DNA of 64,000 nt, taken from positions 6,358,001 to 6,422,000 of the forward strand of contig NZ_CP022203.1 in the NCBI RefSeq assembly GCF_002305895.1. Direction: 5' to 3'. Shown piece after piece: positions 1-64,000 of this stretch; the stretch's first letter is position 1; the number at the start of each line of letters is the position of its first letter. The position numbers and the translations under genes were made by a program. Source of the DNA: Corallococcus macrosporus DSM 14697. GTDB lineage: Bacteria; Myxococcota; Myxococcia; Myxococcales; Myxococcaceae. The notes beneath the pieces were generated by a model that did not search any database, was not told the origin of the DNA, and worked only from the letters and a program-made list of their open reading frames with translations.

Positions 1-150
1 GCCCTTCAAGCCGTGCAGCTCCCGCAGCACGCCCCGCCCCGCCTCCGCGCTGGCGCCGGCCTCCAGCTCCATCAAGGACCGGGTGATGCGCTCCAGGCGC
101 ACCGTCACCAGGTCCCGGAACTGCCTGAGCAGGCGCTCGCTCGGGTTCAC
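1..150 (-). CDS. cheA: CheA-type histidine kinase, N-terminal Hpt fragment (partial)
   Basis: Only the first 50 codons are inside the window; the gene runs off the left edge. The reading frame starts at a GTG that overlaps the stop of the upstream receptor gene in a GTGA arrangement, which indicates translational coupling. The peptide is a helical Hpt start with the phosphorylation-site pattern RELHGLKG at residues 43-50, where the His would receive phosphate from the kinase domain. CheA couples receptors to response regulators in chemosensory arrays. The position last in an operon of two CheW and two receptors supports CheA over an unrelated Hpt protein. The catalytic, P2 and CheW-like domains cannot be seen. 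Confidence 0.75.
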   Translation of the reverse strand, partial: MNPSERLLRQFRDLVTVRLERITRSLMELEAGASAEAGRGVLRELHGLKG

Positions 151-1964
151 CCGCCCTCCTCCCCCAGCGGCTCCTGGCCAATCTGGAAGCGCTCCACCAC
201 GCCCTGCAAATCCCTGGCGAGCACGAGCAGGTCCGTGTTCGCGGTGCTCACCTGCTTGGTGGCGTTGAGGCTCTGCTGGGTGATGCGGAGGATGTCCGCC
301 ATGGCGTCGGCGAGCTGGTCCGTCCCCTGCTGCTGCTGCTGCGTGGCCAGGGAGATGCTGCGCACCGCGTAGGACGTCTGCCCCGCCAGGTCGACAATCT
401 GCCGCAGCGACTCGGACACCTGCTGCGCCAGCGTGGTGCCCGTCTCCACCGCGCGCACGCCGCCCTCGGTGGCGGACACGGCCGCGGCGGAGGCCTCGCG
501 CACCTCCTCGATGAGGCCTTCAATCTCCTTCGTGGACTCCAGCACGTTCTCCGCCAGGCGCCGCATCTCCGCGGCCACCAGCGAGAAGCCCCGGCCCACC
601 TCGCTGGCCTTGGTGCCCTCCAGCTCCGCGTTGAGCGCCAGCAGCTCCGACTTGTCGGCCACGCCGTTGATGAACTCGACGATTTTTCCAATCTGCTGCA
701 CGCGCTTGTTGAGCCGCACCACGGCCGAGGAGATGGCGCCGTTGTCCTGGCGCATGCGCGCCATGGAGCCCAGGAAGTCCTCCGCGCTCCCCTGCCCCTG
801 CTGCGCCGCGCCCAGCGTGCGCTGGGCAATCTCCGCCACCGAGCCCGCGTTCTCCGCGATCTGCCGCGCCGAACGCGCCAGCTCCTCGGTGGTCGCGCTC
901 GTCTCGTCCAGCGAGCTGGCCTGCTCCGTCGCGCCCGCCTCGTAGCGGCCCGACGTGGTGAGGATCTCCTCCGTGGTCGCCGAAATCTGCGCGCCCGCGC
1001 GCTGCAACTGCGACATCACGTCCGCCAGGTGCGCGCGCATGGTGGTGAACGCCGCGGACACGTCCCAGACCTCGTCCTCCGCGGGCACCACGCGCGGGCT
1101 GGCCAGGTCGCCCTCGGCGATGCGCCTGGCCTCGCGCGACAGCTCCCGGAGGGGCCGCCCCAGCATGGTGCCGCCCAGGTACGCGGCCGTCAGCGCCAGC
1201 GCGAAGACGAGCAGCACCAGCCCGGCGCCCTCGGTCAGCGCCTCCATCCGGAGCTCCTGCGCCAGCATCAACTGACGGCTGACGTCCCGCTCCGCCATGA
1301 GCCGGTTGAAGATGCGCTGGCTCAACGCGTACGAGAGCTGGGCGGACAGCACCGCGGGCGTCATCACCGCCACGAAGGCGAAGGCCGCCAGCCGCGCGCG
1401 GAGCTCCGCGCGCCGGGGCATGGCGTCGATGAGCTGCGCGTGCGTCATGCCCAGCTCCGCCAGCCACAGCACCACCCGGCGCGAGCGCAGGACGATGAGG
1501 CAGTGCACCAGCAGCGCCGTCAGGGGGCCGAAGAGCAGCCCCAGCGAGGCGATGCGCGCGGCCACCGCCAGCTCCACGCCCACGCCCAGCCACATGCACA
1601 GGCCCAGCGCCAGCGTGGTGACCAGCCACAACCCCAGCGAGCCGAGGAAGGCCTCGTCGGGCGCGCGCGTCACCTCCGCCACCGCGGACGCCAGCGTCCG
1701 CGGCGTGGTGGGCACGTCCCCCCGCTCCAGCCCGCGCAGGGTGCGCTGCCGGCCCAGGGACACCGCGGCCCCTGACACCAGGGCCGTCACGCAGAGCACA
1801 CCGCCCAGCACCCCGAGCAGCCCCAACCGGCCCTCCAGCCGCTCGGCGAGGGTGAGCGAGGCGAAGCGCAGGCTGAGCGCCGCCCCCACCAGGTTGGCCA
1901 GGGGCACGGGCGCCATGAGGTGCCGGCTGAAGGAGGCCCGCCGGGGCCCCTTCCGGGCGCTCAC
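147..1964 (-). CDS. methyl-accepting chemotaxis protein, multipass (second of pair)
   Basis: A 605-residue chemoreceptor. The first ~285 residues hold several hydrophobic segments (about six) with short loops rather than the usual two-helix periplasmic sensor, so the signal may be sensed in the membrane. A HAMP-like region follows (LGRPLRELSREARRIAEGD), then a long cytoplasmic coiled coil. The hairpin tip that binds CheW/CheA reads DKSELLALNAELEGTKASE, a variant of the common AIEAAR form. The GTG start overlaps the previous receptor's stop (GTGA), and its own stop overlaps the cheA start. It is a close paralogue of the receptor just upstream, so the two look like a tandem duplication. Confidence 0.92.
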   Translation of the reverse strand: MSARKGPRRASFSRHLMAPVPLANLVGAALSLRFASLTLAERLEGRLGLLGVLGGVLCVTALVSGAAVSLGRQRTLRGLERGDVPTTPRTLASAVAEVTRAPDEAFLGSLGLWLVTTLALGLCMWLGVGVELAVAARIASLGLLFGPLTALLVHCLIVLRSRRVVLWLAELGMTHAQLIDAMPRRAELRARLAAFAFVAVMTPAVLSAQLSYALSQRIFNRLMAERDVSRQLMLAQELRMEALTEGAGLVLLVFALALTAAYLGGTMLGRPLRELSREARRIAEGDLASPRVVPAEDEVWDVSAAFTTMRAHLADVMSQLQRAGAQISATTEEILTTSGRYEAGATEQASSLDETSATTEELARSARQIAENAGSVAEIAQRTLGAAQQGQGSAEDFLGSMARMRQDNGAISSAVVRLNKRVQQIGKIVEFINGVADKSELLALNAELEGTKASEVGRGFSLVAAEMRRLAENVLESTKEIEGLIEEVREASAAAVSATEGGVRAVETGTTLAQQVSESLRQIVDLAGQTSYAVRSISLATQQQQQGTDQLADAMADILRITQQSLNATKQVSTANTDLLVLARDLQGVVERFQIGQEPLGEEGG

Positions 1965-3751
1965 GCGTCACCTCCCGGCCCGACGACGTGGAACCGCTCC
2001 ACCGCGTCCTTCAGGTCGCGCGCCAGCGTGGACAGGTCGGCGTTGGCCGCGGCCATCTGCTTGGTGGCCGCGAAGTTCTGCTCGGTGACGCGGAGGATGT
2101 CGCCCATGGCGGCCGCGAGCTGGTCGGTGCCCGTCTGCTGCTGCTGCGTGGCCAGGGAGATGCTGCGCACCGCGTGGGACGTCTGCCGGGCCAGCTCCAG
2201 GATGAGGCTCAGGCTCTCATCCACCTGCGCCGCCAGCACCGTGCCCGCGTCCGTCGTCTTCAAGCCGGCCTCGGTGGCCATCACGGCGGCGTGGGTGGCG
2301 TCGCGAATCTCCGCGATGAGCTGCTCAATCGCCTTGGTGGAGCGGATGACGTTCTCCGCCAGGCGCCGCATCTCCGCGGCCACCAGGGAGAAGCCCCGGC
2401 CCACCTCACCGGCCTTGGTGCCCTCCAGCTCCGCGTTGAGCGCCAGCAGGTCCGACTTGTCGGCGATCTCGTTGATGAACTCCACCACCTTGCCAATCTG
2501 CTGCACGCGCTTGTTGAGCCGCACCACCGCGTCCGCGATGGCCTGGTTGTCCTCCTTCATGCGCTGCATCGCGCCCAGGAAGGCGGCGGCGCCCCGCTGG
2601 CCCGTCTGCGCGGCGGCGAAGGTCGTCTCCGCGATGGCGGACACCGACTCCGCGTTGCCGGCGATCTGCTGCGCCGAGCGCGCCAGCTCCTCGGTGGTGG
2701 CGCTCGTCACGTTGAGCGAGGCGGACTGCTCGTCCGCGCCGGACTCCTGCTCACCGGACGTGGCCACCAGTTGCTCGGTGGTGGTGGAGATTTGCAGGCC
2801 CGCGCGCCGCAATTGCATCAGCGCCTGGCCGAGCTGCGTCTGCATCTGCGCGAAGGCGGCGGAGGTGGCCCACACCTCGTCCTCCGCGGCGATGATGCGC
2901 GGCGGGCGGAAGTCGCCCTGGGCGATGCGCGTGGCGTCCTCCGTAATCGAGCGCAGCGGCTCGGCGATGACGGCGCCGCCCACGTAGGCCGTCACCATCA
3001 CCAGCACCGCCACCAGCCCGGCCACCGCCAGCCCGCGCGTCGCGCTGGCGTGGCCCGCCACCTGGCGCTGGAGCGACTCCGGCGCGCCCACCATCGCGTC
3101 CACCGCGTCCATGGCCCGCGTCACCGACGCGTCGAGGATGAAGAAGGACGGGCTGAGCACCGCGATGGCGGTGAACAGCACCATCCGTCGGCGGAGGTGC
3201 AGCCGCCGGGGCGGCGCCGTGGCCACCACCTCCAGCGGCGCCAGGCCCTGGGCCGCCACCTGCTCCACCGCCCTGCGGGCGCGGCGGGCCACCATCAGGT
3301 AGACGAACAGCGCGCTCAGCGGCCCCAGGAACAGGCCCATCATCACCAGCCGCAGCCCCAGCACCCACGTCCCGCCCACCAGCGGGACGAAGACCAGCGC
3401 CACGCCCAGCGAGGCCACCAGCCAGCACTGGAGGACGAAGGCGAAGCTCCGCTCCGGGAAGGCGCGCGCCTCCAGCATCGCCTTGAGCAGGGCCTCGTGG
3501 GTGGTGGGCAGCCGCCCCTCGCCCAGCGCGTACAGCACCCGCAGGGCGCGCCGGCCGTGCACGCCGGTGAACCACACCGCCAGCGACAGGGCCACGCCCA
3601 TGAGCAGCAGGAAGGGCCCCCACGTCCCCTCGGGCACCGTGTCGGTGAGCTGGCAGTGCAGCACCACCAGCGCCGCGCCCACGGAGCTGCCCAGCAACGC
3701 GGGGCGCGCGGTCCACCGCGCCAGCCCCCTCAACCCCATGGGCACCGTCAT
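1961..3751 (-). CDS. methyl-accepting chemotaxis protein, multipass (first of pair)
   Basis: A 596-residue receptor from the ATG that overlaps the upstream cheW stop as ATGA; the frame is open further upstream, but that would lie inside cheW. Roughly six transmembrane segments fill the first ~265 residues, followed by HAMP-like AEPLRSITEDATRIAQGD and a signalling coiled coil. The tip is DKSDLLALNAELEGTKAGE followed by VGRGFSLVAAEMRRLAENV. It shares this tip and the multipass input region with the next gene. No large periplasmic ligand domain is evident. It likely forms arrays with the CheA and CheW proteins of the same operon. Confidence 0.92.
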   Translation of the reverse strand: MTVPMGLRGLARWTARPALLGSSVGAALVVLHCQLTDTVPEGTWGPFLLLMGVALSLAVWFTGVHGRRALRVLYALGEGRLPTTHEALLKAMLEARAFPERSFAFVLQCWLVASLGVALVFVPLVGGTWVLGLRLVMMGLFLGPLSALFVYLMVARRARRAVEQVAAQGLAPLEVVATAPPRRLHLRRRMVLFTAIAVLSPSFFILDASVTRAMDAVDAMVGAPESLQRQVAGHASATRGLAVAGLVAVLVMVTAYVGGAVIAEPLRSITEDATRIAQGDFRPPRIIAAEDEVWATSAAFAQMQTQLGQALMQLRRAGLQISTTTEQLVATSGEQESGADEQSASLNVTSATTEELARSAQQIAGNAESVSAIAETTFAAAQTGQRGAAAFLGAMQRMKEDNQAIADAVVRLNKRVQQIGKVVEFINEIADKSDLLALNAELEGTKAGEVGRGFSLVAAEMRRLAENVIRSTKAIEQLIAEIRDATHAAVMATEAGLKTTDAGTVLAAQVDESLSLILELARQTSHAVRSISLATQQQQTGTDQLAAAMGDILRVTEQNFAATKQMAAANADLSTLARDLKDAVERFHVVGPGGDA

Positions 3752-4119
3752 GCGCCCTCCCCTGAATGCCCGCGCAGGAAGCGCTCGAAGTCCGCCAGCC
3801 CCACCAGGGGCCACAGCAGCCCCCGCGCCAGGACGAAGCCCCGGAGGCTGCCGCCCGACGCCCGCACCGTCACCGGCGGCGCGGGCAGCACCGGGCGCGG
3901 CTCCGCGTCGATTTCCAGCGTGTCCACGCCCACCGCGCCGCCCGAGGCGGACACCAGCACGCGGGACGCGCCGTCCGTTTCATGAAAGGCCCGGCGCGCG
4001 GAGGCCGCCGCGTGCCCGGAGGGCGACGCGATGGAGGCCACCTCGTGCGCCTGGAAGGCGAGCCGGTGGGGACCGGCATGGCACAGGAGCATTCCCCGGA
4101 CGTGGCCCGGCGGCTCCAT
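3748..4119 (-). CDS. CheW-like coupling protein (short, divergent)
   Basis: A 123-residue protein three bases downstream of a recognisable cheW and overlapping the next receptor gene by ATGA. The N-terminus (MLLCHAGPHRLAFQAHEVASIA) has the beta-strand pattern of CheW subdomain 1. The middle is shorter than usual and the C-terminus (LLWPLVGLADFERFL) resembles the last CheW strand and helix. CheW links receptors to CheA. Assignment rests on context and the faint fold pattern, so a degenerate or specialised CheW is likely. Two unequal CheW proteins in one operon may tune array composition. Confidence 0.65.
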   Translation of the reverse strand: MEPPGHVRGMLLCHAGPHRLAFQAHEVASIASPSGHAAASARRAFHETDGASRVLVSASGGAVGVDTLEIDAEPRPVLPAPPVTVRASGGSLRGFVLARGLLWPLVGLADFERFLRGHSGEGA

Positions 4120-4122
4120 GAC

Positions 4123-4557
4123 TCAAGCCCCCTGGCTGAGGTGGTCGAAGAGTCCTTCCGGGTCGATGACGGCCACGTCCCGGGGGCCGCTCTTGGCGGG
4201 GCCGCGCAGGTGGACGTGGACGCCCGTGGGGCCCAGGGGCTCCAGCGTGCCCGTCACCGGGGAGACGCCGGCCACCGTACTGGCCGTGAGGGCCAGGGTC
4301 CCCCGCGGCAGGCGCACCAGCACCGCCCTCCGGGAGCCCTGACTGACGCCGCCCACCAGCAGGCCCATGTCCACCACCGGGATGACTTCACCCCGGTGCG
4401 CGAACACGCCCAGCAGGTGGGCTGGCGCGCCGGGCACCCGCGTGAGCTCGGGGAAGGTCACGACCTCCGCCGCGCTCTCCGCGGGTACCGCATACCAGCT
4501 ACTGCCACAGGCGAAGACGAGATAGGACTGACGCGCTTCCGGCTCTTGGACGGCCAT
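4123..4557 (-). CDS. cheW: CheW-like chemotaxis coupling protein
   Basis: A 144-residue CheW. Visible features are SYLVFACGSSWYAVPAESAAEVV, the classic first strand pair, then VPGAPAHLLGVFAHRGEVIPVVDM, the RGxVIPVVDL-type signature of CheW, and a final VIDPEGLFDHL. It couples receptors to CheA in cytoplasmic arrays. An ATG at 4557 and a GTG one codon upstream are both possible, with a GAGG about 12-15 bases before. It follows the OmpA-like lipoprotein gene by 22 bases, so the lipoprotein may head the operon. Confidence 0.88.
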   Translation of the reverse strand: MAVQEPEARQSYLVFACGSSWYAVPAESAAEVVTFPELTRVPGAPAHLLGVFAHRGEVIPVVDMGLLVGGVSQGSRRAVLVRLPRGTLALTASTVAGVSPVTGTLEPLGPTGVHVHLRGPAKSGPRDVAVIDPEGLFDHLSQGA

Positions 4558-4579
4558 CACCCGCGCAGCCTACCTCAGA

Positions 4580-5329
4580 CTAGCGCTGGAACTCGACGCG
4601 GCGGTTCTCGGACCACGCCTCTTCGGACGAAGCGGAGTTCGCCGGGCGGGTCTCACCATAACCCACCGTGCTGAGCTGGCTGCCCGACACGCCCAGGTCC
4701 GTCAGGTAGCGCTTGACGGACGCCGCGCGGCGGTTGGAGAGCTGGAGGTTGTACTCCTCGGTGCCGCGCTCGTCGGCGTGGCCGGCCAGCGTGACGCGGC
4801 CGGACTCCGTCTTGAGGCACTGGGCCAGGTCGGACAGGCGCTGCTGCGCGTCCGCGGACAGGCCGGACTCGTTGAAGCCGAACGGGATGGGGCTCCAGTC
4901 GCAGCGGTCCGCGGCGGCCGTCACGCACTGGCCGGCCTGGCACTCCTGGCCCTCGCCGCAGTCGGCGCTGGAGGCGCAGGTGTTCTCGGGGGCCTGGCAA
5001 CGGCCGGACTCGCACTTGCCGCCGCCCGGGCACTGGGTGTCTTCCTGGCACTGGGCCTCGGCGCACTTGCCGGCCTCACAGATGCGGCCAGCGCCACAGG
5101 CGCTGTCGGTGGTGCACTCCGGCGGCTTGGGCGCGCACTTGTTCGCCTGGCAGGTGAATCCCTCCTGGCAGTTGGCATCCGTGGCGCACTCCTGGCACTG
5201 GCCCTGGACGCAGACCTCACCCTTCTCAGCGCAGTGCTCGTCCTCGTTGCACTTCGGGTACGAAGGGGTGCAGCCGCCCATGATGGCGACGGCGAGGGAG
5301 AGCCCCGCCAAAAGGGAAATCTGACGCAT
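4580..5329 (-). CDS. Cys-rich OmpA/Pal-like outer-membrane lipoprotein
   Basis: 249 residues. A signal peptide ends in the lipobox MGGC (Cys20). A repetitive cysteine-rich region spans about residues 25-140, with units such as CQEDTQCPGGGKCESGRC that resemble Dickkopf/EB-type knots. The C-terminal ~110 residues are an OmpA domain with VTLAGHADERGTEEYNLQLS and NRRVEFQR, which binds peptidoglycan in Pal-like proteins. The start has a strong GGAGGA six bases upstream. It lies just before cheW on the same strand, so co-transcription with the chemosensory genes is possible; a link to envelope sensing is inference only. Confidence 0.88.
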   Translation of the reverse strand: MRQISLLAGLSLAVAIMGGCTPSYPKCNEDEHCAEKGEVCVQGQCQECATDANCQEGFTCQANKCAPKPPECTTDSACGAGRICEAGKCAEAQCQEDTQCPGGGKCESGRCQAPENTCASSADCGEGQECQAGQCVTAAADRCDWSPIPFGFNESGLSADAQQRLSDLAQCLKTESGRVTLAGHADERGTEEYNLQLSNRRAASVKRYLTDLGVSGSQLSTVGYGETRPANSASSEEAWSENRRVEFQR

Positions 5330-5546
5330 TATTTCCTCCAGAATCCTGTCGTCGAAAACGCGCCCGCGCCCGCGGGGTAGTGGGTGGCGTGTAGTCTCAG
5401 TGGCGGGGGTGAGTCAAAACATTTGTCCCTCCCCGGACACCCCCTCCGGTCGCCGAAACCCTTGAATGTCCAAATATTTTCCGTGAGATTGTCACGATTG
5501 ACCCGCGTGTGAGCGCGACCACGCGCCACCTCGGGGAAAGCCCGTC
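5330..5546. promoter_or_regulatory. divergent intergenic region between lipoprotein/che operon and NtrC-type regulator
   Basis: 217 bases separating two divergent starts. A relatively AT-rich block lies at about 5460-5500 within otherwise GC-rich DNA, the likely place for promoters. I could not find a convincing sigma-54 -24/-12 (GG-N10-GC) or a clear -35/-10 pair by eye. Confidence 0.4.
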
Positions 5547-7037
<1,491 letters not shown>

Positions 7038-7183
7038 TTCAGAGGGGGCGCGGGAAGCGCGGCATTGCCAGCCCCCCCAGCCACTCAAAGCCAAACACAC
7101 CCGCCCCTGGCCTGCGAAGCCGGGCGCGGCCCCGGAGCCCCGGCGTCTCCGCCGCGCTCCGGGCCTCGCTTGCCACCCGCGGC

Positions 7184-8029
7184 TCAGCTCAGGTTCGCGA
7201 TGCCCTGCCCCAGCAGCTCCGCCTCGATACCCCGGCGCGTCGAATAGCGGTCGCCGAAGTCCTCCAGGTTGGCCTTCGCGTCCTCCCAGCGCTGCTCCGT
7301 CACCTGCGCGAAGAAGTTGGGCGTCTCCGACTTCAGCGAGCCGTACTGGAAGCCCACGGAGGCAATCACCGTCTGCATCTCCCGGGGCAGCTCGGCGAAC
7401 TTCGGCCGGCTCCCGCCGTCCGCGGCGTTCAGGCGCTCGACCTCGGTGTTGTACTCATTGACGATGTTGTCCAGCGCCTCGCCCTTCACGGCCCGGTCCA
7501 GCTCCTTGACCTCGTCCGCCGTCAGGTTCAGCGGGTTGTTCTCCAGGAAGTCCGCGGCCTCCTGCCCCTGCAGGCCCAGGTAGGGCTCCAGCTTCGTCTT
7601 CAGCGCGTCGGAGAGCCCCAGCCGGTCCAGGTCCCCCATGTCCCGGGCACCCAGGTCCACGCCCGTGGCCACGGTGACGCCGCTCTTGCTGCCCGTCGGG
7701 TCCGGGACGTAGCCATCCTGGACCGACCGGCCCTCGCGCTCGGCAATGAAGTCCCAGTCGACGTCCGGCTCCGTCGCGGCGGCGGGAGCCTCGCGTTCCG
7801 CACGCACGCCCCCGGCCTCGGCGGCCGGTTGTCGCTGGTTCGTCTGATGGGCCGGCCGCGCGTCGAAGCCGTCCCGCATCGAGTAACCCTTGGGCTGACG
7901 CTTCTCAGGCTCGCGCGCGTCCTCCCGCCGGGTCGTCTCGTTCCGGACGCTACGGGTGGACTCCGAACGGGACACACTCGATTCCCGCGTGGAGCTTCTC
8001 GAAGACGAAGAACGATCGATTCCAGTCAT
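7184..8029 (-). CDS. pesticin-like lysozyme-fold muramidase
   Basis: 281 residues. The first ~90 are Ser/Arg/Glu-rich and probably disordered, with no signal peptide. Residues ~92-275 match the pattern of the pesticin C-terminal (T4-lysozyme-like) domain: EREG at 97-100 followed by SGVTVATGVDLG at 116-127 and LEPYLGLQGQEA. In pesticin and T4 lysozyme an early Glu, then a Thr and an Asp six residues apart are catalytic; here Glu97/99, Thr119 and Asp125 fit. The expected reaction is cleavage of the peptidoglycan glycan strand. The start has GAGGAATTGCC before ATG. A disordered N-terminus without signal peptide suggests export by another route or a toxin/effector role, which is inference. No immunity gene is recognisable next to it. 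Confidence 0.7.
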   Translation of the reverse strand: MTGIDRSSSSRSSTRESSVSRSESTRSVRNETTRREDAREPEKRQPKGYSMRDGFDARPAHQTNQRQPAAEAGGVRAEREAPAAATEPDVDWDFIAEREGRSVQDGYVPDPTGSKSGVTVATGVDLGARDMGDLDRLGLSDALKTKLEPYLGLQGQEAADFLENNPLNLTADEVKELDRAVKGEALDNIVNEYNTEVERLNAADGGSRPKFAELPREMQTVIASVGFQYGSLKSETPNFFAQVTEQRWEDAKANLEDFGDRYSTRRGIEAELLGQGIANLS

Positions 8030-8128
8030 GGCAATTCCTCACTGAGTCCGGAAAAATTCGACTATCCGTGCGGACCCTGCCACCCACATTCCCCTCCATC
8101 AAGACGCAGTGCGTGATTTCACCTGAAT

Positions 8129-8437
8129 TCAACCGATACCGGCCATTCGCAACAAAGCTGTAACGGCCGCGGCCCCCACGACGACCACCACGAAGGGCAG
8201 CTTCCGCCAGGCCATCAGGGCCCCGGCGAGCACCCCCGCCGGCCGGGCCCAGCCCGCGAAGCCCCCGGCCGCCGTCAGCGTGGCGGTGGCCACCAGCGCG
8301 GTGAGCAGGGCAATCGCGCAGAGCGTCAGCAGCCCCTGGACGCGCGCGGACAGCGTCATGCGCTGACTGAGCAGCGGCCCCGCGAGCCGGAAGGCGTAGG
8401 TCCCCGCCGCGAGCACCAGAATCGGAAGGAGCGTCAT
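8129..8437 (-). CDS. azlD: AzlD-family branched-chain amino acid exporter subunit
   Basis: 102 residues, almost wholly hydrophobic, with about three to four membrane segments and the AzlD pattern ILVLAAGTYAFRLAGPLL followed by AWRKLPFVVVVVGAAAVTALLR. It pairs with AzlC to export branched-chain amino acids or analogues. The ATG overlaps the azlC stop (ATGA), so the two are translationally coupled. Longer frames upstream lie inside azlC and are not used. Confidence 0.88.
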   Translation of the reverse strand: MTLLPILVLAAGTYAFRLAGPLLSQRMTLSARVQGLLTLCAIALLTALVATATLTAAGGFAGWARPAGVLAGALMAWRKLPFVVVVVGAAAVTALLRMAGIG

Positions 8438-9174
8438 TTCAGCGCCACGCCGACAGCGAGGAGCGAGAGCAGCACGGGGACTCCCACGGGAAGAAACGGC
8501 GTGGTGGCCAGCGCGATGACCGCGGCGAATCCGGCCACCCGGCGCGCCCGGGCCGCGGCCACCTGGGCCTCGTGGAGACGCTCGGCCTCCAGCGCGCCAT
8601 CCGCCGTGGGCTCGGTCTCCGTCCGCCTGGCGGGCGCCGTCAATGACGGGAGCAACAGGGCCAGCATCCCGGCCGGAAACGCGGCGTCGAGCCCGATGGC
8701 GTCGGGATTGCCCAGGGCCCTTCCGCCCAGGGCTCCCACGAGGACCCCCACGTTCCAGGCGATGAACAACGCGCCACCGCACAGCCAATACGCGGCCTTC
8801 CGGCGCTCCGGCGAGGCCTGTGCGAGCGCGAACGCCACGGACTCATCCACCATCAGGTGCGCCCCCAGCAGGCGCGTGGGCCACCGCGCGCCGAGCACGT
8901 CGGCCACCGTCATTCCAAACGGCAGGTGCCGGGCGTTGAGCAGCAGTCCCGCGATGACCGCGGCCACGGGACTGCCACCACCCGCCACCACGCCCACGGC
9001 CATGAACTGCGCGCCGCCCGCGAACACGAACAACGACATGGCCGACGCCAGCCACACCGACAACCCCGAGGCCACCGCGATGGCCCCGAACGACGCCCCG
9101 ACGACCCCCGAGGCGGCGGCCACCGCCGCGACGTCCCGAATCAACGGCCGATCCACATGCCCCATGGCGCGCAT
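8434..9174 (-). CDS. azlC: AzlC-family branched-chain amino acid exporter subunit
   Basis: 246 residues with multiple membrane helices and the AzlC signatures GASFGAIAVASGLSVWLA, SLFVFAGGAQFMAVG and NARHLPFGMTVA. It forms a two-component exporter with the overlapping AzlD. A charged stretch of about 34 residues (from ~188, TAPARRTETEP onward) interrupts the later helices and is longer than I would expect for the family; it probably forms a cytoplasmic loop. ATG at 9174 is used; an in-frame ATG three codons later is possible. Confidence 0.9.
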   Translation of the reverse strand: MRAMGHVDRPLIRDVAAVAAASGVVGASFGAIAVASGLSVWLASAMSLFVFAGGAQFMAVGVVAGGGSPVAAVIAGLLLNARHLPFGMTVADVLGARWPTRLLGAHLMVDESVAFALAQASPERRKAAYWLCGGALFIAWNVGVLVGALGGRALGNPDAIGLDAAFPAGMLALLLPSLTAPARRTETEPTADGALEAERLHEAQVAAARARRVAGFAAVIALATTPFLPVGVPVLLSLLAVGVALK

Positions 9175-9401
9175 CCATGGAACGGCGCCCGCGGCCGGTC
9201 AACGGCGAACCCACACGAGCCACCCAGCCCTCGCGTGCGCGCTTCGCCCACCCAGCGGCACATTTCTACTGCCCGTCACCGCGCACCGCCGCCACGGAGT
9301 GAAGCGAAGAGCGACCGGGCTTCAAGTGACCCACCCGCGCTGACACCGGAGCCACTTTCGGGGGCTGAACGAGCCCACGGGACGTGGGAGAGTCCGCGGT
9401 G

Positions 9402-10916
9402 ATGAGTACCGGCTCCATCCTTGGCATCGACTTCGGGACCACCAACACCGCCGCGGCCTTCTTCGACAAGGCCGGCAAGCTCCGCGTCGTTCCCGTGACG
9501 GACAAGAGCGTCACGCTGCCCTCCGTCGTGTGGTTCCACGCGGCGGACAAGGCCATCGTCGGCCACGCCGCGCGGCGGCAGATCATCGACGACCCGCGCC
9601 ACACCGTCTTCGGCGCCAAGCGCTTCCTGGGCCGCCGCTTCCAGTCCGAGTACGTCACCCAGCACAAGGACAAGTACGCCTTCGAGCTCGTCGAGGCCGA
9701 GGACGGCTACACGGCCGTGACGATGTACGGGAAGCAGACGTCCCTGACGGACGTGGCGCACCTCATCATCAAGCAGATCCTCACGCTGGCGAACCACGCC
9801 GCCGGCACGCCCTTCCGCGAGTGCGTGCTCACCGTGCCCGCGCACGCCAGCAGCCGGCAGCGCGCCGCGGTCCGCCACGCCGCGGAGCAGGCCGGCCTCC
9901 AGGTGCGCGCCATCATCAACGAGCCCACCGCCGCCGCGCTCTACTACGCCAACCTGCGCAACCCCGAGCAGACGGTGATGGTGTTCGACCTGGGCGGCGG
10001 CACCTTCGACGCCACGCTGCTCGCGGTGCAGAACAAGGTCGTGAAGGTGCTGTCCACCGGCGGTGACGCCTTCCTCGGCGGCGCCAACTTCGACGAGCGC
10101 ATCGTGGAGATGCTGGTGGACGACTTCCAGCAGAAGCACGGCATCGACCTGCGCGGGAACAAGGTGGTGATGCAGCGGCTCGTCTTCGCCGCCGAGTCCG
10201 CGAAGATGTCGCTGAGCCAGCGCGACGCCACCGTGCTGCGCGTGCCGTGCATCGCCCAGAAGGACGGCGGCTTCATCGACTTCGACTACACGCTCACCCG
10301 CAAGCGGCTGGAGGAGATGGTGTTCCAGCTCATCGAGCGCACCGCCTCCGCCTGCGACGACGTGCTGGAGCGCGCGCAGCTCAAGCCTGACCAGATTGAC
10401 GAGCTCGTCCTGGTCGGCGGCCAGACGCGCATGCCCGCCATCCGGCAGCGCTTCTCCCACTTCAAGCGGCTGTCCTCCGACAAGGAGGTCCACCCGGAGC
10501 TCGGCGTCGCGGTGGGCGCGGCCATCCTCGGACGGAACCTGGCGCGCGGCATCACCGGCCTGGCGGACGTGGTGCCCATGCCCATCAGCATCATGGTCCC
10601 CGGCGGCGCCCAGCACGAGGTCATCCCCGCCAACACCCCCGTGCCCGCGACGAAGTCCGTGACGCTGGAGCTGCCCATGATTCCCGGGCCGCTCTCCATC
10701 GCCCTCTTCGAGGCGCTGGACACCACCACCGTGGACCGCGAGCTGCTGGGCACCGTCCGCGTCGAGCTGGACTGGCGCACCACCCACAAGGGCCCCACCA
10801 CGCTGGAGCTCCGCATGGGCCAGGACTTCGTCCTCGGCGCCGCGCTCGTGTCACCCCAGGGCGCCCGCCATCCGCTGACCATCAGCGACATGCGCGCGCC
10901 CAAGCGCTCCGCTTGA
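9402..10916 (+). CDS. Hsp70-family protein with reduced C-terminus
   Basis: 504 residues. The N-terminal ~375 form a complete Hsp70 ATPase: LGIDFGTTNT (phosphate 1), NEPTAAALYY, VFDLGGGTFDATLL (phosphate 2) and LVLVGGQTRMP (adenosine). The C-terminal ~125 residues resemble only a shortened beta-sandwich substrate domain, and the helical lid of DnaK is missing (DnaK is ~640 residues). Such proteins are Hsp70-like chaperones or regulators rather than the housekeeping DnaK. No DnaJ or GrpE is adjacent. ATG at 9402 is chosen because the conserved fold begins right after it; a GTG six codons upstream is less likely. Confidence 0.9.
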   Translation: MSTGSILGIDFGTTNTAAAFFDKAGKLRVVPVTDKSVTLPSVVWFHAADKAIVGHAARRQIIDDPRHTVFGAKRFLGRRFQSEYVTQHKDKYAFELVEAEDGYTAVTMYGKQTSLTDVAHLIIKQILTLANHAAGTPFRECVLTVPAHASSRQRAAVRHAAEQAGLQVRAIINEPTAAALYYANLRNPEQTVMVFDLGGGTFDATLLAVQNKVVKVLSTGGDAFLGGANFDERIVEMLVDDFQQKHGIDLRGNKVVMQRLVFAAESAKMSLSQRDATVLRVPCIAQKDGGFIDFDYTLTRKRLEEMVFQLIERTASACDDVLERAQLKPDQIDELVLVGGQTRMPAIRQRFSHFKRLSSDKEVHPELGVAVGAAILGRNLARGITGLADVVPMPISIMVPGGAQHEVIPANTPVPATKSVTLELPMIPGPLSIALFEALDTTTVDRELLGTVRVELDWRTTHKGPTTLELRMGQDFVLGAALVSPQGARHPLTISDMRAPKRSA

Positions 10917-10972
10917 GCCGAGCCGTCCGTGGCCGCCCCCCCGCCACTGGGGGCATGGCTCCGGACAGGCAT

Positions 10973-11050
10973 GGTCTGCACCGCAAACCAGTCATTGACA
11001 GGGACCGAACGCCCGGTTACTCCTCGACCGGTCTGCAGCACAAACCTGTC
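10973..11050. promoter_or_regulatory. paired direct repeats with dyad symmetry upstream of membrane protein/wHTH operon
   Basis: Two 21-base copies (10973-10993 and 11030-11050) agree at 18 of 21 positions and lie 57 bases apart, the second ending 20 bases before the start codon at 11071. The first copy begins GGTCTGCACCGCAAACC, an inverted repeat of 7-base arms with one mismatch around ACC. An 8-base palindrome GACCGGTC overlaps the second copy. The arrangement suits a dimeric repressor, plausibly the winged-helix protein encoded second in the operon. Confidence 0.5.
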
Positions 11051-11070
11051 TGCCCCAGCGAGGCACAGTC

Positions 11071-11748
11071 ATGGACGAACGGCTCCAGCGCATCCAATTC
11101 GTGACGCGGTACTACGACTGGCTCCAGGGACTGCGGTTCCTTCCCTTCGGCGTCTTGCTGGCGGGCTTCGCGCTGTGGCTGGCCTTGCTGCCCCCCGACG
11201 GAGGCACACCCGCGGCCGTGGGCGCCATCGCGCTGGCGGTGGGCATGGTGGCCACGCTGGTGCTCTATCCCCTGGCAGGCGGCTACTACCAGCGCCGGTT
11301 CGGCGAGGTGCGGCCCAGCGCGGTCATGAAACAGACGCGGCTGCGGCTCACGGTCCTCTTCGCGGTGGTGGGCCTGGCGTTGGCCTTCGGCCTGGTGGCG
11401 CTGGGGTTTGACGGCGCGGGTACGGGCTTCCCCGTGAGCGGAGCGCTCGCGGTCAGCGCGGCGGCCCTGCTGGCCTATTGGGCGGCCATTGGCCGCTTCG
11501 TCCCCCACTACCCTCCCATCGCGGGCGCCATGCTCCTCGTCGCGGCGCTGCATGCGCTCGGGCTCAATCCGCTGTGCGGCTGGCTGCACGCGGGGGACGC
11601 GGCCTCCACAATCCGGTGTGACCTGGTGACCTTCCACGCCGCCTGGGGCGTGGCGCTCACGGCGCTGGCGGTTCTGGACCACCGCCTGCTCGTCCAGGCG
11701 CTGAGCCCCGCGCCCGCCGACGCGGCGGAGCTGGGAGCGGCGGGATGA
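11071..11748 (+). CDS. uncharacterised multipass membrane protein
   Basis: 225 residues with about six hydrophobic segments and little else; I do not recognise the family. The N-terminus (MDERLQRIQFVTRYYDWLQGL) is amphipathic and cytoplasmic by the positive-inside rule. A conserved-looking loop GGYYQRRFGEVRP lies between segments 2 and 3. The stop overlaps the start of a winged-helix regulator gene (ATGA), so the pair is one transcriptional unit. Membrane protein plus small regulator operons of this shape are common, with the regulator usually controlling the unit; that is inference. Confidence 0.8.
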   Translation: MDERLQRIQFVTRYYDWLQGLRFLPFGVLLAGFALWLALLPPDGGTPAAVGAIALAVGMVATLVLYPLAGGYYQRRFGEVRPSAVMKQTRLRLTVLFAVVGLALAFGLVALGFDGAGTGFPVSGALAVSAAALLAYWAAIGRFVPHYPPIAGAMLLVAALHALGLNPLCGWLHAGDAASTIRCDLVTFHAAWGVALTALAVLDHRLLVQALSPAPADAAELGAAG

Positions 11749-12080
11749 AGGCCCCGTTCGAGCAACTGGCCACGCTGGACCGGCTCATCCACGAGCCCGC
11801 CCGGCTGTCGCTCCTCACGGCGCTGTCCGCCTGCGACAGCGCGGACTTCCTCTACCTCCAGAGTCTCACGGGCCTCTCCAAGGGCAACCTGTCCAGCCAC
11901 CTGTCCAAGCTGGAGGAGGCCGGTTTCATCTCCGTGGAGAAGCAGTTCAAGGGCAAGACGCCGCACACCCTGCTGCGCATCACGGGCACGGGGCGTGAGG
12001 CCATCGAGCAGCACTGGGAGCAGCTCGAAAAGCTGCGCAGCCGGGCCAAGGGCTGGGCTCCCGAGGAAGGCAGCGGGTAG
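11745..12080 (+). CDS. winged-helix transcriptional regulator (MarR/ArsR-like, single domain)
   Basis: 111 residues. A winged helix-turn-helix covers about residues 10-85: EPARLSLLTALSACDSADFLYLQ, recognition helix region TGLSKGNLSSHLSKLEEAGFI, then the wing VEKQFKGKTPHTLLRIT. A C-terminal helix could dimerise. It looks like the stand-alone winged-helix family (PF13601-type) rather than a ligand-binding MarR. It is translationally coupled to the membrane protein gene before it and may bind the repeat pair upstream of that gene. No metal-binding Cys cluster typical of ArsR sensors is visible. Confidence 0.85.
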   Translation: MKAPFEQLATLDRLIHEPARLSLLTALSACDSADFLYLQSLTGLSKGNLSSHLSKLEEAGFISVEKQFKGKTPHTLLRITGTGREAIEQHWEQLEKLRSRAKGWAPEEGSG

Positions 12081-12140
12081 GACGCTCCCGGCTCGCGCCG
12101 CCGTGAGAGGATGCGCGGGCAACCTGGGGAGGTACACGGC

Positions 12141-12530
12141 ATGGTGGGTAAGTCCGCGGTGGGTTTGACGCTGATCCGCGTGGTGTTCGGTCTCTCGCTG
12201 GCGCTGGGGCACGGCCTGCCCAAGCTCACCGGCGACATGAGCAGGTTCGCGGCGGGCGTGGCGCAGCTCGGCTTCCCGTTCCCGACCTTCTTCGCCTGGT
12301 GCGCCACGCTGGCGGAGTTCCTGGGCGGGCTGCTGGTGGCCGTGGGCCTCTTCACGCGCCCAGCGGCCGCGATGGCGGGCTTCACCATGGTGGTGGCCCT
12401 GTACCGGCACCGCGCGGACCCCTTCGGCCGCATGGAGCTGGCGCTGCTCTACCTGGCCGTCATGGCGGCCATCGCGCTCATCGGCGCGGGGCCGTGGAGC
12501 CTGGACGCGAAGGTCCGCCGCCGCGCCTGA
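12141..12530 (+). CDS. DoxX-family membrane protein
   Basis: 129 residues from the ATG preceded by GGGGAGG at 12127-12133; the longer frame start is rejected because this site is much better. Four hydrophobic helices with DoxX family features: LIRVVFGLSLALGHGLPKL, FFAWCATLAEFLGGLLVAVGLFTRPAA and a final helix after RMELALLYL. DoxX proteins are small inner-membrane proteins linked in some cases to redox or thiosulfate metabolism, but most members have no known role. The next gene is convergent and only 10 bases away. Confidence 0.88.
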   Translation: MVGKSAVGLTLIRVVFGLSLALGHGLPKLTGDMSRFAAGVAQLGFPFPTFFAWCATLAEFLGGLLVAVGLFTRPAAAMAGFTMVVALYRHRADPFGRMELALLYLAVMAAIALIGAGPWSLDAKVRRRA

Positions 12531-12540
12531 GCCGCGTGGC

Positions 12541-13215
12541 TCAGGCGGCCACGCGCTCCACGCAGGCCGGGGTGTCGTTCGCGGGCGAGTTCACCACGCG
12601 CGACACCTCGTAGGCGTCCAGGGACTCCTCGGCGCACGGCACCAGCAGCGGCAGCAGCACCGAGGCCTCCTGCGGCTCCGGACGCAGCCACACCTCCTGG
12701 GCCTCCGGCGCGAGGATGACGGGCATCCGGTCATGGATGGGCGCCATCAGCGCGTTGGGGCCAGTGGTGATGAGCGTGCAGGTGTTGAGCACCTCGCCGG
12801 TGTCGGGCGCGGTCCACTCCTCCCAGAGCCCGGCGAGCGTCAGGAGCTGCCCGTCCTTGCGGTGGAAGTGGTACGGCGTCTTCGGCTTCGTGGACTGCTT
12901 CCACTCGTACCAGCCGTCCACCACCACGAGGCAGCGGCGGCGCTTGAGCGCGGAGCGGAAGCTGGGCTTCTCCGCCACCGTCTCGCCCCGGGCGTTGATG
13001 AGCTTGTTGCCAATGGCGGGGTCCTTCGCCCACGACGGGACGAGCCCCCAGCGGAACGCATCCAGCATCCGCGCGCCATCATTGGTCACCACCGGCATCA
13101 ACTGCGTGGGGCACAGGTTGAAGCGCGGCCGTTCCACGGCGGTGCGGATGCCCGCGAGGCCCAGCCCGGTGACAATCTGCTCAGGAGAGGTTCGGACGGT
13201 GACACGGCCACACAT
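12541..13215 (-). CDS. SRAP-family protein (YedK/HMCES-like DNA-protein crosslink sensor)
   Basis: 224 residues, close to the usual length. It starts MCGRV, so after Met removal Cys2 is N-terminal and can form the thiazolidine crosslink with abasic sites in single-stranded DNA. Other family hallmarks are RFNLCPTQLMPVV, FRWGLVPSWAKD, NARGETVAEKPSFR, CLVVVDGWYEWK and the His in IHDRMPVIL. The known role is shielding of abasic sites at replication forks. It is convergent with doxX and divergent from the small protein gene to its right. Confidence 0.93.
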   Translation of the reverse strand: MCGRVTVRTSPEQIVTGLGLAGIRTAVERPRFNLCPTQLMPVVTNDGARMLDAFRWGLVPSWAKDPAIGNKLINARGETVAEKPSFRSALKRRRCLVVVDGWYEWKQSTKPKTPYHFHRKDGQLLTLAGLWEEWTAPDTGEVLNTCTLITTGPNALMAPIHDRMPVILAPEAQEVWLRPEPQEASVLLPLLVPCAEESLDAYEVSRVVNSPANDTPACVERVAA

Positions 13216-13301
13216 GGGCAGGGAGTATCGCCCTGGCCGGGCGATTGCCCAAGAAGACGCTTTCCGGGGCGGGCGAACAGGCAGGTGGCCGCTGCGGTAG
13301 C

Positions 13302-13526
13302 ATGAACGGCATGAGCGAAAATTCCGGCTCCAACTTCGGCAAGCCTTCCGAGCCCAAGAAGAACCCGAAGGTGTTTGGCGTTCCGGTGAAGATCGACCCG
13401 TACACGTCGGTCCGGCCCGAGCACCCCACCGGCGAGTTCGGCATGCCGAACGCCCCGAAGAAGAAGGACGACCGGCCCTTCGACCCCTTCGCTGTCGTCA
13501 TCGAGTCACCCAAAGGCGGCGGCTGA
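13302..13526 (+). CDS. small hypothetical protein
   Basis: 74 residues, rich in Lys, Pro and Gly, with no signal peptide or membrane segment (NGMSENSGSNFGKPSEPKK at the start, then KVFGVPVKIDPYTS). I do not recognise it. A second in-frame ATG three codons in is possible. Its stop codon lies immediately next to the TA dinucleotide where the IS630-type element begins, so the insertion left the frame intact. Coding status rests on normal GC-skewed codon positions and a plausible globular composition only. Confidence 0.5.
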   Translation: MNGMSENSGSNFGKPSEPKKNPKVFGVPVKIDPYTSVRPEHPTGEFGMPNAPKKKDDRPFDPFAVVIESPKGGG

Positions 13527-14547
13527 TAGCGGGGTGCAGATGAAGGGAGCAGGCGGAGGTTGTTGATGGCGTAAGGAGGTGCCGCCTGCCATGTCCACTC
13601 CCCGTTCGCTCGACCTGCGCGAGCGTGTCGTCGCCGCCAGGCAAGAGGGCGAGGGCAAGAGTGCCATCGCCCGTCGCCTCATGCTCGGCCATGCCACGGT
13701 GCGTCGCTACATCGCTCGCTTCGAGGCAACCGGCAGCGTCCGTGCGCGTCCCCATGGGGGTGGGGCCCCTCGCAAGGTGGATGCGACGGGCGAAGAAGTG
13801 CCGCGGCGGCTGGTGTGCGAGCGTCCCGACGCCACCGATGAGGAGTTGGCACGCGTCGATGCGGTACGCGCCGGGTGCGCCATCAACCACACCACGGTGA
13901 ATCGAGCGCTGCGGCGCATGGGGTTGACGCGTAAACGAAGTCCCGCCACGCGACCGAGCGCGACACCCAGGCCGTAGAAGCCCTGCGCTGGGCATGCGGC
14001 TGGTGGCGCCCGACACGCTCGTCGTAGTGGATGAGATGGGCAGCCGCACCGACATGACTCTCACGCATGGGCGGGCGCCGGCCGGAGAGCGCCTGATGGG
14101 CGAGGCGGTGCCGCGCAACCGCGGTTGCGTGACCACGGTACTCGGCGCGCTGACGCCCCAAGGCATCAAAGCCCATGTTGAATTCGAGAGAGGCACCAGA
14201 CTGGAAACCTGGGGCCGCTTCGTCCTGGAGCACCTGGTGCCTATTCTCGAGCCTGGCCAGGTGGCCGCCTGGGACAATCTGGCCGCCATAAGCGCCGAGC
14301 GCTCATCGACGTCATCGAATCGCGCGGCGCCCGGGTCGTCTTCCTACCTCCCTATCGTCCCGGCTTCAGCCCCATCGAGCTGGCATGGAGCAAGGTCAAG
14401 GCGCTGCTGCGCAAGTGGCGGTTTCGTACCCGCTCCGCCCTGCACCAGGGCATCCAGCTCGCCCTGGCGGCAATCTCTCCAGGCGACGCAGCGGGCTGGT
14501 TCGCCCACTGCGGTGACTCCGTCGCTCATTCCATATGAGCTGCGCTA
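13527..14547 (+). mobile_element. IS630-type insertion sequence, decayed
   Basis: The element runs from a TA at 13527-13528 to a TA at 14546-14547, the target duplication expected for IS630/Tc1-like elements. The two ends read inward as imperfect inverted repeats, TAGCGGGGTGCAGATGA on the left and TAGCGCAGCTCATATGA on the right (12 of 17 identical). Inside is a single transposase broken in three places. Total length is about 1.02 kb, right for the family. Confidence 0.75.
13591..14538 (+). pseudogene. IS630-family transposase, frame broken three times
   Basis: The start ATG follows GGAGG. Frame 1 gives a helix-turn-helix (DLRERVVAARQEGEGKSAIARRL, then HATVRRYIARFEATG). Near 13934 the IS630 pattern HATERDTQAVEALRWA continues in another frame, near 13993 it shifts again to TLVVVDEMGSRTDMT (first DDE Asp), reaching VAAWDNLAA (second Asp), and near 14286 it shifts once more to FLPPYRPGFSPIELAWSKVK with the final Glu. 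All three shifts are in the same direction and fit single-base losses. One could be a programmed shift, but three cannot all be, so the enzyme is probably inactive. Confidence 0.8.
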
Positions 14548-14878
14548 TCAGTTGCCGTTGCTTCGAGCCTGGCTGGCCCTGCCCGCCGTCGAGCAGGAAC
14601 CGTGCGTTCCGGTCGCGGCGTGGCCTCAAGCGCAACGAATTCGTTGCCGAGCCAGCGGCGTTTGGGCCTGGCGCCCCGGCCGCTCCCGCTGCCGGAGCCT
14701 GTCGTCCTGGAAGGAACGTTCATTCCAGCGCGAGAGCGCTGCCAAGGGGGGCGACTCAGGCCTCAGGACTCGCTGCACCCCGCGCGTTCGGCCATGTCAG
14801 ACCCACCTTGTAGATAGGTCATCGTCGCACGAACGTCACTGAAGGCGTCGTGGCGCAGGGGTGGACGGGGGAGGGCGG
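14548..14878. other. 331-base stretch without a supportable gene
   Basis: Between the insertion element and the TetR start. Short frames exist on both strands but none has recognisable features or a good ribosome site. The stretch contains a perfect 16-base palindrome at 14632-14647 (GCAACGAATTCGTTGC). It may hold the promoter of the TetR gene or remains of a gene disrupted near the insertion. Confidence 0.4.
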
Positions 14879-16258
14879 ATGTACACGTTGGCGCAGTTGC
14901 GCGAATCCAGGTTGTGTGACGCGGCGGAGTTGCTGGCCCAGCGGGGTCTGGACAACGTGCGGGCCGCGGAGCTGGCCCGTGCCACGCGGCTCTCGGTGGG
15001 CTCGCTGTACCGCTACTACGGCAGCAAGCAGGGCATCGCGAGGGCGATACGGACCCTCACCGAGCGCGACCTGTCCTATGCCTGTTTCGTCGCCTACCAG
15101 ATGGCGGATGGCGACCCGCTGAGGCAGGGATTTCGCGACGTCTTCCTCGCCTTCTGGCGCGAGCTGGCGACCTGGGCGCTGTTGCAGCCCCACCTCGTGG
15201 GCTTCACCTTCCTCCACCCCCATCCAGACGCGGACACGCCGGGGGAGCATGACGGGCGGACGCGCGCGCAGGTGCTGGAGGTGCTCGAACATGGCGAGCG
15301 GGAGGGAGCCTTCCCAAAGGGGCGCACGTGGATTCACGAGTGCATGGTGTGGGGAGTCCTGGCGGAGCTCGTGCGCCGGGCGGGCCAGGGCGAGGGGATG
15401 CGTGAAGAAGACGTCCAGATTACCGGAGAGGCCCTCTGGCGGGCGCTCGCTCCGGAGGCGCCCGGCAATGAGTCACGGAAACCGGCGCCCTCCGCCTGTC
15501 GGCTGGACTACAACGGGTGCGCCATGAACCGGACTTCACTGCTCTCCCTCTGTGTCGCCGTCTCGCTCGCCGCCTGCACCGAGCGGAGCTCCAGCCCCGC
15601 TGCCGGAGTCGACTCCGGTGCCGCCGCCGCCGCGGCTGCTGCTTCCGCGCCGACTGGCAAAGCCCAGACGCCACCTCCCGCCCCGAGCACGGAGCCACAG
15701 GGCGCTGGTGGCTTGGATGCCGCGGTGCCGGGCTCGGCGACAGCAAATGCCGACTCGGGCGTGGGCGAATACACGAATGCGCCGGCTGCGGAGAAGGGCA
15801 CCTGCTCCGCGGCGAAGTTGTCTCCTCGTGTGGAGCCTGCCACTCCCGCGCTGCCGGCGCCCGTGGAGTCGATGCGTCAGCGCATCGTCGCCGCCGCGGT
15901 GGCTTGTGATTACACGGCGCTCAACACGCTGGCGGACGAGAATGGCAAGGCCGTGCGGTTCACCTTCGGCGACAGCACCGACGCGGGGGAGTACTGGCGC
16001 GCTGCGGAGAAGCTGGGCAACCCGGATCTGGCCCGCATCGTCCAGGTCCTGAACCTGCCCTACGCGAAGCAGGGCAATCTCTACTTCTGGCCGGCGGTCC
16101 ACGTCACCGGCGCGACGTCCGACAAGGATTGGGGTGCCGTCAAAGGCATCTATTCAGAGGCGGAGATTGCGGGGATGAAGGACCATGGGGCCTACCTTGG
16201 CCTGCGCGTGGGCATCACCCCCGAAGGCGACTGGCAGATTGCCGTCGCGGGGGATTGA
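14879..16258 (+). CDS. TetR-family regulator continuous in frame with a lipoprotein
   Basis: The ATG at 14879 has GGGGGAGGG just upstream. Residues 1-~205 are a TetR-type regulator: helix-turn-helix ELARATRLSVGSLYRYYGSKQGIARAI, then an all-helical ligand domain. No stop codon follows. The frame runs through LAPEAPGNESRKPAPSACRL straight into MNRTSLLSLCVAVSLAAC, a lipoprotein signal sequence, and on to 16258 (459 residues in all). Either the regulator has lost its stop codon, or one polypeptide is made in which the signal acts as a membrane anchor between a DNA-binding head and a periplasmic tail. An internal start at 15524 is listed separately. Confidence 0.6.
   Translation: MYTLAQLRESRLCDAAELLAQRGLDNVRAAELARATRLSVGSLYRYYGSKQGIARAIRTLTERDLSYACFVAYQMADGDPLRQGFRDVFLAFWRELATWALLQPHLVGFTFLHPHPDADTPGEHDGRTRAQVLEVLEHGEREGAFPKGRTWIHECMVWGVLAELVRRAGQGEGMREEDVQITGEALWRALAPEAPGNESRKPAPSACRLDYNGCAMNRTSLLSLCVAVSLAACTERSSSPAAGVDSGAAAAAAAASAPTGKAQTPPPAPSTEPQGAGGLDAAVPGSATANADSGVGEYTNAPAAEKGTCSAAKLSPRVEPATPALPAPVESMRQRIVAAAVACDYTALNTLADENGKAVRFTFGDSTDAGEYWRAAEKLGNPDLARIVQVLNLPYAKQGNLYFWPAVHVTGATSDKDWGAVKGIYSEAEIAGMKDHGAYLGLRVGITPEGDWQIAVAGD
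15524..16258 (+). CDS. putative lipoprotein, unknown function
   Basis: 244 residues from the internal ATG. Signal peptide MNRTSLLSLCVAVSLAAC with lipobox LAAC at residues 15-18, then ~90 residues of low-complexity Ala/Pro/Gly/Ser linker including a run of eight Ala, then a compact C-terminal region (from about residue 115: RQRIVAAAVACDYTALNTLA, ending GLRVGITPEGDWQIAVAGD) that I cannot assign. The domain looks like a small extracytoplasmic fold. There is no clear ribosome site before this ATG, which keeps open whether it is translated alone or only as part of the upstream frame. Confidence 0.65.
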   Translation: MNRTSLLSLCVAVSLAACTERSSSPAAGVDSGAAAAAAAASAPTGKAQTPPPAPSTEPQGAGGLDAAVPGSATANADSGVGEYTNAPAAEKGTCSAAKLSPRVEPATPALPAPVESMRQRIVAAAVACDYTALNTLADENGKAVRFTFGDSTDAGEYWRAAEKLGNPDLARIVQVLNLPYAKQGNLYFWPAVHVTGATSDKDWGAVKGIYSEAEIAGMKDHGAYLGLRVGITPEGDWQIAVAGD

Positions 16259-16362
16259 TCCTGACTGCAGCCCAGCGGCGGCAGACGAGCGTCGTGCCGC
16301 TCGAAACAGCAACACGGCGCGACAGCCGGACATGCCGATGAAGCCCCGTCTCCCGGGCCTCA

Positions 16363-17859
16363 TCACGTCGGCAGCTTGATGCCAGACAGCCGCTGGAACA
16401 GCTCCACCGCGAAGCCGTCCGTCATCCCCGAGATGTAGTCCGTCACGCAGAGCAGCCGCTGGTACTTCGACAGCCGGGCCACCGCCTCGGTGATGACTTC
16501 ATCCCTCGACGCGGACTCCGCCGCCGCCTCCCGGGCGAACTCCGGACGCTGGAAGAGGTCCGGTGGCAGCAACTGCCGCAGCTTCTTCTCCTCGCGGTTC
16601 GGCGTATCGGTGACGACCGCCATCGCGAACATGTCCAGCAAGCCGCCCAGCGTCTTGAAGCCCGCGCTCTCAATCTGGAGCACGCGCTCGCTCTCATAGC
16701 CGTAGCGCCGCGTCAGGTTGCGGATGGCATCCAGCGGCTTCTTCACGTCATCCCGCGCGGAGGCCAGCGGCGTCTCCCACTGCCCCTCCTCCATCGCCTC
16801 CACGTTCTCCAGGAAGACCTTCACGCACGCCTGGATGAGCTCGCCAATGGCCCGCGCTCGCGCCTGCGCCAACCGCGTCTCCAGGTGCGACGGCGGCGGG
16901 CGCACGGGCCCCGTCACGGGCCTGGGCAACACCGCGTCCAGCAGCTCACACGCATCCTTGATGGGGACCAGCCCCAGCTTCGCTGAGTCCTCCAGATCGA
17001 TGACCGCGTAGCAGATGTCATCCGCCGCCTCGACGAGGAACGCCAGCGGGTGCCGGGAGAACACGCCAGGCTCGCGCTCCACCAACCCCAACGCGCGATA
17101 CGTCTCCAGCGCCAGGGCCTCATCATCCTGGAAGTAACCAAACTTCTTCTCCGACACGCGCGCCTTGTCCCGCCCCCGCCCATCCGGCAGCACCGACGCG
17201 CGCGGGTACTTGCTCATCGCCCCCAGCGTCGCCGCCGTGTAGCGCAAGCCGCCCCGCCGCTCGCGCGACTGAAGCCGGTTGAGGATGCGGAAGCCCTGCG
17301 CGTTGCCTTCGAAAGACTCCAGGTCCTTCCACTGCGCCTGCGTCTCGAACGGACTCGGCCGGCCGTCCGGGGGCACCAGTCGCTGCGACACCCAATGCTG
17401 GATGGCCGCCTCGCCCGAGTGTCCGAAGGGCGGATTCCCGATGTCATGCGCCAGGCAGGCCGCCGCGACAATCGTGCCCAGATGCGAAGGGCTCACATCC
17501 ACGCCACGCGCCGCCAACCCGCGCCCCGCCAGCGCCCCCAGCGAGCGCCCCACACAGGACGCCTCGATGCTGTGGGTCAACCGCGTGCGCGTGTAGTCGC
17601 TCGTGGAGAGCGGAAACACCTGCGTCTTGTCATGCAGGCAGCGGAACTCCGCGGAGAAGACGATGCGGTCATAGTCCCGGTCGTAATCGGTCCGCTCGTC
17701 CTGAAGCAGCGCGTCCATGTCGCTCGGGACGGGCGCCGGCGCCTCCGCCGGCTTCTTGTCCGAGCCCACCCGGTAACCCGACAGGAGCTGCCACCAACGC
17801 TCGGTTCGACTGCTGCTGCTCACGCCTGCCTCACTGTGCGAAGGGACCCGGCGTGACAT
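16363..17859 (-). CDS. dgt: deoxyguanosinetriphosphate triphosphohydrolase-like HD protein
   Basis: 498 residues from an ATG with GAGGGGGG before it; the frame extends further but lacks a better site. The HD-domain metal ligands are visible: LTHSIEAS with the first His, then AHDIGNPPFGHSGE with the HD pair, and a later Asp in AADDICYAVIDLED. RDYDRIVFSAEFRCLHDKTQV near the N-terminus is typical of the family. It hydrolyses dNTPs to nucleoside and triphosphate, controlling nucleotide pools. The length is typical of the long dGTPase type. Divergent from the OmpA gene to its right. Confidence 0.93.
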   Translation of the reverse strand: MSRRVPSHSEAGVSSSSRTERWWQLLSGYRVGSDKKPAEAPAPVPSDMDALLQDERTDYDRDYDRIVFSAEFRCLHDKTQVFPLSTSDYTRTRLTHSIEASCVGRSLGALAGRGLAARGVDVSPSHLGTIVAAACLAHDIGNPPFGHSGEAAIQHWVSQRLVPPDGRPSPFETQAQWKDLESFEGNAQGFRILNRLQSRERRGGLRYTAATLGAMSKYPRASVLPDGRGRDKARVSEKKFGYFQDDEALALETYRALGLVEREPGVFSRHPLAFLVEAADDICYAVIDLEDSAKLGLVPIKDACELLDAVLPRPVTGPVRPPPSHLETRLAQARARAIGELIQACVKVFLENVEAMEEGQWETPLASARDDVKKPLDAIRNLTRRYGYESERVLQIESAGFKTLGGLLDMFAMAVVTDTPNREEKKLRQLLPPDLFQRPEFAREAAAESASRDEVITEAVARLSKYQRLLCVTDYISGMTDGFAVELFQRLSGIKLPT

Positions 17860-18015
17860 GCTGCCCCCCTCACGCACCGAGGCAAGTTTTACCAGCCGGG
17901 CGGACGGGCCCCCGGCGCCCGTCCCATGAGACACCGCGCCGCTGGACGCCGCCCCTGCCGCCGGGCAGCCTCCCCCTCGGCGAAACCCGCCCAATCACCG
18001 GAGGCGTCCTCACGT

Positions 18016-18531
18016 ATGAAGCTCAAGGCCCTGTGCATCACCGTGTCGCTGCTCACCCTTCCCGGCGTGGCCTCCGCACAGAGCGGGTTCGGCGCCCTCA
18101 CCAAGGCAGCGGGCAACGCCGGCAAGTCCGCCGTGGAGAAGCGCGTCAACGCGAAGCTGATGGACGAAGGCCGGGCGAACCAGTGCAGCTTCAAGACGGG
18201 CACCGCCACACTCGAAGCCGGCTGCGACGCGAAGCTCAAGAAGCTGACCAACGCGCTCGTCGACGCCAAAAAGCAGCTCGTCGCCGCGGGCGTGAAGTCC
18301 TACAAGTTCGAGGTCTCCGGCCACACCGACTCCTCCGGTGACGCGGCCAAGAACAAGACGCTCAGCGAGCAGCGCGCGGAGGCCATCGTCAAGGAGCTCA
18401 TCGCGCGCGGCATCCCCCGGAGCGAAATCATCGCCGTGGGCCACGGCTCCGCGAAGCCGTTGGTGAAGCCCGACGACACCGCCGCCAAGAAGGCGAAGAA
18501 CCGCCGCTACGAGCTCCAGGTCCGGCTGTAG
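18016..18531 (+). CDS. OmpA-family periplasmic protein
   Basis: 171 residues. A cleavable signal peptide (MKLKALCITVSLLTLPGVASA) is followed by a short basic linker and an OmpA domain with CSFKTGTATLEAGCDAKLKKL, FEVSGHTDSSGDAAKNKTLSEQRAEAIV, IIAVGHGSAKPLV and NRRYELQVRL. This domain binds meso-diaminopimelate in peptidoglycan and tethers envelope components. The Asp and Arg expected for ligand binding are present. There is no beta-barrel, so it is a soluble periplasmic form. It is convergent with the GMC oxidoreductase, whose stop is three bases away. Confidence 0.88.
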   Translation: MKLKALCITVSLLTLPGVASAQSGFGALTKAAGNAGKSAVEKRVNAKLMDEGRANQCSFKTGTATLEAGCDAKLKKLTNALVDAKKQLVAAGVKSYKFEVSGHTDSSGDAAKNKTLSEQRAEAIVKELIARGIPRSEIIAVGHGSAKPLVKPDDTAAKKAKNRRYELQVRL

Positions 18532-18534
18532 CCT

Positions 18535-20136
18535 TCAGCTCGCGCGAGCGCTTGAAGCCTCGGCCACCTCCTCCCGCGGCGCCGTCCGGGCCGCGGGGAT
18601 GAAGCTCATCGCTCGCTCAGCCAGCGCGGTAATCGTGAGCGACGGGTTGACGCCCGGGTTGGCGGAGATGGCCGAGCCGTCCACCACGTACAGGCCCTCA
18701 TGGCCGAACACGCGGTGCCGCGAGTCGATGACGCCCGTGTCCGCCGAGTCCCCCATGCAGCAGCCGCCCAGGATGTGCGCGGTCGTCGGGATGCCCAGCA
18801 CCGTCTCACTGATGATGGTCATCGGATAGCCGTCCAGCTTGTCCGCCACACGCCGGGCCAGGTCGAACGCCTCCGGCATGTTGGCGCTCGGCGCCGGGCC
18901 CTCCTGAAGCGTGGTTCCCAGCCCCAACCCGGGCGAGCGCTTCATCCGCAGGTGCCCTTCCAGCGTGCGCATGTAGAGCAGGATCATCGTCCGCCGCGCG
19001 AAGTCCGGGACGAACCACGCCTTGAGGAAGCGCAGCGGGTGCCGCGCCAGCAAGCCCACCAGCCGCGTCACGCGTTGGAACACCGTGGCCCCCGACACCT
19101 GCGGCGCCATCAGCAACCGGAAGAAGCCCGAGCCCTCCGAGTAGCGCACCGGCTCCAGATGCGACTGCGCATCCGTGTGCAGGATGGAGCCGATGGCGAT
19201 GCCCCGTGACAAGTCGTGCTCCTTGCGGCCGCTCACCACGCCCACCAGCGCCTCGGAGTTGGTGCGCACGCCGTCGCCCAGCCTGTCCGACAGGCGAGGC
19301 AGCCCGTCCGGGCTCGCCTTCAACTTCAACAGCAAATCCAACGTGCCCAGCACGCCCCCCGCGAAGACGACGTGCTTCGCGGTGTAGCGCACCTTCTTCC
19401 GGAAGAAGCGCCGGGCGCCGTGGAGCGCCTCGACTTCGTAGCCCCCTTCCGGCAGCGGCCGGACCCACGTGACTTCGGTGTCCGCGTGCAGCGTGAGCCC
19501 CCGCCGCTCGGCCAGGTGGAGGTAGTTCTTGTCGAGCGTGTTCTTGGCGCCGAAGCGGCACCCCAGCATGCACCCGCCACACGCGTTGCAGCCCGTCCGG
19601 TCCGGCCCCTCACCGTCGAAGTACGGGTCCTTCACGGTGACGCCCGGCTCGCCGAAGTACACGGCCACGGTGGTGGGCTGGAAGTCCGTGCGGCCCAGGT
19701 CCGCGCCCACGTCCTCCAGCACCTGGTCCGGCACGGTGCGCAGGGGATTGGGCGTGGCGCCCAGCATCCTCCGGGCGGTGGTGTAGTGCGGCGCCAGCTC
19801 CTCCTTCCACGCGGCGAGGTGCCCCCACGAGTCGGCCTGGAAGAAGTCGTCCCGGGGAATGGGGAGCGTGTTGGCATACACGAGCGAGCCGCCCCCCACG
19901 CCCACGCCCGACAGCACGGTGACGTGACGGAAGAACGTCATCTCGAACAGGCCCCGCCACCCCAACGTGGGCATCCAGAGCCAGCGCTTCAGCGCCCAGT
20001 TCGTCTTCGGGAAGTCCGGGGCGCGCAGGCGCCGCCCCTTCTCCAACACCACGACGCGGTAGCCCTTCTCGGTCAACCGGAGCGCGCTGACGCTGCCGCC
20101 GAACCCCGAGCCGATGATGAGCCAGTCGCAGTCCAT
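18535..20136 (-). CDS. GMC-family FAD-dependent oxidoreductase (cholesterol oxidase-like)
   Basis: 533 residues. The N-terminal FAD-binding motif is WLIIGSGFGGSVSALRL, followed by GVGGGSLVYANT as in GMC enzymes. A Cys-rich loop, CNACGGCMLGCRFGAKNT, is seen in the cholesterol-oxidase-like subgroup. The C-terminus carries HILGGCCMGDSADTGVIDSRH and GLYVVDGSAISANPGVNPSLTITALAER, the usual substrate/FAD region. It probably oxidises an alcohol or sterol-like substrate; the substrate cannot be read from sequence. No Tat or Sec signal is visible, so it is likely cytoplasmic. The ATG at 20136 is chosen because the FAD fold starts five residues later. Confidence 0.9.
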   Translation of the reverse strand: MDCDWLIIGSGFGGSVSALRLTEKGYRVVVLEKGRRLRAPDFPKTNWALKRWLWMPTLGWRGLFEMTFFRHVTVLSGVGVGGGSLVYANTLPIPRDDFFQADSWGHLAAWKEELAPHYTTARRMLGATPNPLRTVPDQVLEDVGADLGRTDFQPTTVAVYFGEPGVTVKDPYFDGEGPDRTGCNACGGCMLGCRFGAKNTLDKNYLHLAERRGLTLHADTEVTWVRPLPEGGYEVEALHGARRFFRKKVRYTAKHVVFAGGVLGTLDLLLKLKASPDGLPRLSDRLGDGVRTNSEALVGVVSGRKEHDLSRGIAIGSILHTDAQSHLEPVRYSEGSGFFRLLMAPQVSGATVFQRVTRLVGLLARHPLRFLKAWFVPDFARRTMILLYMRTLEGHLRMKRSPGLGLGTTLQEGPAPSANMPEAFDLARRVADKLDGYPMTIISETVLGIPTTAHILGGCCMGDSADTGVIDSRHRVFGHEGLYVVDGSAISANPGVNPSLTITALAERAMSFIPAARTAPREEVAEASSARAS

Positions 20137-20310
20137 GGCCACCCTGCCTCCCCTCGGCGTCCGCGCCGCGAATGCCCCGCGAGCGGCGCGGGGCGCACCC
20201 ACTCTATGTCAGGCGGACGCGCCCCCTGGCGCCAGAGATTCGGGACGGGCGGCTGACACACCGCTCGCCTGCCCCTTCCAAGGCATCCAGGTGACGCGCC
20301 CCGGGGACGT

Positions 20311-20323
20311 CGGACACTGTCCG
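20311..20323. promoter_or_regulatory. 13-base palindrome in divergent intergenic region
   Basis: CGGACACTGTCCG, perfect 6-base arms around one base, lies between the divergent GMC oxidoreductase and M28 peptidase genes (298 bases apart). It could be an operator for either gene; no known regulator is assigned. Confidence 0.3.
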
Positions 20324-20434
20324 CTTTCCCACACCCCAGACTGCACCTTGTAAGCCTTTCTTCCGCGAAAAGCAGAGGCTCCCGGCCGCAGCCCATCCCC
20401 GAGCTGCGACGCAACGCCGTCCCCTGGAGGAGCA

Positions 20435-21667
20435 ATGCGGATGAAGACCTGGATGCCGGTCTCGCTGTTGCTGCTGCTGAACGCCCCCCTGGCCCTTGCC
20501 GAGCCCGCCAAGGCAAAACCAGACGACAAGACTGTCTGGATTGCGATTGGCACGGACGCCATCGCACCCATGCAGGAGACCTTCGCCGCCGAAGGCTGGA
20601 GCGTGCCCACCGCCCTCTCTCAGCAGGAGCACGCGGGCGTGTTCCAAGTGAGGGAGTCCCAGTTGTCGCGGCTGGCGCTGATGATGCACGAGAAGTTCGA
20701 CCGGTGCGCGGGCTTCATCACCTACGAGACGCGGGAGGAGGCCCTGGCGTCCCTGACGCCTGCCACCCCCAAGGCGACCCAGAAGGCCGTCAGCTACACC
20801 CTCACCAACGCCGCGACCGTGAACACGCTGATGGGGGCGCTGTCGGCCGCGAACATCCGCACCACCATCGCCGAGCTGTCCGCCTTCTCCACACGCAGCC
20901 AGAACTCAGACGGTGGCGTGAACGCCGCGGCCCTCATCCTGGGGAAGTGGCGGGGCTACGCCACCAGCGCGGGCCGCACGGACGTCACCGTGGCGTACCG
21001 GACGCACACGGGCTGGCGGCAGCCCTCGGTCATCCTCACCATCCCTGGCACCACGCTGCCCAACGAGGTCGTCGTGGTGGGAGGCCACCTGGACTCCATC
21101 AGCTCCACCAGCGCCGCGCCCGGCGCCGATGACGACGCGTCCGGCATCGCGACGTTCACCGAGGTCATCCGCGTCGCCATGGCCCACGACTTCCGGCCCC
21201 AGCGCACGGTGAAGTTCATGGCCTACGCCGCGGAGGAGACGGGCCTGCGCGGCTCGCGGGAGATTGCCCTGGAGCACAAGAACAACACCAACATCAGCGT
21301 CGTGGGCGTGATGCAGCTCGACATGACGAACTACAAGCACACCAACGCCACCTCGGATGTGGGCATCGTCACCGACTACACGAACGCCAGCCAGAACCAG
21401 TTCCTCCGCGACCTGATAACGACGTACGTCGGCGTGAGGTACACCAACACGAGCTGCGGCTATGGGTGCTCGGACCACGCCTCCTGGCACAACCAGGGCT
21501 TCGCCGCCTCCATCCCCTTCGAGGGGACCGTCAGTCAGAAGAACCCCAACATCCACACCCCCAGGGACACGCTGGCGAACTCCGACAGCACCGCCGCGCA
21601 CGCGCTCAAGTTCTCCAAGATCGCCGCGGCCTACGTCGCGGAGCTGGCCAAGGGCACCGCCCAGTAG
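20435..21667 (+). CDS. secreted M28-family zinc aminopeptidase
   Basis: 410 residues, ATG after GGAGGAGCA. A signal peptide (MKTWMPVSLLLLLNAPLALA) is followed by a ~135-residue propeptide-like region and an M28 catalytic domain. The di-zinc ligands and catalytic residues are visible: GGHLDS (His), GADDDASG (bridging Asp), AAEETGLRGS (Glu-Glu), MQLDMT (Asp) and the last His in NIHTPRDT. CGYGCSDHASW matches the cysteine-containing loop of Vibrio/Aeromonas leucyl aminopeptidases. It should release N-terminal residues from peptides outside the cell, fitting predatory or saprophytic feeding. Confidence 0.93.
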   Translation: MRMKTWMPVSLLLLLNAPLALAEPAKAKPDDKTVWIAIGTDAIAPMQETFAAEGWSVPTALSQQEHAGVFQVRESQLSRLALMMHEKFDRCAGFITYETREEALASLTPATPKATQKAVSYTLTNAATVNTLMGALSAANIRTTIAELSAFSTRSQNSDGGVNAAALILGKWRGYATSAGRTDVTVAYRTHTGWRQPSVILTIPGTTLPNEVVVVGGHLDSISSTSAAPGADDDASGIATFTEVIRVAMAHDFRPQRTVKFMAYAAEETGLRGSREIALEHKNNTNISVVGVMQLDMTNYKHTNATSDVGIVTDYTNASQNQFLRDLITTYVGVRYTNTSCGYGCSDHASWHNQGFAASIPFEGTVSQKNPNIHTPRDTLANSDSTAAHALKFSKIAAAYVAELAKGTAQ

Positions 21668-21676
21668 ACAAGCCCG

Positions 21677-21707
21677 GGGCCCCGGCGCCCGACACGCGCC
21701 GGGGCCC
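21677..21707 (+). terminator. hairpin after M28 peptidase
   Basis: A perfect 12-base stem (GGGCCCCGGCGC pairing with 21696-21707) with a 7-base loop starts nine bases after the peptidase stop. No U-run follows directly, though TTTT occurs ~17 bases later. Likely a transcription terminator or 3' stabiliser. Confidence 0.55.
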
Positions 21708-21772
21708 TCCACCCGCGTCACCTGTTTTGGTGGGTTTACAACTTTGGCCGTATCTGGACTAGCCTGTGTGAA

Positions 21773-23530
21773 ATGGGCTCGAATCAGACGCCGCCTCCTC
21801 GTCACGCATCCCTTCGTCGAGTCCTCGCCCTCGCGCGTCCGGAGTGGAGACTGCTCCTGCTCGGGACGGTCTTCCTCTTCATCGGGAGCGCGGGAGGCCT
21901 GCTCTTTCCCCAGGCCATCCGCGTCATCCTCGACGAGGCCTTGAGCACCGCCACGCTCAGCAAGGTGAACGACACCACCCTGTGGATGCTGGGCGTGTGT
22001 TTCATCCAGTCGGTGGCCATCGGGCTGCGCTTCTCCTTCTACAACCTCGCGGGTGAGCGCATCGTCAGCAACCTGCGGGAGCGCCTGTACCGCAGCTTGC
22101 TGGAGCAGGAGATTGCCTTCTTCGACCAGCACCGCACGGGCGGCCTCACCAGCCGGCTGTCCACGGACACCGCGCTCATCCAGGGCGCCGTCAGCACGCA
22201 CATCGCCATCATGCTCCGCAACGCGACCACGCTGATTGGCGGGCTGGCGTTGCTGCTCTACACCTCGCCCAAGCTGACGCTCGTCATGCTGGCGGTCGTC
22301 CCCCCCGTGACGCTGGGGGCGCTGTTCTACGGCCGGCAGGCGCGCCAGCTCGCGCGAGACGCCCAGGCCGCGGTGGCCGAGGCCAACGAGGTCGCCGCCG
22401 AGTCGCTCTATGGCATCCACACCGTCCAGGCCTTCGTGGCCGAGGGCGCGGAGCGCCAGAGCTACGGGCGCGCCATCGGCAAGGCCCTGGCCCTGGCGCG
22501 CACGAGAATCGTCTCCTCGGGCGTCTTCATGGGCGGCACGGGCTTCACCGGCCTGGCGTCGTCCCTGCTCGTCTTCTGGTATGGCGCGCACATGGTCGTG
22601 AAGGGCGACATCACGGTGGGAGGGCTCACCTCCTTCCTGATGTACACGCTGATGGTCGTCATGGCCGTCAGCGCGCTGAGCGAGCTGTGGGCCGAGTTCA
22701 TGAAGGCGGGAGGCGCCACCGAGCGCGTCTTCGAGCTCATCGACCGCGCGCCCGCCATCCCCGTCAGCGGAGGCGAGCAGCCCGCGCACCTGGAGGGCCG
22801 CCTGCGCTTCCGCGACGTCCGGTTCAGCTACCCCTCGCGCCGGGACGTGCCCGTCCTCCAGGGCCTGGACCTGGACGTCGCGCCTGGGTCCGTCGTGGCG
22901 CTGGTGGGGCACTCGGGCGCGGGCAAGTCCACGGTCGCTTCGCTGTTGATGCGCTTCTACGACCCGGAGCAAGGCGCCATCCTCCTGGATGGGATGGACC
23001 TGCGCACGCTCGACGTCCGCTGGCTCCGGCAGCACATCGGCATCGTGTCGCAGGAGCCCACGCTCTTCTCGGGGAGCATCGCCGACAACATCCGCTACGG
23101 GCGCACCAGCGCCACCGACGCGGAGGTGGAGGCCGCGGCGCGCATCGCCAATGCCCATGACTTCGTGAGCGAGTTTCCAGAAGGCTACCGCACGCGCGTG
23201 GGCGAGCGGGGCATCCAGCTCTCAGGCGGCCAGAAGCAGCGCGTCGCCATCGCCCGCGCGGTCCTCAAGGACCCGCGGCTGCTCATCCTGGACGAGGCCA
23301 CCAGCGCGCTGGACTCGGAGAGCGAGCACCTGGTCAAGGAGGCCCTGGACCGGCTCATGGTGGGGCGCACCACCCTCATCATCGCCCACCGGCTCTCCAC
23401 CGTGGCGGGCGTCGACCGCATCTTCGTGCTGGACCACGGCCGCGTCGTCCAGCACGGAAACCACGAGGCGCTCATCACCCAGGATGGCCTCTACAAGCGC
23501 CTCGTGGAGCGGCAGTTCATCGCCGCCTGA
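21773..23530 (+). CDS. ABC exporter half-transporter (MsbA/BmrA type)
   Basis: 585 residues. A six-helix exporter membrane domain spans ~1-320, followed by a nucleotide-binding domain with Walker A GHSGAGKST, Q-loop VSQEPTLFSGSIADNIRYG, signature LSGGQKQR, Walker B LLILDEATSALDSES and switch IIAHRLST. The subunits dimerise to export lipids, drugs or peptides. There is no C39 peptidase domain at the N-terminus, so it would not itself cleave a leader. It is convergent with the permease gene 4 bases away and 2.7 kb from the candidate RiPP precursor; a role in exporting that peptide is possible but unsupported. Confidence 0.93.
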   Translation: MGSNQTPPPRHASLRRVLALARPEWRLLLLGTVFLFIGSAGGLLFPQAIRVILDEALSTATLSKVNDTTLWMLGVCFIQSVAIGLRFSFYNLAGERIVSNLRERLYRSLLEQEIAFFDQHRTGGLTSRLSTDTALIQGAVSTHIAIMLRNATTLIGGLALLLYTSPKLTLVMLAVVPPVTLGALFYGRQARQLARDAQAAVAEANEVAAESLYGIHTVQAFVAEGAERQSYGRAIGKALALARTRIVSSGVFMGGTGFTGLASSLLVFWYGAHMVVKGDITVGGLTSFLMYTLMVVMAVSALSELWAEFMKAGGATERVFELIDRAPAIPVSGGEQPAHLEGRLRFRDVRFSYPSRRDVPVLQGLDLDVAPGSVVALVGHSGAGKSTVASLLMRFYDPEQGAILLDGMDLRTLDVRWLRQHIGIVSQEPTLFSGSIADNIRYGRTSATDAEVEAAARIANAHDFVSEFPEGYRTRVGERGIQLSGGQKQRVAIARAVLKDPRLLILDEATSALDSESEHLVKEALDRLMVGRTTLIIAHRLSTVAGVDRIFVLDHGRVVQHGNHEALITQDGLYKRLVERQFIAA

Positions 23531-23534
23531 GCCC

Positions 23535-25958
23535 TCACTCCTCGCGCATGGCCATGCTGGGCGGCACGCGCGCGGCGCGCCAGGCGGGCACGTAGCCCGC
23601 CACCAACGCCACGAGCAGCAGCACGGCCGCCGTCCCGAGGAAGACGAGCGGGTCCGCGGGGCTGACCTCGAAGAGCAGCTTCGACAGGCCACGCGCCAGG
23701 ACCAGCGCCAGCACGGAGCCGATGACGACCCCCAGCCCGGCGAGCCGCAGCGCCTGCTTCAGGATCAGCCAGAAGATGCTCGCCTCGCGCGCGCCCAGCG
23801 CCATGCGCACGCCAATCTCCGTCCGCCGCTGGGTGACGGAGTAGGCCATGATGCCGTAGACGCCTCCGGCCGCCAGCAGCAGCGCCACGCACGCGAAGAA
23901 CCCCAGCAGCGCGGCCAGCAGGTGCCGCGAGCCGAACGACTCCGCGATGAGCGCCTCCAGGGGCCGCGGCGCGGGCGGGGGCTGCTCGGGGTCCAACGAG
24001 GCCATGGCCTCACGCAGGCCCGGCACCAGCGACGACGCCGTGGTCCCCACCCCGCCCACCGCCACCATCATCACCATCGCGTCACGCGGGGCCTGGGACA
24101 GCGGCAGGTAGAACTCCGGCACGGATGAGCGCACCTGCCCGCGCCACAGCGTCCGGACGTCCCCCACCACGCCAATGACCTCCCACGGCTCCGCGCCGCC
24201 CGCGAAGAAGCGCTTGCCCAGCGGCGACTCCCCGGGCCAGAAGCGCCGCGCCAGCGCGGAGTTGATCAACGCGACCCGGGGTGCCTCCTCCGCGTCCAAC
24301 GCGTTGAAGTCGCGCCCCTCGTGCAACGGGATGCCCATGGTCCGGAAATAGCCAGGGGAGATGACGCGCTGGCTGGCCTCGGGCAACTGCCCGGGCAGCG
24401 GCTTGGGCTGACCGTCCGGGTAGATGTTCGAGCTCTGGCTGCGGCGGCTGATGGGGGGCAGGCTGGCGGCGGAGACGGCCTGCGCGCCCGGCATGGAGGA
24501 CAGCCGCTCCTGCAGCGCATGGAAGAAGCGGGCGCGCTCGGCGTCCGTCGGATACCGGGTCTCCGGCAGCGTCACGTCGAAGTAGAACACGCGCTCGGCG
24601 GCGAAGCCGGGGGAGGTCCCCTGAAGCCGGTACAGGCTTCGAAGCATCAGGCTCGCGCCCACCACCAGCATCAGGGCCAGGGCCACCTCCGCCGTCACCA
24701 GGGCCGAGCGGATGCTCTTGCGGCCCACCGTGGCGCCCGCCCCCTCTCGCATCGCCTCCAGCGGGTTCTGCCGCGACATCTGGAACGCGGGCGCCAGGCC
24801 GAACACCACGCCGGTGATGGCCGACAGCGCGACGCAGAACAGCAGCGCCCCGCCATCCACCTGGATGGACTGCCACCCGGGCAGGCGCTCCGCCAGGCCG
24901 GGCGGCAGCATGGTGGCAATCATGTGCGTGCCCCACAGCGCGCCCAGGACACCCAGGCCCCCGCCCAGGAGCGACAGCAGGACGCTCTCCGTCAGCGCCT
25001 GGACCATCAGGCGTGTCGGGCTCGCCCCCAGCGCCCCGCGGATGGCCAGCTCCTTCCGCCGGGCCGCCGCGCGCGCCAGGAGCAGGCTGGCGACGTTCGC
25101 GCAGCCGATGAGCAGCACGAAGCCCACCGCGCCTCCCAGCGTGATGAGCAGCGGCCTCAAGGGCCCCAGGTAGGCCTCGCGCACGGACGTGAGCTGCACG
25201 GTGCGCTCCGAGTCCGTGTCGGGATACCGCTCGGCGAGCCGCCCCGCGAGGACCCGCAGCGCGTCCTCCGCCGTGGCCATGGTGAAGCCGGGCTTGAGGC
25301 GGCCCACCACCCGCACCTTCCGGTCCCCGCGGGCGTCCAGCTCCGCCTGCGTCGGCGCGAGCGGCACCCAGGCTTCTGCGCCTGGCGGGAAGTCGAAGCC
25401 CTTCGGCATCACGCCCACGACCGTGTAGGGCTCGCCGTCCAGCGTCACGGACTCACCCAGCACGGAGGGCGCGCCGCCGAACCGGCGCCGCCACAGCCCG
25501 TCCGAGAGCACCACCACCGCCTCACCCCCCACGCGGTCCTCTTCCTCGGAGAAGGCCCTGCCCAACGTGGGCCTCGCCTCCAGCGCGGGGAACAACGCGG
25601 CGCCAACCCGGTACGCCTGGAGCCGCTCCGGCTGCAGCGCGCCCCCCAGGTTCAAGCTCCGCGGGACAATCCCCGCCACGTGCTCGAAGACGCCCGCCTG
25701 CGCCGTCCAGTCCGCCAGCGTCGCCAGCGAGGTCTCGCTCCGCTCGACCCCCGCCTTGGGCAGCGAATCCCACACCATCACCAGACGGTCCTCATGCGGG
25801 AAACGCATGGGCTGCAGCCAGATGGAGTTGACGACACTGAAAATCGTCGTGCTCGCCCCAATCCCCAGCGCCAGCGTCAACATCGCGACCAGGGTGAACG
25901 TGGGGCTCTTGCTCAACAACCTGGCGCCAAACCGGATGTCCTGACGAATCGTATCCAT
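23535..25958 (-). CDS. MacB/FtsX-type ABC permease (ADOP-like, duplicated)
   Basis: 807 residues. It opens with the ADOP-type MDTIRQDIRFGARLLSKSPTFTLVAMLTLALGIGASTTIF, then a MacB periplasmic core domain (~50-250), an FtsX-like three-helix unit (VLLIGCANVASLLLARAAARRKELAIRGALGA), a second periplasmic region and a second FtsX unit (YGIMAYSVTQRRTEIGVRMALGA). Such orphan permeases, first noted in acidobacteria, carry no ATPase in the same operon and probably work mechanically on substrates in the periplasm. The start ATG has GAGAGGG upstream, inside a palindrome. Divergent from the RiPP precursor gene. Confidence 0.9.
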   Translation of the reverse strand: MDTIRQDIRFGARLLSKSPTFTLVAMLTLALGIGASTTIFSVVNSIWLQPMRFPHEDRLVMVWDSLPKAGVERSETSLATLADWTAQAGVFEHVAGIVPRSLNLGGALQPERLQAYRVGAALFPALEARPTLGRAFSEEEDRVGGEAVVVLSDGLWRRRFGGAPSVLGESVTLDGEPYTVVGVMPKGFDFPPGAEAWVPLAPTQAELDARGDRKVRVVGRLKPGFTMATAEDALRVLAGRLAERYPDTDSERTVQLTSVREAYLGPLRPLLITLGGAVGFVLLIGCANVASLLLARAAARRKELAIRGALGASPTRLMVQALTESVLLSLLGGGLGVLGALWGTHMIATMLPPGLAERLPGWQSIQVDGGALLFCVALSAITGVVFGLAPAFQMSRQNPLEAMREGAGATVGRKSIRSALVTAEVALALMLVVGASLMLRSLYRLQGTSPGFAAERVFYFDVTLPETRYPTDAERARFFHALQERLSSMPGAQAVSAASLPPISRRSQSSNIYPDGQPKPLPGQLPEASQRVISPGYFRTMGIPLHEGRDFNALDAEEAPRVALINSALARRFWPGESPLGKRFFAGGAEPWEVIGVVGDVRTLWRGQVRSSVPEFYLPLSQAPRDAMVMMVAVGGVGTTASSLVPGLREAMASLDPEQPPPAPRPLEALIAESFGSRHLLAALLGFFACVALLLAAGGVYGIMAYSVTQRRTEIGVRMALGAREASIFWLILKQALRLAGLGVVIGSVLALVLARGLSKLLFEVSPADPLVFLGTAAVLLLVALVAGYVPAWRAARVPPSMAMREE

Positions 25959-25962
25959 GGCC

Positions 25963-25976
25963 CTCTCGCGCGAGAG
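25963..25976. promoter_or_regulatory. 14-base perfect palindrome at the permease start
   Basis: CTCTCGCGCGAGAG lies four bases upstream of the permease start codon and includes its ribosome-binding site. It could be an operator or an mRNA hairpin that hides the ribosome site. Confidence 0.35.
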
Positions 25977-26231
25977 CATGCCATGCGGCGTGTGGCTCGG
26001 CGACGCGCATCTCCACGAATGCTCACGCTGGCCGCGCAACGCATCCAAGTCCGTGAAATTTCAAGGCTAACAGACATTTCATCAAAAACATGTCTGAGCC
26101 TGGACATGGGTTCGAGGTTCGCCGTACTCTCGGAGATCCGAGCCAGGGGCATCAACTGGCGTCAGGCTCGGCGCGTGCGGCGCAGGGTACGTGCCGTTCG
26201 TGTGTTTGTTTCACCTCCCCTGGAGTTCCTC

Positions 26232-26432
26232 ATGGTCGAGAGCAACATCGTTCTGAAGCCCGAGGTGGTGACGTTCAAGCAACTGGATCCCGCGAAGGTG
26301 GACGCGCTCCGCGGCCAGCTGAGCATGATCCTGGGCCGTGGCGACTTCGCCACGCTCTCCGCTCGCGCGGGCGCGGTCGTCGTCAAGGAGCCGCAGGATC
26401 ACACCAGCCACACGTCTGACGGCTGGTTCTAG
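26232..26432 (+). CDS. candidate RiPP precursor with His-Xaa-Ser tail
   Basis: 66 residues, ATG with GGAG seven bases upstream. The N-terminal ~50 residues look like a leader (helical, with FKQLDPAKVDALRGQLSMIL), and the C-terminus is DHTSHTSDGWF, containing two tandem His-Thr-Ser units. Tandem His-Xaa-Ser is the hallmark of substrates of the Hxs radical SAM system, and an HxsB-like enzyme is encoded 1.3 kb away. There is no Gly-Gly or Cys pattern of classical bacteriocins. A strong hairpin follows the stop, as often seen when precursor mRNA must exceed that of downstream genes. The assignment is inference from tail plus context; known HxsA proteins carry more repeats. Confidence 0.7.
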   Translation: MVESNIVLKPEVVTFKQLDPAKVDALRGQLSMILGRGDFATLSARAGAVVVKEPQDHTSHTSDGWF

Positions 26433-26439
26433 CAGGTCT

Positions 26440-26477
26440 CTGCTCCCCGGTTCCCATCCCAGGGCACCGGGGAGCAG
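26440..26477 (+). terminator. hairpin (attenuator) between precursor and glycosyltransferase
   Basis: A perfect 12-base stem, CTGCTCCCCGGT (26440-26451) pairing with ACCGGGGAGCAG (26466-26477), with a 14-base loop and GTTGTCTTG after it. It starts seven bases after the precursor stop and 29 bases before the next start. It probably terminates most transcripts after the precursor, or protects its mRNA. Confidence 0.7.
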
Positions 26478-26505
26478 GTTGTCTTGACGCAAGGACGTCC
26501 CCTCC

Positions 26506-27483
26506 ATGCACCAGGAACTCCGCTCGGTCCAAGCCCCTGTCGTGTTTCTCCTGAATGGGATTGGAGACCGGCTCCTCGCCCTTCCCGCCCTGCGAGCCCT
26601 GAGTCAGATGTACCCGGGTCAAATCAGACTGGTGGGCGCACCAGGTGATTCAAGCCTGTTCTTCTATCAAGAACTCGGGCTCATGAAGGTTCACGAGGTG
26701 CGGGCGACGACGCAGGGCACGGAGCGAAGCATCGACGCGGAGACGCTCCAGCAGGCGGTCGGCACCTGCGACCTGTTCATCTGTTTCAATACCTGGCATG
26801 CGACGGGTGTCTCGGCGCTGCTCGAGGGGTTTCCGCCGACCACCGAAACGGTGGGCCTGTATCGCCGTTACAAGCAGTGGGTCCGGGGTGAGGAGACCCA
26901 GCACATGTTGGACCGGCTCTTCGCGCTGGCGCAGCGGCTGGTCCCCACCCTGCGGCTGGAGGACTTCGCCCAGGCCCCCGTGCTGACGGCCGAGACCACC
27001 GCGGCGGCCAGGAGCTTTCGCGACAGCGTCCCCAAGGGGGCCCGGGTGCTCGCGCTCCACACAGAGACGGGCTCCCGGAAGCAGTGGCCCGTCGCCCGCT
27101 ACCGCGCCGTGCTGGATGCCTTCCTCGAACGTCATCCCGAATGGCTGGTGCTCAACGTGGACTACGGCGCCACGGAGCTGGAGCCCATGGTCCACGGGAA
27201 CCGCGTGCTCGCCGCGCAAGGCGCGCCGCTCGAGGCCGCCATGGCGCTGCTGGGCGCATGCGACGGCTTCCTCGGTATCGACTCGTGCATGCTGCACGCG
27301 GCGGACTTCTTCCGGCTCCCGTCCGTGGGCCTGTTCGGACCGACGTCCCCCTCGCAGTGGGGCTTCCGGCTCACCCCGGCCTTCCGCGAGCTCACCGGGA
27401 ACGGGAGCATGGACGACCTCACCGAGGACGCGGTCCTCGGTGCGCTCACGGACCTGGCCGCCGGCCGGCTGCGCCCCGCCTGA
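26506..27483 (+). CDS. glycosyltransferase family 9-like protein
   Basis: 325 residues, with AAGGAC nine bases before the ATG. The N-terminal half has the GT9 pattern LNGIGDRLLALPALRALSQMYPG, and the C-terminal half has LALHTETGSRKQWPVARY and CDGFLGIDSCMLHAADFFRLPSVGLFGPTSPSQWG, matching the nucleotide-sugar end of ADP-heptose/heptosyltransferases. GT9 enzymes usually transfer heptose to LPS core, but no other LPS gene is nearby. Placed directly behind the peptide gene and facing the modification operon, it may instead glycosylate the peptide. That role is inference. It is 30 bases from the convergent radical SAM gene. Confidence 0.82.
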   Translation: MHQELRSVQAPVVFLLNGIGDRLLALPALRALSQMYPGQIRLVGAPGDSSLFFYQELGLMKVHEVRATTQGTERSIDAETLQQAVGTCDLFICFNTWHATGVSALLEGFPPTTETVGLYRRYKQWVRGEETQHMLDRLFALAQRLVPTLRLEDFAQAPVLTAETTAAARSFRDSVPKGARVLALHTETGSRKQWPVARYRAVLDAFLERHPEWLVLNVDYGATELEPMVHGNRVLAAQGAPLEAAMALLGACDGFLGIDSCMLHAADFFRLPSVGLFGPTSPSQWGFRLTPAFRELTGNGSMDDLTEDAVLGALTDLAAGRLRPA

Positions 27484-27513
27484 GCGGCGGCGAGGGCGCA
27501 GGCCCCGGCGCAA

Positions 27514-29019
27514 TCACCCGCTCTGCACGCTCAGCAGCGGCGGCGGGGCCTCCAGCGCGTCCCCCTCCGACAGGCCATTGGCCATCTTCACCAGCGCGGC
27601 GTCCATGCCCGGCATCATCCGCAGCAGGGGGATGGGGTCCTCCACGAGCTTGCGCAGGACCCACTCCACGACCGCCAAGGTCTGCAGGCACTCCTCGGAG
27701 GCATGCGGGCGCGGCGTCGCGTCTCCGGTCCGGGCGTAGTCCAGCACGGGCAGCACGCCGCAGTAGGGATTGAAGGCGCACTCGCGGCACTCCGGGTCGC
27801 GATCCCTCAACGACAGGTTCATGGAGCGGAACGTGGCCTTGTTCCGGATGAGCGCGTCATAGGTCGTGTCCTTCACATTGCCCAGCCCGAACTCCGAGCG
27901 CATCGAGCGGGCTTCGTCCGACGGCAGGATTTCGCCATCGTGGTCATAGGTGATGGCCGAGCCGAAGTCTCCGACGGGGTTGCGCCAGTCCACGAAGCCC
28001 GTGTCCGTGTTTTGGAGAATCTTGGCCAGCACGACGCGGACCACCCGCTCGGAGTAGTTCTCGTTCTCCCGGCGGTTCTTCTCGTAGATGTAGTCGAGCG
28101 CGTCCAGGTAGTAGCGGAGGAAGTCCTGGATGTCGAAGGGCAGCTTCTCCTTGCGCGCGTTGCCCAGGGCCTTGAGCTTCAGGATGGCGAGGTCCTTGAA
28201 ACCCTCCCCATGGTAGAAGTCGATGGTGCGCCGCAGCTCCTTCGCGTTGGACGCACCCACCACGCACAGGGGCGACGCGCTGAGCACCCCGGGGTAGCGG
28301 TCACGGAAGTGCGCCAGCCGCTCCATGACCTTGCGATAGCTGCCCGCCCCGCTCCGCGTGACGCGGAAGGAGTCGTGGATGTCCTCGGGGCCGTTCAACG
28401 AATACGACACGTTGATGCGGTTCTCCTTGCAGTACGCGATGTGCTCGTCGGTGGCGACCATGAGGTTGCTCACCACGGAGAAGCGCAGCCGCTTGCCCAC
28501 GGCCTCGTTCTGCCTGCGGGCCTCGGCGACGAAGTACTTCATGCCCTCGAAGTTCAGGAAGGGCTCACCGCCCTGGAACTCGAAGCCGAGGAAAGGGGCC
28601 GGAGAGCCGAGCGCGAAGCGGATGATGGCGTCCGCGACGTCGGGCTGCATGTCGAAGCGCTTGGACTCCGCGGAGATGCTCTCCGGGTTCATGTGGCAGT
28701 AGGTGCAGTTGAGGTTGCACCGCTTCGACAGCACGATGATGTGGAGCCCCGGCCCCGCGTAGGTCCGGTCATGCCAGAGCTTGAGGTCCTCCATCACCCG
28801 CGAGGAGTTCCGCGCGGTGATGACGTGGCTGGTGTGCTCGAGCCGCTCGAACAGGGCCTCGTCCATGGAGATTTCGTCGAGCTGGGCATTCTCCGCCGCG
28901 GACAGGAGCTGCATGGCGCCCGTCCGGGACAGCCGCACGAAGTGGTCGGGGCCCACCTGCTTCGCGGGGAAGAAGTTGGGCAGCCACTCGTCGCGATAAC
29001 GCAACCCAGGGACTCTCAT
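27514..29019 (-). CDS. radical SAM/SPASM peptide maturase, HxsB-like
   Basis: 501 residues. An N-terminal ~85-residue region (FVRLSRTGAMQLLSAAENAQL) resembles the substrate-binding lead of HxsB. The radical SAM cluster is CNLNCTYC (Cys101, 105, 108), followed by FEFQGGEPFLNFE. TGFVDWRNPVGDFGSAITYDHDG and the C-terminal SPASM cysteines (411, 414, 420, 444, in CRECAFNPYCG and later) follow the HxsB order as I recall it. The enzyme would bind [4Fe-4S] clusters and modify a peptide by radical chemistry. The ATG overlaps the HExxH gene's stop (ATGA). The usual second radical SAM partner HxsC is not found. Confidence 0.85.
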   Translation of the reverse strand: MRVPGLRYRDEWLPNFFPAKQVGPDHFVRLSRTGAMQLLSAAENAQLDEISMDEALFERLEHTSHVITARNSSRVMEDLKLWHDRTYAGPGLHIIVLSKRCNLNCTYCHMNPESISAESKRFDMQPDVADAIIRFALGSPAPFLGFEFQGGEPFLNFEGMKYFVAEARRQNEAVGKRLRFSVVSNLMVATDEHIAYCKENRINVSYSLNGPEDIHDSFRVTRSGAGSYRKVMERLAHFRDRYPGVLSASPLCVVGASNAKELRRTIDFYHGEGFKDLAILKLKALGNARKEKLPFDIQDFLRYYLDALDYIYEKNRRENENYSERVVRVVLAKILQNTDTGFVDWRNPVGDFGSAITYDHDGEILPSDEARSMRSEFGLGNVKDTTYDALIRNKATFRSMNLSLRDRDPECRECAFNPYCGVLPVLDYARTGDATPRPHASEECLQTLAVVEWVLRKLVEDPIPLLRMMPGMDAALVKMANGLSEGDALEAPPPLLSVQSG

Positions 29020-30437
29020 GAGGCAGCTCCGACGTGCTGGGGGTAGCCGGCCGCGAGCACAGCCGCCTCGCGCCAGTCCATGTAGATCTCCGCGTGGTTC
29101 ACCACAGGGCCGCTGGCGGCCACGCGCGAGAAGTGGTTCTTCATCCAGGCCTCGAAGGCCTGGTCCATGTCCGCGTCCGCGACCCGCTCGATGAGCGGGT
29201 GCTGCTCGCTCAGGGCCACGGCCATCTGCGCCAGGAGCGCGCGCCCCTCGGGCGTGGGGCGCTCGAAGTCCAGGAGGGTGCGGAAGGACAGCAGGTTGCA
29301 GCGGTGCGACTTGAGCAACTGGAAGCGCCACTCCCGCTGCTGGAACTCGGGCCTGTCCAGCGCCAGCAGGCGGAGCCGGTTCACCGCCAGGAAGGAGTGC
29401 AGCCCCAGGTGCAGGCCCCGGAGGGGGCGCGGGTCGGTCCGGTAGGCGGAGACGAACTCGGGACGCGAGTCATCCCACCGCCCGAAGACGCGGGGGTCGA
29501 GCAGCAGGTACATGCGCTCGTGCTGCAGTTCGTGGACCAGGTCCTCCGCGTGCTCCAGGCCGTTCGCCACCCGCGTCAGGAAGACGGGCGTGCCGGCCCC
29601 ATACGAGGACGAGCAGCGCACGCTGCGGTTCTCCGGCCCCCCCATGTCGACGAGCGCGGGGAGCAGCACGCGGGCCCAGTCCAGCACCTCCGGCCACAGC
29701 TCCCCGAGGATGTGGAACGCCTCCTCCGCGCTGCGCAGCAGGGGCATGGGCCGCCAGGTGCCGCTGCTCCCGTCATCCGGGATGCCCGCGCGCTCTCTCC
29801 GGCCGGTGATGCCGAGCAGCTCGCTGTCTTCCAGCACCGGCACCTTCCAGGACTCCGACCAGGGGAGCGGCTGGAGGCGCACGGGCGCATCCACCGTCAA
29901 CGGCAGCGGGATGCGGAGCCCGGGGCCCGCCTCCCCCTCGGCGGTGACCAGGCACTGGGCGCCCGAGAAGTGCCACGTGATGCGCCCCTCGCCGGGGACG
30001 CGCACGTCGAGCTGCTCACCCCGGGGCAGGCAGTAGAGCGCCCGCGGCGTCACGAAGAAGGCCTCGCCGTGGCTGACCTCTCCCCGCAGCCGCTGGACGA
30101 TGAGCAGGGACGCCAGGTTGCCCAGCAGGTGCTGCAACGCGCTGGGGCTGATGGCGGCGGGCCCCAGCAGACGTCCGAGCAGCACCGGCGTACTCCAGTG
30201 CTCCAGGAACTCCCGCGCCAGCGCCGGCGCGCGCTCGACCAGCTCAAAGGCCTCGGAGAGCAGCGACTGGAGCTCCGTGGCACATCCCCCCAGCTTCCCG
30301 AGCCGCTCCGGCTGCTGGACCCAACCGATGAGCAGGTCGAGCTGCCCCATCTGCTGCGTCCGCAGCAGCTCGCGCGCCGAGGCCTCTGTCTCGGGAGACA
30401 ACGGCGTCGGGAACGTGAAGGCCTCTTGGAATTGCAT
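29016..30437 (-). CDS. HExxH-motif putative peptide-modification protein
   Basis: 473 residues. The metal-binding motif is HELQH at 302-306, in GLEHAEDLVHELQHERMYLLLD, followed ~40 residues on by DPRPLRGLHLGLHSFLAV, whose His may be the third ligand. This matches the family first described as 'HEXXH motif putative peptide modification protein', which occurs beside radical SAM genes and whose members are now annotated, as I recall, as 2-oxoglutarate-dependent peptide beta-hydroxylases. The N-terminal ~280 residues are mostly helical and unassigned. Translation is coupled on both sides (TGATG with the MBL gene, ATGA with the radical SAM gene), tying it to the same pathway. Confidence 0.8.
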   Translation of the reverse strand: MQFQEAFTFPTPLSPETEASARELLRTQQMGQLDLLIGWVQQPERLGKLGGCATELQSLLSEAFELVERAPALAREFLEHWSTPVLLGRLLGPAAISPSALQHLLGNLASLLIVQRLRGEVSHGEAFFVTPRALYCLPRGEQLDVRVPGEGRITWHFSGAQCLVTAEGEAGPGLRIPLPLTVDAPVRLQPLPWSESWKVPVLEDSELLGITGRRERAGIPDDGSSGTWRPMPLLRSAEEAFHILGELWPEVLDWARVLLPALVDMGGPENRSVRCSSSYGAGTPVFLTRVANGLEHAEDLVHELQHERMYLLLDPRVFGRWDDSRPEFVSAYRTDPRPLRGLHLGLHSFLAVNRLRLLALDRPEFQQREWRFQLLKSHRCNLLSFRTLLDFERPTPEGRALLAQMAVALSEQHPLIERVADADMDQAFEAWMKNHFSRVAASGPVVNHAEIYMDWREAAVLAAGYPQHVGAAS

Positions 30438-32170
30438 CAGTGACTCCAGTCGAGCACCAACGGAGACTCGTGCGTCAGGTGGGACAGGAACGTGAAGATG
30501 GCGGACTGGACGTCGTCGGGAGGCAGGGAGAGGGCCTCGCTCACGTCGCCCACCATCTCGGAGACCGTGCGGCCGTCGCATTGGTCCAGCAGGAGCGCCT
30601 CGAGCGTGGACAGCGGCTGATAGCGGATGCCCGCCGCGCTCGCGTAACAGAGCACCTCGGCGGTCTCCGGTGACGGCTCGCGCGCGTCGAGCAGCCGCGC
30701 CAGGTCTCGCGTGACACGCAGGTGGTAGGGGCCCAACACCGGGCGGCGCTGGGTGAGGCTGTCGCGCAGCACCGACAGGTGGCTCGCGCGGAGCGCCTCG
30801 GTGCGCTCGTCGCGGCGGGCCAGCTCCTTCAGCCGGCGTGACATGCATTGCAGGTGGAACAGCCCCCGGTCCAGCCAATGGCAGGCGGCCAGGTCCTCCC
30901 GCTGCGCGTCGGTGAGCGCCGGCTCGCCCTGGAGCAGCGCCTCCACCGCGGCGAAGTAGCCAGCGTCCAGGTCGGCGGGCTCGGCGACCTTCGACGGGAG
31001 GAGCGCCACGAGCCGCGCCGCGAGCGCGAAGGCCTTTCCCTCCACGAGGTAGCGGAGCGTCCGGGGCGCCAGGACCGCCGCCGGGGTCTTGTTGACGGAC
31101 GCCTGGCACCGCTCCAGCAGGTAGCTCAGGTCGCGCGTGGAGGCGCGCAGCACCTCCCGGATGGCCTCGAAGGGCTCCAGCCACCGCGCGAGGTCATTGT
31201 CTCCCCATCCCCAGCGCTGATTGGGTTTGCTGGGGTGATAGCCCGTGAAGAAGGTCGTCAACAGCGCCTGGGGACGCCGCTGCCCCCGCGCCGGCTCGAA
31301 CCGGCGGCCGGGCTGGAACAGCGCGCAGCGCTCCAGGTCGTGCTGCGCGTAGACGAGCCGATACGGGGGCTTCCAGGGCAGGAGCGCCGCGCCCTGCGCG
31401 CGCGTCACCGCGGCGGCCATCCAATGCGCCCGGTCCACGGGATAGCGCTCCAGGCGGTCCTCCCGCGGCCGCCCCGCCATGGACAGCGTCCCACCGCAGG
31501 TGGCGATGCGCGCGGGCTTCAACCACTCACACAGCGCGAGCGCGCCCACCGGGTCCAGTTGATTCCAGAACCCCTGCCACTGGACCGAGGCCCCCGTGGG
31601 GACGAAGGCCACGTCCACCCGGCCCCGGAAGGGCTCCAGCGCCTCGCGGGTCCGGGGTGAATCCGTCACATCCACCGCGTCCAACGCCAGCACGTCCGGC
31701 GTCTCCAGCAGCAAGGCGCATTGCTCTTCGCCCTCCCCCGAGCATTGCGCGGGCAGGGCGTGGATGCGCACGTCCTCGCCCAACTCGATGACGTCCCCCT
31801 CCAGGTACGGGTGGAGGTTGCGGAAGCCCAGCGCGGTGAGAATCTCTCGCGCGCTGGAGCCGGGCGCACCGCCTGGCTTCGGCCTGTCGAGGAAATACAG
31901 GGCGACATCCTCGCGCAGGCCCAACAGGCTGGGCGGATGGAGATGGTCGTCGTGCGCGTGGGAGAAGAAGACCGCGTTGACCGACGCCAGGTCATCGAAG
32001 AACCACGCGGGGCACGCGGGCTGCCGGAAATCCAGCTCCCGTGAGACGAGCACCGGGTCGATGAGAATCCTCAGGGGACCGCGGTGAATGGCAAAGGACG
32101 TGTGCCCCAGATGCTCGATGAAAGTCCGCACAGCCCGCCCATTCCGAATATCGAGAACTGAACGTATCAA
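30437..32170 (-). CDS. metallo-beta-lactamase-fold protein with PqqD-like C-terminus
   Basis: 577 residues. An N-terminal MBL fold of the UlaG-like type has GHTSFAIHRGPLRILIDP and the metal motif SHAHDDH at 70-76, with later His/Asp ligands (LALDAVDVTDS). The last ~60 residues (LSTLEALLLDQCDGRTVSEMVGDVS to FLSHLTHES) read like a PqqD-type winged helix, the recognition element that binds RiPP leaders. The middle is helical and unassigned. The start is TTG at 32170 with GAGGG seven bases upstream; GTG at 32131 would also keep the whole MBL domain. It overlaps the HExxH gene by one base. Hydrolysis or bond formation on the peptide are possible roles. Confidence 0.72.
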   Translation of the reverse strand: MIRSVLDIRNGRAVRTFIEHLGHTSFAIHRGPLRILIDPVLVSRELDFRQPACPAWFFDDLASVNAVFFSHAHDDHLHPPSLLGLREDVALYFLDRPKPGGAPGSSAREILTALGFRNLHPYLEGDVIELGEDVRIHALPAQCSGEGEEQCALLLETPDVLALDAVDVTDSPRTREALEPFRGRVDVAFVPTGASVQWQGFWNQLDPVGALALCEWLKPARIATCGGTLSMAGRPREDRLERYPVDRAHWMAAAVTRAQGAALLPWKPPYRLVYAQHDLERCALFQPGRRFEPARGQRRPQALLTTFFTGYHPSKPNQRWGWGDNDLARWLEPFEAIREVLRASTRDLSYLLERCQASVNKTPAAVLAPRTLRYLVEGKAFALAARLVALLPSKVAEPADLDAGYFAAVEALLQGEPALTDAQREDLAACHWLDRGLFHLQCMSRRLKELARRDERTEALRASHLSVLRDSLTQRRPVLGPYHLRVTRDLARLLDAREPSPETAEVLCYASAAGIRYQPLSTLEALLLDQCDGRTVSEMVGDVSEALSLPPDDVQSAIFTFLSHLTHESPLVLDWSH

Positions 32171-32212
32171 TCCGTGTCCCTCAGCGTCAATTCCAGGCCA
32201 CGGGAGGGAGGC

Positions 32213-34246
32213 TCAGCGCGCGCGGAGGGTTTCGGACGTGCGATGGGTGGCCAGATAGGCCTTGGCTTCAATCAGCGGCGCCCCCGTCAACCCCAGCTTG
32301 ACGTGCGCGAGCCGCTTGTCGAAGACACTCTCACGCACGGCCGAGCCAGCCGGGAGCTGGATTTGGGTGCGCCCCGGCCAGGCGAGCAGCGCGTCACGGC
32401 GCGCGGGTGCGCAGAGTCCCCGCGTCACGAGCGCGTCGAGCAGGAGCTGCCACCGGGGCTCCTCGGAGGGCTGCGCGCGCCCCTGGAACGAGCACTCGAG
32501 CCCCAGCGTCGGCAGCAACCGCGGCGACAGGTCCAGGTTGAGCATGAAGCGGTTGACGCCGAGCGGAAGCACCCACGCGAGGGTGTCTCGAAGCTGCTGA
32601 AAGTCACCTGGCCACGCCACGGCTTCCAGGTAGGACACGATGCGCTCTGGCGGCACGTTCTTCAGCGTGAAACGCAGGTTCTTGCTCCGGCGAGACATCA
32701 TCACGCAGGCCGCGTAGAGGTGCGCGCCGGGAGGCAGCGCGTTGATACAGACATCCATCTCCCGCTGAAGCTCGGGTGTGAGCGGCGCGTCATCGCCTCG
32801 CAGGAGCGGGAGCCCCGCGTGGAGCGTCGCACGGTAGGTCTCCGACTTCTGCCTGTGCAGGGCCTCGCTGACGGCGACAGGCTGGTCCCGGGTGCAGAGG
32901 AAGACGATGGGCAGCGGCGGCGAGGCGACGGGCGCGTCCAGGTCGAACTCCAGCCAGAACGCGTCGACCTCCCTGTCGAGCAGCCCGTCCGGCTCGGACC
33001 ACCCGCGCGCGAAGTCACGAATGCGCCGCCACTCGGGCGCGTCGAACAAGGGCGCTGGCAGCGAAGCGTGGGGATGCTCGCCAGCGAGCAGCGCCTGGCC
33101 GTCGTGCTTGATGCCCAGGATGAAGTCCACGCGCGGCGTGCCCTCCAGCAGCCGGACCTCGAACCCGCCATCGCCCTCCAGCGCCGCGGGCAGCCATTCG
33201 CCCAGCGCGAGCAGGCGCTCCCGAGCCTCGGGCGCGAACAACGCGGGCGGATAATCCTTGTCGAAGGCCGCCAGCGTCTCCTTCCAGGTGCCCGACCGGG
33301 CCGGCAGCGCCCCCGGGAGGAAGTTGTCGGTCCGGTCCGCCGCGATGCGCGCGATTCGGGCGTAACGCGCCAGCGCTTCGACACACAGCGCCGCGGACGC
33401 CTCGAGCGAGCCGTAGACGACCTCTCCGGACTCGTACAGCGGGGCCACCGGCCAGAGCCCCTCCTCGCTCTGCACGCCCAGCAGCACGGACGCCATGGCA
33501 TCCAGCGTCCGCTCGAAGAGGTTGACGTCCGTGGGGCGCCCCAGGTTCATCAGCGCGCTCATCGCCAGGGCGATGTTCACCGCGCCGAGCACCTCGCCCT
33601 TCTCCCAGAGCGTGATGAGCTCGTTCCGGAGCGGGACTGCGAGCTGCCAGTGGTCCCCCGCGCTGCGCACCCAACGCGTCAGCAGGTAGCCCAGCAGGAA
33701 GGGCGAAGCAGCGGGCTGACCGCCCGTGCAGCCCAGCAGCCCCCGGGCGCGAAGCTGCTCGGAGACCCACGCGGCGCGCTCCGGCAGCGCCCGCCCTTCG
33801 TGCGCCGCCAGGAGCAGGAGGTCCGCGTTCGTGGCGACGTCCTCGCCAGCCGCGACGCCGTCGCTGGACAGGAGCGCCTCCAGCGAGGAAGGCGCGTCCA
33901 GCGTGACGTTCCATTGGCGGAGCGCCACCAGCGCACGCGCCGACTCTCCCGTCGCAGGCGCGACCGCATCCGGTGAGAAGCGCCAGAGGCCCGTCGAGGC
34001 GCGGCTGGCGCGCAACCGCTCCACACAGGAAAACACCAGCTCGTGCCAGAGCCCCTTGGACTCACCCAGCGAGAGGAGGACCAGCGTGGCCGCCGCCGGA
34101 GAGTCCACCACGCCCACGCCCGCCCCCGTGGAGGCCAACAACTCCGCCGCGGGAAGCTGTTCCAGGGCGGCGTTCGCCGCGGCAATGGCCTCGTCCAGCA
34201 GCGCTTGCGTGGGCCGGATGGGCGTTCCTGGAATCTGGACAGACAC
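32213..34246 (-). CDS. alpha-toroid (prenyltransferase/cyclase-like) protein with unassigned C-terminal domain
   Basis: 677 residues from a GTG with CGGAGGA six bases upstream. The first ~330 residues are Leu/Ala-rich helical hairpins with GLWRFSPD, GYLLTRWV and SEEGLWPVAPLYESG motifs, like the alpha/alpha-toroid of squalene-cyclase/prenyltransferase repeats, but without a DXDD-type acid motif that I can see. The second half (from VDAFWLEFDLDAP) is a different alpha/beta domain with LGLECSFQG, WQLLLDALVTRGLC, ALLAWPG and HVKLGL...AKAYL. I do not recognise it and no function is claimed. It is the first gene of the leftward operon, 42 bases before the MBL gene, so it is probably part of the same pathway. 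Confidence 0.68.
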   Translation of the reverse strand: MSVQIPGTPIRPTQALLDEAIAAANAALEQLPAAELLASTGAGVGVVDSPAAATLVLLSLGESKGLWHELVFSCVERLRASRASTGLWRFSPDAVAPATGESARALVALRQWNVTLDAPSSLEALLSSDGVAAGEDVATNADLLLLAAHEGRALPERAAWVSEQLRARGLLGCTGGQPAASPFLLGYLLTRWVRSAGDHWQLAVPLRNELITLWEKGEVLGAVNIALAMSALMNLGRPTDVNLFERTLDAMASVLLGVQSEEGLWPVAPLYESGEVVYGSLEASAALCVEALARYARIARIAADRTDNFLPGALPARSGTWKETLAAFDKDYPPALFAPEARERLLALGEWLPAALEGDGGFEVRLLEGTPRVDFILGIKHDGQALLAGEHPHASLPAPLFDAPEWRRIRDFARGWSEPDGLLDREVDAFWLEFDLDAPVASPPLPIVFLCTRDQPVAVSEALHRQKSETYRATLHAGLPLLRGDDAPLTPELQREMDVCINALPPGAHLYAACVMMSRRSKNLRFTLKNVPPERIVSYLEAVAWPGDFQQLRDTLAWVLPLGVNRFMLNLDLSPRLLPTLGLECSFQGRAQPSEEPRWQLLLDALVTRGLCAPARRDALLAWPGRTQIQLPAGSAVRESVFDKRLAHVKLGLTGAPLIEAKAYLATHRTSETLRAR

Positions 34247-34409
34247 GGGCTTCCTCCGAGCAACGCTGGCGAATGAATGCAAAGCGTGCCCGAGCGAGAA
34301 GCTCAGGGTCAATCACCTCTCCGAGCAATCATGTGAAATCAATTTAGACCCCCACTCCATGTAAAAACGCGAATTCCTCCATTCGTATTGACACATCCAT
34401 CAACACCGC

Positions 34410-34441
34410 GGTGCCGGCGCGACAACCAGCGCGCCGGCACC
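34410..34441 (-). terminator. hairpin after DUF1501 gene
   Basis: A perfect 12-base stem, GGTGCCGGCGCG pairing with CGCGCCGGCACC, around an 8-base loop, 12 bases past the DUF1501 stop and before the promoter region of the toroid gene. It should separate the two leftward units, although no long U-run follows. Confidence 0.55.
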
Positions 34442-34452
34442 ATGACGAGGGA

Positions 34453-35997
34453 CTACGTCGCGCCCAGCAGCGAGGGGATGCGGTATCTGCGCGCGGCGGC
34501 GGGGAAGCCACCCGCTGTCGCCGCGGCGACGTAGGTCGCGAGGTTCGGACACACGTAGTCGCGCTCGGTGGCCGCCGTCGCGCCCAGCCAATACGCCAGG
34601 GAATAGGCGTACTGGTCCACCGACAGCGTGGGAATCCAGCGCCCGCGCGAGTCCGTGGTATCGGGGTTGTTCGCGCCGTTGGCGGCCAGGTCCAGGCTGG
34701 GGTACGTGCCGTACAGTCGGCCGCCCTGGACCTGCTCGCCAATGACGATGGCGTGGCCACCCCAGGCGTGGTCCGTGCCCCGGTCGGAGTTCTCCACCAT
34801 CGTGCGGCTGAAGTCGCTCATGGTGAAGAGCGTGGCCTGCGGAGGCGTGGCGCCGAAGACGCCGGACTCGCGCAGGAGCGCCACCGCCCGGTGGAAGGCA
34901 TCCAGCGAGGAGTCGAGCTGGGCAAGCAGGGCTTCGTGCGTGGTGAGCTGCCCCACGTGGGTGTCGAAGCCGCCCAGCCCCACGGAGAACGCCTGACGCC
35001 GCAGCCCCAGGCCTCCGCCCGCCGCGGACGTCGCGCCCGCGACGAGGTCCCGCAGCACGTTCTGGAGCTGCGGGAGCAGCGACCAGCCCGTCACGCCGGA
35101 GGGGGGAATGAACAACGCGTCAATGGCATTGCGCGTCTGGAGCGGGAGCGCGTTCCACGCCGCATCACGGGCCTCGGCCCGAGCCAGGGCGAACGTCTTG
35201 GCCTGCGTGAAGATGCCCGCGTAGGACGCCTCCAGCGTGACGCCGTTCGAGATGCCCAGCACCTCCGCGAGCGCCTCGGTCTGGAGCGCGTTGAAGCTCG
35301 CGGAGCCGTTCTCCCGGAAGGCGAGCGTGCCGTTGGCGGGGACCATCATCGGCTGCCGCGAGGCCCCCGCCGCGAAGAGGGGCTTGCCCCCGAACGACAC
35401 GACCTCGGGATACTCCCCGGCGTTGAGGCCATGAATCATGTCCGCCATGCGGCCGCCCCACCCCGTGGCCTTGCCCACGAGCGCCAGGGGCAGCCCCGCG
35501 GTGGACGGGTTCGCGATGGCGCTCGCCCAGGCGTCCTGCTGGTCGCTGTGGGAGTACAGGTTGTCCGGGCGGGCGGTGGCGCCCGACGTGTACTCCGCCT
35601 TCTTCATGGGGAGGACCAGCGGCCCCACGTTGCAGACGAGCGCGGCGCGCCCCTGGTCGAAGAGGGCCCGCACCTTCTGCAGCGAGGGGTGGAGCCCATA
35701 GGCGTTCGCGGCCAGCCCTTCCGGGCTGATGGGCAGCAGGTCCCCCTGGGGGATGCCGATGTTCGGCCGCGCGGCGCGGTAGTGCGAGTAGGGCGTGGAC
35801 CCGAGCGGGACCAGGACGTTGTTGGCGTCATTGCCGCCCAGCAGGAACACGCAGACCGCCGCGCGATAGCCCGCGTAACCGCCGAGGGAGGCCGCCTGCG
35901 CCTCGCCCACCAGCCAGCGCGGCAGCGCGGACGACGCGGCGAGGAGCCCCAGACCGCTGGACGTACCACGAAGGAACTGTCGTCTCGAGAAGGACAT
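34453..35997 (-). CDS. DUF1501 protein, Tat-exported
   Basis: 514 residues. The N-terminus SRRQFLRGTSSGLGLLAASSALP is a twin-arginine signal. The body has the DUF1501 features VCVFLLGGNDANNVLVPLG near the start, GLGGFDTH, TMSDFSRTMVENSDRGTDHAWGGHAIVIG and GRWIPTLSVDQYAYSLAYWLG near the end, resembling the alkaline phosphatase/sulfatase superfamily. The biochemical role is unknown. It starts three bases after the DUF1800 stop; the two families are regularly adjacent and probably act together in the envelope or outside the cell. Confidence 0.9.
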   Translation of the reverse strand: MSFSRRQFLRGTSSGLGLLAASSALPRWLVGEAQAASLGGYAGYRAAVCVFLLGGNDANNVLVPLGSTPYSHYRAARPNIGIPQGDLLPISPEGLAANAYGLHPSLQKVRALFDQGRAALVCNVGPLVLPMKKAEYTSGATARPDNLYSHSDQQDAWASAIANPSTAGLPLALVGKATGWGGRMADMIHGLNAGEYPEVVSFGGKPLFAAGASRQPMMVPANGTLAFRENGSASFNALQTEALAEVLGISNGVTLEASYAGIFTQAKTFALARAEARDAAWNALPLQTRNAIDALFIPPSGVTGWSLLPQLQNVLRDLVAGATSAAGGGLGLRRQAFSVGLGGFDTHVGQLTTHEALLAQLDSSLDAFHRAVALLRESGVFGATPPQATLFTMSDFSRTMVENSDRGTDHAWGGHAIVIGEQVQGGRLYGTYPSLDLAANGANNPDTTDSRGRWIPTLSVDQYAYSLAYWLGATAATERDYVCPNLATYVAAATAGGFPAAARRYRIPSLLGAT

Positions 35998-36000
35998 GGG

Positions 36001-37674
36001 CTACCTCTGAATCTGGAACTCGGGTGAGAGCGACGTGAGATAGACGGCCAGCTTGCGCTGGCGCGTCGAGTCCCCCGCGCGAGCATCGGTGATGGCCCCG
36101 TGGACGAGCGTCTGCAGGCTCGACGACATCGAGGCGTGGAGCCAGTAGCGGCCCAGCCAGACCACCAGCGCGCTGGCGTCGGCCGGGAGCACGCTCACGT
36201 CCACCATGACGCCCGCGTTGGCCGGCGTGTTCGCGTAGAGGAGCTCATGCACGAAGTTGGCGCGGGCCGTCACCGTGGCCGTGTCGAGGATGGCGAACTC
36301 GGGGCCCAGCAGCCCGTTGCCCCCCGGCGCGGGGGCGTTCGGCGGGTAGTAGCTGAAGACGGAGGGAGGCCGGGGCACCGACTGGCCCATGGCGCTGCTC
36401 CAACTGTTCAGCTTCGCGCCGGGGTCCTTGGTTCCGCCCGCCGTGTCCAGCGTGCCGTTGAGCCAGCGGACGAGCGTGGTGACGAACAACGCGGGCGAGC
36501 GCAGGTGTCCGTAGTTGGCGCGCTGTCCCGGGAGAACGGACGGCCCGCGCGCGTCGTCATCCTCCAGAATCGCGCGGACCACCGCGCCCAGGTCGCCGCG
36601 CACGCCGCTGCCGTTGTCCTTGAAGACGTTGACCACGCGCCGGACGTACCCAGGGCGCGGGTTGCTGGTGACCAGGTGCTGGATGAGCTGCTTGCAGATG
36701 AAGGGCGGGAGGTTCGGGTCGGCGAAGACGTTGTCCAAGGCCTCGTTCAGGTGCGCCTTGACGCCGCCCCCCGCCGTCGTGCGCTGGCCCCGCAGCAGGA
36801 GCTGCGAGCTCGAGTCATGGTTCACGTTGCAGCCAATCATCCGCTGCCCGTAGCTGGCCGGGTTCGAGCGGCCCCGGTCGGGGCAGCCGTTCTCGTTGGC
36901 ATAGGTCCACCCGGAGAGCGCATGGGCGAAGGCCTGGACGTGGGCCTCCGTGTACGCCGGAATCGGCGCGCCCTCGGCGTCCGTCCGCTCCGTGCCGTCC
37001 TCGTTGAGCTTGTGGAGCCCCAGCGTGAAGAGCTGGAGCATCTCCCGCGCGTAGTTCTCGTTGGGCGCCACGGCCGTGCCATTCGCCAGGTAGGCCTTGT
37101 TGTTCGCCATGTCCAGGTACGTGCCCATGGCGGGGTTCAGCGTGATGGCCTCCAGCAGGTCGCGGAAGTTGCCAAAGGCATTGGCGGAGAGCGTGTTGAG
37201 GTAGCCCGCCATCGCCAGCCTCGGCTCCGACTCCGGCGTGGACGCGAGGTTGGGGATGCCGTTCTGGGAGACGACGAAGAGCTGGCTCAGCGCGAACGAC
37301 ACCCGCTGCCGCAACTGGTCCCTCCCCTCAATGGCATGGGTGAAGAACTGGGAGCCGAGGTCCGGCGCCCCCAGCTCACCGGTATAGGTGGAGCGGGCGG
37401 CGTTGAGCTGCGCGGTGATGGAGGCGGAGATGCCGCGCGCCATCACCGACTCCACCGTGTCGATGGGCAGCGGGCTCGCGCCCCACGCGAGCTTCGGCCC
37501 GAAGGTCGACTGCTCGAGGAAGCGGATGGCGTTGGCCTCCGAGGGCGTCTCCAGCGGCTCGGCGGCCTGCTCCCGCTGACCGAGGACCTCGCTCTCCACC
37601 GCCTCCGGGGGACTGTCTTCCGGTGCGCACGCGGTCACGCACACGGCCATCGCTAGGGTGAGACGTCGAAGCAT
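36001..37674 (-). CDS. DUF1800 lipoprotein
   Basis: 557 residues with GGAGG nine bases before the ATG. A short signal peptide ends in VTAC (Cys16), so it is probably a lipoprotein. Family features are AIRFLEQSTFGP near the N-terminus, QLRQRVSFALSQLFVVS, NENYAREMLQLFTLGLHKLNEDG, AFAHALSGWTY and PNLPPFICKQLIQHLVTSNPRPGYVRRV. Function is unknown; it always seems to travel with DUF1501, as here. The segment REMLQLFTLG is the most conserved part of the family as I recall it. Confidence 0.9.
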   Translation of the reverse strand: MLRRLTLAMAVCVTACAPEDSPPEAVESEVLGQREQAAEPLETPSEANAIRFLEQSTFGPKLAWGASPLPIDTVESVMARGISASITAQLNAARSTYTGELGAPDLGSQFFTHAIEGRDQLRQRVSFALSQLFVVSQNGIPNLASTPESEPRLAMAGYLNTLSANAFGNFRDLLEAITLNPAMGTYLDMANNKAYLANGTAVAPNENYAREMLQLFTLGLHKLNEDGTERTDAEGAPIPAYTEAHVQAFAHALSGWTYANENGCPDRGRSNPASYGQRMIGCNVNHDSSSQLLLRGQRTTAGGGVKAHLNEALDNVFADPNLPPFICKQLIQHLVTSNPRPGYVRRVVNVFKDNGSGVRGDLGAVVRAILEDDDARGPSVLPGQRANYGHLRSPALFVTTLVRWLNGTLDTAGGTKDPGAKLNSWSSAMGQSVPRPPSVFSYYPPNAPAPGGNGLLGPEFAILDTATVTARANFVHELLYANTPANAGVMVDVSVLPADASALVVWLGRYWLHASMSSSLQTLVHGAITDARAGDSTRQRKLAVYLTSLSPEFQIQR

Positions 37675-37833
37675 GGGGAATGGCCTCCAGGACGAAGCGG
37701 CGGCGCCTGGGCGGCACCCGCACGCGCCTCATCAGCACGGGAGATAACAGAAAAAGCAGAATAACTTCAAATACCCGACAAGGCGGCTCAGACCTGGCGC
37801 GGCGGGAGACCTGTCATGTCTCACCGCGGGCGC

Positions 37834-40383
<2,550 letters not shown>

Positions 40384-40464
40384 GGCCCGGAATCTACCCT
40401 GCCGTGACTCGGGACGCCCGGCATTCGGGACGCGCCTTGGATTCTCTGGATTTCGCGCCCAAGC

Positions 40465-40665
40465 TCAGGGCGCCGCTGGCGGTGGCTCGGGAGGCCTCGG
40501 CTTGAAGAGCGCGCACGCGCGGACCGGCTGCGGCGGGTACTTCTGGGGCAGCAGCGGGCAGAGGATGAAGGTGGTGGTCCGGGACTGGACGTAGCGAGGC
40601 GGCGCGGCGCATCGGTGGCAGAGGCTGCCGGGAAACGGCAGCGATTCGGGTGGGGGCGTCGTCAT
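40465..40665 (-). CDS. small Cys-containing protein
   Basis: 66 residues. Core LCHRCAAPPRYVQSRTTTFILCPLLPQKYPPQPVRACALF has a CxxC and two further Cys, suggesting a small zinc ribbon, flanked by Pro-rich ends. I believe similar short proteins occur in other myxobacteria, but cannot check that here. It sits 47 bases downstream of exonuclease III on the same strand, so could be co-transcribed. No function is assigned. Confidence 0.6.
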   Translation of the reverse strand: MTTPPPESLPFPGSLCHRCAAPPRYVQSRTTTFILCPLLPQKYPPQPVRACALFKPRPPEPPPAAP

Positions 40666-40712
40666 GGCCTTCGCCCCCGGAGCATCGCACGAATCCCGGC
40701 GCGTGCCGCGGC

Positions 40713-41483
40713 TCAGTCGCGCAGCTCGAGCCACACGGGCGCGTGGTCCGAGGGCTGCTTGCCCTTGCGCTCCTCGCGGTCCACGTCCACCACCGTCAGC
40801 CGCTCGGCCAGGGGGGCCGTGACGTAGAGGTGGTCGATGCGCAGGCCCAGGTTCTTCGGGAAGCCGAGCATGCGGTAGTCCCACCAGGTGAACTTCTGCA
40901 CGCCCGGGTGCAGCTTGCGGAAGGCATCCGACAGCCCGAAGGCGCCCAGGTGCTGGAGCGCGTCCCGCTCCTTCAGCGTGAAGAGCGTCTGGCCCTCCCA
41001 CAGCTTCGGGTCGTACGTGTCGAGGTCCTCGGGCGCCACGTTCCAGTCGCCGCCCAGCACCAGGGGCTCGTCGGGCTTGTGGCGCGCGTCCAGGTAGCGC
41101 CGCAGCCGGCCGTACCACTCCAGCTTGTACTGGTACTGCGGCGAGTCCACCGACTGGCCGTTGGGCGCGTACGCGCTCACCACGCGGATGCCGCCCACCG
41201 TGGCCGCGATGAGGCGCGCGTGTGAATCATCCACGCCGTCGGACAGGCCCTTCACCACGTCCTTCGGCTCCTCCTTCGCGAGGATGGCGACGCCGTTGTA
41301 CGTCTTCTGCCCGTGGACCGCGGCGTGGTAGCCCAGCTCGCGCACGGCCTCCAGGGGGAAGTCCTCGTCCACGCACTTGAGCTCCTGCAGGCAGAGGACG
41401 TCCGGCTGGGCCTTCTTCAACCAGGCGAGCAGCCGCTCCTGCCGGGCTCGCACCGAGTTCACGTTCCAGGTGGCGATCTTCAT
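40713..41483 (-). CDS. xthA: exonuclease III
   Basis: 256 residues. Motifs of the ExoIII/AP-endonuclease family: MKIATWNVNSVRARQERLLAWL, CLQELKCVDEDFP (metal-binding Glu), AYAPNG, LGGDWNVAPEDLD, RIDHLYVT and the terminal SDHAPVWLEL (catalytic Asp-His). It removes 3' blocks and cuts at abasic sites in base-excision repair. The ATG at 41483 begins exactly at the conserved fold; upstream in-frame residues are not needed. Confidence 0.96.
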   Translation of the reverse strand: MKIATWNVNSVRARQERLLAWLKKAQPDVLCLQELKCVDEDFPLEAVRELGYHAAVHGQKTYNGVAILAKEEPKDVVKGLSDGVDDSHARLIAATVGGIRVVSAYAPNGQSVDSPQYQYKLEWYGRLRRYLDARHKPDEPLVLGGDWNVAPEDLDTYDPKLWEGQTLFTLKERDALQHLGAFGLSDAFRKLHPGVQKFTWWDYRMLGFPKNLGLRIDHLYVTAPLAERLTVVDVDREERKGKQPSDHAPVWLELRD

Positions 41484-41680
41484 CGCGCGGACCGTCGCAC
41501 GCCGCCCGCGCCCGCCGCCATGCTTTTCCCCGGCCCTGTGGCCAGGAGGCCACACAGCCCCCTCTGCCCCTCTGGGAGCAGACGTGGCACGCCAGTCGCA
41601 ATGACGCCGGGTGGGGGCCTGGCATCCGGCTCCCCGGAGTCCCCGTTCCGGGCCCTCCGCCAGCAGTCGAGGTCGCCGCC

Positions 41681-42853
41681 ATGCGCCAGGACACCCCGAA
41701 GAAGCCCACGCTCCTCGCCGGACTCCCCGTGCCCACCGTCCTGCGACGCGCGCTGGTGCCAGTGGGCATTGTGGCGCTCGGACTGGTGGCGGCCTGGGCA
41801 GACGCGCCGCTGCCCCCGGCGCTCACCGCGTGGCTGGACGCGGAGCAGCAGGCGGCGCCGGAGGCCACCGGTCCCCGCATCGTCATCGACGTGTCCGCTC
41901 CCGATTCGGGGACAGGGGGGACGCGGGGTGTCCGTGCCACGCCGCGCGAGGTGCACCTCGCGCCCGCCTCCGCCGGCCTGGGAGCCGTCCCCGGCGCGGA
42001 GGATTCCCGCGGCGCCCCTCCGGACAACGACACCGCACCCGACACGTCCGCCAAACCGGAAGCGGGAGGCCTGGGCAGCGAGCCGGATGCGACGCTCGCG
42101 CTGCCCCACACGCATGGCCGCAGCGTGGACCACCTGAGCCGGGCCCACCTGCTGCGCGACTGGGATGACCTGTCGGGCGCCCTCACCGAGTGCCGCCGCG
42201 CCATTCATGACGCCCCCGAGGACGTGGCCGCCGTGGCGCTGGCCGCGGAGCTCGCCGGGCTCACCGGGCGGCTGGACCTGGCCGTGCGCGCCCAGGCCTG
42301 GCTCGGCCGCCTGCTCCCGCTGGATGCCCGCCCCCTGGTGCGACAGGCCCGGCTGCTGGTGTCCCTGGGCCGCCACACCGAAGCGGTGGAAGCGGGCGAG
42401 GAGGCCGTGGTGCGCGACCCGGAGTACGTGGAGGCCTACCAGGTGCTCGGGCGCGCCCACCTGGCGAGCGGTGAGCTGGCGAAGGCGATGCTGCGCTTCC
42501 AGCAGGCCGTGCACCTCCACCCGGAGCACGGCTACGCGCTCAACAACCTGGGCCTCACGTACCTGCGCGCGGGTGAGAACCAGAAGGCCGCGGACGTGCT
42601 CACCCGGGCGGCGGCGCTGCTCCCGCACGTGGCCTACGTGCACAACAACCTGGGCGTGGCCCACGAGCGGCTGGGACAGCAGGAGCACGCCCGGTCCGCC
42701 TACGCCGCGGCCATGCACCTGTCACCCCGCTACGTCCAGGCCCGCGTCAACGCGGACCGGATGCGCCGCATGGCTCACGCGGACATCGCGGGTGCCCAGC
42801 CCCAGCGTGGGCAGGCCCGCCCCACCGGGGGTGAGGCGTCCGCTCCCCGGTAG
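41681..42853 (+). CDS. TPR-repeat protein with N-terminal membrane anchor
   Basis: 390 residues, GAGGT before the ATG. A hydrophobic segment at ~24-40 (ALVPVGIVALGLVAAWA) could be a signal anchor, followed by ~90 residues of low-complexity linker and at least five tetratricopeptide repeats (~145-360), e.g. AYQVLGRAHLASGELAKAMLRFQQAVHLHPEHGYALNNLG as consecutive units. TPR proteins act as scaffolds; a partner is not evident. It is 96 bases upstream of the penicillin-binding protein gene on the same strand. Confidence 0.85.
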   Translation: MRQDTPKKPTLLAGLPVPTVLRRALVPVGIVALGLVAAWADAPLPPALTAWLDAEQQAAPEATGPRIVIDVSAPDSGTGGTRGVRATPREVHLAPASAGLGAVPGAEDSRGAPPDNDTAPDTSAKPEAGGLGSEPDATLALPHTHGRSVDHLSRAHLLRDWDDLSGALTECRRAIHDAPEDVAAVALAAELAGLTGRLDLAVRAQAWLGRLLPLDARPLVRQARLLVSLGRHTEAVEAGEEAVVRDPEYVEAYQVLGRAHLASGELAKAMLRFQQAVHLHPEHGYALNNLGLTYLRAGENQKAADVLTRAAALLPHVAYVHNNLGVAHERLGQQEHARSAYAAAMHLSPRYVQARVNADRMRRMAHADIAGAQPQRGQARPTGGEASAPR

Positions 42854-42949
42854 CGCCTTCCTGCCTGGAGGCCCCGCGCCGGGCGGGCCTCCAGAGCGGT
42901 TCCCGTTCAGGGTCCCCCGGTCTAACCTGCGGCCTCCCCTTCCAGCGTA

Positions 42950-45577
42950 ATGACCACGGCTCCCCAGATGCCCTCTTCGTCCGAAACCTCCACACCCACT
43001 CCCCCCGCGCCGCCCTCGCGCCCGGGGTTCGGTGCCCGGCTCTGGCGCTGGACGAAGCGGCTGCTCATCACCGGCCTCGTGTGCCTGGTGCTCGGCGCCC
43101 TCACAGTGGTGGGCGGCTACGTGTACTACAGCCAGGACCTGCCCTCCGTGGACGCGCTCCGCGACTACCAGCCGCCGCAGGTCACCAAGGTGACGTGCGC
43201 TGACGGCAGCATCTGCGCCGAGTTCGCGCGCGAGCGGCGCACGTTGATTCGCGTGGAGGATTTGCCGCCCCACGTCCGCAACGCCTTCCTGGCCGCCGAG
43301 GACGCGGACTTCTACAAGCACGAGGGCCTGGACTTCTTCGGCATCACCCGCGCGGCCATCAAGAACCTCATCCCCAACAGCCGCAAGTCCGGCGCGTCCA
43401 CCATCACCCAGCAGGTGGTGAAGAACCTGCTCCTGACGCCCGAGCGGAAGTTCTCCCGCAAGGCGCGCGAGTGGATCCTCACGCCGCGCGTGGAGGAGGC
43501 GCTCACCAAGGACCAGATTCTCTCGCTCTACATCAACCAGTCCTACTACGGGCAGCGCCGCTACGGCCTGGAGGAGGCCGCCCTCTACTACTTCGGCAAG
43601 CACGCCAAGGCGCTGAACGTGGGCGAGGCCGCGGTGCTCGCGGGCACCGTGCAGCTCCCGCACCGCATCAACCCGGTGACGAACATGACGCGGGCGAAGT
43701 CGCGGCAGCGCTACGTGCTGGACCAGATGGCGCGCAACGGCTTCGTGTCCGCGGACGTGGCGGAGGCGGAGAAGGAGCAGCCCATCGTCCTGGCGCCCCG
43801 TCGCGGCAAGGCGGTGGGGCCGTACTACACGGAGGAGATTCGCCGCACCCTCATCGCCCGCTACGGCGAACAGGTGGTGATGGAGGGCGGGCTGCGCGTG
43901 GACATCGCCATGGTGCCCAGGCTCCAGCTCGCGGCGGAGGAGGCGGTGCGGGAAGGCCTGGAGGCGGTGGACCGGCGCCAGGGCTACCGCGGTCCCCGTG
44001 GGGCGCTGGAGAAGGGGCAGTGGGAGCGCTACCGGGCGCTCATCGCCACGCGCATCGAGGAAGCGGGGCGCCGGCAGAAGGACCAGGGCTACGTCGCGGA
44101 CCTGTCGCCGCTGGCCAAGGTGGAGAAGGAAGCGCCGAAGCCGCCCGAGGCGGCGGGGGCCGTGGTGGACCCGCTGGAGGAGGAAGGCGCCGAGGAGCAG
44201 CGCCCGGACCTGACGCCCGAGGACGAGGCGCCGCTGTCCCCGGACCAGCTCCTGGCGCAGTCCGTGCGCCTCAAGCCCATGGAGGAGGGCCTGCGCCTCA
44301 CCGGCTACGTGATGCTCGTGGACGACAAGCGCAAGGTGGCGCGCGTGGACCTGGTGGGCCGCACCGCCGAGGTGCCCTTCGCGTCCGTCACCTGGGCCCG
44401 GCGGAAGGGCAAGGGCGCACCGAAGAAGATCTCCGACGTCTTCACCGAGGGCGAGCTCGTCTTCGTGCGCGTGCTCAAGGCGCCGCCCGCGCCGGCCTTC
44501 GTGGAGGCGACGCTGGACCAGGTGCCCGAGGTGCAGGGCGGGCTGGTGGTCATCCGCCCGGAGAACCGGCACGTGGTGGCGCTGGTGGGCGGCTATGACG
44601 CGGAGCGCTCGTCCTTCAACCGCGCCACCCAGGCGAAGCGGCAGCCGGGCTCGTCGTTCAAGCCGTTCCTCTACGCCGCCGCCATGGGCAGCGGGCGGTA
44701 CACGCCGCTGTCCAAGGTCAACGACGCCCCCGAGGCCGTGCGCGACCCGTACACGGGCAAGACGTGGAAGCCGCAGAACTACGACCGCCAGTTCCAGGGC
44801 CCGATGACGCTGCGCGAGGCGCTGACCAAGTCGAAGAACACGGTGTCCGTGCGGCTCATCGAGGCGCTCACTCCGGCCACCGCCATCGACTTCGCGCGCC
44901 GGGCCGGCATCCACTCGCCGCTGCCGGAGAACCTCACGCTGGCGCTGGGCACGGGGGAAGTCACCATGCTGGAGGCGGCCAACGCCTACGCCACCCTCCA
45001 GGCCAGCGGCCGCTACGCGGAGCCGCTGATGCTGCTGCGCGTGCGGGACGCGCACGGCAAGGTGCTGGAGGAGCACCAGCCCGCCTTCGAGGAGACGCTG
45101 CCGCCCGCGGTGGCCTACCTCACCACGTCGCTGATGCGCAGCGTGGTGGAGGACGGCTCGGGCCGGGCCGTGCTCGCGCTGGAGCGCCCCGCCGCGGGCA
45201 AGACGGGCACCACCCAGCAGTCCCGCGACACGTGGTTCTCCGGCTACACCGCGGACTGGGTGGCCAGCGCGTGGGTGGGCTTCGACGACAACGCGCCGCT
45301 GGGGGGCAGGGAGACGGGTGGCCGCGCCGCGCTGCCCATCTGGCTCCAGTTCATGCGCGTGGCCCACGAAGGGCTGCCCACGCGGGAGTTCGAGGTGCCG
45401 CCCGGCGTCGTGCAGGTGCGCATCGACCCCATCAGCGGGCTGCTGGCGGGCAACTCCGTCCCGGGCCGGCTGGAGCCCTTCCTCGAAGGCACGCAGCCCA
45501 CCGCGGAGGCGCCGCCGCCGGGGCAGGTGACCACCGACCAGTTCTTCCTCGACGACGGCAACAGGCGGGGCTTGTGA
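42950..45577 (+). CDS. mrcA: class A penicillin-binding protein (PBP1a family)
   Basis: 875 residues. An N-terminal transmembrane anchor (~37-58) is followed by a GT51 glycosyltransferase domain with AAEDADFYKHEGLDFFGI (catalytic Glu) and GASTITQQVVKNLLL. An inserted region of ~200 residues, charged and Pro-rich around 390-450, precedes a transpeptidase with SSFKPF (active-site Ser), SKN and KTGTT. It polymerises and crosslinks peptidoglycan at the inner membrane. The stop overlaps the next gene (GTGA). The OB-like insertion and overall length fit the PBP1a type. Confidence 0.95.
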   Translation: MTTAPQMPSSSETSTPTPPAPPSRPGFGARLWRWTKRLLITGLVCLVLGALTVVGGYVYYSQDLPSVDALRDYQPPQVTKVTCADGSICAEFARERRTLIRVEDLPPHVRNAFLAAEDADFYKHEGLDFFGITRAAIKNLIPNSRKSGASTITQQVVKNLLLTPERKFSRKAREWILTPRVEEALTKDQILSLYINQSYYGQRRYGLEEAALYYFGKHAKALNVGEAAVLAGTVQLPHRINPVTNMTRAKSRQRYVLDQMARNGFVSADVAEAEKEQPIVLAPRRGKAVGPYYTEEIRRTLIARYGEQVVMEGGLRVDIAMVPRLQLAAEEAVREGLEAVDRRQGYRGPRGALEKGQWERYRALIATRIEEAGRRQKDQGYVADLSPLAKVEKEAPKPPEAAGAVVDPLEEEGAEEQRPDLTPEDEAPLSPDQLLAQSVRLKPMEEGLRLTGYVMLVDDKRKVARVDLVGRTAEVPFASVTWARRKGKGAPKKISDVFTEGELVFVRVLKAPPAPAFVEATLDQVPEVQGGLVVIRPENRHVVALVGGYDAERSSFNRATQAKRQPGSSFKPFLYAAAMGSGRYTPLSKVNDAPEAVRDPYTGKTWKPQNYDRQFQGPMTLREALTKSKNTVSVRLIEALTPATAIDFARRAGIHSPLPENLTLALGTGEVTMLEAANAYATLQASGRYAEPLMLLRVRDAHGKVLEEHQPAFEETLPPAVAYLTTSLMRSVVEDGSGRAVLALERPAAGKTGTTQQSRDTWFSGYTADWVASAWVGFDDNAPLGGRETGGRAALPIWLQFMRVAHEGLPTREFEVPPGVVQVRIDPISGLLAGNSVPGRLEPFLEGTQPTAEAPPPGQVTTDQFFLDDGNRRGL

Positions 45578-46935
45578 GCCACGCCCGCGCCTGGTTGTGG
45601 GCCCCGGCGCTGGCCGCGCTCCTGGCGCGAGCGGCGCCCGCTGCCTCCGACACCCCCGCCGCCATTCCCCGGCTGGCCCGGCAGGTGACGGGGGCCGTGC
45701 GCGCGCAGCGCGGCGTGGAGGCGCCCGTGGCGGTGTATGTCACGGGCGGCTCCGCCGAGCTTCGCCGCGCGGTGAGCACGGTGCTCGCGTCGCAGCTCTC
45801 CTCCGCGGGCCTGGCCCCCGTGGTGCTGGATGCGCCCACGGCCGACGCCGCCGAGTCGCTGGCGCGCGCCCAGGGCGCCCGGACGCTGGTGCGGCTCTCG
45901 CTGGACGTGGCGGGCGGCGCGCTGCGCGCCCGGGGCGACGTGCTCGGCACCTGGGTGAACTTCTGGTCCGGCCGCGCGCCCACGCGCCCGCCCAGACCCG
46001 CCGCCACGTTGGTGGAGACGGTGCCCGCGGACGCGGCGGTGCTGGCGCTCGCGCTGGAAGGTGGAGGCACCCCGCCCACGGCGCCTCCGGACGCGGGCCC
46101 GCGGAGCCTCCGGCTGCTGGGCGTGACGCTGGCGCGGCTGGAGCAGCCGCTGGCCGCGCTCGCCGCGGGGGACCTGGACGGCGACGGACGCGACGAGGTG
46201 GTGGCCCTCACGGAGCGGGACGTCTCCGTCTTCGACGCCGAGGGCCGCCTCGTCGCGCGCCGGGAGCTGGACGCCCTGCCCGCCTCGCACGCCACCACCC
46301 GGGAGCCGTTCGGCGCGCTGGCCCTCGTGCCGGGTCCGCCCCGGGTGGCCGCGTGGAGCACGCGCCATGCGCACGGCGAGCTGCTGGCGCTGGACAAGGC
46401 CCACGCCCGCCTGCGCGCGGTGGGGACGCTGGACCTGGCGCCCCTGGGCGCCGCCGAGCGGGGAACCTTCGTCCCAGGGCAGACGGCCTTCGCCCCGGCC
46501 GTGAGGCTGGCGGAGGGCCGCACGCTGACGGTGCCCGCGCCCTTCACCACCGCGAGCCTGGACTCGCAGCGGCTGCTGTTCGTCCACCCGGACGGCTCCG
46601 CGGCTTTCTATGCACACGCGGGCGCGGCGCCGGCGCGGTGGACGAACCTGGGCGCGGGCAGCGCGCTGGGCGACCTGGACGGAGACGGCGTGCCGGAGCT
46701 CATCACCACCTCGCCCCAACTGTCTCCGTCGCCCGACGTGCTGCGCGTGCACGGCACCACCGGGGACGACCCCGGCACGCAGGAGCCGCTGTGGCAGGGG
46801 GCCCTGCCCGCGGGCCGCGCGCTGTACGTGGTGACGGCCCGCCTGGACGGCGACCAGCGCCGCGAGGTCATCGTGGGCCTCTGGAAGCCGGACGGCACCA
46901 GCGAGCTGTTCCTCCTGCGCCAGGGGGCCCCATGA
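45574..46935 (+). CDS. secreted FG-GAP/VCBS-like protein
   Basis: 453 residues from a GTG that overlaps the PBP stop. A signal peptide (LWAPALAALLARAAPAAS) is followed by an N-terminal alpha/beta part and a beta-propeller-like region with two calcium-type repeats, AAGDLDGDGRDEVVALTE and ALGDLDGDGVPELITT. FG-GAP repeats mediate extracellular or periplasmic binding. The stop overlaps the next start (ATGA). Sitting between a PBP and a solute-binding protein, it probably works in the envelope, but no family beyond the repeats is recognised. Confidence 0.8.
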   Translation: MSHARAWLWAPALAALLARAAPAASDTPAAIPRLARQVTGAVRAQRGVEAPVAVYVTGGSAELRRAVSTVLASQLSSAGLAPVVLDAPTADAAESLARAQGARTLVRLSLDVAGGALRARGDVLGTWVNFWSGRAPTRPPRPAATLVETVPADAAVLALALEGGGTPPTAPPDAGPRSLRLLGVTLARLEQPLAALAAGDLDGDGRDEVVALTERDVSVFDAEGRLVARRELDALPASHATTREPFGALALVPGPPRVAAWSTRHAHGELLALDKAHARLRAVGTLDLAPLGAAERGTFVPGQTAFAPAVRLAEGRTLTVPAPFTTASLDSQRLLFVHPDGSAAFYAHAGAAPARWTNLGAGSALGDLDGDGVPELITTSPQLSPSPDVLRVHGTTGDDPGTQEPLWQGALPAGRALYVVTARLDGDQRREVIVGLWKPDGTSELFLLRQGAP

Positions 46936-48302
46936 GGCTGCGCACCACCCTCGCCTGCGTCGCGCTGCTCGCGTCCGCGTCCGCCCAGGCCGCCGGCCGC
47001 CCCCGCTATGGCGGTGAGCTGCGCGTCGCCCATGATGGCCCGCCGGAAGTGGCCGAGCCCGCGCTCGCCGACACGCCCCTGGAAGCCACGCTGCTGGGCC
47101 TGCTGTCCCAGCCGGTGTGCCGGGCCACGCGGGACGGCGGCGTCGCGCCCGCGCTCGCCCAGGCGCTGGCGCGTCCCACGCCCCAGTCCCTGCGCCTCAC
47201 CCTGCCCGGCGCCGCGTCCGCCAACGCGCTCGCGCGCGCGTGGATGCGGCTGGCCAGCACCGAGGGCGCGTCCCCCTACCGGGCCCTCCTCCATCCGCTG
47301 CGCGGCGAGGCGCGGCAGCTCACGCCTCGGGGGGCCACGCTGGAGCTGACGCTGGCCTACCCCTGGCCGGACCTGGAGCGCGCGCTGTGCCACCCGGCGC
47401 TGGCGCCGCCCACCTCCGCCTCCGCCCTGGGGCCCTTCACCGCGGCGGGGCGCGGGGCCCTGGAGGCCCAGACGGCGTGGCCCCAGGGGCGCCCGTACCT
47501 GGACCGGCTGCTGCTCACCGCCACGGACCAGCGCGGCCTCTCCCGGCTGTGGTCCGCCCGCCAGGTCCAGGTGGAGCTGGGCGTCGCGTCGGAGACGGAC
47601 ACCACCGCCGGCACGCCGCTCTACGCCACCTTCCTGGCCTTCTCTCCCCGGCGGCTGCCACCGGACTTCCGGCAGGCCGTGGAGAGCGCCATCGACCGCG
47701 AGGACCTGACGCGCCTCTTCGTCCAGGCGCCCGCGCAGCCCATGCCGCACCTGCTGCCGCCGGCCCTGCTGGACGCGCCCGCGCGCCCCCGCCCCTCCGC
47801 GCCTCCGGCGAGGCCCGCGCGCACGGTGACGCTGCGCTACGACGCGTCGGTGGCGGACCAGCGCGCGGTGGCGGAGCGCATCCAGGTGAGGCTGCACGAG
47901 CGCGGCTACACCGTGGCGCTGGAGGCGCTCCCCCGCGCCGCCCTGCGCGCCCGCTGGGCCCAGGGTGACTTCGAGCTGATGCTGCACGCGCTGCTGCTGC
48001 CGCCCGTCCCCGGCCCCGCGCTGGCGGTGGTGCTGGACGCGGGCGGGCGCAAGGACTTGCTGGGCGTGGAGCTGCCCGTCATCGGCTCGCTCCCGTCCTC
48101 CGCGGCGCGAGACGCGCGGGCGAAGGAGCGGGCCCTGGCCCTGGCCGCGTCCGTGCCCCTGGTGCCCCTCTACGTGCAGGGGCTGGGAATGCGCTTCGCT
48201 CCGGAGGTGGGCGGGGTGATGATGGACGCGCAAGGCCTGCCCTGGCTGGACGGGCTGCACGTCCTGCCCACCGAGGGGACGGCCATGGGAGGACGTCCTT
48301 GA
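46932..48302 (+). CDS. peptide-type ABC substrate-binding protein (family 5), orphan
   Basis: 456 residues with signal peptide MRLRTTLACVALLASASAQA. The mature start RPRYGGELRVAHDGPPEVAEPAL and the segment FRQAVESAIDREDLTRLF, then LRYDASVADQRAVAERIQVRLHERGYTVALEALP, are typical of the family-5 (oligopeptide/nickel) binding proteins. It is shorter than usual (~530). No permease or ATPase gene is adjacent, so it may serve as a sensor rather than in uptake; the next gene is a histidine kinase 10 bases downstream. That link is inference. Confidence 0.82.
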   Translation: MRLRTTLACVALLASASAQAAGRPRYGGELRVAHDGPPEVAEPALADTPLEATLLGLLSQPVCRATRDGGVAPALAQALARPTPQSLRLTLPGAASANALARAWMRLASTEGASPYRALLHPLRGEARQLTPRGATLELTLAYPWPDLERALCHPALAPPTSASALGPFTAAGRGALEAQTAWPQGRPYLDRLLLTATDQRGLSRLWSARQVQVELGVASETDTTAGTPLYATFLAFSPRRLPPDFRQAVESAIDREDLTRLFVQAPAQPMPHLLPPALLDAPARPRPSAPPARPARTVTLRYDASVADQRAVAERIQVRLHERGYTVALEALPRAALRARWAQGDFELMLHALLLPPVPGPALAVVLDAGGRKDLLGVELPVIGSLPSSAARDARAKERALALAASVPLVPLYVQGLGMRFAPEVGGVMMDAQGLPWLDGLHVLPTEGTAMGGRP

Positions 48303-48312
48303 GGAGACCGGC

Positions 48313-49962
48313 ATGCGCTTGAGGACGCGGCTGGCGCTCGCCTTCGCCCTGCTGGCCCTGGTTCCGCTCGCCGTCGTGGTCCCCCCCACCCTCACCCGCT
48401 TGCGCGACACGCTGTCGCGCGAGCTGGACGCGCGCATGGAGGCGGCCACCGCGTCCGCGCAGGAGTCCTTGGAGCGCTCCGGCGCCACCGCCCGCCGCGC
48501 GGTGGAGGAGCTGGTGGACAGCACCATCATGGAGGACCTGGCCCGCGAGGCCCGCGAGCGCCCCACCCGCGCCATCCAGGCGGGCACCGCCGAGGGCCTG
48601 ATGAAGAGCCGGGGCCTGAGCGTGCTGGCGCTCTTCGACCGCGACGGCACGGTGCTCTCCTCCGGCCACCTGCCCGCGCGCCGGGGGGACCCGGACCCCG
48701 TCCTCTTCGCCGTCACCCAGCAGCAATCCCCCCGGCCGGTGCCGGTGCGCGTGGAGGTGCGCACGGCCTCCGGGCTCCGACAGCTCCCCGCGCTCGTCAC
48801 CGCGCGCCCGGTGGACTTCGGGGACCTGCGGCTGTGGGCCGTGGGCGGCGTGCTGCTCGATGAAGGCCTGGCGCAGCACCTGGCCCGGCTCACCCAGACG
48901 CAGGTGACGCTGCTGGCGGGTGACGCGGCCCTGGCCAGCGCGGGCACCGCCGAGCCGCCGACGGTGACGAAGTCGCTGCCGCTGGGAGAAGCGGCCACGG
49001 TGCGGTTCGTCTTCAGCCGCGCGGCCGCGCGCGAGGCGGAGCAGGGCGTCATGCGCGCCTTCCTCCTGCTGGCGGCACTCGGCGGCACCTTCGCGGTGCT
49101 GCTGGGCCTGCTGGTGTCGCGGTGGATGACGCGGCCGGTGGAGGCCCTCACCGAGGGCGCCCGGCGCGTGGCGGAGGGCGCGTTGGAGTCGCAGGTGACG
49201 GTGGAGGCCAGCGGCGAGGTGGGCGAGCTGGTGCGGACGTTCAACCGCATGACGTCCGAGCTCAAGGCCACCACCGAGCGGCTGATGGCCAGCGAGCGCA
49301 TCGCCGCGTGGCAGGAGGTGGCGCGGCGGCTGGCGCACGAAATCAAGAACCCGCTGACGCCCATCCGCATGTCGCTGGAGACGCTCCAGGCCGCGCAGGA
49401 GGCGAGGCACCCGCGCTTCCCGGACATGTTCAAGGAGAGCGCGGGCGTGGTGCTGGAAGAGGTGGACCGGCTGCGCCGCATCGTCGACGAGTTCAGCCAC
49501 TTCGCGCGGCTGCCCAAGCCCCAGCTCGCGCCCGTGGACCTGGGGGAGCTGGCCCAGAGCGTGCTGGCGCTGTACGCCACGCCGCCGCCCGGCATCCAGA
49601 TTCTGCCCACGCTCCAGACGGGCGTGCTGGCGCGGGCGGACCGGGACCAGCTCACCCAGGTGCTGGTGAACCTGGTGAAGAACGCCGAGGAGGCCATGGT
49701 GTCCAGCGGGGGCACCCTGCGCGTGCGCGTGCGCTCCACCGAAGCCGACGCCATCGTCGAGGTGGAGGACAGCGGCCCCGGCATCCCCCTGGAGCACCGC
49801 GCGCGCGTCTTCGAACCCTACTTCACCACCAAGGACGGCGGCACGGGCCTGGGGCTGGCCATCGCCGCGCGCATCCTCCAGGAGCACGGCGGCAAGCTGG
49901 AGGTGGGCGGAGCGCCCGGCCAGGGCGCGCGCTTCAGCCTGGTGCTGCCGCGCGCGGCGTGA
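48313..49962 (+). CDS. membrane sensor histidine kinase (NtrY/NtrB-like)
   Basis: 549 residues, GAGGAG before the ATG. One transmembrane helix at ~7-25, a ~210-residue periplasmic region, a second helix at ~238-262, HAMP (RWMTRPVEALTEGARRVAEGALES), a phospho-acceptor helix with LAHEIKNPLTPI, and an ATPase with NLVKNAEEA (N box), VEDSGPGIP (G1) and GGTGLGLAIA (G2). The NP after the His helix is typical of NtrB/NtrY kinases that pair with NtrC-type regulators. No regulator is adjacent; the one at 5.5 kb is a possible but unproven partner. It ends the PBP/FG-GAP/SBP run. Confidence 0.93.
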   Translation: MRLRTRLALAFALLALVPLAVVVPPTLTRLRDTLSRELDARMEAATASAQESLERSGATARRAVEELVDSTIMEDLAREARERPTRAIQAGTAEGLMKSRGLSVLALFDRDGTVLSSGHLPARRGDPDPVLFAVTQQQSPRPVPVRVEVRTASGLRQLPALVTARPVDFGDLRLWAVGGVLLDEGLAQHLARLTQTQVTLLAGDAALASAGTAEPPTVTKSLPLGEAATVRFVFSRAAAREAEQGVMRAFLLLAALGGTFAVLLGLLVSRWMTRPVEALTEGARRVAEGALESQVTVEASGEVGELVRTFNRMTSELKATTERLMASERIAAWQEVARRLAHEIKNPLTPIRMSLETLQAAQEARHPRFPDMFKESAGVVLEEVDRLRRIVDEFSHFARLPKPQLAPVDLGELAQSVLALYATPPPGIQILPTLQTGVLARADRDQLTQVLVNLVKNAEEAMVSSGGTLRVRVRSTEADAIVEVEDSGPGIPLEHRARVFEPYFTTKDGGTGLGLAIAARILQEHGGKLEVGGAPGQGARFSLVLPRAA

Positions 49963-50029
49963 CTCGGGCGCCGCGCTCCGCGAGGTCCACGAAGCGCTGA
50001 CGGACGGCATCCTGCTCGGCCCTGACGAA

Positions 50030-50063
50030 AAGGCCCGCGGTCTCCCAGGAGACCACGGGCCTT
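50030..50063 (-). terminator. strong hairpin terminator between convergent genes
   Basis: A 16-base stem with one mismatch and a 2-base loop, AAGGCCCGCGGTCTCC with its complement at 50048-50063. On the minus strand it is followed by TTTTCGTC, the form of an intrinsic terminator for the gene ending at 50100; it can also stop rightward transcription from the kinase gene. Confidence 0.8.
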
Positions 50064-50099
50064 CGACACTTCAGCGGCGGCCAGGGGCCGCGCGCGGCC

Positions 50100-52223
50100 T
50101 CAGTCCTTGACGGGGGTGGCCTTGAGGGCCGCCTTGCCTTCCTTCACGTAGACCTGGAAGCGCACCGTCTTGCACGCGTACTTCTGGACGAGCTGCTCCT
50201 TGTTCTTGCGGAGCTTCTGCACGAACTTGTCGTACGTCAGGCCGTCCGCCGCCTCGCCACACCGCTCGCGGGTGGTGAGGAACTCACGGAAGACCTCCTG
50301 GAAGTGCTGCTCGTCGGTGAGCGCCACCGCGGAGTTGCCCGCGCCCGGCAGCGGAATCGCGGCCTGCGCGGCGGGACGCGGCGGAGGCATGGGGATGGCG
50401 TCCGACGTCGGCGGCCGCGCGCTCGCCTGGAGCAGCTCGCGCGGAATCGCCGCCACGCGCGTCGTCTCCGGGCTGTCCGGGGCCGCCTGCGAGGCCGCCA
50501 GCGCGAAGGGGTCCGCCGCCTGCTGGAGCGAGTACGCCGCCGTGGGCTGGTCCTCGAAGGCGAACGCGCCCCGGCGTGGCGCCGCGGGCGACAGCGGCTC
50601 GGGCCCACCCGAGGCCTCCGGGGCCGACTCGAACGGCATCGCCCCCATGGGCGCGGGCGGCTGCTGCGGCGGCGCGGGGAACGGGAACGCCTCCGCCGAA
50701 CCAAACGGGTCCGCGGCGGGCGCGGGCGGCGGGGGCGCGAAGGCGAACGCGTCCGCCGCCGGAGCAGGCGCGGGAGGCGGAGCCGGCGGAGCGAAGGCGA
50801 ACGGGTCGCCCACGGGCGCCTGCGCGGGAGGCGACAGCGCGAACGGATCGCCCGTCGGAGGCGGCGCCTGCTGCGCGAACGGGTCCGCGGCGGGCGCGGG
50901 CGCCGGAGGCGCGAAGGCGAACGGGTCCGCCGCCGGAGCGGGCGCCGGCGCCGGGGGCGCGAAGGCGAACGGGTCCGCCGCGGGCGCAGCCGCCGGAGCG
51001 ACAGGCGGCGGGGCGAAGGCGAACGGGTCCGCCGCCGGAGCGGGCGCGGGCGCCGGTGCGGCCGGCGCGAAGGCGAACGGGTCGGCGGCGGGCGTGGGCG
51101 CCGCGGCGGGCGCCGGGGCCTGGGCCGTGGCGGCGGGCGCGGGCGCCGAGGCCATGGCGGACGACAGGCTCAGCGTGTCCGAGCTGCTGCTGGACGCCTC
51201 CTCCGAGCCCTCCGACTTGCGGCCGGAGCCCATCATCAGCGTCCACACCAGGCTCAGGCCCAGGAGGCCCGCCAGGGCGAACAGCGCGTTCTGCTGGTAC
51301 GCGGCCAGCGCGCCCAGCACCGGCTCCGTGCTGGCGATGGCGAGCACCTCCACCGGCGTGCCGGAAACCGCCCGGCGCGCGCCCACCATCAGCGGCGCGT
51401 TCCCGCCCAGCGGGTCATCCTGGGTGAAGACGGGCAGCGCCACCGGGCCCAGCGCCAGCAGCTTGCCGGTGCTCAGCACCACGCCGGACGCCTCCGCGGC
51501 GACCTTCGCCAGCGAGCCCTCCGCCAGCAGCTTCTGCGGACCGGCCACCCCCGCCAGCGCGTCCCCCTTCACCAGCGCCAGCGCCGCCGTGCCCGACGCC
51601 TGGACGGCGGCCTCCAGCGCGCCTTCGTCCAGCAGCGGCGCGCCCAGCACCAGCGTCACCGCGGGCGCCCCGGCGTCCCACGACAGCGGCACCGCGGCGA
51701 ACGCATGCGGCGCGCCAAAGGCCTCCGCCACGCTGGCCCCCGTCTTGACGAGGCCCGCCACGTCCAGCTTCGCCGCGTCCGAGGACGGCTCGGCGCCGGC
51801 CACCGCGTGGAACTGCGCGTCCGGGGTGGCCACGGCCACCACGGCGCCCTTGAGCTCCTGGGGAATCACGGCCTCCACGGCGCTGCGCACCGCGGCGAAG
51901 CGCTCGGCGGTGAAGGCGCGCGCGGCGGCGGCCTCCGCCTCGGCGCGCTCCCGCTCCCGCTGATTGCGGGGCGCGGGCTGCGCGGGAAGCGGCGGGACAG
52001 CGGCGGCCACCACCTCCGGCAGGGCCGCGAGCTTCAGCGCCAGTGACTGCACTTCGGCACGACGTGCATCCACGCGGCGCGCCACCTCGGCTGCGCCCGC
52101 GGAGGCCTGGGCCGACGCTCCGGCGACGGCGCGCTCGCGCAGCGGTCCCGAAAGCATCGGCAGGTGAGCAACGCCCAGTCCGATGACCAGGAATGCGAAG
52201 ACGAGGAACTTGAGGCGGACCAT
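50100..52223 (-). CDS. Pro/Ala-repeat membrane protein (MXAN_5187-like)
   Basis: 707 residues. Two membrane helices (~5-22 and ~322-345) bracket a ~300-residue extracytoplasmic region that may be a cache-type sensor. The cytoplasmic part has a long Pro/Ala-rich tract with about ten copies of a (A)ADPFAFAPP-like unit, and ends in a compact charged domain (EQHFQEVFREFLTTRERCGE to KEGKAALKATPVKD). Tail and layout resemble a myxobacterial family I recall under the locus name MXAN_5187; that match is unchecked. ATG at 52223 has AAAGGAC upstream. The repeats may make a flexible tether. Function unknown. Confidence 0.78.
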   Translation of the reverse strand: MVRLKFLVFAFLVIGLGVAHLPMLSGPLRERAVAGASAQASAGAAEVARRVDARRAEVQSLALKLAALPEVVAAAVPPLPAQPAPRNQRERERAEAEAAAARAFTAERFAAVRSAVEAVIPQELKGAVVAVATPDAQFHAVAGAEPSSDAAKLDVAGLVKTGASVAEAFGAPHAFAAVPLSWDAGAPAVTLVLGAPLLDEGALEAAVQASGTAALALVKGDALAGVAGPQKLLAEGSLAKVAAEASGVVLSTGKLLALGPVALPVFTQDDPLGGNAPLMVGARRAVSGTPVEVLAIASTEPVLGALAAYQQNALFALAGLLGLSLVWTLMMGSGRKSEGSEEASSSSSDTLSLSSAMASAPAPAATAQAPAPAAAPTPAADPFAFAPAAPAPAPAPAADPFAFAPPPVAPAAAPAADPFAFAPPAPAPAPAADPFAFAPPAPAPAADPFAQQAPPPTGDPFALSPPAQAPVGDPFAFAPPAPPPAPAPAADAFAFAPPPPAPAADPFGSAEAFPFPAPPQQPPAPMGAMPFESAPEASGGPEPLSPAAPRRGAFAFEDQPTAAYSLQQAADPFALAASQAAPDSPETTRVAAIPRELLQASARPPTSDAIPMPPPRPAAQAAIPLPGAGNSAVALTDEQHFQEVFREFLTTRERCGEAADGLTYDKFVQKLRKNKEQLVQKYACKTVRFQVYVKEGKAALKATPVKD
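50690..51095 (-). repeat. degenerate tandem repeats coding PFAFAPP units
   Basis: About ten imperfect copies of a ~27-60 base unit whose core encodes DPFAFAPP, separated by Ala/Pro-rich spacers. It lies within the coding sequence and is not a CRISPR array, because spacers share the same composition and frame. Confidence 0.7.
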
Positions 52224-52310
52224 CGCCGTCCTTTTAGCCCGAGGTTGAAGGGTTCCGCTTATAGCGTTCACCGTTCGGCCCCAGCAAGATTCGGGCACTG
52301 GACATGACGA

Positions 52311-52346
52311 GCCCGGCCGCCAGGTGTACGACCTGGGAGGCCGGGC
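52311..52346 (-). terminator. hairpin after hibernation factor gene
   Basis: Interrupted stem GCCCGGCC + CCAGGT pairing with ACCTGG + GGCCGGGC around a 5-base loop, 22 bases beyond the hpf stop. No clear U-run on the minus strand; terminator by position. Confidence 0.45.
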
Positions 52347-52367
52347 CCGTGCCGCCGCTTTCCGCGA

Positions 52368-52727
52368 TTAGTAGGTGGGAACGTCGGCCGCCACGTCCTG
52401 GGGCAGGCCGTTGGTATGCACATCGCGCCGCTTCTCCAGCAGGCGCTTGAGGCTCTTCTCCAGCCGGTCACGCGACGCGTCGATGGCGGGGAACAGCGAA
52501 TCCGCCGTCTCCGTCACGTGCACGGAGGAGAGTCCGGGCAGACGCACCGTCACCCGGCACTCCTTGTCCACGCCGCCCTTGGGCCCATTGGTGTCCACCA
52601 GCGAGATGTCGATTTCCGCCGCCTCGTCATCCGCGAACCGTTCGATATGGCGCACCAGGTGTTCGTCGACATACGACTTGAGAGCATCCGACAGGTCCAG
52701 GTGCACTCCACGCAGCAACACCTTCAT
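52368..52727 (-). CDS. hpf: ribosome hibernation promoting factor (short HPF/RaiA family)
   Basis: 119 residues with GGAGGAAATGCC before the ATG. The S30AE fold pattern is clear: VLLRGVHLDLSDALKSYVDEHLVRHIERF, then CRVTVRLPGL, then TADSLFPAIDASRDRLEKSLKRLLEK. It binds the 30S decoding site and silences ribosomes in stationary phase. It lacks the C-terminal dimerisation domain of long HPF, so it is the short type. Divergent from the response regulator gene. Confidence 0.92.
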   Translation of the reverse strand: MKVLLRGVHLDLSDALKSYVDEHLVRHIERFADDEAAEIDISLVDTNGPKGGVDKECRVTVRLPGLSSVHVTETADSLFPAIDASRDRLEKSLKRLLEKRRDVHTNGLPQDVAADVPTY

Positions 52728-52897
52728 GGCATTTCCTCCGGACCCAAACATGGGCAGCCTGACGCCCGGTGGTGAGCCACCCCCCACCCATGAATGAAGG
52801 TTTCGTGCCGCTCCCCTGCTCTCCGGGCGGGAGGCCGGCGGAGCGCTCGCGGCGGGACCGGGACGAATCGTCACCGCCGCGTGGGTTTCCCCAAGGC

Positions 52898-53260
52898 ATG
52901 GGCGACGAGCGAATCAAGGTCTTGCTGGTCGAGGACGACGGGGACAGCCGGGAGCTGCTGGCGGAGCTGCTGGAGTCGGAGTTCGACGTGAAGACCGCCA
53001 CGGACGGAGTGGCCGGCCTGAAGGCCTTCGAGGCCGAGCACCCCGACGTGGTGGTGACGGACGAATCCCTTCCCGGAATGAACGGCACCGAGCTCGCGCA
53101 GAAGGTGAAGGAGCGCGAGCCGCGCGCCCGCGTCATCCTCGTGTCGGGCTACACGCAGGTGCAAGGCTCCGAACACTGTGACGTGGTGCTGCGCAAGCCC
53201 ATTGACGTGGAGCGCCTCAGCGCCGCGGTGGGCAGGCTCGGTGACGAAGCGCGCCACTGA
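52898..53260 (+). CDS. single-domain response regulator
   Basis: 120 residues: VLLVEDDGDSRELLAELL (acidic pair), VVVTDESLPGMNG (phospho-acceptor Asp), VILVSGYT and LRKPID (Lys). There is no output domain, so it is a CheY-type relay. The ATG at 52898 is chosen because the receiver fold begins at once; the frame is open further upstream, but with Pro/Arg-rich residues that do not look like a receiver. Its kinase is not adjacent. Confidence 0.88.
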   Translation: MGDERIKVLLVEDDGDSRELLAELLESEFDVKTATDGVAGLKAFEAEHPDVVVTDESLPGMNGTELAQKVKEREPRARVILVSGYTQVQGSEHCDVVLRKPIDVERLSAAVGRLGDEARH

Positions 53261-53343
53261 ACGAAGTGACGGGCCCCGGGTGCCGTCGGCGGAGGCCAGA
53301 CCTACTATTTCCCTCCAGACACCCACGGGCTGGAGGGACGGCA

Positions 53344-53790
53344 ATGAAATACTGCGCCAGGTGCGGCTCCGAGTATCAGGACAGCGTCCAGCAGTGCGCT
53401 GACTGCCCAGGCAACCCGCTCCTCGTGAGCGCGGAGGAGATGCGCAGCAGGGGGCTGCCCCTGCCGCATGAGCTGGATACGCGCGTGTTCGTGCGCGCCG
53501 GCTCGGCGGAGGACCCCTTCACCGCCGAGGTCTACACCCAGCTCCTCCAGGACGCGAACATCCCCGTGCTGGTGCGCGCCGGGCGCTCGGGCGTCGTGGA
53601 CAAGCTGACCACCGGCAACGTGCTGCCCTGGTGGGAGATTCACGTGCCGGCCGAGCAGCAGGTGCGCGCCGCGACGCTGCTGGAGCAGGAGCGGCTGCGC
53701 GAGCTGGCCACCAACGACGAAGCCGCCGCCGCGGCCGAAGCCGAGGAGCGGGAGACCGAGCCGCCCGCCGCGCCGCCGCCCGCGCCCTGA
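53344..53790 (+). CDS. zinc-ribbon protein with DUF2007-like domain
   Basis: 148 residues, GGAGGGAC before the ATG. An N-terminal zinc ribbon MKYCARCGSEYQDSVQQCADCPGN has two CxxC pairs. It is followed by a signal-transduction-like alpha/beta domain (EVYTQLLQDANIPVLVRAG to WEIHVPAEQQVRAATLLEQ) resembling DUF2007, and an acidic Ala/Glu/Pro tail. The role is unknown; the family is thought to bind a partner or small ligand. Convergent with the DUF1460 gene. Confidence 0.8.
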   Translation: MKYCARCGSEYQDSVQQCADCPGNPLLVSAEEMRSRGLPLPHELDTRVFVRAGSAEDPFTAEVYTQLLQDANIPVLVRAGRSGVVDKLTTGNVLPWWEIHVPAEQQVRAATLLEQERLRELATNDEAAAAAEAEERETEPPAAPPPAP

Positions 53791-53797
53791 GCGGACC

Positions 53798-54763
53798 TCA
53801 GGGGACCGGGCGCATCACCGAGCCGCCGCTGGCCACGTCGGGCCGGCGCGGCTCGAAGAGGCTGACGCCCGTCACCTTCCACTTCGAATAGCGCCCGTTG
53901 CGGGCGAGGAACGTCTCCAGGTCCTCGTCCACCACGCGGTTGTAGCCGCCCCGGGACGCGTGGCGCAGGTACGTGCGCTTCTTGCGCTGCACCACGAAGC
54001 CCAGGTGGGTGATGCGCGTGGCCTTCAGCGGCAGGTCCTCCCGGAGCACCACCAGGATGGTGCCCGAGGGGATGTCGCGCGCGTGCGCCATCACCCGGTC
54101 CAGGGGCAGCATGTTCAGCGAGTACGTGCCCACCGCCTGCTGCGCCTTGGGCAGGCCCAGCGCCTGCGACGAGCGCGACTGCCAGGTGAGCTTCGTCAGG
54201 GACTTCGTGACGGTCACCGCGTCCCCGCCCCCGTAGCGCCGCGTCACGTCCGCCAGGAAGCCCTTGCGGATGTTGTTGGGCAGCCACTGGGCCTCCATCA
54301 GGTGGTTGCGGTCCTCGTAGGTGGGCGCGCTCGCGTAGCGGATGTGCTCCAACAGCGGCGCCACCTCCTCCTCGCGGCTCGCCAGGCTCAGCGCCAGCGA
54401 CTGCTCCACGAAGGTGAGGCAGTCCACCGCGTCCAGCCGGAAGGTGGGGTCGGGGTCCACGCCGTGGCCCTCCCCCAGCGGCGACAGGACGTAGGGCGTG
54501 TTGAGGAAGCGCCCGCTCATCCGCAGCAGGCGCCCGGCGAGCGGCGCGCCCGCGTCCTCGGCCACGAGCGCGGCGCGCTGCTCCGCGCTGAGCCCCTCCC
54601 AGCCATTGGGCTTCACCGGCCGGGCCGTGGCGAGCTGCTTGGACGCCCCCGGTGCTTCGAGCAGCGCCTCCGCGCCGGGGCGGGCGTCCCCCTCCCTGGC
54701 GGGAGCGGGGGCCACGGGCGCCTGCGACAGCAGGGCCGCGGCCAGGACCGCGACGCCCTTCAT
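53798..54763 (-). CDS. DUF1460 amidase-like secreted protein
   Basis: 321 residues. An N-terminal hydrophobic stretch (MKGVAVLAAALLSQAPVAPA) is a signal peptide. The NlpC/P60-like core shows FLNTPYVLSPLGEG, then the nucleophile Cys in LDAVDCLTFVEQSLAL and the His in RITHLGFVVQ, with HASRGGYNRVVDEDLETFL near the end. Related proteins are N-acetylmuramyl-L-alanine amidase-like enzymes that act on peptidoglycan fragments. The ATG overlaps the stop of the HEAT-repeat gene (ATGA), so the two are coupled. Confidence 0.85.
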   Translation of the reverse strand: MKGVAVLAAALLSQAPVAPAPAREGDARPGAEALLEAPGASKQLATARPVKPNGWEGLSAEQRAALVAEDAGAPLAGRLLRMSGRFLNTPYVLSPLGEGHGVDPDPTFRLDAVDCLTFVEQSLALSLASREEEVAPLLEHIRYASAPTYEDRNHLMEAQWLPNNIRKGFLADVTRRYGGGDAVTVTKSLTKLTWQSRSSQALGLPKAQQAVGTYSLNMLPLDRVMAHARDIPSGTILVVLREDLPLKATRITHLGFVVQRKKRTYLRHASRGGYNRVVDEDLETFLARNGRYSKWKVTGVSLFEPRRPDVASGGSVMRPVP

Positions 54764-55773
54764 TGCGCGACACCCGCCTTGCGCAGGATGGCCTTGCGCC
54801 GGTCGTCCCGGAGCTGGAGCGTCTCCAGCTCCCGCTCGTACGCGAGCTTCTCGTCGGATTGGGCGTTCCACGACGCCAGCACCAGCCACTCCAGCATCGA
54901 CGCGTCCCCGCCCTCGTGGAGGATGCGGGCGGCGGAGGCGGCCAGCGCGCGGTCCTTGTCCTCCAGCAGCGGCTTGAGCGCGGGCGCGGCCTTCTTCGCG
55001 CTGACGCCCTCGTAGAGCTCCAGCCCCTGCCTGCGCACGAAGCGGTCCTCCGAGCCGAGCAGCTTGCCCGCGAAGGCGAAGCCCTCCGGCGAGCCCAGCC
55101 GGCACAGGCCACGCGCGGCGGCGAAGCGGGTGCTCTCCGAATCACTGGCGAGGAACTCCTTCAGGGCCGGAGCTTGCCTGGCGTCCCCGGCCTCGCCCAC
55201 CGCGGCGAGCATGGCCGCGCGCACCTCCAGCTCCGGCTCCGTCCTGGCGGCCTTCACCAGCACGGCCCCCATCTTCCGGTTGCGCGAGGCCCCCAGGGCC
55301 CGCGCCGCCTCGCGGCGCACGCCGCTGCTCTTGTCCTGCAGCAGGGGCACCACCACCTGCGTGAGGCGGCTGTGGAGCCTCGCCAGTCCCTGCGCGGCGT
55401 ACATGCGGACGGCGCTGTCCTCGTCCGACGCCAGCCCCGCCAGGGTCGGCTCGGCGGCGCGGGTGCCCAGCCCCGCCAGCACCGCGGTGAGGTTGCGGCG
55501 CAGCCGCTCCTCGTGGACGGTGCGCAGCGTGGAGGCAAGCTCCCGGGCCGCGTAGGCCTCCTCGCGCAGGTAGCGCAGGCGGGAGACGGCGGCGGGGACG
55601 GCGCCCCCCTCCACCACGGCCTGGATGACCGCGTCCGTGTCCGCGCGCCGGGACGTCCGCTTGGCGGCGGCCGCGGGCCCGGACAGGGCGGCCCAGGGGA
55701 GGAGCAGCGACAGGAGGAGGACAAGTCGGGCGGACGAAGACACGGGCCCCGACGATGGCAAGGGCCGCGCCAT
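54760..55773 (-). CDS. secreted HEAT-repeat protein
   Basis: 337 residues. Signal sequence RLVLLLSLLLPWAALSGPAAA, then about eight HEAT-type helical pairs, e.g. DEDSAVRMYAAQGLARLHS, KSSGVRREAARALGAS and SESTRFAAARGLCRLGS. HEAT solenoids bind partners and have no catalysis. It is coupled to the DUF1460 amidase-like gene, so may recruit or regulate that enzyme in the periplasm. That role is inference. Confidence 0.85.
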   Translation of the reverse strand: MARPLPSSGPVSSSARLVLLLSLLLPWAALSGPAAAAKRTSRRADTDAVIQAVVEGGAVPAAVSRLRYLREEAYAARELASTLRTVHEERLRRNLTAVLAGLGTRAAEPTLAGLASDEDSAVRMYAAQGLARLHSRLTQVVVPLLQDKSSGVRREAARALGASRNRKMGAVLVKAARTEPELEVRAAMLAAVGEAGDARQAPALKEFLASDSESTRFAAARGLCRLGSPEGFAFAGKLLGSEDRFVRRQGLELYEGVSAKKAAPALKPLLEDKDRALAASAARILHEGGDASMLEWLVLASWNAQSDEKLAYERELETLQLRDDRRKAILRKAGVAQ

Positions 55774-55891
55774 CCGTCAAAGCCCCACCACATCCCCCGC
55801 CCCCTGGCCTGCACGTCTGCCCGATTCTTGACCCTCCAGGGTGCGATTGATACGACCGTCAGGTTTCACCCCTCTCTCAAGGCGCCACCCC

Positions 55892-56209
55892 ATGAAGAAG
55901 CTGATGGCGTTGCTGGCGGTGTCGGGGACGCTCACCGCGTGCGGCCCCGTGAAGTCCACCGCGAACATCCTCGACGCCGAAGTGCAGATCCAGGCCGCGC
56001 GCACCGCTGGGGCGGAGAAGCTCTCCCCCTATGAGTGGACCGCCGCCAACCTGTACATCGCCAAGGCACGCGAGGAGGTGGGGTACTCCGACTATCAAGC
56101 CGGCGTGGACTTCGCCGTGAAGGCGTCCCGCTACGCCAACGAGGCCCGCGAGAAGGCCATGGCCGTGGCCGGCAGCACCGAGCCCGGCGGCCGCACTCCG
56201 AACCCGTGA
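55892..56209 (+). CDS. DUF4398-like lipoprotein
   Basis: 105 residues. MKKLMALLAVSGTLTAC is a lipoprotein signal (Cys17). The mature part is an amphipathic helical hairpin with IQAARTAGAEKLSPYEWTAANLYIAKAREEVGYSDYQAGVDFAVKASRYANEAREKA, matching the DUF4398 pattern. Such proteins often accompany OmpA/TSP3 lipoproteins. The frame meets the next gene through a possible GTGA overlap, so they form an operon. Role in the outer membrane unknown. Confidence 0.82.
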   Translation: MKKLMALLAVSGTLTACGPVKSTANILDAEVQIQAARTAGAEKLSPYEWTAANLYIAKAREEVGYSDYQAGVDFAVKASRYANEAREKAMAVAGSTEPGGRTPNP

Positions 56210-56226
56210 CGACCGAGCGCTCCCCG

Positions 56227-57648
56227 ATGACGCGTCCTTCCCTGGTCACACTGCTCCCCCTCCTCTTCTCCCTCTCCTGCGTCAGCGGCAGCAAGATTCG
56301 CGCGGACACGGAGGTGCTCGCGGCCAACGTGGAGCGCGCCCGCCGCGGCGGCGCCCTGCGCTGCGCGCCCGTGGAGCTGGCCACCGCCGAGGCCCACCTC
56401 GACTTCGCCCGGGGTGAGCTGAGCCAGGGCAACAGCGGCCGCGCCGACACCCACGTGCGCACCGCCGACACCGCGGTGAACCGCGCGCTGGCGCTCTCCA
56501 AGAACTGTGGTCCGCGCCAGGTGCTGGTGCGCGACCGGCCGGAGCCGCAACAGCCCCAGCAGCCGCAACAGCCCCAGCAACCGCAGCAGCCGCAGGTGGT
56601 GGTCCGCATCGAGGAGACGGACAGCGACGGCGACGGCACCCTGGACAAGGACGACCCCTGCCCCGACCAGGCCGAGGACAAGGACGGCTTCCAGGACGAG
56701 GACGGCTGCCCGGACCCGGACAACGACAACGACGGCGTGCTGGACGGCAACGACAAGTGCCCGCTCACCCCCGGCGTGGCGGAGAACCAGGGCTGCCCGG
56801 CGGAGGCCCCCAAGGACCGCGACGGTGACGGCGTCGTCGACTCCGAGGACAAGTGCGCCGACCAGGCCGAGGACAAGGACGGCTTCCAGGACGAGGACGG
56901 CTGCCCGGACCTGGACAACGACAGTGACGGCATCGTCGACACGGCCGACAAGTGCCCGGACGAGGCCGGCCCCATGCAGAACCTGGGCTGCCCCATCGTC
57001 GACAAGGACGGTGACGGCGTGCTCGACGTGGACGACAAGTGCCCGGACGAGCCGGAGGACAAGGACGGCTTCCAGGACGAGGACGGCTGCCCGGACCTGG
57101 ACAACGACGCGGACGGCGTCCCGGACGTCCAGGACAAGTGCCCCGGCGAGGCCGGCGTGGCGGAGAACGGCGGCTGCCCGGACAAGGACACCGACGGTGA
57201 CGGCATCGTGGACCGGCTGGACGCGTGCCCGGAGGAGCCCGGCGTCCAGGAGGAGCGCGGCTGCGCCAAGCAGTACAAGATGGTCGTCATCAAGCGCGAC
57301 CGCATCGAAATCAAGAAGCAGATCCTCTTCAGCTCCGGCTCGCACAAGATTTACGGCAAGCAGAGCACCGCGGTGCTCGACGACGTGGCGCAGGCCCTGC
57401 GCGACGCGCCGTGGATCAAGCGCATCCGCATCGAGGGCCACACCGACTCGCTGGGCAAGGACGCCTCCAACCTGCGGCTGTCCCAGCGCCGCGCGGACGC
57501 GGTCATGGCGCAGCTCATCCGCCGCGGCGTCGACCCGGGCCGCCTCCAGGCCGTGGGCTTCGGTGAGACGCAGCCCATCGCGCCCAACAGCACCAAGACG
57601 GGCCGCGCGATGAACCGCCGGACCGAGTTCAAGGTGCAGAACCAGTAG
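56227..57648 (+). CDS. OmpA-family lipoprotein with thrombospondin type-3 repeats
   Basis: 473 residues. Signal MTRPSLVTLLPLLFSLSC with lipid Cys18; a GTG at 56206, coupled to the previous stop, would add seven residues. Then come a helical DUF4398-like part, a Gln/Pro run (~105-120), six to seven calcium-binding TSP3 repeats rich in DxDxDG (e.g. DSDGDGTLDKDDPCPD) and a C-terminal OmpA domain (IRIEGHTDSLGKDASNLRLSQRRADAV). It anchors to the outer membrane and binds peptidoglycan, with a stiff calcium-dependent stalk between. Confidence 0.9.
   Translation: MTRPSLVTLLPLLFSLSCVSGSKIRADTEVLAANVERARRGGALRCAPVELATAEAHLDFARGELSQGNSGRADTHVRTADTAVNRALALSKNCGPRQVLVRDRPEPQQPQQPQQPQQPQQPQVVVRIEETDSDGDGTLDKDDPCPDQAEDKDGFQDEDGCPDPDNDNDGVLDGNDKCPLTPGVAENQGCPAEAPKDRDGDGVVDSEDKCADQAEDKDGFQDEDGCPDLDNDSDGIVDTADKCPDEAGPMQNLGCPIVDKDGDGVLDVDDKCPDEPEDKDGFQDEDGCPDLDNDADGVPDVQDKCPGEAGVAENGGCPDKDTDGDGIVDRLDACPEEPGVQEERGCAKQYKMVVIKRDRIEIKKQILFSSGSHKIYGKQSTAVLDDVAQALRDAPWIKRIRIEGHTDSLGKDASNLRLSQRRADAVMAQLIRRGVDPGRLQAVGFGETQPIAPNSTKTGRAMNRRTEFKVQNQ
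56674..57096 (+). repeat. near-identical 42-base repeats in TSP3 region
   Basis: Three near-identical ~42-base units, beginning GAGGACAAGGACGGCTTC, start at 56674, 56869 and 57055. Spacings of 195 and 186 bases give tandem TSP3 copies and suggest recent recombination or gene conversion. Confidence 0.75.
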
Positions 57649-57689
57649 CCGCCCCGCCCCGGCCGCACCCGGCCGGGGCACGACGCACC

Positions 57690-57730
57690 GACGCCTCCGG
57701 GGCCCCATGGCCTCGGAGGCGTCTTCGTTT
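57690..57730 (+). terminator. intrinsic terminator after TSP3-OmpA gene
   Basis: Ten-base stem GACGCCTCCG (57690-57699) pairing with CGGAGGCGTC (57714-57723), loop of 14, then TTCGTTT. A second hairpin lies just upstream (CCCGGCCG/CGGCCGGG). It separates the gene from convergent truD. Confidence 0.8.
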
Positions 57731-57737
57731 CAGGGGC

Positions 57738-58772
57738 TCAGCCGTCCTTCAGGAGCTCGTGGAGGACCTCGGTGGCGTACGCGCCCCGAGGCAGCTCGAA
57801 GGTGAGCCAGAGGTCCTCGCCCTCCGCCGTCGTCTCCGAGGACAGCTCGGGCGCCCCCAGGCGGACGCGGTAGGGCCGGCGGCTGCCTTCCGTCTCGCCG
57901 CCGCCGCGCTTGAAGTCCTCGGGCGTGACGCCCGCTTCCGTCAGCAGCCGCGCCTCGAGCTCGGCCACGGCGCCCGCGGACGCCGTCATCTTCGGACCGA
58001 AGAGCGGCCCGGCGGGGCTCACCTCGAAGGCGGCCACGCGCGGGCCGTCCACCTCAGGTGACTCGCACACGAAGACGCCGCCCGTCTCCTCCTTGCGCAG
58101 CACGTCGCCCGCGAGCGCGGTGGCCAGGGTGCCCGCGTTCAGCCGCGCCGCCAGCGCCTGGTTGAACAGGCGGGACTGGAAGGCGGACAGGTACAGCTTG
58201 CGCTGGAAGCGGTCCGGCCGCCTGGGCAGCCGCTGCCCCAGGACGAGCAGCCGGCCCAGGTCCGCGTTGTCCCCCGCGCGCCCGAAGCGCTGCTCGCCGA
58301 AGTAGTTGGGCACGCCCTGCGCCACCAGGCGGGAGAAGCTCTCCCGCGCCGCGCCCACGTCCTTCACGCCGCGCAGGCGCAGCCGGAAGCGGTTACCCCG
58401 CAGGTGCCCGGTCCGGAGCTTGTTGCCATGGCGCTTCGTCCACAGCACCTGGACCCCATCCAGCGCGAAGTCCGGAACCCTGGGCTCGGCGCGCGCGGGC
58501 ACGGACACGAGCTGCCGGGTGATGGCGTGCCGGTCCTTCATCCCCGCCACGCCGATGTCGTCCTCGGACACCCCGAGCGCCGCGGCCAGCGCGCGCACCA
58601 GCTCGCGCGTGTCACGGCCCCGCTTCTCCACCCAGAGGTAGAGGTGCTCCCCTTCACCGGAGGGCAGGTAGGCGGGCACCTCCTCCACCTCGAAGTCCTC
58701 GGGCACCAGCTTGAAGGCGCCCCCGCAGCCGGGCACCTCCGCCGTGAGGCGCGGCCAACCAGAATCCGTCAC
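57738..58772 (-). CDS. truD: tRNA pseudouridine(13) synthase TruD
   Basis: 344 residues, GTG start overlapping the DUF4388 gene's stop (GTGA). Catalytic Asp in AGMKDRHAITRQ; other TruD marks are FKLVPEDFEVEEVPAYLPSGEGEHLYLWVEKRG, GNRFRLRLRG, VPNYFGEQRFG and LYLSAFQSRLFN. It isomerises U13 of tRNA-Glu. Length is close to normal. Coupling to a DUF4388 gene upstream suggests co-expression only. Confidence 0.95.
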   Translation of the reverse strand: MTDSGWPRLTAEVPGCGGAFKLVPEDFEVEEVPAYLPSGEGEHLYLWVEKRGRDTRELVRALAAALGVSEDDIGVAGMKDRHAITRQLVSVPARAEPRVPDFALDGVQVLWTKRHGNKLRTGHLRGNRFRLRLRGVKDVGAARESFSRLVAQGVPNYFGEQRFGRAGDNADLGRLLVLGQRLPRRPDRFQRKLYLSAFQSRLFNQALAARLNAGTLATALAGDVLRKEETGGVFVCESPEVDGPRVAAFEVSPAGPLFGPKMTASAGAVAELEARLLTEAGVTPEDFKRGGGETEGSRRPYRVRLGAPELSSETTAEGEDLWLTFELPRGAYATEVLHELLKDG

Positions 58773-60112
58773 GATGCCTCGAGCGTGGCCAGCAGCTCCT
58801 TCACGCGCCGGGCGAGGTCCTCGTCCGCGCGTGACTCCAGCAGCTCACCGGCCTGGAAGAGGAGGAAGAACATCATGTCACTGAGCGCCTGCTTGAAGGA
58901 CGCCAGCGGCTCACTGCCGAGCTGCGCGCGGTGGCGCTCGAAGCTCTCGATGAGCTTGTTCTCCGGGAGGCTGCCGTCCGGGGCGAAGGCCAGCCCCTCC
59001 AGCACCGGCGAGGACGACAGGCCCTGGCCGGAGAGGGCCGCGTTGGCCGCCGCGATGAACTCGCGGTCCATGCCCTGCTTGGCCACCTCGTCGCGAATCT
59101 CCCGGAAGATGAAGTTGAAGACGCGGGCCACCGGGCGCGGGTCCACCGTCACCACCGGGCGCGCGGGCGGACGGGCCGGCGCCGCGGCCTGCGCGGTCCG
59201 CTCCGGCGGCTGCGGAATCGGCGTGGGCACGCCGGGCCCCGGCACCATCAGCGGCTTGTCCGTCACCGCCGCGAAGCCGCCCTCCAGCAGGCGGAAGACG
59301 ACCTTGGTGACGTCGAACTCGGACAGGCGGGCGGCGTGCCCCAGCTCCAGGAGGGTGCGCCGGCCATCCAGCAGGGCCAGCACCCGGTCCTCATCCTCCT
59401 CCAGCTTGCCGTCCGAGGGGCGCTTGCGCGTCACGTACAGCCGGCCGTGGGGGATGCGCTTGCGGAAGTGCGCCAGCTCGTCAATCTTCCGGATGCTGTC
59501 CATCAGCAGGCTCTGCGTGGGGAGCTGGATGATGTGGCCCGACTTGTCCTCCACCGGCTGGTCGATGAGGAAGAAGTTGCCCTCCCGGCACAGGACGATG
59601 GCGTGGAAGATTTCGCTCACCTGGTGGGTGACGCACTTGAAGAGGTCGTGCGACTTGAGCAGCCCCTTCTCCACCAGCGAGCGCCCCACCTTGGAGGGCG
59701 GGTGCTCACGCAGGGCCGCCTCCACCTGGGCGCGCTCCACGTAGCCCATCCGCACCAGCACCTCGCCCAGCCGGTCGGCCGGGTCGTCGGACGAGGCGCC
59801 GCGCACCTCGCCCTCCCGCAGGGTGACGGAGCGCTCTCCGCCCGGCGAGTGCACGCGCACCACCCCGCTCCAGCGGGACTGGCTGAGGAAGGCGATGAGG
59901 TCCGACAGCGGGAAGCCCCCCGCGTCACCGGCCAGCACCACGCGCGGCACCGGGATGGAGCCCCCTTCGGCCGGCGTGCGTGAGAACACCAGCAGGTCGG
60001 GCGCCGTCGCCATCAGCGCGTACGTCCCCGAGCGCCCCGCCAGCGGTGAAGGCACATGCCGGTCCTCGGGGACGAGCTGCGCCGACGCGTCGATGCGGAA
60101 GCGGGGGTTCAT
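58769..60112 (-). CDS. DUF4388-like regulatory protein
   Basis: 447 residues. Residues ~65-210 match the DUF4388/PATAN pattern: GFPLSDLIAFLSQSRWSGVVRVHSPGGERSVTLREGEVRGASSDDPADRLGEVL, followed by a helical part and a second region (RVLALLDGRRTLLELGHAARLSEFDVTKVVFRLLEGGF) that looks like a winged helix. Then an Ala/Pro linker and a helical C-terminus. DUF4388 proteins in myxobacteria and related groups are scaffolds or regulators of signalling and motility; the target is unknown. Its stop overlaps the truD start. Confidence 0.82.
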   Translation of the reverse strand: MNPRFRIDASAQLVPEDRHVPSPLAGRSGTYALMATAPDLLVFSRTPAEGGSIPVPRVVLAGDAGGFPLSDLIAFLSQSRWSGVVRVHSPGGERSVTLREGEVRGASSDDPADRLGEVLVRMGYVERAQVEAALREHPPSKVGRSLVEKGLLKSHDLFKCVTHQVSEIFHAIVLCREGNFFLIDQPVEDKSGHIIQLPTQSLLMDSIRKIDELAHFRKRIPHGRLYVTRKRPSDGKLEEDEDRVLALLDGRRTLLELGHAARLSEFDVTKVVFRLLEGGFAAVTDKPLMVPGPGVPTPIPQPPERTAQAAAPARPPARPVVTVDPRPVARVFNFIFREIRDEVAKQGMDREFIAAANAALSGQGLSSSPVLEGLAFAPDGSLPENKLIESFERHRAQLGSEPLASFKQALSDMMFFLLFQAGELLESRADEDLARRVKELLATLEAS

Positions 60113-60119
60113 GGTGGCG

Positions 60120-61100
60120 TCAGTCAGCCGCCCAGGCGTTCTTGTTGGCGGACCATTCCAGCTCGTCCTCCAGGCTGTGGGACAGCATCTCCGGCTCCAC
60201 GAAGGCCAGGTCCAGCGCGCGCCCGTTGAAGTACACGGACGGGGTGCCGCTGATGCCCGCCGCGCGGCCCTGGCCGCGGTAGCCGTCCAGTTCCTCCTTA
60301 TAGGCGTCCGTCTTCAGCAGCGCCGCCAGCTTCGCGCCGTCCAGCCCCAGGGATGTCGCCAGGGCGGCAATCGCCTCCGGCTTGAGGTTGGACTGGTTCT
60401 CGAAGAGGGCGTCGTGCATCTGCCAGAACTTGCCCTGGTCCCGGGCCCACAGCGCCGCCTGCGCCGCCTGCTTCGCGTTGGGGTGCATGGCCAGGGGGAA
60501 CGGCAGGTAGCAGAAGCGCACCTGCTGCGCGTGCTTCTTGGCGAAGGCCTCCAGCACCGGGCGGGCCTTGGCGCAGTAGGGGCACTCGAAGTCGGAGAAC
60601 TCCACCACCGTCACCGGCGCGCCCGCGGAGCCCATGCACATCCGGTCATCCACCTTGAACTGCGCCCGGGGGCTGTGGAAGGCCGAGTAGTACGTCGACA
60701 GGGAGAGGATGACCTCGGTGGCTGGGATGCCCTCGGACACCATGCGCGCGGCCACCTGCGCCTTGCGTCTGGCGTGCTTGCAGGGGGTGTGCGTCTTCAG
60801 ACAGGCGCCCAGCGTGTGGGGGCAGCCGCAGTAGCAGAAGTCGTCGCTGAAGACGGTGGCCAGCTCCCGCTTCGCCGTGGGCGACAGCGAGGAGAAGTCC
60901 ATGCCGGGAATACCGGACACCGCTGCGGCTGGATCCACGGGCGCCGCGGGCTCGGCGGGCGCCGGGGCGGCGGGCGCCGGAGCGGACGCCTCCGACGGGC
61001 CTCCGGTGGGGGCCGCGCTCTCGGGGTTCTTGCACCCTGGGGCCGTCAGGACCGCGGCGGCCAGCAGGGGAACGACACGCTTCCAGCAGGAAAGGAGCAC
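60120..61100 (-). CDS. thioredoxin-fold (DsbA-like) lipoprotein with Cys-rich N-terminal domain
   Basis: 326 residues from a GTG. Signal and lipobox are VVPLLAAAVLTAPGC. After an Ala/Pro linker comes a domain with FCYCGCPHTLGACLKTHTPC and basic residues (~80-125), then a DsbA/DsbG-type thioredoxin fold with active site FECPYCAKARPVLEAF and the cis-Pro in GISGTPSVYFNG. It is anchored in the envelope and should handle disulfides of exported proteins. The CYCGC region may bind a cluster or metal or act as a second redox site. The frame is open far upstream, but only this part reads as a protein. Confidence 0.87.
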   Translation of the reverse strand: MLLSCWKRVVPLLAAAVLTAPGCKNPESAAPTGGPSEASAPAPAAPAPAEPAAPVDPAAAVSGIPGMDFSSLSPTAKRELATVFSDDFCYCGCPHTLGACLKTHTPCKHARRKAQVAARMVSEGIPATEVILSLSTYYSAFHSPRAQFKVDDRMCMGSAGAPVTVVEFSDFECPYCAKARPVLEAFAKKHAQQVRFCYLPFPLAMHPNAKQAAQAALWARDQGKFWQMHDALFENQSNLKPEAIAALATSLGLDGAKLAALLKTDAYKEELDGYRGQGRAAGISGTPSVYFNGRALDLAFVEPEMLSHSLEDELEWSANKNAWAAD

Positions 61101-61172
61101 GCGGCGGGTCTTAGCGACGCGCGCGGGGCTTGTAAAGCAACGCCAGCCTTGGCAGGGAAGCGCCTGTTCATC

Positions 61173-62234
61173 ATGCCCAGAGTCCTGCTGTTGCATACCG
61201 GGGGTACACTTGGAATGGCCGGGGGACGCCCGTCCGCCCTGCGCCCGGCGGCCTTCTTCAAGACACTGAAGGCCCGGGTGCCCGAGCTGTTCGAGCTGGC
61301 CGACATCGAGCTGGAGCTGTTCTCCAACCTGGACAGCTCGGAGATGCAGCCGGAGCTCTGGAGCCGGATGGCCGCGCACCTCCACGCGCGCCTGCCCCAC
61401 TTCGACGGGGCCGTGGTGACCCACGGCACGGACACGCTCGCCTACACCGCCAGCGCCCTCTCCTTCATGCTGCGCAACCCGCCCTGCCCCGTGGTGCTGA
61501 CGGGCTCGCAGCGGCCGCTGGGGAAGATCCGCTCGGACGCGCGGCTCAACCTCATCGACGCGGTGATGTCCGCGCTGCAGGGGCCGCGGGAGGTCACCAT
61601 CTGCTTCGACTCGCACCTGTACCGCGGCAACCGGGCGCGCAAGGTGAAGGTGGCCGAGTACGACGCGTTCGACAGCCCCAACTTCCCGGTGCTGGGCACG
61701 CTGGGCGTGGACGCCACCTTCGAGCCCGGCCTCAAGCCCCGGGGGGCCTTCCGTCTCCAGGAGCGGCTGGACCCGCGCGTCTTCCTCTTGAAGGTGTACC
61801 CCGGGCTGGACCCGGCGCTGCCGCTCCAGCTCCTGCCGCACGTCCGCGGGCTGGTGGTGGAGGCCTATGGGGCCGGCAACTTCCCCATCGACCCGGCGCT
61901 CGGGCGCTCGCTGCGGCCGCTCTTCCACCAGGCGCGGGAGCGCGGCGTCCCGGTGGTGGTGGTGAGCCAGGCGCACCGGAATGGCGTGGACCTCTCCTTG
62001 TATGAGTCCGGAGCGGCCGCGCTGGAAGCCGGGGCCATGGGCGGCGCGGACATGACGCCGTCGGCGGCCCTGGCGAAGCTGATGCAGGGGCTGGCCTATC
62101 ACTCCGGCGCTTCCGGGGCCCTGGCGCGCTACATCCAGGCCCCGGTGGCCGGAGAATTGACCGTCGGGAGGCCGACAGTCGCCCCGGAGCCCCCCCGCCG
62201 GCCCCCCGCCACGCGGCGGTCCCGAGGAGAGTAG
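61173..62234 (+). CDS. ansA: L-asparaginase (type I)
   Basis: 353 residues. Active-site threonines are visible in HTGGTLGMAGG near residue 12 and THGTDTLAYTASALSFML near 90, with the Asp-Lys region SQRPLGKIRSDARLNLIDAV. There is no signal peptide, so it is the cytoplasmic type that turns asparagine into aspartate. The last ~25 residues are Pro/Arg-rich and unlike the family. Divergent from the thioredoxin-fold lipoprotein. Confidence 0.93.
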   Translation: MPRVLLLHTGGTLGMAGGRPSALRPAAFFKTLKARVPELFELADIELELFSNLDSSEMQPELWSRMAAHLHARLPHFDGAVVTHGTDTLAYTASALSFMLRNPPCPVVLTGSQRPLGKIRSDARLNLIDAVMSALQGPREVTICFDSHLYRGNRARKVKVAEYDAFDSPNFPVLGTLGVDATFEPGLKPRGAFRLQERLDPRVFLLKVYPGLDPALPLQLLPHVRGLVVEAYGAGNFPIDPALGRSLRPLFHQARERGVPVVVVSQAHRNGVDLSLYESGAAALEAGAMGGADMTPSAALAKLMQGLAYHSGASGALARYIQAPVAGELTVGRPTVAPEPPRRPPATRRSRGE

Positions 62235-62282
62235 TGGAGAGTCGGGCAGTATGCTTGCCGCCGTTAAAAGGCGGCCCGTAAG

Positions 62283-63206
62283 ATGGGTGCCGCGATGTCC
62301 GAGGAGAAAACTTCCGTCCATTCGATTTCGGACCTGCTGGGCAGTGCCCAGCAGCAGAGCGCCTATCTGATCGTCATCAGCGCCAAGTCCGCGGCGGGCA
62401 TCGGGCGCATGTTCAAGCTGGACCGCTCCGAGGTCGTCCTGGGGCGCAGCTCCGAGGCGCAGTTCCAGGTCGAGGATGACGGCATCTCCCGCAAGCACGC
62501 CAAGGTGGTGGCGCTGGGGGATGGGCGCTTCCAGTTGGTGGACCTGGCCAGCACCAACGGGACGTACCTCAACGGCCTGAAGGTCAACGCCGCGCCGCTC
62601 TACGACGGCGACAAGATCCAGATCGGCTCCAACACCGTCCTCAAGTTCTCCATCCAGGACGCGCTGGAGGAGCAGTACCAGCGCAGCATCTACGAGTCCG
62701 CCACCCGCGACGGCCTCACCCGCGTCTACAACAAGAAGTACTTCCTGGAGACGGTGCGCAAGGAGTTCAGCTACTGCCTGCGCCACCGGGTGCCGCTGTC
62801 GCTCGTCCTCTTCGACGTGGACCACTTCAAGAAGATCAACGACGCGTATGGCCACCCGGCTGGCGACTATGTGCTGACGCGCATCGCCCAGCGGGTGAGC
62901 GACACCGTGCGGACGGAGGACCTGCTCGCGCGCTACGGCGGCGAGGAGTTCGCGCTGATGCTGCGCGAGTCCGCCGAGGACCAGGCCCTGGCGTGCGCGG
63001 AGCGCTGCCGGTTCGCCGTGGACAAGGCCGACTTCGTCTTCAGCGGCACGCCCATCAAGGTGACCATCAGCCTGGGCGTGGCCACGCTGCTGGACTCGGA
63101 CTTCTCCCAGCCCGAGGACCTCATCGCCGCGGCGGACAAGTACCTGTACCGCGCCAAGCGCGCGGGCCGGAACCGCGTGGACGCCAAGGCCATCAGCGGC
63201 CTCTGA
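62283..63206 (+). CDS. FHA-GGDEF diguanylate cyclase
   Basis: 307 residues. An N-terminal FHA domain (~45-125) has VVLGRSSEAQFQVEDDGISRKHAKVV and LVDLASTNGTYLNG, which bind phosphothreonine. A GGDEF domain (~140-300) has YGGEEFALML (active site) preceded by RTED exactly five residues upstream, the product-inhibition I-site. It makes cyclic di-GMP and is probably switched by Ser/Thr-kinase phosphorylation through the FHA domain. AAAAGG lies 11 bases before the ATG at 62283; an ATG four codons later is the alternative. Confidence 0.93.
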   Translation: MGAAMSEEKTSVHSISDLLGSAQQQSAYLIVISAKSAAGIGRMFKLDRSEVVLGRSSEAQFQVEDDGISRKHAKVVALGDGRFQLVDLASTNGTYLNGLKVNAAPLYDGDKIQIGSNTVLKFSIQDALEEQYQRSIYESATRDGLTRVYNKKYFLETVRKEFSYCLRHRVPLSLVLFDVDHFKKINDAYGHPAGDYVLTRIAQRVSDTVRTEDLLARYGGEEFALMLRESAEDQALACAERCRFAVDKADFVFSGTPIKVTISLGVATLLDSDFSQPEDLIAAADKYLYRAKRAGRNRVDAKAISGL

Positions 63207-63214
63207 GCCCCGGA

Positions 63215-63242
63215 CGGGCCGCTGTCGCCGCTTCGCGGCCCG
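63215..63242. terminator. GC-rich hairpin between convergent genes
   Basis: Stem CGGGCCGC/GCGGCCCG (8 bases) with a 12-base loop, eight bases after the cyclase stop. No U-run, so a weak candidate. Confidence 0.35.
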
Positions 63243-63271
63243 GGCCCCCGTGCCGGGCCAGGCCGCACCGT

Positions 63272-64000
63272 CTACTGGCCGAAGCCCAGCCGCAGCAGCG
63301 CCTCCCGCGACACATGCTTCACATGGGCGTCCGGGTCGCGCGCCGCGGCGTCGGACAGCGCGGCGGCCGCTTGTGCCCCACCAATCCGGCCCAGGGCCAT
63401 GGCCGCCGCGACGCGCACGGGGGCCTCCGCGTCCTCCCGCAGGCAGCCGGCCAGCGCCTTCACGTGCGACGCGCGGCCAATCTGCTCCAGCGCCTCGGCG
63501 GCGGCGGCGCGCACCGAGGCATGGTCCGATTCCAGCAGCACCGCGGCCTCGTCGCCCCAGGACGTCTGCCGTTGAGCCGCCAGCAGCTCCAGCGCGGCGC
63601 TCACCACCTCGGGAGCCCCGTCTCGCAGCGCGCGCGCCGTGGCCTCGGGCACTCCCGGGTGCCGCGTCGTCAGCCCGCCCAGGGCCCGCACCGCCCCCGC
63701 GCGCAGCAGCGGCTGCGTCTCCGTCAGGAAGGGCTCCACCGAGGCGACCCGGTCCCGAGCCCCCTCGCCACAGTCCGCGAGCTGCGCCAGCGCGGCCCCG
63801 CGCACGGACGCGGCCAGCGCCGTGTCCCGGGCCGTCGCCATGAAGAAGGCCAGGCACCCCTTCTCCCGCGCCATGGCCTCCAGCCAGGGGCGCGCCCGCG
63901 CCGCGTCACTCGACGTGAGGCGCCGCTCCGCCGCCGCGCGCAGCGGCACCCCTTCCGCGTCCGCCAACGCCCGCGCCGCGTCCCGGCGGATCCACCGGTC
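63272..64000 (-). CDS. HEAT-repeat protein (partial, continues past window)
   Basis: The frame is open to the window edge; 242 residues are visible. Repeated helical pairs such as PLLRAGAVRALGGL, ASVRAAAAEALEQIG and APVRVAAAMALGRIGG are HEAT/PBS-type. The N-terminus and any signal peptide lie outside. The visible part has no catalytic motif; it is a scaffold for binding. The stop at 63272 faces the cyclase gene. Confidence 0.85.
   Translation of the reverse strand, partial: DRWIRRDAARALADAEGVPLRAAAERRLTSSDAARARPWLEAMAREKGCLAFFMATARDTALAASVRGAALAQLADCGEGARDRVASVEPFLTETQPLLRAGAVRALGGLTTRHPGVPEATARALRDGAPEVVSAALELLAAQRQTSWGDEAAVLLESDHASVRAAAAEALEQIGRASHVKALAGCLREDAEAPVRVAAAMALGRIGGAQAAAALSDAAARDPDAHVKHVSREALLRLGFGQ

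Follow-up and report, generated by a model that had tools for sequence, protein, structure and literature searches.

Related systems and organization of the locus

The closest described counterparts of the locus analyzed here share only part of its gene set. In the Hxs system (HxsA/HxsB/HxsC/HxsD), a radical SAM enzyme of the HxsB superfamily adjoins an H-x-S peptide, and the true HxsA precursors are of the signal type and contain multiple HxS repeats (HRSHSSHRSHYS-like). In the open full texts, the relevant papers on HxsB or His-Xaa-Ser only mention the prediction by Haft and Basu, and no description was found of what HxsB-type radical SAM enzymes produce. The second counterpart is ChlB/ChlH, a fused radical SAM-aKG-HExxH protein (TIGR04267), in which ChlH hydroxylates His and Asp once the cyclophane has formed (PMC12636437); aKG-HExxH enzymes can also hydroxylate other residues or, in the case of PflC/PosC, cleave the peptide backbone (PMC12636437). 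Finally, NctPC, a fusion of an ABBA-PT with an MstE-like cyclase, geranylgeranylates Trp in a RiPP (PMC13290415).

The window, that is, the entire 64,000-nucleotide stretch of DNA that was analyzed, belongs to an 8.97-Mb Myxococcus-type genome with 71% GC. At positions 26232-34246, two plus-strand genes, encoding a precursor peptide and a GT9-family glycosyltransferase, converge with four minus-strand genes that encode the toroid, MBL, HExxH and radical SAM proteins, and all six genes are confirmed as present and conserved (Table 1). The radical SAM, HExxH and MBL genes share a few bases at their junctions (ATGA-type overlaps) and are translationally coupled, and the toroid gene, the first of the minus-strand run, starts with GTG behind the RBS GGAGGA. 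With a probability of about 0.55, we interpret this locus as representing an apparently undescribed RiPP family in which radical SAM chemistry at His-Xaa-Ser is combined with a beta-hydroxylation, an MBL step resembling that of CmlA or PqqB, probable prenylation of Trp, and the transfer of a sugar. The RiPP family itself is real and conserved and, as far as open full texts show, apparently unreported: no paper was found there that unites five or more of the six terms RiPP, prenyl, radical SAM, PqqD, MBL and Myxococc.

Table 1. Genes and domains of the cluster and its conserved neighbors (window positions)
Feature	Position	Strand	Evidence
MsbA/peptide-exporter-type ABC transporter, conserved neighbor	21773..23530	+	ABC_membrane and ABC_tran
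ADOP-family (MacB/FtsX-like) permease, conserved neighbor	23535..25958	-	TIGR03434, 936 bits
Precursor peptide, 66 aa	26232..26432	+	ORF with RBS GGAG; paralogs; homologs; pN/pS
GT9-family glycosyltransferase	26506..27483	+	Pfam PF01075, 55 bits, E=8e-15; linkage in 6/6 genomes
HxsB-like radical SAM/SPASM enzyme	27514..29019	-	TIGR03978, 313 bits; alignment; tree
aKG-HExxH-type peptide beta-hydroxylase	29016..30437	-	TIGR04267, 96 bits; alignment; weak ChlH 8s5f match
MBL-fold protein with helical middle region and PqqD-like C-terminal domain	30437..32131	-	PF12706/PF13483 above cut-off; folds CmlA/FrsH
PqqD-like domain at the C-terminus of the MBL protein (RiPP recognition element-type)	30440..30661	-	PF05402 sub-threshold; modeled topology
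Toroid protein: N-terminal terpene-cyclase-like alpha-toroid and C-terminal ABBA-prenyltransferase-like domain	32213..34246	-	AlphaFold, Foldseek, QW motif

Conservation of the gene set

The same set of genes is found in Myxococcus, Pyxidicoccus, the genome G014 (without the toroid gene) and a Thermoanaerobaculia MAG. The HExxH, MBL and precursor genes are present in every well-covered locus, and the toroid gene in all such loci except G014. A search of 195 Myxococcota genomes yielded 10 radical SAM orthologs with scores of at least 946 bits, followed by a gap down to 279 bits, and the MBL-PqqD protein is found in exactly the same 10 genomes. Because the genomes are related, these counts overstate the number of independent events; despite this kinship, Acidobacteriota and two myxobacterial lineages agree on the gene set. 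In the neighborhood survey, homologs of the enzymes were found beside a small H-x-S peptide, an association whose absence an earlier note on this DNA had named as evidence against its proposal.

Each of the six genomes examined encodes only 2-3 GT9 proteins and, in every one, at least one of the respective genes belongs to this cluster, which makes the GT9 protein a cluster member. The ADOP permease and the ABC exporter lie beside the cluster in the orthologous loci in which the flank is covered, and are part of the conserved block; the MsbA-type ABC transporter lacks a C39 peptidase domain. Genes for a Tat-signal protein and a putative lipoprotein adjoin the cluster in the window (34453-37674), and their place varies in the orthologous loci. 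GT9 fragments located between tandem precursor copies (L035:2779-3024, L048:13211-13456 and L106:5276-5521) are relics of duplication of the precursor-GT9 unit.

Precursor peptide

The 66-aa ORF contains the sequence PQDHTSHTSDGWF and consists, from the N- to the C-terminus, of a leader motif (LDPAKVDALRGQLSMILGRG), a variable spacer and a core that ends in DHTSHTSDGWF-COOH. Ten aligned copies have in common the leader motif L(D/S)xxKVxxLRxQLxxxLGxG (helical, with the consensus L-D-x-x-K-V-x-A-L-R-x-Q-L-x-x-x-L-G-x-G), an indel-containing spacer and, at the C-terminus, a core with the consensus P-x-x-H-[ST]-[SN]-[HY]-x-(D)-x-D-G-[WF]-[FIV]. The core HTSHTSDGWF is accompanied in the family by HSNHTSDGWF (a paralog), HSSYGDGDGWI, HSSHGDSDGWI, HSSHSDGDGFI and HTSHSDNDGWV. 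The first His, the Asp-Gly pair and an aromatic residue are conserved among these cores; the paired HTS units seen in the window do not form a conserved repeat. The peptide had previously been described as ending in two His-Thr-Ser units; its small size is borne out, but the end is DGWF and a single H-x-S is conserved. A two-HTS repeat was also considered as the recognition unit and rejected, given that the second HTS is not conserved across the family.

Most sister species carry 2-3 precursor paralogs, and Pyxidicoccus, M. dinghuensis, G014 and Thermoanaerobaculia encode homologs as well. Per site, there are more synonymous than nonsynonymous changes in every copy compared, by a clear margin in the majority, and pN/pS is about 0-0.4 in most copies. 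The paralogs, the pN/pS values and the variable spacer between a conserved leader motif and a conserved core all indicate that the precursor is a real gene. The locus thus has the hallmark of a RiPP cluster, namely a small ribosomal precursor with a conserved leader and core next to modifying enzymes.

The radical SAM enzyme and its relationship to the Hxs system

The radical SAM/SPASM enzyme contains the motifs CNLNCTYC and C411xxC414..C420..C444. In the HMM search, HxsB (TIGR03978) is its best family by a wide margin (313 bits, compared to 109 bits for the next family), in agreement with its initial description as HxsB-like, yet the score is below the curated cut-off of 370 bits of this equivalog model. 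Sequence identity is 93-94% with the orthologs from Myxococcus spp., 62-67% with those from Pyxidicoccus fallax, M. dinghuensis, G014 and the Thermoanaerobaculia MAG, and 56% with one from a cyanobacterial MAG. In a tree of 38 rows, these proteins form a monophyletic clade (support 100/100) with a stem of 1.08 changes per column, which lies outside a 99/99 group that consists of HxsB+HxsC and the HGS-repeat clade.

The previously noted absence of HxsC and HxsD was corroborated: the best match to the HxsC model (TIGR03977) in the window genome scores 26 bits against a cut-off of 268 bits, and HxsD (TIGR03976) was detected neither in the window genome nor in the orthologous genomes. At true HxsB loci, the adjoining HxsC scores 391-413 bits; in the family survey, HxsB is found beside an over-cut-off HxsC in seven genomes, with HxsD at the four loci tested.

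The locus had been proposed to be a new architecture of the Hxs system, in which HxsB chemistry acts on the HTS units and the HExxH protein, perhaps with a sugar, replaces HxsC and HxsD. The HxsB model being by far the best match, the adjoining H-x-S peptide and the lack of HxsC and HxsD are all compatible with such a variant. Nevertheless, the sub-threshold score, the separate clade on a long branch, the leader-core precursor with one conserved H-x-S in place of a signal-type protein with tandem HxS repeats, and a second, non-HxsC radical SAM enzyme that relatives hold besides the HExxH protein make it quite improbable. The cluster further differs from Hxs in the addition of the HExxH, MBL-PqqD, toroid-ABBA and GT9 proteins. 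Membership of the radical SAM enzyme in the Hxs system is therefore not supported, and we prefer the interpretation as a distinct RiPP family.

In each of the three main subclades in the tree, HxsB-like radical SAM enzymes are accompanied by H-x-S peptides, and upstream of the cyanobacterial ortholog there is a 78-aa ORF that ends in GHWSISW; the partner genes were not found on the 8.5-kb contig of this ortholog. The identification of H-x-S as the target of the radical SAM enzyme is therefore well supported by association.

The HExxH protein and the second radical SAM enzyme

The assignment of the HExxH protein is confirmed by the HMM search, with 95.9 bits against TIGR04267 (cut-off 40). The HELQH motif is invariant in the alignment of 7 orthologs, as befits an aKG-HExxH peptide beta-hydroxylase, and a profile search retrieved ChlH weakly (8s5f, E=0.05). 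His and Asp, the residues targeted by ChlH, are both conserved in the core, and the protein may catalyze either hydroxylation or backbone cleavage.

These similarities raise the alternative of a cyclophane pathway of the ChlBH/FxsB type, with small cyclophanes formed at His/Trp by the radical SAM enzyme, hydroxylation of ring residues by the HExxH enzyme and the toroid-ABBA protein as a non-catalytic peptide carrier. The core contains the His, Asp and Trp that such a pathway would use, the action of ChlH on His/Asp follows cyclophane formation, and FxsB models do match the radical SAM enzyme, albeit weakly (55 bits). However, the HxsB match is 258 bits better, the radical SAM and HExxH enzymes are not fused, and retention of the toroid-ABBA protein in clusters with Trp-containing cores is left unexplained. 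On balance, we regard a cyclophane pathway as unlikely and retain the interpretation in which the radical SAM enzyme acts at H-x-S. The cluster differs from ChlB/ChlH in encoding the two enzymes in separate genes, in the family of its radical SAM enzyme and in its further tailoring enzymes.

The clusters of Pyxidicoccus, M. dinghuensis, G014 and Thermoanaerobaculia encode, in addition to the HExxH protein, a second SPASM enzyme that is not HxsC; in the deeper lineages, this enzyme and a Cys-rich 305-aa protein are encoded between the radical SAM and toroid genes. The possibility that the second enzyme is HxsC was rejected (24 bits with the HxsC model vs. the 268-bit cut-off), and no such enzyme is encoded elsewhere in the window genome. 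Because the deeper relatives carry both proteins, HExxH coexists with the second radical SAM enzyme and does not replace it, contrary to what the earlier note had suggested; the Myxococcus form of the cluster looks reduced. The Cys-rich family (FGYPxCC..FHFPCSPRC), for which no Pfam or NCBIfam match was found, occurs together with the second SPASM enzyme (L053:12785-13702, L054:12797-13711 and L037:3275-4378).

The MBL-PqqD protein

In the MBL domain, the HxHxDH motif and a downstream Asp (D155) are invariant, the third canonical His has given way to another residue in a Glu-rich loop that is itself invariant (PAxxSxEGEEQC), and the last His is replaced by CGG. Two diiron hydroxylases with an MBL fold, CmlA and FrsH, are among the top fold matches of the model; CmlA likewise has a Glu in place of a His ligand. 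Beyond this similarity to the CmlA/FrsH/PqqB group, the protein differs in the replacement of the last metal-binding His and in the presence of a PqqD-like tail instead of an NRPS-docking domain. The AlphaFold confidence is moderate (69 overall) and low at residues 277-352. The protein had been read as an MBL fold with a PqqD-like tail, of which the MBL part is secured by Pfam; the tail scores 14.6 bits with PF05402, below the cut-off of 23.4, whereas residues 496-559 are modeled (pLDDT about 85) with the b-b-a-a-a order of secondary structure elements of a winged helix. Judging from this modeled secondary structure, the C-terminal domain is PqqD-like.

The PQQ tool set comprises an MBL protein, PqqD and a radical SAM/SPASM enzyme, and the cluster encodes the same three components, so that a redox cofactor similar to PQQ or mycofactocin might be built from the C-terminus of the peptide. 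This alternative appears very improbable in view of the attached ABC exporter and ADOP permease, the 1-3 divergent precursor copies, the patchy distribution (10 of 195 genomes) and the fact that no linked dehydrogenase was noted in the cluster. A secreted RiPP remains the preferred interpretation. The deeper clusters also encode a second MBL protein beside GT9 (L121:5362-6864 and L122:4948-6738), without the PqqD tail and with His at the usual place of the third ligand.

The toroid protein

The N-terminal alpha-toroid, recognized early on, is borne out by the AlphaFold2 model (pLDDT 81), which consists of an alpha-toroid (residues 1-300) and an alpha/beta domain (330-677). The toroid half, with Foldseek matches to drimenol synthase, squalene-hopene cyclase (SHC) and MstE, contains a QW motif (QSEEGLW) and hits SHC weakly in a profile search (E=1e-4); KxY is also present in the protein, which matches no Pfam or NCBIfam family. 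The Foldseek matches of the C-terminal half include the aromatic prenyltransferases AmbP3, FamD1, PriB and DMATS1 (prob 1.00, E about 1e-4 to 1e-3) and, as the weakest, the histidine prenyltransferase FunA. The abba-barrel is indicated at the level of the fold, with TM-scores of about 0.45-0.58 and rmsd near 8 A, and profiles against PDB, Pfam and NCBIfam added no sequence support. The protein, to which no role had been assigned, thus looks, on the basis of the model, like a prenyltransferase fusion.

Comparison with the published description of NctPC reveals both folds in one protein and Trp in the substrate; unlike NctPC, the cyclase-like domain of the window protein lacks the type II terpene cyclase motif DxDD, the C-terminal half has no HMM match, and radical SAM and HExxH enzymes are present. 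DxDD is missing in the Myxococcaceae orthologs as well, which makes type II cyclization by the toroid unlikely; in the toroid protein of locus L051, the single DxDD match falls within a Gly-Asp stretch of low complexity. An isoprenoid synthase was not noticed among the genes of the cluster.

In G014, which has no toroid gene within about 43 kb, the core contains Phe where the other clusters have Trp, a single but suggestive case of paired change. However, terminal Trp after HGS repeats is also found in the sister clade of HGS-repeat radical SAM enzymes, which has no toroid gene nearby, so that Trp conservation may not reflect prenylation. The Thermoanaerobaculia cluster encodes a second, monodomain SHC-like protein with DTDDTA.

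Proposed pathway

Given the gene set, the enzyme families or folds, their conservation and co-occurrence and the precursor family, which are established, a pathway can be outlined in which every reaction, site and order is inferred. The PqqD-like tail of the MBL protein would probably bind the leader and might serve as a shared docking platform. The HxsB-like enzyme would form a bond at the His-Xaa-Ser unit of the core, the aKG/Fe-dependent HExxH enzyme would hydroxylate the beta-carbon of a residue for which His and Asp are the likeliest candidates, and the MBL domain would probably act as a metal-dependent oxidase or hydroxylase of the CmlA or PqqB kind. The ABBA domain could then attach a prenyl group to the penultimate Trp while the toroid holds or cyclizes the isoprenoid, and the GT9 enzyme might add a sugar, perhaps on the new hydroxyl, before export by the ABC exporter and the ADOP permease. 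The order of the steps is a guess. A more far-reaching possibility, a peptide-terpenoid-glycan RiPP class in which crosslinking, beta-hydroxylation, PqqD-guided MBL oxidation, Trp prenylation or terpenoid formation and heptose-type glycosylation all occur on one core, is tentative and rather doubtful.

Compact clusters, cultivable Myxococcus hosts and one or few 66-aa precursors make this a tractable RiPP family, in which several reactions of little-known chemistry would converge on about 10 residues. With its single conserved H-x-S unit, the precursor is a simple substrate for finding the product of an HxsB-type radical SAM enzyme, and the RiPP toolbox would gain two proteins, the MBL-PqqD fusion and the toroid-ABBA protein as a candidate Trp prenyltransferase.

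Other neighborhoods of HxsB-like genes

The genes of the sister HxsB-like clade, which lacks true HxsC, adjoin genes for long (HGS)n repeat proteins that end in HGSW and have twin-arginine-like or helical N-termini (L092:6558-6902, L093:7792-8202 and L096:7793-8173). In one myxobacterial genus, a dozen or more radical SAM genes that match the HxsC model are found within about 30 kb around the HxsB-like gene; such arrays are located at L038 (G055 C58:504-535 kb), L045 (G016 C6:109-134 kb) and L047 (G048). At L099:5499-8634, an HxsB-like gene adjoins the genes for an HDRD/HDRE-repeat protein and for a protein similar to the Cys-rich 305-aa protein found in the deeper clusters.
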